Virus record (IMG/VR): IMGVR_UViG_3300025870_000094
Coordinates: 1-21,052 of that record
From: a virus
DNA length: 21,052 nucleotides
Strand: one strand, 5' to 3'
Shown here: one piece after another, positions 1 to 21,052 of the stretch
How positions within the stretch are numbered: the stretch's first letter is position 1
Layout of the letters: the number at the start of each line of letters is the position of its first letter
Notes under the pieces: model-generated
Seen by the model: only the letters and a program-made list of their open reading frames with translations
What the model was told of the DNA's origin: nothing
Database searches by the model: none
Made by a program: the position numbers and the translations under genes

Positions 1-606
1 TGTATCCTCGACACCTTTGGCGGCACTGCTAGACATTGTTAAACCTAATGCCTTAGCCTCGCCCAGCATTTCTTTTAGGCCATCGCTGCCTTGGGATAGG
101 GTGTTTACAAGCGCAGCACCCTCAGAGTCAAACAGCTTAAACGCTAAACGCAGCCTGTCTGATTCTGATTTCACACCTTCAAACGCATCAGCCAAAACAA
201 TCATGCGCTCATCAAGCGGCATTCTGTTTAGTTCTTGGGCATTTATACCCAGTTCCTTGATTGCGCCTTTTGCTTCACCTGTACCTTTGGCGGCTTCCGC
301 AGTTCTACGGGTAAACCTTTGCAGAGCCATATCCATAGTCTGCGTAGATACGCCAGTAAGGTCAGCCGCATATCTTAATGCGCCCAAAGCCTCAGTGGTT
401 GTGCCTATCTTTGCAGCAGTCTTTGCTAGGGAGTCGGTAGCTAACAGGGATTGTCTGATCAGCAGCGTAAATGCAGCACCAGCCAAAGCTGTTTTAAGGT
501 TAAGCACTACCCTAGATACAGCCTTAATGCCTCTCGTTGCAGATTTAAGGCCCTTCGATGTTACATCAAGCGCACTAATTACTATTTTAAAATTGCTATC
601 AGCCAT
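1..606 (-). CDS. Tail tape measure protein, N-terminal part (runs off window)
   Basis: The frame is open from an ATG at 606 to the window edge, giving 202 residues with no stop. The protein begins MADSNFKIVISALDVTSKGL and continues as alanine/lysine-rich, largely helical sequence, with a hydrophobic patch near residues 40-52 (LAGAAFTLLI). This resembles the start of siphovirus tape measure proteins, which set tail length and line the tail tube. It lies directly after the tail-chaperone pair, where tape measure genes almost always sit. Its ATG overlaps the last codons of the frameshifted chaperone by 8 bases, so translation may be coupled. The C-terminal bulk, including any lytic domain, is outside the window. 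Confidence 0.88.
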   Translation of the reverse strand, partial: MADSNFKIVISALDVTSKGLKSATRGIKAVSRVVLNLKTALAGAAFTLLIRQSLLATDSLAKTAAKIGTTTEALGALRYAADLTGVSTQTMDMALQRFTRRTAEAAKGTGEAKGAIKELGINAQELNRMPLDERMIVLADAFEGVKSESDRLRLAFKLFDSEGAALVNTLSQGSDGLKEMLGEAKALGLTMSSSAAKGVEDT

Positions 607-1086
607 CGCTCTCACTCATTATTTGGAAATAGGCCAGCCACTCGTTAAAGTGGTTGACAGGCATTTGTTCTGCCTCTGCTATTGTTATGTGAAGCCGATC
701 CGCCAAAGATAATAGATTTATCCTCGATTGATCGGCTCTCAGTTTCCCTCAAGTGCCTCGACAGACTCGATCTCTGCAAACATCTGATTGGCGATTTCAC
801 TAATAACATTAGTTTCCTCGCCCATCAAATCCATGCGATCTTCAGCAGATGAAAAGAGTTTATTGCCGCCCTCATCCTCTGCCTTCATGCAGATCAAATC
901 CACCATAGCACCGATGGTAGTGTTGTTCAGGAAGTTAGGGTGCTTCTTCTGGAGTTGGTCTAGGTCATAACAGGTAATAGCCCTGCTGTATAACTTAAAC
1001 GCTCCCGAATCATCACCCCAAGCAGGTACGGATACCTCCCGCGCCTTAACTTCCCTTCTGTTGCGTAGTTCTTTAGCTAATCCCAT
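599..1086 (-). CDS. Tail assembly chaperone, -1 frameshifted long form (lambda gpGT-like)
   Basis: After a -1 slip on the heptamer at 742-748, the ribosome would bypass the TGA at 739-741 and read 47 more codons to the TGA at 599-601, giving a 162-residue fusion. The extension reads LRADQSRINLLSLADRLHIT and then continues through MPVNHFNEWLAYF. That MP..HF..W.AYF pattern fits the conserved core of gpT-type domains, which recruit tail tube protein to the tape measure. The extension has no plausible independent start. It ends inside the first codons of the tape measure gene. Frameshift efficiency cannot be judged from sequence. Confidence 0.82.
739..1086 (-). CDS. Tail assembly chaperone, short form (lambda gpG-like)
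   Basis: This 115-residue acidic protein (MGLAKELRNRREVKAREVSV...EIESVEALEGN) is preceded by AAGGGG about 6 bases before its ATG. It lies between the tail tube and the tape measure, the standard place for the gpG-type chaperone that binds the tape measure while the tail assembles. Its stop codon is reached immediately after a G GGA AAC heptamer, and the next reading frame is open and resembles gpT. The role comes mainly from position, length and the frameshift arrangement, because the family's sequence is poorly conserved. Confidence 0.82.
   Translation of the reverse strand: MGLAKELRNRREVKAREVSVPAWGDDSGAFKLYSRAITCYDLDQLQKKHPNFLNNTTIGAMVDLICMKAEDEGGNKLFSSAEDRMDLMGEETNVISEIANQMFAEIESVEALEGN
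742..748 (-). promoter_or_regulatory. Programmed -1 frameshift slippery site GGGAAAC
   Basis: Read on the minus strand, the last sense codons of the short chaperone are GAG GGA AAC, followed by TGA. The heptamer G GGA AAC fits the X XXY YYZ rule exactly, so both tRNAs can re-pair on GGG AAA in the -1 frame. The zero-frame stop follows at once, and the -1 frame stays open for 47 codons. This is the same architecture as lambda G-T. Confidence 0.85.
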
Positions 1087-1101
1087 GGTTTATCCCCTTA
1101 A

Positions 1102-1503
1102 TTAAACTTGTGCTTCAGTAACTGCTCCGCTGCACTGGATGGTAAAGCTGGCTTCAACCATGCCATCAAATGCGCCTGTGATAGATCGTGAAGTAACGAT
1201 GCCACCGCCACTAAAGAAAGTCTCGCCAGAGCCTGTTCCAGTGGGATAGATTTCAAAGTCAATATCAGCACGTTCGTCTAGGATTAGTTGCTGTGCATCA
1301 GCCTCGTCCCAGTAACACTCAATAGAAACAGTGTTAGTTGCTAGACCCTGCTTGTAAGTACGCGCAGAATCTCCAATTACTGAATCTTCAATAGTGTCTG
1401 CTGAACCTTCAAAAGTGAATGATCGTACCTCGCCAACCACGGCAACAGTCGTGCCTGAGACTTGTACTTTTACTACTCCAGATGCGCCTGTTTTAGTCGC
1501 CAT
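1102..1503 (-). CDS. Major tail tube protein
   Basis: The product is 133 residues, beginning MATKTGASGVVKVQVSG. It is rich in beta-strand-forming and Gly/Thr/Ser residues, with few charged helices, as expected for the tail-tube fold. It contains SFTFEGSADTIEDS and a Trp-containing CYWDEADAQQL segment, a style seen in phage tube proteins. The ATG follows AGAGG with good spacing. It lies between the tail terminator and the chaperone pair, where the tube gene is expected. It should polymerise into the non-contractile tube around the tape measure. Family membership is inferred from composition, size and position. Confidence 0.78.
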   Translation of the reverse strand: MATKTGASGVVKVQVSGTTVAVVGEVRSFTFEGSADTIEDSVIGDSARTYKQGLATNTVSIECYWDEADAQQLILDERADIDFEIYPTGTGSGETFFSGGGIVTSRSITGAFDGMVEASFTIQCSGAVTEAQV

Positions 1504-1524
1504 GATTTATACCTCTAATTAAAT

Positions 1525-1959
1525 TTAAGTTGTGCCGCGAGTGTACTGATACAAAACGCGAACTGTTATAATGACCCCACCGATGGGGTCAATAGAACCT
1601 TGGTCGATCTCGATGCTTGTGATCTGCGTATCTAAGGCGCTACCGCCACGATACCGATCAACATCCAAACCCTCTTCAACTGCCTCGATAATGTTGTTTC
1701 GGGCTGTATCAATTACAGACCCTTTTACAAAACAAACCAGTTCATAATCTATTGTAGCCATGCGCTGAGTGATTGACCCGCCTAAACTACTATCTTCCCG
1801 ATTCTCTCCTGCGCTCCTAACTAGGATTGCTGGATACTGGGCGTTAGATAGCTTGTCAAACGCAAACGGCTCTCTCGTCACATACTTAACCGCTACAGGC
1901 GATGTGATCGCTTGCAGGGTAGTGACGATATTATTGGCAATGCTTTCTCTTACACTCAT
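1525..1959 (-). CDS. Tail terminator / tail completion protein (gpU-like role)
   Basis: This 144-residue protein starts MSVRESIANNIVTTLQAI, an amphipathic helix, and continues as alternating strands and helices. It carries PAILVRSAGE and ends in strands (VIITVRVLYQYTRGTT). Length, the helix-then-beta layout and the position between the gp10-like protein and the tube match tail terminator proteins, which cap the tube and join it to the head. Its ATG overlaps the upstream stop as ATGA. The assignment is structural and positional, because no invariant motif is visible. Confidence 0.68.
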   Translation of the reverse strand: MSVRESIANNIVTTLQAITSPVAVKYVTREPFAFDKLSNAQYPAILVRSAGENREDSSLGGSITQRMATIDYELVCFVKGSVIDTARNNIIEAVEEGLDVDRYRGGSALDTQITSIEIDQGSIDPIGGVIITVRVLYQYTRGTT

Positions 1960-2411
1960 TTCAACGCCTTAAAGAATATCTTGCCCAATTGCCTTTCTTC
2001 CTGATCGCTAAAGCCAAAGAAGGGTCGCTTCTTATCATTCATTGCGGCCTTTTTCGATTCAGTCGCTCGGCTAAAGAATATCTCAGCCTGTTTACTGTTA
2101 GCCCTAACAGTCATAGAGCCTAACATCTGGCCAGTCACTGTAAGATTAACAACTCCCGATGCATCGCCAGAAAATGATGGCCTTTTGCCTCTGCGCGGCC
2201 AACCTTTCTTTTTAGCCTCACGATACCTTGATGAATACGGCTCGAACTCTTTCTCAATTCCAATGCCTTTAAGAGTCCTATCCTCTATTATATTCACGCC
2301 TTGCTGGGCAGTAACCAACAAAGCCCGTTTAACGCTTGCAGATAACTCCTTGCCCTTCTTGCCGACTCGCTTGGCAATCTCTTTGGCGTTGGTGTTTATC
2401 TTAACCTGCAT
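1956..2411 (-). CDS. HK97 gp10-like head-tail joining / minor tail protein
   Basis: The product is 151 residues and strongly basic. It begins MQVKINTNAKEIAKRVGKKG and is followed by helical sequence, the motif SSRYREAKKKGWPRRGKRPS near the middle, and a C-terminal segment RPFFGFSDQEERQLGKIFFK. The ending R-P-F-[FL]-G-[FL]-[ST] and the length are characteristic of the HK97 gp10-like family that sits at the head-tail interface. The start codon shares one base with the upstream stop (TAATG). The neighbours (adaptor on one side, tail terminator on the other) support the call. Confidence 0.75.
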   Translation of the reverse strand: MQVKINTNAKEIAKRVGKKGKELSASVKRALLVTAQQGVNIIEDRTLKGIGIEKEFEPYSSRYREAKKKGWPRRGKRPSFSGDASGVVNLTVTGQMLGSMTVRANSKQAEIFFSRATESKKAAMNDKKRPFFGFSDQEERQLGKIFFKALK

Positions 2412-2824
2412 TATCTAATCAGCCGACCAGAGTTTACAGATTGCTTTTCGTCATCGTCGATAGTGCTATTGCCATCATCATCGTACTCAACGCCATCTCT
2501 CAGGATAGCGTCAAACTCTTCACCATAACGGGCTTTGTAAAAGTCCATCATATTCTGGAATCGGTCATCTTCGACCCAGTTAGTCAGTTGCGGTAATGCG
2601 TACCTAGCTAACACTAGATAGGCAGAGCATCGGGTAAACTGTGAGTCAGTAAGTTTAGAATTCTCCATCTCGCCAGCTAGACCCTTTTTAGGCCACCACT
2701 TAATCCGCAACTCGCGCTCTATATCTGATTGCGCTTTTGCGTGATCGTCAGCAAAGGATGTTATGCCCAGCGACAAAATGTCAGGGATTAGATCAACTAA
2801 ATCTGAGTCTTGAGAGAATGCCAT
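2411..2824 (-). CDS. Head-tail adaptor / connector protein (gp6-like)
   Basis: This 137-residue, mostly helical protein begins MAFSQDSDLVDLIPDIL. A longer frame from 2848 exists, but the ATG at 2824 shares a base with the upstream stop (TAATG) and has AAGGTGAAG in front of it, so I use the shorter start. The N-terminal half (LGITSFADDHAKAQSDIERE...IKWW) is helical, as in phage head completion proteins that dock under the portal. The C-terminus is acidic and probably disordered (DDDGNSTIDDDEKQ). It follows the capsid region and precedes the gp10-like protein. The role is inferred from position. Confidence 0.62.
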   Translation of the reverse strand: MAFSQDSDLVDLIPDILSLGITSFADDHAKAQSDIERELRIKWWPKKGLAGEMENSKLTDSQFTRCSAYLVLARYALPQLTNWVEDDRFQNMMDFYKARYGEEFDAILRDGVEYDDDGNSTIDDDEKQSVNSGRLIR

Positions 2825-3111
2825 TACCACTTCACCTTGTCTGCCCAATATGCCGCTGATGCTGTTTTATCTTTGCGGCCTCTTGCTATGTCTTTTGCAA
2901 ACCTTGCCTTAAACGCTCTGCGCTTGGCCTTGTCTGCTTCGCTTTCGTTTTTGCGGGGGGGCTTGTTATCTGCTCCCTGCTGGCCGAATCGAATCAAGCG
3001 AACCTTGTCACCCTCTTTCGCCAATACTGCATGGCTCTTCTCTGGATGCCTACTGGTACGCTTTGGCTTGTTATAGCCTTCGAACCTTTCGCCACGATAC
3101 GTTATTGCCAT
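2824..3111 (-). CDS. Small basic conserved marine-phage protein, function unknown
   Basis: The protein has 95 residues and is lysine/arginine-rich. I chose the ATG at 3111 because GAGG lies 6 bases upstream; an earlier in-frame start at 3150 would run through a hairpin. It contains YNKPKRTSRHPEKSHAVLAK, IRFGQQG, a run of basic residues (KAKRRAFKARFAKDI) and the ending SAAYWADKVKW. I recognise this pattern from small proteins of many marine phages (possibly the family called DUF6321), with no established role. Its place directly after the major capsid gene and its charge suggest a nucleic-acid-binding or capsid-associated protein, but that is inference. Confidence 0.72.
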   Translation of the reverse strand: MAITYRGERFEGYNKPKRTSRHPEKSHAVLAKEGDKVRLIRFGQQGADNKPPRKNESEADKAKRRAFKARFAKDIARGRKDKTASAAYWADKVKW

Positions 3112-3128
3112 AGTTACCTCAAAAGATA

Positions 3129-3148
3129 GCCCCCTCCGAAAAGGGGGC
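3129..3148 (-). terminator. Hairpin after the major capsid gene, probable partial terminator
   Basis: On the minus strand the sequence folds as a 7-bp stem, GCCCCCT / AGGGGGC, with a 6-base loop, and is followed by TATCTTTTG. The weak T tract suggests partial termination or 3'-end protection of capsid mRNA rather than complete arrest. It would let the capsid gene be expressed above the downstream connector and tail genes. Confidence 0.6.
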
Positions 3149-3158
3149 ATCCATAGTC

Positions 3159-3992
3159 TTACAGTGCAGCGTCAGACAGAATCTCGACACCAAACGCATC
3201 ATCCAACTCAGCAACACCATAAATGGCAGTAGCGTTGAGTTCAAATGCACGAGCAGCAGCATCACGCTGTGGCTCAATCTGGAAGTCGCGCTTCATTGCA
3301 ATGGCGAGGGCTTCTGGAGCGAATACCGCACCTTTAGCATCGTCGTTGCCGTCGATAGACACGTTAGCTGACTCGTAAACATTGATACCAGCGATAGTAC
3401 CAACATAACCGTTGCGCATTGCTTCATTCTGCAAGTCGCCACCATTCGGGTTAGCGAATGTGTTGGTCAGGTTAGCTTTCAACTGGTACGCTTGGAAAGG
3501 ATGTACGACAGCGTTGATAGTGCCAGTAACCTTAGCAGCGCGTAGAGTAGCAGCAGCCTTGAACAGGTCAGCTACAGTGATCTCTGCACCAGCAGTACCG
3601 ATAGAGCCAGAGAATCCGTCAAACAGAGCGATCAGGTCAGTGTCGATCTTGGTAGCGATAGCGTTACCCAGAACAGTACCTAACTCTTCAGCAGGATTGC
3701 CAGCGCCCATAGCGGCTAGGTCAGTCAACAGAACCTGTGCGCCTACTTCGCCAACAGTTACAGAAACTGAAGAAGTAGATACAGTGGTTGAAGTCATTGC
3801 AGTGCCTTCAGTCAAATCAGCAGCAGCGATGGCTGGGTACTTAGGAACCTGAATGGTTTTACCAGCTTGTGCGCCAATGTTGTACTGAGTCACTAGACCC
3901 ATCATTAGGGATTGCTCTTCGGCAGTGAAACGAGCCTGAGCGATAATATTGACGAACAGGTCGTCGAGAGTACTTGAAGTTGTTGCAGCCAT
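3159..3992 (-). CDS. Major capsid protein (HK97-fold type)
   Basis: The product is 277 residues, beginning MAATTSSTLDDLFVNIIAQA. It contains GKTIQVPKYP, an Ala/Thr-rich region, AEELGTVLGNAIATKIDTDLIALFDGF (a long spine-type helix) and VVHPFQAYQLK, followed by GYVGTIAGINVYES and a C-terminal ATAIYGVAELDDAFGVEILSD. The TIAGINVYES and ALAIAMKRDFQIEPQRD segments are typical of the A- and P-domain strands of phage capsid proteins. It lies directly after the scaffold gene. A good AGAGG ribosome site precedes the ATG. There is no N-terminal delta domain and no nearby protease, so assembly is probably scaffold-driven. Confidence 0.88.
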   Translation of the reverse strand: MAATTSSTLDDLFVNIIAQARFTAEEQSLMMGLVTQYNIGAQAGKTIQVPKYPAIAAADLTEGTAMTSTTVSTSSVSVTVGEVGAQVLLTDLAAMGAGNPAEELGTVLGNAIATKIDTDLIALFDGFSGSIGTAGAEITVADLFKAAATLRAAKVTGTINAVVHPFQAYQLKANLTNTFANPNGGDLQNEAMRNGYVGTIAGINVYESANVSIDGNDDAKGAVFAPEALAIAMKRDFQIEPQRDAAARAFELNATAIYGVAELDDAFGVEILSDAAL

Positions 3993-4033
3993 GATAAATT
4001 GCCTCTAAATAAAATAAAATTGTGGTTTGGTGG

Positions 4034-4693
4034 TTACGCTTTTTTCATAGCAGCAAATGCTTCTTTGCCGCCATCATTCCAGTTTGCAACCATATCTGCC
4101 ACAGATTGAGGCTTCTGTGTCGAGCCACCAGCGTTACCCATCGAGCCAGTGCCACCTTGTGAGGCTTTGACCATGTGCGGGTTTACTGTCAAGAATTCAG
4201 CTACCATCTCATTGACTGATAGCAGATCACCGCTGTCATTGTAGCGCGGTGTGCCGTTATCGTCTAGCACCTCTACATTGCCGTCGTCTGACAGGCGAGT
4301 ATTGGTTTTCAGTAACTGCGAAACTTGATTCGGATTCACAGCGTTATTATTGGAAGCCGCGCCCAGTATCGCTCCATCTACTAGCGTCTGTTGCAACTTG
4401 CTTTTATAACTCTGTATTTCCATATCTTTCTTTTCAACAGTCTTTTTCAGGATATTGTCAAACTCTCCGCGCTCTTTTTGTCGCTCCAGTTCTGCGGCTT
4501 CTTTTTGTGCCAGCAGCTCCTTAGCTTCATCAATGTCAACGCCAGACAGCTTCTTATCGAACTTGCGTTGCTCCCTTGCAACTCTATCCGCAACAATGCG
4601 GTCAAGTTCATCCTGAGTAAAGGTTTTAGTTTCCTGACTTTCTACTGCCGCAGTTTCAGTCTCTGCTTGTGTTTCCATGATTTCATCGCTCAT
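4034..4693 (-). CDS. Capsid scaffold protein
   Basis: This 219-residue acidic protein has a Glu/Thr-rich start (MSDEIMETQAETETAAVESQ). A long charged helix or coiled coil follows at about residues 26-105 (ELDRIVADRVAREQRKFDKK and on), then a Gly/Ser-rich linker, and an ending in EAFAAMKKA. The helical middle with a small basic C-terminal end is the usual plan of phage scaffolding proteins, whose C-terminus binds the capsid subunit. It sits immediately before the capsid gene. GAGG precedes the ATG. Both order and structure support the call. Sequence identity between scaffolds is normally low. Confidence 0.82.
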   Translation of the reverse strand: MSDEIMETQAETETAAVESQETKTFTQDELDRIVADRVAREQRKFDKKLSGVDIDEAKELLAQKEAAELERQKERGEFDNILKKTVEKKDMEIQSYKSKLQQTLVDGAILGAASNNNAVNPNQVSQLLKTNTRLSDDGNVEVLDDNGTPRYNDSGDLLSVNEMVAEFLTVNPHMVKASQGGTGSMGNAGGSTQKPQSVADMVANWNDGGKEAFAAMKKA

Positions 4694-4744
4694 GTAACGT
4701 GCCTCTTAAAGAGTATTGGTGAATCCGTAGTGTATCATAAATGG

Positions 4745-4825
4745 TTATTTTTTAACCATCTTCTTCTTTTTCTTCTTTTTAGGTCTGCCGACCTTGCTTC
4801 CGTATGTACCTTTACCTTGTGGCAT
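4745..4825 (-). CDS. 26-residue lysine-rich small phage protein
   Basis: The ATG at 4825 lies two bases after the upstream stop, and the frame ends at TAA 4745-4747. The peptide starts MPQGKGTYGSKVGRP and continues with seven lysines in a row, then MVKK. I recognise MPQGKGTYGSK.GRP-K-rich peptides as tiny genes recurring in marine phage morphogenesis regions, usually near the portal or capsid. The function is unknown. The charge and position would fit DNA or scaffold contact, which is inference. It was found by direct reading because it is very short. Confidence 0.66.
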   Translation of the reverse strand: MPQGKGTYGSKVGRPKKKKKKKMVKK

Positions 4826-4827
4826 GA

Positions 4828-5706
4828 TTAGTCCTCTAGCACTGGTCTGAAATGATGGCGACAGTTATAGCCGCCCCTTACAATAAACGGATCGCCAGAT
4901 GCTTTACCTTTCCAGCTACCAGCCCATGTCTCTTCTATCTCTTCAGTGGTAAACACCTGATTAACGTGTTCCCTACAAAATGGCCTAGTATCTCTAATCG
5001 TTGTGCCGTAATACTTCCACTTGGTCGCGCCTGACTCTTTACCTATAGCGGTATTAATGGAGGCATCAAACTGCATTAAGCTATCCTGCGCCATCTGGGT
5101 GCTGTAGCGTCTAAGGTTGTTGCCAACTCTATCTCTAGCGTACAGGGTATGCAGTTTTTCTACCGCTGCTGCGCTCTCTGCCGCTGTGCCTGTCCTTGCC
5201 ACATCAACTAACCGCTGCGCCTCTAGGTCATCAGACTGGATGTAAACGCCATTCACTGCATGCCGAATAGTCTTTACCGAATCAGCAAACGCCCTGCCTG
5301 TAAGGGTGTTCTGGTAAACCTCAGTCGCTATGACATCAAGGTACTCGTTAGCGATAGCCTCAAACCCTTGGAATGATAACCGCTGGAGTTGGCTAATTAC
5401 CGCAGGGCTTGCCGTTGTGAAGCTGCCATAGGTCTTTAACATTGCAGCCGCACCACCTGCCACACCATTGTAGTCGCGTATCATCGCGTCAACAGTGGCT
5501 AGGTACGTTTCATCAATTGCCAGCCTGATCTCGTTACGCGCAGAGATAGCCCACTCCAGATCGAACAGATTTCCATCCTGCAAAGGCGCAGTTGCCATAA
5601 GATCAGCAACCCTTTCCTCTAGCGTTACCAGAGCCGCCTGTAGCCTTTCTTGGTGGCTATCGGCTAACTTCTCCAGCACTTCCGAATAGGCTGTATCCGC
5701 TGGCAT
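4828..5706 (-). CDS. MuF-like minor head / head morphogenesis protein
   Basis: The product is 292 residues. The first 200 or so are helical (MPADTAYSEVLEKLADSHQE). The C-terminal domain holds KYYGTTIRDTRPFCREHVNQ, then an aromatic W..SWKGKASGDPF segment and GGYNCRHHFRPV. The pattern D.R-x-FC..H, then GG.NCRH.-.P, is diagnostic of the Mu gpF-type head morphogenesis domain. These proteins enter the procapsid in few copies and can be ejected with DNA. It lies directly after the portal (TAATG overlap), the usual order. No toxin domain is fused here. Confidence 0.87.
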   Translation of the reverse strand: MPADTAYSEVLEKLADSHQERLQAALVTLEERVADLMATAPLQDGNLFDLEWAISARNEIRLAIDETYLATVDAMIRDYNGVAGGAAAMLKTYGSFTTASPAVISQLQRLSFQGFEAIANEYLDVIATEVYQNTLTGRAFADSVKTIRHAVNGVYIQSDDLEAQRLVDVARTGTAAESAAAVEKLHTLYARDRVGNNLRRYSTQMAQDSLMQFDASINTAIGKESGATKWKYYGTTIRDTRPFCREHVNQVFTTEEIEETWAGSWKGKASGDPFIVRGGYNCRHHFRPVLED

Positions 5707-7085
5707 TACTCAGCAACATCCTGCTCTGCAAACTGACCTAGCACCTGTGACCCGCTTTCAATCTCAACGTGCGACTTAGCCAGTGCCTCATCGTCTAAGA
5801 TTAGGTCGCTAATCTTTTTATCTATCTCCTGCATCAGGGTTACTGACTTAACGCCAGTAGAACGCATCTGCTGTAGGAACAATAGTTCTTTGTCGTAATC
5901 ACGAAGGTCGAATGCGTCTGGGTAGAATATCTCTATATCAGGGGTGATGCCCTGCCACTCACAGAACAACTGCCATAGCTGCTCTTCTGCCAGTTCTAGT
6001 ATGTCGGCCTTCTCTGATAGCTTGGCATTCAGCATCTGAAACTCTGTCTGCATGGCTACGCCTGATTGGGTCATTGCCTCAGTGCCGCGAACAGCACCCA
6101 TGTGGCTCATGCGGTTAATAGCCTCGACCTTATCCTTTATCGAGTTGCGAACAGCGTCAAGGTTCTGACCGCTAGGCTGCAACTGGAACGGCTTTAGGCT
6201 GGCATCCATATCATCAGGCATATTAATAATAGCACCTGCTCCAGCACTAGCATCGGTCTGGAATGACTTAACTAGGGTAGGGTGGTTGCTGATTCTGATT
6301 AATTGTTCGATCTCAGATAGTTCCTGATAGATCGCCCGCTGCATATAAGCCGCATCTGCAATATCTGATATGCCGATACCGCGAACAACTGAACGCTGGG
6401 CAGGTAGGAACACAGCAGGTATCTTGCCTAGTGCGTTATCTTCTTGCTCAACCATGCGCTCGTTTTCATTTACCGCATGCCATAGCTGAACGCTGTCTTT
6501 AGTCCAGATGCGATACCAAGTATCAGTCTGGGTATCTGTAACGCGGTCGATGGCTTCCCTGATCTTCAAGTACACCAGTTCAAACCTGCCGCTGGCCGTT
6601 CTCTCGTACTTCCAGTCAAATACATTCTCAGGGGTGAACATGGTTACATAAGGCCGAATATCTTGCTCTAACTCTTCTGCCTTAGTTCCTGCTGTAGATT
6701 TAGGCTTGTCCATCATCAGCCACACATGGCCGTAAACGCTAGACCAGACCTGTGCCTGTCGCATAAACGCATTGAAGCTGCGCCCATCGAGATCAGCATC
6801 ACTTAGGAAAGGTTGAAGGGCTACGTTGCCAGCGGCTGAGTTAAACGCTCTGGTCGGTGCTACTCGCCACAGGAAGCTAGAGTAAATGTGGACAATGTTT
6901 TTACAGTGGTTATCTATCGGGGTTAGATCGAGCCTTCGGTTGTACTCATCTTTGTCCTCTGAGATGTAGCGCGTTAGATACGCCCCATCTATGTAATCTT
7001 CGCCACCCATGTAGCTGCGTAAATAGAATTCCCAGCGCGACTCGTTATTGTCGTATTCGGGGTGAGTTGTTTCAATAGTTTTCAT
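5706..7085 (-). CDS. Portal protein
   Basis: This 459-residue protein occupies the portal position between TerL and MuF. I place the start at ATG 7085, which shares its A with the TerL stop (TGATG) and has AGGTGG 5 bases upstream. An upstream GTG at 7094 is less likely. Residues include YLRSYMGGEDYIDGAYLTRY near the N-terminus, AFMRQAQVWSSVYGHVWLMM for the wing/stem region, PAVFLPAQRS, and ILELAEEQLWQLFCEWQG toward the C-terminus. This resembles SPP1 gp6/DUF4055-type portals. It forms the dodecameric ring through which DNA passes. Confidence 0.88.
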   Translation of the reverse strand: MKTIETTHPEYDNNESRWEFYLRSYMGGEDYIDGAYLTRYISEDKDEYNRRLDLTPIDNHCKNIVHIYSSFLWRVAPTRAFNSAAGNVALQPFLSDADLDGRSFNAFMRQAQVWSSVYGHVWLMMDKPKSTAGTKAEELEQDIRPYVTMFTPENVFDWKYERTASGRFELVYLKIREAIDRVTDTQTDTWYRIWTKDSVQLWHAVNENERMVEQEDNALGKIPAVFLPAQRSVVRGIGISDIADAAYMQRAIYQELSEIEQLIRISNHPTLVKSFQTDASAGAGAIINMPDDMDASLKPFQLQPSGQNLDAVRNSIKDKVEAINRMSHMGAVRGTEAMTQSGVAMQTEFQMLNAKLSEKADILELAEEQLWQLFCEWQGITPDIEIFYPDAFDLRDYDKELLFLQQMRSTGVKSVTLMQEIDKKISDLILDDEALAKSHVEIESGSQVLGQFAEQDVAE

Positions 7086-8296
7086 CAAGTCCACCTAGTC
7101 GGTTGTGGTGTGTCGTATTCTGTGCGAACGGGGAACAGGTATTCTACCAAATAGCCAAGGGCATCATTCATATGATCAAACCCGTCTTTATTTGGTATGC
7201 TCGTTCCCTCTTTGTACGTTTGCCGTTCAAGCGACTTAATCGTTTGCTTGCATTTAGGGCTGATATACAAATGCCGCTCACCATCACTCGACAGTAAACG
7301 ACTATTTACAGCATTAATTCTATCCCTAACTAATGCGTGAGTTTTCTTCGCCTTAACGCTAAATCCTGCGTTTTGTAAGATCGACAAATCAGTGCGACCG
7401 CCAGCAGATGTTTTCCGCTGTCTTGATGCTGGGTCAGGATAGATAATAATATTCCGAGTCGGGTAGCGGTCTATAATCTCCGCAACCATCTCATCGGTAT
7501 TTGATCCATACATGACAATCTCGTCAACTGCATACAGCGTCCCGCCTTTACGAATGCAGATTACGGCTGACATGGGAGAAAGGTTAAAATCCATACCAAT
7601 ATGGAGTGTACCATTATCATCGTCTAACGCCAATACAGACTCTTCTCTGCTAAACGAGTAATAAATCAATCCTGAGTAAGTAACAAACTCCGCGCAGTAT
7701 TCCTGATTAAAAGTGCGCTCGTCTAAATCCTGTTTAGCTTGCTCTATCTCTGTTGCAGGAACATTGCCGCCATCAAGGGTTGTGTATTGAAATGACTCCC
7801 AACCATCAGCACCATCCTTTGCTTTAGCCCACAAGTCATAAAAGTGATTCCGTCCCTTTGGAGTCCCAATAAAAACGGCAGACCCATTTCTGTCAGAAAG
7901 TGAAGCTCTCAAGACTTCGTACCAAGTCTCTGGCCTCATCTCACTAAATTCATCTAGCACAACGTGGTTTAGGGCGCGGCCTCTCAAGTTGTTAGGCTTC
8001 TCAGCCCCTTTAAGGGCGATGTATGAGCCATTAATTAATCGAATGGTAAGGGCTGTTTCGTTGGTCTTAGCAATGTACTCAATAGGAATAGCATTAATTA
8101 GCATTGTCCAACAAATTTCTTTAGCCGCTCCATACGTAGGAGCTACATACCAGACGTTCTGATTAGGTGCTTTTACAGCCGCCCTGACTAAAGACGCTAC
8201 AGCAGTAAAGGTCTTACCGAATCTTCTGCCCGCACAACAAGCGACAAATCTAGCCTGACTCATGTAGATCAGAGACTGAGGCTTAGTTAATTGCAC
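7085..8296 (-). CDS. terL: Terminase large subunit (packaging ATPase and nuclease)
   Basis: The protein has 403 residues. The ATPase domain has Walker A GRRFGKT at 23-29, Walker B VVLDEF at about 112-117, and a coupling-type motif GTPKG at about 144-148. The RNase H-like nuclease domain shows acidic residues in HIGMDFN (D236), YPDP (D288) and DHMNDALG (D374, D378). It cuts concatemeric DNA and drives it through the portal. The start is GTG at 8296, inside the end of the small subunit gene, with no strong ribosome site, so translation is probably coupled. Length is at the short end for the family, but all motifs are present. Confidence 0.95.
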   Translation of the reverse strand: MQLTKPQSLIYMSQARFVACCAGRRFGKTFTAVASLVRAAVKAPNQNVWYVAPTYGAAKEICWTMLINAIPIEYIAKTNETALTIRLINGSYIALKGAEKPNNLRGRALNHVVLDEFSEMRPETWYEVLRASLSDRNGSAVFIGTPKGRNHFYDLWAKAKDGADGWESFQYTTLDGGNVPATEIEQAKQDLDERTFNQEYCAEFVTYSGLIYYSFSREESVLALDDDNGTLHIGMDFNLSPMSAVICIRKGGTLYAVDEIVMYGSNTDEMVAEIIDRYPTRNIIIYPDPASRQRKTSAGGRTDLSILQNAGFSVKAKKTHALVRDRINAVNSRLLSSDGERHLYISPKCKQTIKSLERQTYKEGTSIPNKDGFDHMNDALGYLVEYLFPVRTEYDTPQPTRWT

Positions 8297-8642
8297 TAGA
8301 ATCTATCGTGATTTGTATCGGGGGTATCTCTTTGATTGGCTCTATGTACTGGTCGCCCCAGCTTTCCCTGTCCCTAGTCTTTAGGTAAAAGATCATGCAG
8401 GTATTGTCGCCATCAATAGCCTTTTCAAACAATTTGTTTGTGACTTGGTTGATACCTTCACTGCGACCCCTTTTTATAGCCTCTAAAAACTCAGGATATT
8501 CTTTCTGCCGCTCGTAAACAGTTGCATCTGACACACCCAAGCAGTCAGCTATTTGCGCCACTGTAAGGCCACGAGAAGCCATCTCTCGCGCTTTGCGACA
8601 GGCTAGTTCGTCAGGTATCCATTTGGGTCTGCCCACTGTCAT
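8283..8642 (-). CDS. terS: Terminase small subunit
   Basis: The product is 119 residues. The N-terminal part starts MTVGRPKWIPDELACRKARE and holds a helix-turn-helix (LTVAQIADCLGVSDATVYER at about 30-49), followed by YPEFLEAIKRGRSEG. A helical region for oligomerisation comes next, then FYLKTRDRESWGDQY. The LK.RDR..WGD ending is common in phage small terminases. It recognises the packaging site and feeds DNA to TerL. Its ATG overlaps the upstream stop (ATGA), and its end overlaps the TerL start. Confidence 0.88.
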   Translation of the reverse strand: MTVGRPKWIPDELACRKAREMASRGLTVAQIADCLGVSDATVYERQKEYPEFLEAIKRGRSEGINQVTNKLFEKAIDGDNTCMIFYLKTRDRESWGDQYIEPIKEIPPIQITIDSSAIN

Positions 8643-8884
8643 ACTTCTGTCCCAAATACTTCATCTGCGGTGAGTGTAGGTTCTTCTGGCGTTTGCTGCT
8701 CGATAATATCCCCAACAGCCTCATCAACCGACATCGCCCAGTCAGTTAGAGCCTCGCGGATTGTGTGGCGTTGGACATCGGTTTGAACAATAGAATCCAT
8801 GATGGCATCAAACTGAGCCAGATGATCTTCTAGCTCGAAAAATAGGCATTCATCTATCCGATTTGTAACTTTAATTGAGTCCAT
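8639..8884 (-). CDS. Acidic hypothetical protein upstream of terminase
   Basis: This 81-residue, strongly acidic, largely helical protein (MDSIKVTNRIDECLFFELED... EQQTPEEPTLTADEVFGTEV) has no motif I recognise. Its stop overlaps the terS start (ATGA), so it belongs to the packaging operon. Its GGGG ribosome site lies inside a hairpin (8891-8913), so its translation may be limited by RNA folding. A role in packaging or as a small DNA-mimic regulator could be imagined from its charge, but nothing in the sequence shows it. Confidence 0.6.
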   Translation of the reverse strand: MDSIKVTNRIDECLFFELEDHLAQFDAIMDSIVQTDVQRHTIREALTDWAMSVDEAVGDIIEQQTPEEPTLTADEVFGTEV

Positions 8885-8890
8885 AACATA

Positions 8891-8913
8891 CCCCTAGCGT
8901 AGATGGATAGGGG
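8891..8913 (-). promoter_or_regulatory. Hairpin covering the ribosome site of the gene at 8639-8884
   Basis: The minus-strand arms CCCCTA and TAGGGG form a perfect 6-bp stem with an 11-base loop. The GGGG of the second arm is the only Shine-Dalgarno candidate for the ATG at 8884, with 6 bases of spacing. No T tract follows, so it is more likely a translation-limiting fold than a terminator. Confidence 0.45.
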
Positions 8914-8944
8914 CATTGTATAGGGTTTTACACAGGAATGTAAA

Positions 8945-9010
8945 TTATCTGAGATCGTCTGCTGCTACTGCGGTAAGTGAGATAAGGGTGAAGATGATTA
9001 TATATAGCAC
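8945..9010 (-). CDS. 21-residue hydrophobic leader-like peptide
   Basis: A perfect AGGAGG stands 5 bases before a GTG at 9010. The frame reads MLYIIIFTLISLTAVAADDL and one more residue (R), then TAA. The first 16 residues would span a membrane or act as a signal-type segment, with AVAA-D resembling a signal peptidase site. It is the first open frame after the probable late promoter. The strong ribosome site is the main evidence that it is translated. Function is unknown; a small membrane peptide or a leader for translational control are both possible. Confidence 0.5.
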   Translation of the reverse strand: MLYIIIFTLISLTAVAADDLR

Positions 9011-9085
9011 TGTTGCCTCCTAGTTGATTAAGGCGGCATATTACAGACTATCGGTTATGATCGGAAATGCTTGTTTCTTATCAGC

Positions 9086-9094
9086 TTTATACCA
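9086..9094 (-). promoter_or_regulatory. Candidate late promoter, extended -10 (TGGTATAAA)
   Basis: Between the early-operon terminator and the packaging genes, the minus strand reads TGGTATAAA, an extended -10 element (TG-n-TATAAA), but no good -35 lies upstream. A promoter is needed here because a strong terminator precedes the packaging operon. The lack of a -35 would suit a promoter that needs an activator. The -10 overlaps a palindrome at 9089-9104. Confidence 0.45.
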
Positions 9095-9120
9095 CTAGTG
9101 ATATGCATTTAAATGTATAT
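9089..9120. repeat. Two abutting near-perfect palindromes, operator candidates
   Basis: ATACCACTAGTGATAT (9089-9104) has an 8-bp perfect core CACTAGTG and one mismatched pair. It runs into ATATGCATTTAAATGTATAT (9101-9120), with a 10-bp perfect core CATTTAAATG and one mismatched pair. Both lie just upstream of, or over, the candidate late -10 box, where a regulator dimer could bind. Confidence 0.45.
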
Positions 9121-9130
9121 TCTATGGCAT

Positions 9131-9162
9131 AAAAAACCCCTACAGAGCGTATCTAGTAGGGG
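9131..9162 (-). terminator. Rho-independent terminator ending the early transcript
   Basis: On the minus strand CCCCTAC and GTAGGGG form a 7-bp stem (9137-9143 with 9156-9162) around a 12-base loop, followed by six T. It separates the early genes to the right from the packaging operon to the left. Confidence 0.8.
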
Positions 9163-9171
9163 GTGGGAAAA

Positions 9172-9326
9172 GAGAGTGTCGAAAACGTATAAACACTCTC
9201 ACAGGATTTGTAGCCCGTTGCGGCTCCCCAGTGGGCTAGTCTGGGTCAAAAGGTCAAAGTCACCTTGGCCTGATGCGTATTGGTCGCCAGTGCATCACTC
9301 TGACAGGAAGGGAATATGAACCCCTG
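9172..9326 (-). ncRNA. Candidate structured RNA or hairpin-rich 3' UTR
   Basis: About 200 bases between the gene ending at 9337 and the terminator hold no convincing gene but a row of inverted repeats: GAGAGTGT/ACACTCTC (9172-9179 with 9193-9200), TAGCCC/GGGCTA (9211-9216 with 9233-9238), AAGGT/ACCTT (9250-9254 with 9262-9266), TGATGC/GCATCA (9271-9276 with 9292-9297), and a weaker CAGG/CCTG (9304-9307 with 9323-9326). The last leads straight to the coding end. It could be a stable 3' tail, a processed small RNA, or DNA sites such as a packaging signal. No tRNA fits. Confidence 0.4.
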
Positions 9327-9336
9327 ACCGATGAAT

Positions 9337-9522
9337 TTACCCGATTAGCGATACCAACACCGATAACGCTATCAATACCCCTGCAAACTGGCCTCTAGTG
9401 ACCTCTACAGGCGTTTTAAGCCATTCTTTTGCCCTACCCATTGCGTCGCTTTGGTTGGCTTCTTTTATCGCCTTGTCTGCGAATTTGTGCGCTTCTTTCA
9501 TTGCCTTTTCGATCTTGCTCAT
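9337..9522 (-). CDS. Small protein with C-terminal membrane helix
   Basis: This 61-residue protein starts MSKIEKAMKEAHKFADKAIK, an amphipathic charged helix. It ends with a hydrophobic segment (FAGVLIALSVLVSLIG) that should insert in the membrane, leaving the helical part in the cytoplasm. AGAGGTG lies 6 bases before the ATG. It is the last gene before the early terminator. The layout is that of small tail-anchored phage proteins, and function cannot be assigned. Another frame with its own ribosome site overlaps its first half. Confidence 0.62.
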   Translation of the reverse strand: MSKIEKAMKEAHKFADKAIKEANQSDAMGRAKEWLKTPVEVTRGQFAGVLIALSVLVSLIG

Positions 9523-9601
9523 TTTTCACCTCTTTGCTTTCGATTGCGGGGTATAACTCCCTTAAACGCTTCCACTCATTTACCGAATTTAGTGTTCCCA
9601 T
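9434..9601 (-). CDS. Possible overlapping small gene, 55 residues
   Basis: An ATG at 9601, with AAGGG 7 bases upstream, opens a frame that reads MGTLNSVNEWKRLRELYPAI and continues as very hydrophilic, basic sequence (RKGNERSAQIRRQGDKRSQP) to TAG at 9434. The start lies inside the end of the 154-residue gene, and the second half overlaps the 61-residue gene in another frame. The first 26 codons fill an otherwise empty gap and look protein-like. The second half may be only a read-through of the overlapping frame. Confidence 0.38.
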   Translation of the reverse strand: MGTLNSVNEWKRLRELYPAIESKEVKNEQDRKGNERSAQIRRQGDKRSQPKRRNG

Positions 9602-10053
9602 GTAAATGCCCTTGCTATGTTTTGGTAGTTGCAGAATTCCTCCCAGACCTTCTCCCTCAGAGTATCTTCCATGTAGAGATATATCCTGCCCCTTATTTCT
9701 TCTTCAAATTCGGCATCATTCAAGATAGCTTTGAAGTCATCTAGCGCCTCAGACCAGTACCCATCATCATCGCACTGATGGCGGTATTCGTTCTCTTTCG
9801 ACTTAAAGTAGTAAGCCAGCGACCCAGATGGTAATGCTTGATACTGGCCTATTCGATAGGTTAAATCCAGCACCGCGTCAAAGTTATCTGAGCAGGTGTG
9901 TGGGAATATATCATCTAGCCAAGTCGGGTGCATTCTTAACCATGTGTAACAGGCAGCATCTTTCTGGCTGTCGCTTAATTCGATCAGATCACCATCCCAC
10001 CTATCGTCGATTGATGTAATCCAGCCCACAAAGTCTTTTAAATCAGCTTTCAT
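9589..10053 (-). CDS. Hypothetical acidic protein, 154 residues
   Basis: The start is the ATG at 10053, behind AAGGAG with 7-base spacing. An open extension to 10221 crosses a terminator and another gene and is rejected. The protein begins MKADLKDFVGWITSIDDRWD and is acidic and rich in Trp and Tyr (AACYTWLRMHPTWLDDIFPH), with a helical C-terminal half (EEEIRGRIYLYMEDTLREKV). I do not recognise a family. It sits right behind the terminator at 10066-10087, so it is expressed either by read-through or from an unseen promoter. Confidence 0.68.
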   Translation of the reverse strand: MKADLKDFVGWITSIDDRWDGDLIELSDSQKDAACYTWLRMHPTWLDDIFPHTCSDNFDAVLDLTYRIGQYQALPSGSLAYYFKSKENEYRHQCDDDGYWSEALDDFKAILNDAEFEEEIRGRIYLYMEDTLREKVWEEFCNYQNIARAFTWEH

Positions 10054-10065
10054 ATTATTCTCCTT

Positions 10066-10087
10066 AAAAAAGCCCCCCGTAGGGGGC
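10066..10087 (-). terminator. Terminator or attenuator inside the early operon
   Basis: Minus strand GCCCCC-TACG-GGGGGC gives a 6-bp GC stem with a tetraloop, followed by TTTTTT. The T tract runs straight into the AAGGAG ribosome site of the next gene. No clear promoter follows, so downstream genes need read-through or anti-termination. Confidence 0.8.
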
Positions 10088-10099
10088 AAGAGGGGGAAA

Positions 10100-10264
10100 C
10101 TAGCAAACACCATATTTAAGACAGTCGGTGTATTCCATATTAGATACAATGGTAAAGATAAGAAACAAAATACCTGCGGCCAGTGCTGCTTGGCGGCTTT
10201 CTGCGCGTTTCTTGCGCTCAATTTGTGCGGCTGCTTGGCCGACTTTATAAGGATGGTTAATCAT
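10100..10264 (-). CDS. Small membrane protein, 54 residues
   Basis: An AGGAGG lies 7 bases before an ATG at 10264 that shares its A with the previous stop (TAATG). The protein starts MINHPYKVGQAAAQIERKKR, a basic amphipathic stretch. One hydrophobic helix follows (ALAAGILFLIFTIV), then a short tail with two cysteines (MEYTDCLKYGVC). It probably sits in the inner membrane with its N-terminus inside. Function is unknown. The strong ribosome site and coupling to the upstream gene make it credible. Confidence 0.62.
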   Translation of the reverse strand: MINHPYKVGQAAAQIERKKRAESRQAALAAGILFLIFTIVSNMEYTDCLKYGVC

Positions 10265-10503
10265 TACGCCACCTCCTGATCATACCAAGCCAAAGTGCCG
10301 TAAGATGGCTTGCGGCTTGTAAATTCCTCAATCCAGCGATCTAAAGTAAAATCGTTGAGTCTGTAAACACCTACAGTTTGCAGATCAAGGTAACTCATGT
10401 CGGTATCATGCACCCAGTAAAAGTAGCCTTCACCCTTAACCAATTCCCAGCCAGCTTCTATCTCTTGAATTGCCTTATTCACTTTTTTAATTGTTAATTT
10501 CAT
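10264..10503 (-). CDS. Hypothetical protein, 79 residues
   Basis: The sequence begins MKLTIKKVNKAIQEIEAGWE and is followed by LVKGEGYFYWV, then VYRLNDFTLDRWIEEF. AAAGGG precedes the ATG. The pattern (a short helix, G..-L.KGEGY-.WV strands, then a helix L..W.EE) resembles small conserved phage proteins that I cannot attach to a known activity. It begins a small cluster (79, 54, 154 and 61 residues) downstream of NinG and is coupled to the 54-residue gene by a TAATG overlap. The 108 bp between it and the NinG stop hold no gene I can support. Confidence 0.65.
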   Translation of the reverse strand: MKLTIKKVNKAIQEIEAGWELVKGEGYFYWVHDTDMSYLDLQTVGVYRLNDFTLDRWIEEFTSRKPSYGTLAWYDQEVA

Positions 10504-10611
10504 TTTAATACCCTTTGTTTTTTTGATTGAGATTGAATATTAAACGCTTACTGCCCAAAAGTAACGATATTGTATATACCATTATGGAATAAAGGATTTG
10601 TTTTTATAACT

Positions 10612-11043
10612 TTACATCTCACCTATGCGCCATTCCTCATCTTTGATCTGCTCTTTTAAGTCTCTGGCAAACTGAATTACCTCTTCCCTGTTAAACTTAG
10701 GCGATGCCCTCCAAGCCAGACGCTCCATAGCCTTTACTCTGCGCTCGCCATAGTAATCAACCATCCACTGCCTGTACCTTAGTACGTAGTGCGCTTGTTT
10801 CATACCCCAGAGGTTGCAAGAGGGGCACTGCACCTGAATATTGGGCTCATACAGTTTAAAGATAGTGCGGCCTCTAGGGATAAAGTGACCGCCCTGCATG
10901 TTCTTATAGTGGTCTACCTTGCCGCAGGTAACGCACTGACAGTATCCATTGTCATCTGATGCCTTTAACCTAACTAGGCGCTGCATCAGCTTTGCCGCTT
11001 TCTCAACCTCTTGAGCGACAGTCGATTTCTTCCTCTTCGCCAT
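10612..11043 (-). CDS. ninG: NinG/Rap-like recombination protein
   Basis: This 143-residue protein has the NinG layout: a lysine-rich start (MAKRKKSTVAQEVEKAAKLM), paired cysteines CQCVTC at 35-40 and CPSC at 73-76, and between them the strongly conserved MQGGHFIPRG. A helical C-terminal part follows (REEVIQFARDLKEQIKDEEW). In lambda, Rap (NinG) is a structure-specific nuclease that acts on recombination intermediates such as D-loops and Holliday junctions. It is shorter than lambda Rap (about 204 residues), but the zinc-binding and His motif region is complete. Its start overlaps the DUF3310 gene by 41 bases. Confidence 0.87.
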   Translation of the reverse strand: MAKRKKSTVAQEVEKAAKLMQRLVRLKASDDNGYCQCVTCGKVDHYKNMQGGHFIPRGRTIFKLYEPNIQVQCPSCNLWGMKQAHYVLRYRQWMVDYYGERRVKAMERLAWRASPKFNREEVIQFARDLKEQIKDEEWRIGEM

Positions 11044-11233
11044 ATTCTAGTTCCAGTAGCAATTCACAATAGTGGATGATCTTTTTAATATCTTCTGCGC
11101 CATTTTTATCCCTAGTCGCATACTTAATGATATTTCCGCGAATAAAATCTAATTTGTTTGCGGTGATATATTCTATCGGCTGGATAGCCAGCTTGTAGTG
11201 ATCTCCACCCTCCTGTTTGTTGAGTGCGCTCAT
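11003..11233 (-). CDS. DUF3310 family small protein
   Basis: The product is 76 residues. MSALNKQEGGDHYKLAIQPI starts it, followed by EYITANKLDFIRGNIIKYAT and EDIKKIIHYCELLLELE. The signature GGDHY...IQPIEYI...N.L.F..GN.IKY..R is typical of DUF3310, a family widespread in phage early regions, sometimes annotated as nucleotide kinase without proof. The start is in an ATGA overlap with the zinc-ribbon gene, and its end overlaps NinG. Role unknown, presumably in nucleotide or DNA metabolism. Confidence 0.85.
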   Translation of the reverse strand: MSALNKQEGGDHYKLAIQPIEYITANKLDFIRGNIIKYATRDKNGAEDIKKIIHYCELLLELEYGEEEEIDCRSRG

Positions 11234-11409
11234 TCTTCTGCCTCCGAATCCACAACTTTAATTTCACAAGGAACCCCAATATTACAATAAGGGCAAATAC
11301 CATAAGCGTTATCATCGTCGCCAACCCAATACTCAAGGCCATTACCGCAATCACAAAACTGTCTAACAGCATAAATCCCGTTCTGTGGAAAGTTAATAAC
11401 ATTGCTCAT
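11230..11409 (-). CDS. Zinc-ribbon protein, 59 residues
   Basis: The ATG at 11409 and the TGA at 11230 overlap both neighbours in ATGA fashion, leaving no gap in the operon. The protein starts MSNVINFPQNGIYAVRQFCD and holds CDCG at residues 19-22 and CPYC at 39-42, with a further Cys at 48. That is a compact four-cysteine zinc ribbon with an acidic loop (GDDDNAYG) and an acidic tail (VDSEAEE). Another frame over the same DNA looks membrane-like but fits the operon poorly. Binding of nucleic acid or a protein partner is likely, but the partner is unknown. Confidence 0.75.
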   Translation of the reverse strand: MSNVINFPQNGIYAVRQFCDCGNGLEYWVGDDDNAYGICPYCNIGVPCEIKVVDSEAEE

Positions 11410-12578
11410 TTATTCCCCACTGTAATTTTAACCCTTGAATCTTCCCCGCTGTCTTTGTGATAAACCACAGCAGTCATTGATCGCTCTGCGCCATACCCTG
11501 AGTCTGAGTGCCATTGGTCGGTACTGGTCAGGCTGCCCCAGTGTTCAAAGTGCATCGAGCCAACTTCCCTCGCGGTGTGGTGGTGGATATGCCCCAAGTG
11601 ACAATAGCGATTTTTAGACTGGCTCCATTCATCGTCGAGATTCTTAATTACTGCCTGTAGAATCTGCTCATGCTTCATCCTGTCGCCATGGTGGAAAACA
11701 AAAAGATTATTGTTCCATTGGTAGTGTATAAACTTGGAATAATTAGGCAGCACATCTACCCGCTTCTCTTCTCTATACAGTAACTCAATGCAGCTAGACA
11801 AGTGGCAAGCCATGTCAGAATCATGGTTGCCTCGAACATTAATCACAACCACTTTTTTATGCACTGCCAGCATTTGGTCAATTAGAATCTGGAACAGCCG
11901 CCCTGCCAGCTTAAAGGTCTTTCCAATGCGGGTGTCGACATCAACCCTAGTACCTGCGGTAGTTTCATTCTTGCTCGAATCTGCATGAAAGAAGTCACCG
12001 ACATTAAGCAAAACACCAACCTCTGCATCCCCTACTCGCTTAGAAAGTCTAGCCGTTGAATCAATAAGAATCTGTGTGGCTATCTTTATGTCCCAGTCAT
12101 CATCATCTAGCTTTGTTTCACTGTCGGCCAGCATCCCAAAGTGATGGTCGCCTATCATATACATGGCTAAATAATCTGCGTTGACTTTGGCGGGGGGATT
12201 TGCTGGTTTTTTTAAGCCCTTTAGGTCATCGGTGAGGCCATCAACCACTGCGTCGATTTTGGCCTTCATATCGCGCTTGTGCGGCTCTTGGATAACCCAC
12301 TGGAGCGCAACAGAGCCATCGTCTTTATAGGCAGTGGATATTCGCTTGGCCTCAAATCCCTCTGCGGTCTGGTGAACCAAATCTCTGTGCGGTGCTACCC
12401 CCTGAGAGGCAGCCTTCTTTTCCAGATTTTTAATTATTTTATCAACGCTCTGCCTAGCACACCCTAACTCTTTTGACGCTTTGTTTGCAGAACCTGTGGC
12501 AATTACCGAATCTATAACTTGCCGCTGTCTATCACTTGCTGCAAATTCCTTTAGAACCCTTGGGTCAACCTTTTGCAT
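11406..12578 (-). CDS. HTH-metallophosphoesterase (DNA-associated nuclease/phosphatase type)
   Basis: The product is 390 residues. The N-terminal part (about 15-55) looks like a helix-turn-helix: SANKASKELGCARQSVDKII. The C-terminal domain has all calcineurin-like metal motifs: GDHHFG at 143-148, GDFFH at 194-198, GNHDSD at 250-255, HHGD at 296-299 and GHIHHH at 329-334. Such enzymes use two metal ions to cleave phosphodiesters, and relatives in phages sit in recombination clusters like Mre11/SbcD-type proteins. Lying between NinB and NinG, it probably acts on DNA. The substrate is not shown by sequence. Confidence 0.85.
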   Translation of the reverse strand: MQKVDPRVLKEFAASDRQRQVIDSVIATGSANKASKELGCARQSVDKIIKNLEKKAASQGVAPHRDLVHQTAEGFEAKRISTAYKDDGSVALQWVIQEPHKRDMKAKIDAVVDGLTDDLKGLKKPANPPAKVNADYLAMYMIGDHHFGMLADSETKLDDDDWDIKIATQILIDSTARLSKRVGDAEVGVLLNVGDFFHADSSKNETTAGTRVDVDTRIGKTFKLAGRLFQILIDQMLAVHKKVVVINVRGNHDSDMACHLSSCIELLYREEKRVDVLPNYSKFIHYQWNNNLFVFHHGDRMKHEQILQAVIKNLDDEWSQSKNRYCHLGHIHHHTAREVGSMHFEHWGSLTSTDQWHSDSGYGAERSMTAVVYHKDSGEDSRVKITVGNK

Positions 12579-12580
12579 CC

Positions 12581-13039
12581 TTAACGCTCCTGCTTGGCCT
12601 GTAGTTCGGCATACTCACTCTCTGCGGGTATTGATAACCGAATGCCCTGCTTGTTAGCCCAATGATACACGTTATCCAAAAAGTGTACCATTTCGCCTTT
12701 GGATAGCTTGCTGGTGCTTCTTACCTGCTCAGGGATGTGCTGGTTGCCTATCGAGTAACTGTCAACACCCAAGAAACGCTTTTTAAGCCACAGCTTCCAC
12801 ACCTGATCGGGTTCTGCATGATCTATCTTGTGGCCTTTCTTTGCCATTTCTGTGGCTATCTCCCTATACCAGATATGCGACATAGCGTTCTGGCTTAAAC
12901 TTCTGGGGCTTTCATACTTGTCTAGCTTCACCACCAAGGGGTTATCAAAATCCCATGACTCGATGCGCTTTAGGATAAAAGGGAGTTTTGCCTCTACCTC
13001 CCTCTTGTCGTTAATTCTTACATGGTCGCCCTGTGTCAT
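12581..13039 (-). CDS. ninB: NinB recombination protein
   Basis: This 152-residue protein contains SPRSLSQNAMSHIWYREIAT at about 45-64, then HAEPDQVWKLWLKKRFLG and STSKLSKGEMVHFLDNVYHW near the end. The R..QN...H..Y-.IA and KGEM..FLD.VYHWA patterns are hallmarks of NinB (lambda Orf), which binds SSB-coated single-stranded DNA and helps load recombinases, replacing host RecFOR. It fits an operon with ERF, exonuclease and an SSB-like protein. The ATG overlaps the previous stop (ATGA). The family is usually about 140-150 residues, so it is full length. Confidence 0.92.
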   Translation of the reverse strand: MTQGDHVRINDKREVEAKLPFILKRIESWDFDNPLVVKLDKYESPRSLSQNAMSHIWYREIATEMAKKGHKIDHAEPDQVWKLWLKKRFLGVDSYSIGNQHIPEQVRSTSKLSKGEMVHFLDNVYHWANKQGIRLSIPAESEYAELQAKQER

Positions 13040-13368
13040 AGCTTTACCCCCAGCCAGCTTTGGGATAGCCTCTCGCTTTTAGACTCCAGACGCGGCTGCC
13101 GCTTTACCCTTTCCCTGCGCTCTTTGGTGTAGCCCTTTCTGGATGTATCTGGGTCAAAAATAAACTGCCGCTTTGGGGCTAGATGTTTAGGCTCACAGAA
13201 TGCCTCTCCGTACAGCCTACCCTTGATGGTTGCCCTCATTACCCCACCATCCTCATGGTTTTGCTGCGTCCAGTCGCTGTACTCCTTATGGGTGTAGCAT
13301 TCCCCGCTAACAAAGTAGGGATGCTCACCCTTAAACTCAACGTACCTTGGCTTATTTTTACTAGGCAT
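13036..13368 (-). CDS. Basic hypothetical protein, 110 residues
   Basis: The protein begins MPSKNKPRYVEFKGEHPYFV, carries aromatic residues (SGECYTHKEYSDWTQQNHED) and ends in a highly basic region (KGYTKERRERVKRQPRLESK). GGAGAG precedes the ATG, and its start overlaps the preceding gene. I recognise no family. The basic tail suggests binding to nucleic acid, and the place before ninB suggests a recombination or replication accessory, both inferences. Confidence 0.68.
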   Translation of the reverse strand: MPSKNKPRYVEFKGEHPYFVSGECYTHKEYSDWTQQNHEDGGVMRATIKGRLYGEAFCEPKHLAPKRQFIFDPDTSRKGYTKERRERVKRQPRLESKSERLSQSWLGVKL

Positions 13369-13732
13369 TTTTTAACTCTCCATCAAAATAAAACCCGCGA
13401 GTGTTTAAATAGTGCTGCTTCATCGTCAGGTAGTTATCGCCATCCAGCCAGCTTATATCTGTTAGCTGCATATCAATGGTCTTTGCCCTAATGCTGTCAG
13501 ACTTGCCCTGCTGTTTAGCCTGTGGCGACCCGCCCCTGTCCTGCGCTCTAGCAAGCCAAGAGTTCACAAAGCGTTTAATGCCTTTAATGGTCTTTCTTTT
13601 GGTAGGGTTAGCGTCGCACCATGACTCCATGGCTGCTAGTTCTTGGTGGACATTGATGGCAGGATACGTTCTCTGCCAAGCGATCACATCGGCTTCCTCT
13701 GGTTGCCAATCTTCTTTGGTATTTAATAACAT
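13361..13732 (-). CDS. Stand-alone replication-initiator C-terminal-like protein
   Basis: The product is 123 residues. The core IAWQRTYPAINVHQELAAME at about 18-37, followed by ANPTKRKTIKGIKRFVNSWL and ARAQDRGG, matches the module usually found at the C-terminus of phage replication proteins (RepO or DnaT-like replisome organisers). The usual N-terminal winged-helix DNA-binding part is absent. The remaining C-terminal tail (WLDGDNYLTMKQHYLNTRGF) may contact a helicase or loader. It begins 1 base after the nuclease gene's stop, so the two are coupled. No helicase or loader gene is visible in the window. Confidence 0.66.
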   Translation of the reverse strand: MLLNTKEDWQPEEADVIAWQRTYPAINVHQELAAMESWCDANPTKRKTIKGIKRFVNSWLARAQDRGGSPQAKQQGKSDSIRAKTIDMQLTDISWLDGDNYLTMKQHYLNTRGFYFDGELKNA

Positions 13733-13733
13733 T

Positions 13734-14243
13734 TCATTCCCCGAATGCTTGTTGGTATAAGTGAGTCTCTATCTTGCTAAAAAACGACTCCATTGGTTCA
13801 AGTTCATTGTATTTCTTTTTGCCGCCATCTTCTCGCTCAATTAGGCCATCAGAGTTTTGGCCTTTCCTTTTGATTTCGCAAGTATCCCAGTAATCAGATT
13901 TCCTGCACCACCCCATAAACTTAACATTAGCGGCCAGCTTTTCTCCCTTGGGTATAAGAACACTAGCAAAAACGTAAAAGTGGCAGGGGTAATCTTTCTG
14001 GTAGAGATTAACGTGAGTATCATAACTAGGCAAACACTGCACTGTCCTTTGCTTTGCTTTTAGGTCAACAGTAGCCCTCCCTATCTTAAAGTCAAAATGA
14101 TAGCTAGTCGCTGCGGTATAGTCATGCTCCAGAAGGCGATCATCTAAAGCATCTTTAAACAGCAATTCAGCTAGATTGCCAGCGTATTGACCAGAACCAT
14201 TGTCTAGCATGGTTTTGCTGTTAAATGCATTATTAGTCGCCAT
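13734..14243 (-). CDS. PD-(D/E)XK-like nuclease
   Basis: I use the ATG at 14243 (169 residues) behind AGAGG; a GTG at 14288 in an overlap with the upstream stop is the alternative. GQYAGNLAELLFKDALDD carries a likely helix Glu, followed by YHFDFKIGRATVDLKAKQRT. The D-x-x-x-G...VDLKAK pattern fits the metal-binding D and (D/E)xK of the restriction-endonuclease fold. Further Cys and Trp residues occur in MGWCRKSDYWDTCEI. Placed before the initiator-like gene, it may process DNA in recombination or replication. Fold assignment is by motif only. Confidence 0.6.
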   Translation of the reverse strand: MATNNAFNSKTMLDNGSGQYAGNLAELLFKDALDDRLLEHDYTAATSYHFDFKIGRATVDLKAKQRTVQCLPSYDTHVNLYQKDYPCHFYVFASVLIPKGEKLAANVKFMGWCRKSDYWDTCEIKRKGQNSDGLIEREDGGKKKYNELEPMESFFSKIETHLYQQAFGE

Positions 14244-14284
14244 GCTGATAGCCTCTTTATGGTGAGACTCAGAAGGAATAATTA

Positions 14285-14566
14285 TCACACCTCACCCCCA
14301 GACAGTTTATTTATAATATCCTGCATTGACTGAAAATCTATATCGCAATAACCGCCACCTATAGTCAACCTGACCCCTTGAGTTCCAAATATCTCACACT
14401 CAGACTCAAAGAGCATAAAGCCCTCATCGCCATCAGTGTAAACGCACCCTACCAGATCATCTTCTTCAAAAAACACATAGCCAAACTCAAAAGCCTGTGT
14501 CCAGTTAATAAAGCCCTCTTCACTCATACCAACTCGATGGCAAATATCTTTGTAATCAATGTTCAT
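14285..14566 (-). CDS. Acidic hypothetical protein, 93 residues
   Basis: The sequence starts MNIDYKDICHRVGMSEEGFI and is rich in acidic and aromatic residues (FEFGYVFFEEDDLVGCVYTD). AGGAG lies 6 bases before the ATG. Strong acidity could mimic DNA or reflect a protein-binding inhibitor, but no family is recognised. Its TGA falls in the GTGA of an alternative nuclease start. An AT-rich stretch lies just upstream. Confidence 0.6.
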   Translation of the reverse strand: MNIDYKDICHRVGMSEEGFINWTQAFEFGYVFFEEDDLVGCVYTDGDEGFMLFESECEIFGTQGVRLTIGGGYCDIDFQSMQDIINKLSGGEV

Positions 14567-14610
14567 TTTGTTCTCCTATGTCTCGGCAAGCCTCGCCTTG
14601 TATATTAATA

Positions 14611-14634
14611 AATTATTTTTTTAATTACTTTTTT
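14611..14634. repeat. Tandem 12-bp AT-rich repeat, possible DNA-unwinding element
   Basis: AATTATTTTTTT is followed directly by AATTACTTTTTT, 11 of 12 bases identical, within about 40 bp that is almost wholly A/T. It lies upstream of the nuclease and initiator-like genes. An origin or an UP-type promoter element are both possible. The gene-poor stretch 14567-14913 otherwise holds only a weak 31-codon frame. Confidence 0.3.
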
Positions 14635-14706
14635 AAGGATGATCCAACCCTTTACACTTAACAAAGCATAATTTACAAATCTAAGGGCTTAAAGCAACTT
14701 AGTGAC

Positions 14707-14802
14707 TTAATCGTATCCGTATTTAGAATCAGTAGCAGTTCCGTTGCCCTTGCGCCTAGACGCATTAATCGTTATTTCTTGCTCGGCAGTCAAACCAATC
14801 AA
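14707..14802 (-). CDS. Possible 31-residue gene or gene remnant
   Basis: From a TTG at 14802 to TAA at 14707 the frame reads LIGLTAEQEITINASRRKGN and continues GTATDSKYGYD. The composition looks protein-like and unlike random AT-rich spacer. However, there is no ribosome site, and a stop (TAG) lies a few codons upstream. It may be the tail of a decayed gene, or a tiny gene using a TTG or a frameshifted start. Confidence 0.3.
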   Translation of the reverse strand: MIGLTAEQEITINASRRKGNGTATDSKYGYD

Positions 14803-14913
14803 GAGGTGCTAATAGAGGGGTCACTCTCGTTCATGGGTTACAAATTCCCAATCCACACACCCGAATACTTTTTGAACCTTAATCTATCCAACCTACAAAG
14901 TAAACCTATTTGC

Positions 14914-15123
14914 CTACTTATAACCAAATGCTATAAAAGCATCAATCGTTATGCCCAAAGCAGAGCATAGCAACTGGATGGTGTGCAGCTTTAGGTTGCT
15001 GCTTTTGCGCCATCTTAATACCTGCTGTGGCGATGTGTTAGCTAGTTTTGCAAGCTGGCGGCTGTTTACGCCCTTGCCTTTCTGTGCAGCGATTAAGCAT
15101 TTGCCTGTGTCGATCAATTCCAT
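14914..15123 (-). CDS. XRE/Cro-type helix-turn-helix regulator
   Basis: The protein has 69 residues from ATG 15123 (GTG 15126 is a near-equal alternative; AAGG lies 6 to 9 bases upstream). It contains VNSRQLAKLANTSPQQVLRW, a clean helix-turn-helix, followed by LKLHTIQLLCSALGITIDAF, the fourth and fifth helices of the lambda-repressor-like fold. There is no C-terminal cleavage domain, so it resembles Cro or a compact repressor rather than CI. It stands inside the early operon, downstream of a plus-strand transcription candidate. It may control the early promoter at 17068-17096. Confidence 0.85.
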   Translation of the reverse strand: MELIDTGKCLIAAQKGKGVNSRQLAKLANTSPQQVLRWRKSSNLKLHTIQLLCSALGITIDAFIAFGYK

Positions 15124-15137
15124 CACTCAAAACCTTA

Positions 15138-15146
15138 TGTTATATT
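15138..15146 (+). promoter_or_regulatory. Candidate plus-strand extended -10 promoter (TGTTATATT)
   Basis: TGTTATATT is an extended -10 (TG-n-TATATT). The -35 region 17 bases upstream is poor (TTCCAT). It points away from the regulator gene and toward a plus-strand terminator 40 bases downstream. It is the only plausible plus-strand promoter I found. Confidence 0.42.
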
Positions 15147-15152
15147 AATTGG

Positions 15153-15222
15153 GCGGGTTCCCCCGACTCGCAACCTCCTATGGTTTGCCCCCGAAAGCAG
15201 CGATGCTCTAGGGGGCTTTTTT
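15153..15222 (+). ncRNA. Candidate 70-nt plus-strand small RNA with anti-SD segment
   Basis: Between a plus-strand extended -10 box and a plus-strand terminator lies a short region with no credible gene. Its expected transcript would start near 15153, form a small hairpin (CGGG/CCCG), expose CAACCTCCTATGG, and end in the terminator hairpin. ACCTCCT matches the anti-Shine-Dalgarno sequence and is complementary to TAGGAGGT, the ribosome site of the ERF gene. It could act on early mRNAs by pairing, or simply be an antisense spacer. Expression is unproven. Confidence 0.4.
15187..15222 (+). terminator. Plus-strand rho-independent terminator
   Basis: GCCCCC (15187-15192) pairs with GGGGGC (15211-15216), an inner AGC/GCT adds stability, and six T follow on the plus strand. 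On the minus strand the stem is followed by AAACC, so it does not terminate the minus-strand operon. It therefore implies a plus-strand transcript. Confidence 0.78.
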
Positions 15223-15225
15223 ACC

Positions 15226-15525
15226 TTAAAAGGGTATATCTTCGTCCATTTCCTCAACGCTTACCCCGCCAAGATTCTGAGGCGGCTTTTCAGTTTGCCC
15301 ATCAGTAAAGAAAACCTTTACGTTGCCAAGGATAGGTGTTTGCACCTGAGCCTCGCGCTCTTCCTTGGTGGTTGACTGAGAAATAAAGCCATTGTTCTCA
15401 TACTGGTCTTGCTGCTCGGTATCCACAAAGGTCGTTAGGTCAAGATAAGTACCCTTCGTGCCTTTATACAGGCGGCTTTTGTCGATCTTTGTAACGTCGA
15501 TTCGTACAGATAATCCTACTTTCAT
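15226..15525 (-). CDS. Single-stranded DNA-binding-like protein
   Basis: This 99-residue protein begins MKVGLSVRIDVTKIDKSRLY, continues with strand-rich sequence (GTKGTYLDLTTFV) as in an OB fold, and ends in an acidic tail VEEMDEDIPF. The DIPF end copies the C-terminal tip of bacterial SSB, which recruits repair proteins. It lies directly after the exonuclease gene (ATGA overlap), completing an exonuclease-annealing-SSB set. Sequence similarity to classical SSB is otherwise low, and the protein is small, so the call is by tail, fold impression and context. Confidence 0.68.
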   Translation of the reverse strand: MKVGLSVRIDVTKIDKSRLYKGTKGTYLDLTTFVDTEQQDQYENNGFISQSTTKEEREAQVQTPILGNVKVFFTDGQTEKPPQNLGGVSVEEMDEDIPF

Positions 15526-16130
15526 TTTAACTTCTCCACTTGGTTTAGTATTTCAGCCACAGCCTTTTCGACTTCGATGGCTAGTTTTGCGATATATTCG
15601 TCATCGCGTCCAACCCTCACTAGAACGTGAGGCATTTCTGGGTGGTAGGCAAAGAAGTCCCACCAATCTCTTTTGGTAATCCACATACAACCTTGGATTT
15701 GTTGCCAGTATTTTTTAACGCCCACCTGCGGTTCTCTAAGATAGCTAACCATCGTTTTAGGGGCTGGGCATTTTATCTCCAAGCCTCCCAGACTTTCGCC
15801 CTCTAAAATCAACCCATCAGGCGAACAGCCAAACTCAAAGCTAGTGTCAAGAATAAAGCCAGTCTCGATAACATCATTGCCAGAGATAAACTCGTATGCC
15901 TCCCTAGCTTCTGGCTCTAACGCTGTGCCGCGCTCCATCCATTCGGTAACATGAAACGGCTCAGATTGCCCTGTAAGGCGTTCTGCGATTAATTCATTGA
16001 CATACCCATCAGCAGAACTAGATGGCTTCCCAGTAAGCGTAATCAGCTTAGAAAACATACTAGCGGAAGGCTTGCCCAGTCGTGCAGCAAGCCATTCGGG
16101 TGAACCCTGCTCATGGTCTAAGATAATCAC
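15522..16130 (-). CDS. YqaJ/lambda-exonuclease-type 5'-3' exonuclease
   Basis: The product is 202 residues, starting at a GTG in a GTGA overlap with the ERF stop. EQGSPEWLAARLGKPSASMF at the N-terminus is the usual R-lead motif of YqaJ-type recombinases. GTALEPEAREAYE supplies a catalytic helix Glu, followed by FGCSPDGLIL (D105) and GGLEIKCP (E118, K120), the E-D-ExK metal set. WQQIQGCMWITKR follows. It degrades one strand of double-stranded DNA to leave 3' tails for ERF. Such enzymes form rings. Length agrees with lambda exonuclease (226 residues). Confidence 0.93.
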   Translation of the reverse strand: MIILDHEQGSPEWLAARLGKPSASMFSKLITLTGKPSSSADGYVNELIAERLTGQSEPFHVTEWMERGTALEPEAREAYEFISGNDVIETGFILDTSFEFGCSPDGLILEGESLGGLEIKCPAPKTMVSYLREPQVGVKKYWQQIQGCMWITKRDWWDFFAYHPEMPHVLVRVGRDDEYIAKLAIEVEKAVAEILNQVEKLK

Positions 16131-16690
16131 TTCTTAGCCTCTAGTGCGGCAACCGCGCGATCAAAGTGCATCGCTAGTATCTGGTCAACAGAACGCACCT
16201 TCATCCACTTGCAGAATTTATCAACGTCAGCACCAGTCTCATCAAGTAATTTCTTGATGGCGATGATCTGGTCATCAGAGATAATCTTCTTATCATCACC
16301 GCGTAGCATTGCTGATTCGGCATCATCATCTGCCGTAGGGATTCCCGCGATAGAAGATAAAGATACACGACGCGCATACGTCAGGGAGCTTGAAGCCGCC
16401 TGTGGGTCACGCTTAACCACTGGCAAAGTAAATTGACCTTCTAGCCATTGCCCAGAAACGTGCATTAGCCTTGTGCAAACTCCCATTCCATTTTCATCGG
16501 TGACTGGAAACTGGGTATAGCTTAGGCCGTTATCAGCAAAGGGCTGCTTGATGGCCTTAATAACTGACGTTAGGTCAGCATAGCTAGATTTAAAGAAAGG
16601 GTTGGCACTGTCTTTAACAGCACCCCCCATTTGACCCTGCGCGTTACATAGTGCGCTGGCTAACTCATTGATTGACTCACTTGATTTCAT
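16127..16690 (-). CDS. erf: ERF-family single-strand annealing protein
   Basis: This 187-residue protein shows the ERF core: GAVKDSANPFFKSSYADLTS at about 23-42, then ADNGLSYTQFPV, QAASSSLTYARRVSLSSIAG and IPTADDDAE. These are the signature strands and helices of ERF. It anneals the single-stranded ends made by the exonuclease. AGGAGG lies 6 bases before the ATG, one of the strongest ribosome sites in the window, and the start overlaps the upstream 51-residue gene. The C-terminal part (about 135-187, including DKFCKWMKVRSVDQI) is helical and variable in the family. Confidence 0.93.
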   Translation of the reverse strand: MKSSESINELASALCNAQGQMGGAVKDSANPFFKSSYADLTSVIKAIKQPFADNGLSYTQFPVTDENGMGVCTRLMHVSGQWLEGQFTLPVVKRDPQAASSSLTYARRVSLSSIAGIPTADDDAESAMLRGDDKKIISDDQIIAIKKLLDETGADVDKFCKWMKVRSVDQILAMHFDRAVAALEAKK

Positions 16691-16832
16691 TGCGACCTCC
16701 TACAGTCATTTCTTTGGCGTACTGCTCACCATACCCAACATAGTAAGCGTCTGATTGCCCGTCTAGGGCTTGATAACCTAAAACGCAGTCGTACTCACCG
16801 CGCTCCAGATCGTTTAGATCGTTGATTCCCAT
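16677..16832 (-). CDS. Hypothetical protein, 51 residues
   Basis: AGGAGG lies 5 bases before an ATG at 16832. The protein reads MGINDLNDLERGEYDCVLGY and continues QALDGQSDAYYVGYGEQYAK to a basic end. It is rich in Tyr, Gly and Asp and has no recognised domain. Its end overlaps the start of ERF by 14 bases, so the two are translationally linked. The strong ribosome site and coding-like composition support it as real. Confidence 0.66.
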   Translation of the reverse strand: MGINDLNDLERGEYDCVLGYQALDGQSDAYYVGYGEQYAKEMTVGGRNEIK

Positions 16833-16874
16833 GTTGCCTCCTACAGCAAATGCCCCCTTGCGGAGGCGGTTAAT

Positions 16875-17036
16875 TTACGCTATCGGTAGCCCCTTTACGT
16901 TTTCCTTTTTGCAGAAAAACTCAATGCCACCACAGCGCAGTATGTAACCATCTTTCTCAAGCACTATCTTGATGATCTTTGCTTTGAGCCACATCGACCC
17001 GCCTTTAGCTTTAAATCGCACATTTTTATTAATCAT
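16875..17036 (-). CDS. First gene of the early operon, 53-residue basic protein
   Basis: The ATG at 17036 stands about 30 bases after the expected transcription start and has AAGG in front of it. The protein starts MINKNVRFKAKGGSMWLKAK and continues IIKIVLEKDGYILRCGGIEF, then KKENV. It is basic and looks like a small beta barrel (SH3- or KOW-like: strands around a G-rich turn), but this is only an impression. It is the first product made from the early promoter. A GC-rich hairpin with a GCAA loop lies just after its stop (16852-16867). Confidence 0.6.
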   Translation of the reverse strand: MINKNVRFKAKGGSMWLKAKIIKIVLEKDGYILRCGGIEFFCKKENVKGLPIA

Positions 17037-17067
17037 TTTATTACCTTGTTTTATTGAATGAAGTTAC

Positions 17068-17096
17068 ATATTAGTCGATCTAAACCATATTGTCAA
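17068..17096 (-). promoter_or_regulatory. Strong early promoter (TTGACA - 17 bp - TAATAT)
   Basis: Minus strand TTGACA (17091-17096) is a perfect -35. After 17 bases comes TAATAT (17068-17073), which agrees with the -10 consensus at 4 of 6 positions. It directly follows the terminator of the lysis operon and precedes the first early gene by about 30 bases. An inverted repeat TTAG-n5-CTAA (17071-17083) overlaps the -10 edge and could be an operator. Confidence 0.83.
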
Positions 17097-17117
17097 CACT
17101 TTTGTTTATTAATAGGC

Positions 17118-17144
17118 AAAAAAAAGCCCCGCACTTAGCAGGGC
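17118..17144 (-). terminator. Strong terminator ending the lysis/tail-fibre operon
   Basis: Minus strand GCCCTGC-TAAGT-GCGGGGC gives a 7-bp stem (one T-G pair) followed by eight T. It lies 17 bp after the endolysin stop and 22 bp before the early -35 box, insulating late from early transcription. Confidence 0.85.
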
Positions 17145-17160
17145 ATGTTCTATGTGGAAC

Positions 17161-17559
17161 CTAGTATGACCAGATAGCAGGGCAGGGAAACCCATCATCC
17201 TCAGTACAGGCATCTAGGTGGATAAATCTGCCGCCACCCTTCTGCTGTATGCCGATTCGCTTAATACCATGCTTCTGAGCCACTCTAATGATCTCTAACG
17301 CCTTTTGTCCGTTGGCTAGTATATCGACCGCCTTGCCAGTTGTATGCGCTCCTAGCACCTCTTTACGCACTTCTATGGGATGCTGTGGGCTTCTGTAGGC
17401 AGATGACAGGGCAAAGCTAAAGCCGCACTCGTGTCGGATAGCATTTAGGGTAGCTAGAAACCCCAGATCAAACCCATGCTCACCAGTATGCTTGCAAGCC
17501 AGTTCCTTGGGTTTAAAGTAATTAGGTTTGTCATCTTTCTTTTTGGTTGCTTTAGCCAT
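17161..17559 (-). CDS. M15-family peptidase endolysin
   Basis: The product is 132 residues. After a basic start (MAKATKKKDDKPNYF) the catalytic domain shows SSAYRSPQHPIEV, GAHTTGKAVDI (H72, D79) and RFIHLD (H114, D116). This is the zinc-binding H-x6-D...HxD set of the M15_3 (D-Ala-D-Ala carboxypeptidase-like) family, which cuts the peptide cross-links of the cell wall. No signal peptide is seen, so release depends on the holin next door. Its start shares a base with the holin stop (TAATG). Length equals typical single-domain M15 endolysins. Confidence 0.9.
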   Translation of the reverse strand: MAKATKKKDDKPNYFKPKELACKHTGEHGFDLGFLATLNAIRHECGFSFALSSAYRSPQHPIEVRKEVLGAHTTGKAVDILANGQKALEIIRVAQKHGIKRIGIQQKGGGRFIHLDACTEDDGFPCPAIWSY

Positions 17560-17963
17560 TATTTGTCCCTCTGTACGCCTTTAACCTTTTCCACCGATCT
17601 CATCGCTCCAAGTCCGAGCATACCCATCAGAACAGGCATCATCTCGCCAGTAGGGATTAAGGGGACACTGACATCAGAGCCGACCAGTTCTAAAATCATA
17701 TTGGTGATTGGAATGGTGATAAAGTTACCCGCCATGCCCAGTACGCAGACCCAGCCGATTGCTGGCCTCCACCCTGCGACGAATAAACTCTTGTGGGCAG
17801 CTTCTGCCTTGTTGACCTCTAGCTGCCCCATAACACTTTCATGCGCCTGTTTTTCTGCCATTGTCGCAATTTCATGCGCCAAAGCATTCTTTTGATCTTT
17901 ATCCTCGATAAACTTATCTAAAAGACCAGATATAGGCTGTGCCAGAGTTGCGAGTAAACTCAT
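17559..17963 (-). CDS. Holin, 3TM-type
   Basis: This 134-residue protein has an amphipathic N-terminus (MSLLATLAQPISGLLDKFIE) and a charged helix to about residue 58. Membrane segments follow: FVAGWRPAIGWVCVLGMAGN, ITIPITNMILELV and MMPVLMGMLGLGAM. The sequence AGWRPAIGWVC and the ending GLGAMRSVEKVKG are characteristic of the 3TM holin family. It forms inner-membrane holes at a set time and lets the endolysin out. The ATGA overlap with the upstream XhlA-like gene and the overlap with the endolysin show one lysis cassette. Confidence 0.9.
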   Translation of the reverse strand: MSLLATLAQPISGLLDKFIEDKDQKNALAHEIATMAEKQAHESVMGQLEVNKAEAAHKSLFVAGWRPAIGWVCVLGMAGNFITIPITNMILELVGSDVSVPLIPTGEMMPVLMGMLGLGAMRSVEKVKGVQRDK

Positions 17964-18145
17964 AAGATACCTTTCTCAATTAAGAATAAACCGATTATCA
18001 GGGGGTAAATACCCCACAGCATTAGTTCGCTTTTCCTGAATCTCTCAGAGCCATCATCAAGACGTTTCTCGATGTTCTGGTATCTGATAGCGCATTCCTT
18101 CTCGTGTCCTTCTAAGCGGATCAATGCTTCTTTAACAGTTGCCAT
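17960..18145 (-). CDS. XhlA-like membrane protein, lysis accessory
   Basis: The product has 61 residues: a charged coiled-coil-like N-terminal part (MATVKEALIRLEGHEKECAI, then NIEKRLDDGSERFRKSE) and a C-terminal membrane helix (LWGIYPLIIGLFLIEKG). This is the plan of haemolysin XhlA-like proteins that assist holins in phages. It lies immediately before the holin. Its start shares a base with the preceding stop (TAATG). A role as antiholin or i-spanin-like partner cannot be excluded, although no lipobox is present. Confidence 0.68.
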   Translation of the reverse strand: MATVKEALIRLEGHEKECAIRYQNIEKRLDDGSERFRKSELMLWGIYPLIIGLFLIEKGIL

Positions 18146-18858
18146 TATGAATCCTTGACTAATATTGCTTCGATAAAGATTGAGACTTCGTTTTCGGAGC
18201 TGCTGCTTTTTGCCTCAAAATGAAAATCTGATTTCTCTGTGATCTTAAACGGCACTTGGCGATCAAAGCTGACCTGCGATGTGGCGAATGTCGCTTCTGC
18301 AACTCTCAATGTTCTCCCAGTGCTAGTTTTAACTACGTTTCTAAACGTCAGGTATTTGTTGCCGTTATTTGTGCCAGATGTAACATCAATTCTAAACAGG
18401 TAGATCGAGTGACCTGCGGGGACAGTGTAAACGCTGCTCTGAGTAGTGCCAATCGTTGCACCGATAAAAGCGTATTTAGTCCCGCCATTTGAGATAGATA
18501 TATCGCCAACATTCGAGCCAGCTAGAATAATTGCAGAGTTAATCCGCAGGAAAGACGCAGTAGTTTGAACAGCCGATGTTCCTGTCAGGGTGACAGTCTC
18601 GCTGATCTCAACATAATTTGAATCAAGGCCATTGATCTTAACATCCATCGTATCTGACCCAGATGTTGACACGACATCCATAACAACAGCAGAGGAAGGG
18701 TAGACATAGTTGCCGCCATCATCCCAGAGAGTTTCAAAGGCAGTGCCGACAGTGCGGTTGAAGCCAAATATATTTAATGCTCTAGAATCCCAAATATTGC
18801 CTTTTGCCACATCGTGCAAAAAGTTTGGGGTTGGCATATCTTCATCAAATTGGTACAT
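18145..18858 (-). CDS. Virion appendage/structural protein, marine-phage type
   Basis: This 237-residue protein begins MYQFDEDMPTPNFLHDVAKG and contains FGFNRTVGTAFETLWDDGGN, then VEISETVTLTGTSAVQTTAS, FLRINSAI and YTVPAGHSIYLFRID. Almost the whole chain is Ser/Thr/Gly-rich beta structure. I recognise the pattern (GLD..Y.E..ETV.L.G.. and YTVPAG...YL) from proteins of marine podo- and siphoviruses annotated as structural. It probably forms a jelly-roll-like appendage or capsid decoration. It precedes the lysis cassette and follows the fibre region. Confidence 0.68.
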   Translation of the reverse strand: MYQFDEDMPTPNFLHDVAKGNIWDSRALNIFGFNRTVGTAFETLWDDGGNYVYPSSAVVMDVVSTSGSDTMDVKINGLDSNYVEISETVTLTGTSAVQTTASFLRINSAIILAGSNVGDISISNGGTKYAFIGATIGTTQSSVYTVPAGHSIYLFRIDVTSGTNNGNKYLTFRNVVKTSTGRTLRVAEATFATSQVSFDRQVPFKITEKSDFHFEAKSSSSENEVSIFIEAILVKDS

Positions 18859-18859
18859 C

Positions 18860-19330
18860 TTACTGCCTCAAAATAAAACTAATCACCATGTAGATAGCAT
18901 AGCCTAAAACTGCTATCCCAGTGATCTGGATACTATTCCAAAATAACGCCTTGCGCTTTCGTTCTTGCAGGTAGATCGTTTTCTCTCTCTGGGCAGCAAT
19001 AGACCTGCGGAGATCAACAAGTTCCTGATAGCCATCCTTGCCATACTGATACATCAACAGTTCCCTCAATTCGCGTTCCATCTGCTGAGTACGCTTGGTT
19101 CTCGCGTATGTCTCCATCGCCTCTTCATTGACAGACTTGGCAGCAATGATCTTCTTAAACAGGGGAGGGTTATCAGCCCGTCGCCTATGCTCTGACAGGT
19201 CAGACACAGCACCATAGAATCGCCCAATCTGTGACAGGGTATCCTCTACTTCTTTGCCAGCAGCAACCATACGCTTGATAGTACCAAACGCATTGACGGC
19301 TACCGACATTGCTGTGATCGGGTCGATCAT
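18860..19330 (-). CDS. Conserved phage protein with C-terminal membrane helix
   Basis: The product is 156 residues from the ATG at 19330, which shares a base with the upstream stop (TAATG); a TTG at 19336 is less likely. It begins MIDPITAMSVAVNAFGTIKR, is followed by long charged helices (EELVDLRRS-type heptads, about 40-125), and ends in a membrane segment (ITGIAVLGYAIYMVISFIL). I have seen this layout (MDPITA..A..AF..IK..V..G.E) in marine phages, with no known function. A structural or lysis-related role is likely from position. Confidence 0.66.
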   Translation of the reverse strand: MIDPITAMSVAVNAFGTIKRMVAAGKEVEDTLSQIGRFYGAVSDLSEHRRRADNPPLFKKIIAAKSVNEEAMETYARTKRTQQMERELRELLMYQYGKDGYQELVDLRRSIAAQREKTIYLQERKRKALFWNSIQITGIAVLGYAIYMVISFILRQ

Positions 19331-19635
19331 TACCAAGGCACTCCAGCAGTAATCGCTGGTGCTTTGCTGTCTGCAATCTGTGCTGCAATGCTTGCCTCTA
19401 CAGCGTCAGCATCAACGTCAGCCTTTACCCACTCGATAACCTGAGCCTCTGTGATGTCAGCGTAGGCTGTGTAGCCGTCAGCATCTGCGTCAGGGGTAAA
19501 GCCACAAGTGCCATAGCTGCTGCCTGAGTGTGTGTCTTCGCCTACTACTTCGCTGTCTGATGCTCGCCAGTGTGCAACAACTACGCCATCGTCAGTGTTG
19601 CGTTCTAGTGTTGAGATTGTCCAAGTTACTGCCAT
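19330..19635 (-). CDS. Small conserved marine-phage protein (DUF7936-like)
   Basis: The product is 101 residues and acidic. It starts MAVTWTISTLERNTDDGVVV, then has AHWRASDSEVVG, THSGSSYGTCGF, ITEAQVIEWVKADVDADAVE and an ending SKAPAITAGVPW. The W.I..LE....V..-HWR.SD and the Y.d.TEA..I.W.K patterns recur in many marine phages beside tail-fibre genes. It is perhaps a fibre-associated or receptor-region accessory. AGAGG lies before the ATG. Its function is not known. Confidence 0.7.
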   Translation of the reverse strand: MAVTWTISTLERNTDDGVVVAHWRASDSEVVGEDTHSGSSYGTCGFTPDADADGYTAYADITEAQVIEWVKADVDADAVEASIAAQIADSKAPAITAGVPW

Positions 19636-19638
19636 GAT

Positions 19639-21052
19639 TTATTCCTCTAATGCCGCTATGCGGGCTGTTAGTGATTCAATTAAGGTTTGTTGCTCCTGTA
19701 TTGCTTTGACAAGTACAGGCACTAACTCAGTGTATCTGACTGACATGTACTCAGTGTCGTCACCTGTTTTCTTTACTGGGTCAATAACTTCATCCAAAAC
19801 ACCAACTAAGTCTTGAGCCATTAAGCCTATCTTTTTCTTATCTTCAGCAGAATCAACGTCTTTAAGCCTATACTTCACTGTCCTTAGATTGCTTAGACTT
19901 TCCACCGCATTCTCAACTGGCTCTACGTCATATTTAAGACGCTCGTCAGAGAATGTACCCCAACTTGTACCACCTGAAGCTAAGTGTACGCCTGATGTTT
20001 CAGCACCAGAATAAATACGCAAAGACCTGAATGTTGAGTTTTGTCCCATATAGTAGGCATTTGAATCAAGCCAGTGGTTTGCGGTGTAGGTACTTGCCGC
20101 CCCGTCAATCCTAAAGTGCGGGCTTGCTTCTGATCCGTCTGTAGCTCGACTAAGATGCAAGCGAGCTGCTGGCGCAGAAGTGCCTATGGCGACGTTGCCA
20201 GAGGAGTCTATGCGCATACGTTCTGCGTTGTTGTGACCTCGTAGCTGCAACGAGTTATCAGAGTTATTAAAAACAATGCCGCCTTTTATTTCATCTGTTT
20301 GGCCACCTAGAAATAACCCTGCTGTTCCAGTGTCACTTGATTTTATAATAGCAACACATTCCGAGTCATTTTCATTAATAACCAATGTTTTGGATGGCGA
20401 TGCAGTCCCTATGCCTACATTGCCAGAGGAGTCAATACGCATCTTTTCGCTATTGTCTATATCTACTCGGAAATAGCTTCCAGAAGATACATTTCCTTCA
20501 TCTACTCTTATGCAATATCCTGTATTGGCTTCTGAGATTATTTCATGGTAAACACCAGACACATCAGTATCTTCTAATCTAATGGAAGGCACTGCTTCTT
20601 TTAAATGCAATGTTCTGCTAGGCGATGTAGTCCCTATGCCCACGTTGCCAGAGGAGTCTATGCGCATGCGTTCAGTAGCAACTGTATCGAAAGACATATA
20701 GTTAGAATCGTGATGATACTCAATAGTGCCTATCGCTGATGCTGAATTGTCTGCAAAAAATATTTTTGACTCACCAGAATCTACTGAATCAAGGCGTAAA
20801 ACAGAATTACCTGCTGTGCTGTGTATTCTTGCTTGTGCTGTGCCTGCCTCGATGTCTAAATCATAAGCAGGGCTACTAGTCCCTATGCCTACGCGATTGT
20901 TAGTTGAGTCAACTGCTAGGGTGGTTGTGTCTACAGTAAGGCCAGCAAAGGCAGGGCTGTCAGTAGTGGCTACGCCCTGATTGATTAAGTCTAGCTTAGT
21001 GCCATCAGCAGCAAGATCACGGCCATCAACAGTACCACCGACAGAGACATTG
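19639..21052 (-). CDS. Tail fibre with S74 intramolecular chaperone (5' end outside window)
   Basis: The frame is open to the window edge, giving at least 470 residues. It shows fibre-type sequence (VSVGGTVDGRDLAADGTKLD near the edge), then repeats of the type RMRIDSSGNVGIGT, a receptor-side region (HWLDSNAYYMGQNSTFRSLR), and a C-terminal S74 domain beginning GTFSDERLKYDVEPVENAVE and including KKIGLMAQDL. In this family the chaperone trimerises the fibre and cuts itself off at the serine of the SDERLK motif. A coiled coil follows at the end (LVKAIQEQQTLIESLTARIA). An ATG at 20697 is internal, not the true start. Confidence 0.88.
   Translation of the reverse strand, partial: NVSVGGTVDGRDLAADGTKLDLINQGVATTDSPAFAGLTVDTTTLAVDSTNNRVGIGTSSPAYDLDIEAGTAQARIHSTAGNSVLRLDSVDSGESKIFFADNSASAIGTIEYHHDSNYMSFDTVATERMRIDSSGNVGIGTTSPSRTLHLKEAVPSIRLEDTDVSGVYHEIISEANTGYCIRVDEGNVSSGSYFRVDIDNSEKMRIDSSGNVGIGTASPSKTLVINENDSECVAIIKSSDTGTAGLFLGGQTDEIKGGIVFNNSDNSLQLRGHNNAERMRIDSSGNVAIGTSAPAARLHLSRATDGSEASPHFRIDGAASTYTANHWLDSNAYYMGQNSTFRSLRIYSGAETSGVHLASGGTSWGTFSDERLKYDVEPVENAVESLSNLRTVKYRLKDVDSAEDKKKIGLMAQDLVGVLDEVIDPVKKTGDDTEYMSVRYTELVPVLVKAIQEQQTLIESLTARIAALEE
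20194..20667. repeat. Imperfect repeats in the tail fibre gene
   Basis: The plus-strand sequence TTGCCAGAGGAGTCTATGCG recurs at about 20195 and 20645, and with changes at about 20420. Together with neighbouring CCCTATGCC(T/C)AC copies it encodes RMRIDSSGNVGIGT-type units. A more diverged copy is coded near 20880-20925. Such repeats can recombine and change fibre length. Confidence 0.7.

Follow-up and report, generated by a model that had tools for sequence, protein, structure and literature searches.

A predicted programmed -1 ribosomal frameshift site abutting the stop codon of a tail assembly chaperone gene in a marine phage and its relatives

The tail gene region and the chaperone pair

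The stretch of DNA analysed here, which we call the window, is 21,052 nucleotides long and comes from a marine phage. The genes of the region under study all lie on the minus strand, in the order tail tube, G, extension and tape measure, which is the position of a G/GT chaperone pair. The features are as follows.

3992..3159, minus strand: major capsid, then small connector genes
1959..1525, minus strand: tail terminator
About 1503..1102, minus strand: tail tube, the upstream neighbour of G
739..1086, minus strand: gpG-like tail assembly chaperone ORF (G), short form, 115 aa, TGA included in the coordinates; PHROG 344; top structural match HK97 chaperone 2OB9
756..759, minus strand: Shine-Dalgarno (SD)-like GAGG, 7 nt 5' of the heptamer, conserved in the three main lineages
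749..751, minus strand: TGA in the -1 frame, immediately 5' of the heptamer
742..748, minus strand: slippery heptamer G_GGA_AAC
739..741, minus strand: short-form stop TGA, adjoining the heptamer
693..737, minus strand: probable stimulatory stem-loop, 5' arm about 737..720 and 3' arm about 710..693, from fold z and covariation
599..742, minus strand: -1 frame extension in the gpT position, 47 codons plus TGA, core MPVNHFNEWLAYF; PHROG 337
599..1086, minus strand: predicted frameshift product G-extension, 162 aa, junction EGN-LRAD; PHROG 16513
1..606, minus strand, running off the window end: tape measure protein, N-terminal part; PHROG 9483, E 5e-46

The G ORF ends in GAG-GGA-AAC-TGA (E-G-N-stop). 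The original prediction had placed a G GGA AAC heptamer directly before the short-form stop, and this proved exact to the base (748..742, with TGA at 741..739). It had also described a -1 frame open for 47 codons and a fusion ending 8 bases inside the tape measure gene. Both statements hold. The -1 frame translates as LRADQSRINLLSLADRLHITIAEAEQMPVNHFNEWLAYFQIMSESDG, 47 codons closed by a TGA at 601..599, and the tape measure ATG lies at 606..604. An alternative GTG start at 615 is not conserved in relatives, and thus the ATG at 606 is the likely tape measure start. The -1 frame TGA at 751..749 and the short-form TGA bracket the heptamer, so a slip into the extension is possible only at these 7 nt.

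Position, PHROG matches and predicted fold together mark G as a tail assembly chaperone. G matched PHROG 344 with an E-value of 6.5e-5 (best match by a family member 5e-7), and it also matched PHROG 16513 and 25875, which places it among the chaperone families. Residues 60-158 of the predicted G-extension product matched the tail assembly chaperone family PHROG 16513 across the junction (E 0.0019; best member 1e-8). The PDB entry closest to an AlphaFold model of G (pLDDT 68) was 2OB9, the HK97 tail assembly chaperone, a moderate match (probability 0.97, TM 0.57-0.60, E 0.11). Pfam gave no match for G or the extension, and a PDB sequence search with the G profile gave none. The extension itself matched the 'tail protein' family PHROG 337 (E 2e-4). 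From its position and these weak PHROG matches, it may tentatively be called gpT-like.

The 21-kb window had no megablast match among deposited phages, and Rfam had zero matches within it. One scan of a genome collection returned a single relative, within a metagenome-assembled genome called Pseudomonadales, which is too thin for naming a host. Elsewhere in the window, the minus strand carries a three-transmembrane holin of the gene-transfer-agent type (17559..17963; PF11351, E 1.5e-19) and an adjoining M15 peptidase (17161..17559), likely a lysis pair. The genes at 10612..13039 and 15522..16690 (minus strand) form a recombination module of NinG-like, NinB/Orf-like, repair exonuclease, RecE-like exonuclease and Erf-like annealing proteins. 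A tail fibre-like ORF (19639..21051, minus strand) runs past the right end of the record.

The start of the tape measure gene (1..606, minus strand) probably has its own history. Over about the first 60 codons, the window carries an allele unlike that of its closest relatives, L002 and L003. In these two, the DNA of G and the extension is 99% identical to the window, whereas the tape measure start is far more divergent; near-identity resumes from about residue 65. The window's allele is also found in the more distant relatives L036 and L068. This difference probably reflects a recombination patch that begins at or near the frameshift stop.

Conservation of the heptamer, the stop and the -1 frame

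A first scan of IMG/VR, with G as the only query, returned 80 loci. GGGAAAC followed directly by TGA or TAA, with a -1 frame of exactly 47 codons, was present in all 80 and in the window. Further scans used an alignment and relatives taken from deposited phages of Roseobacter and Pelagibacter, and they brought the total to 389 loci. These represent 229 sequences that are distinct around the site; they fall into four deep lineages, with G identity down to about 23-30%. At each locus, G proteins were the sole tblastn queries for locating G, after which we read the end of its ORF. A canonical X_XXY_YYZ heptamer lies flush with the short-form stop in 229 of the 229 distinct sites, a tally in which the later scans, which ranked matches by fusion similarity, are biased to intact cases, whereas the first scan is free of this bias. 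The heptamer is AAAAAAC in 98 sites, GGGAAAC in 69, AAAAAAG in 55 and AAAAAAT in 7. The stop differs among sites (TAA, TGA or TAG). The -1 extension is 47-63 codons long and open in every site. Thus, the heptamer and the -1 frame that the original prediction had asked to see in relatives are both retained, and stops do not interrupt the extension in any of them.

We rejected stop-codon readthrough as a source of a longer product. In most of the window's clade the zero frame closes within 6 codons of the stop, and elsewhere it closes at varying places.

The heptamer varies in an orderly way. Within the window's clade, swaps between GGGAAAC and AAAAAAC change all three X bases at once, and the tree of this clade requires three label changes for GGGAAAC. 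At the GGGAAAC sites the residue before GGA may be E, M, Q, L or T, and the last base of its codon is always G. These sites use GGA and AAC without exception; in the rest of the G gene, glycine is encoded by GGT, GGC and GGA about equally and asparagine by AAT in 43% of cases. The retention of the XXX part argues that both tRNAs slip, not one. In the window and in many relatives, a TGA two codons upstream closes the -1 frame; this two-codon opening is shared by 35 of 85 sites of the window's clade.

The extension is under purifying, protein-coding selection in the -1 frame. Base entropy is 0.74 at the third base of the -1 codons vs 0.17 and 0.23 at the other two positions, and the variability is not at the zero-frame third base. 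A W-A-Y core is common to the extensions of all lineages.

This conservation also bears on whether the extension might be an independent small gene, with a start codon of its own at which translation begins through reinitiation or coupling once G has terminated. T-like genes are annotated separately in many phages, and among 64 close relatives, 52 have ATG as the eighth codon of the extension and all have it as the 27th. However, codon 8 in the window is ATA, and in 51 of the 87 sites of the Roseobacter lineage the extension contains neither ATG nor GTG. Moreover, conserved residues are already found at extension codons 1-7, upstream of any start, and a separate gene would leave the heptamer unexplained. 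We regard a separate gene as very improbable. The notion that the heptamer is a fossil or a chance match, with G as the sole product, runs against the universal conservation of the site and the purifying selection that acts in the -1 frame, and we give it next to no weight.

Signals on either side of the heptamer

The original prediction dealt with the heptamer and the two reading frames, and it overlooked the SD-like element, the stem-loop, the strictness with which the stop abuts the heptamer, and the weakness of AAC as an A-site shift codon in E. coli.

Upstream of the heptamer, GAGG occupies the same place in 79 of 85, 85 of 87 and 47 of 55 sites of the three main lineages (211 of 227 altogether). 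The glutamate encoded here is itself a feature of the protein, but the use of GAG for it lies far above background. It is enriched over GAA in each of the three lineages (Fisher 7e-12, 8e-8 and 1e-5). SD sequences that stimulate -1 shifting have been reported at 9-14 nt upstream (PMC5009743). As the gap of 7 nt is shorter than this, we consider a role for GAGG as a stimulator likely but not sure.

Downstream of the stop, a probable stem-loop starts 4-5 nt 3' of the heptamer. The stem of the window folds with a z of -3.34 vs dinucleotide shuffles. When stems of the window's clade were compared with synonymous-codon shuffles, the mean z was -3.35 in 11 GGGAAAC cluster representatives and -3.7 in 4 AAAAAAC representatives. 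Of 38 distinct sequences, 24 have G-C and the other 14 have C-G at one pair of this hairpin, with zero exceptions.

The Roseobacter-phage lineage could be taken to have no stem, as local folding gave mean z values of only -0.4 and -0.3. That reading is wrong because the pairing partner lies about 80 nt away. The 5' arm, GCGAYCCATTC, pairs with GAATGGRTCGC over the codons for NEW[VI]A, and 94% of 792 cells are paired vs 30-44% after sliding by 1-3 columns. Among 66 sequences, one pair is C-G in 35, U-A in 18 and U-G in 13; GAT pairs with ATC or GTC, GAC pairs with GTC only, and C is never found opposite A. Thus, a silent C/T choice in one codon is tied to a choice between valine and isoleucine in another. 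In both arms codon choice is off background, with the pairing codons enriched (P 1e-4 and 8e-8). In the DSL-LC06 lineage the 5' arm finds its partner at codon 26 (z -4.9 and -3.5), and the Pelagibacter lineage has a short, weakly supported hairpin (mean z -1.4). Thus, the 5' arm appears to be fixed just after the stop and the 3' arm to have moved between lineages.

These elements also speak to RNA polymerase slippage, in which a homopolymer would give rise to a fusion mRNA. The relatives with AAAAAAC or AAAAAAG do contain runs of about 7 A. However, the GGGAAAC of the window and of 69 sites has no run longer than 3, at the same place and in the same phase, and the upstream GAGG and downstream RNA stem point to the ribosome. 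Polymerase slippage is therefore hardly credible as the source of the long product.

A model for the frameshift and its comparison with known systems

We propose that this locus is very probably a programmed -1 ribosomal frameshift site from which two tail assembly chaperones are made from one start codon. This was the reading of the original prediction, and no other accounts for the conserved heptamer, the three-base periodicity seen in the -1 frame, the closure of that frame upstream, the order of the genes and the chaperone matches. The majority of ribosomes would read GAG-GGA-AAC and terminate at TGA, which yields the 115-residue G. The remaining minority would move back by one base at G_GGA_AAC (to GGG-AAA), resume at CTG and translate a further 47 codons, giving the 162-residue G-extension protein. 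The GAGG upstream and the stem-loop downstream most likely increase the rate of slipping. AAC has been described as an unfavourable second (A-site) codon for -1 shifting in E. coli and bacteria (PMC4066793). This agrees with either a low set rate or a requirement for stimulators; the two stimulators would offset this weakness. By analogy with lambda, we suggest that G coats the tape measure protein and that the rare long form links the tape measure to the tail tube protein.

The closest parallel for the genes is the gpG/gpGT pair of lambda. Both systems share the order tail tube, G, T and tape measure, a -1 shift (at GGGAAA(G) in lambda), an overlap of T with the tape measure start, and a long form that is a minority product in lambda and is predicted to be one here. 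Lambda makes the two forms at a ratio of 30:1, and the tail tube protein is bound by the T portion (PMC5009743). The two differ in that the Z base of the heptamer is G in lambda and C here, and lambda T is annotated as 144 residues whereas the extension has 47. In lambda, 15 nt separate the shift site from the G stop, whereas heptamer and stop are in direct contact here.

For the signals, the closest parallel is dnaX. E. coli dnaX likewise has an upstream SD-like sequence, a slippery heptamer and a downstream stem-loop (PMC5009743, PMC3711429), but there the shift yields the shorter product and here the longer one. In dnaX of some other bacteria, a zero-frame stop directly follows the shift site, as it does here (PMC5009743). 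We thus describe the site as a predicted tripartite cassette of the dnaX kind, carried by a G/GT gene pair of the lambda type. The same G_GGA_AAC heptamer is found in the g-t chaperone pair of the haloarchaeal virus HCTV-1, which differs in having an archaeal host (PMC5009743).

Nearer relatives have a homologous G, a -1 extension and a heptamer flush with the stop. These are Roseobacter phages of the CRP-822 type, the Pelagibacter phages HTVC112P, HTVC026P and HTVC202P, and phage DSL-LC06. They differ from the window in their heptamers (AAAAAAC, AAAAAAT or AAAAAAG) and in the place of the stem 3' arm. In CRP-831 and CRP-822, the junction that corresponds to EGN-LRAD is EKN-LKGD. The original prediction expected the product to be missed by gene calling, and this is true of deposited genomes. 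In the GenBank records of CRP-831 and CRP-406, the stretch from G to the tape measure is empty, with the extension unannotated and the frameshift product missing (L082 2846-2983 and L083 2846-2983). In the HTVC112P record, a reverse-strand ORF has been called over part of the extension (L084 1867-2013).

The strict contact between heptamer and stop raises the possibility that the stop is a working part of the signal, a 'shifty stop'. In such a mechanism, the ribosome would slip with GGA in the E site, AAC in the P site and the stop in the A site while it awaits a release factor, and the efficiency of termination would set the ratio of G to G-extension. This would be a special case of the -1 frameshift and is compatible with it. 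The contact is present in all 229 sites over four lineages, compared with the 15 nt of lambda, and the mean distance from shift site to stop in SEA-PHAGES genomes is 26 nt (PMC10885494). In addition, AAC performs poorly in the A site, at which bacteria may test codon pairing once the shift has occurred (PMC4066793), and the P site might tolerate it. On the other hand, compact gene ends also account for the abutment, the identity of the stop is variable, and ordinary tandem slippage in the P and A sites would give the same conservation and the same product. We therefore consider a shifty stop to be possible but rather unlikely. We give the same low weight to the combined proposal that the stop takes part, with the ratio tracking termination, and that the stem has been rebuilt by moving its 3' arm among three places. 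If the stop does take part, the ratio of G to G-extension, and hence tail assembly, would respond to termination capacity.

The mechanism of -1 frameshifting is textbook knowledge, and each part of the cassette has a precedent. In open-licence papers there appears to be no description so far of this family's signal, of the invariant contact between stop and heptamer or of the shifting position of the 3' arm, and the paper on CRP-822 makes no mention of a frameshift. The proposed site would extend the lambda-type tail chaperone frameshift to a large and mostly marine group of phages, represented by hundreds of IMG/VR contigs. The group comprises relatives of Pelagibacter and Roseobacter phages, and the long product is missing from deposited annotations. 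The family offers a natural experiment on whether a stop right after a slippery site participates in -1 shifting, and on how a stimulatory RNA stem may swap its pairing partner yet keep its function.
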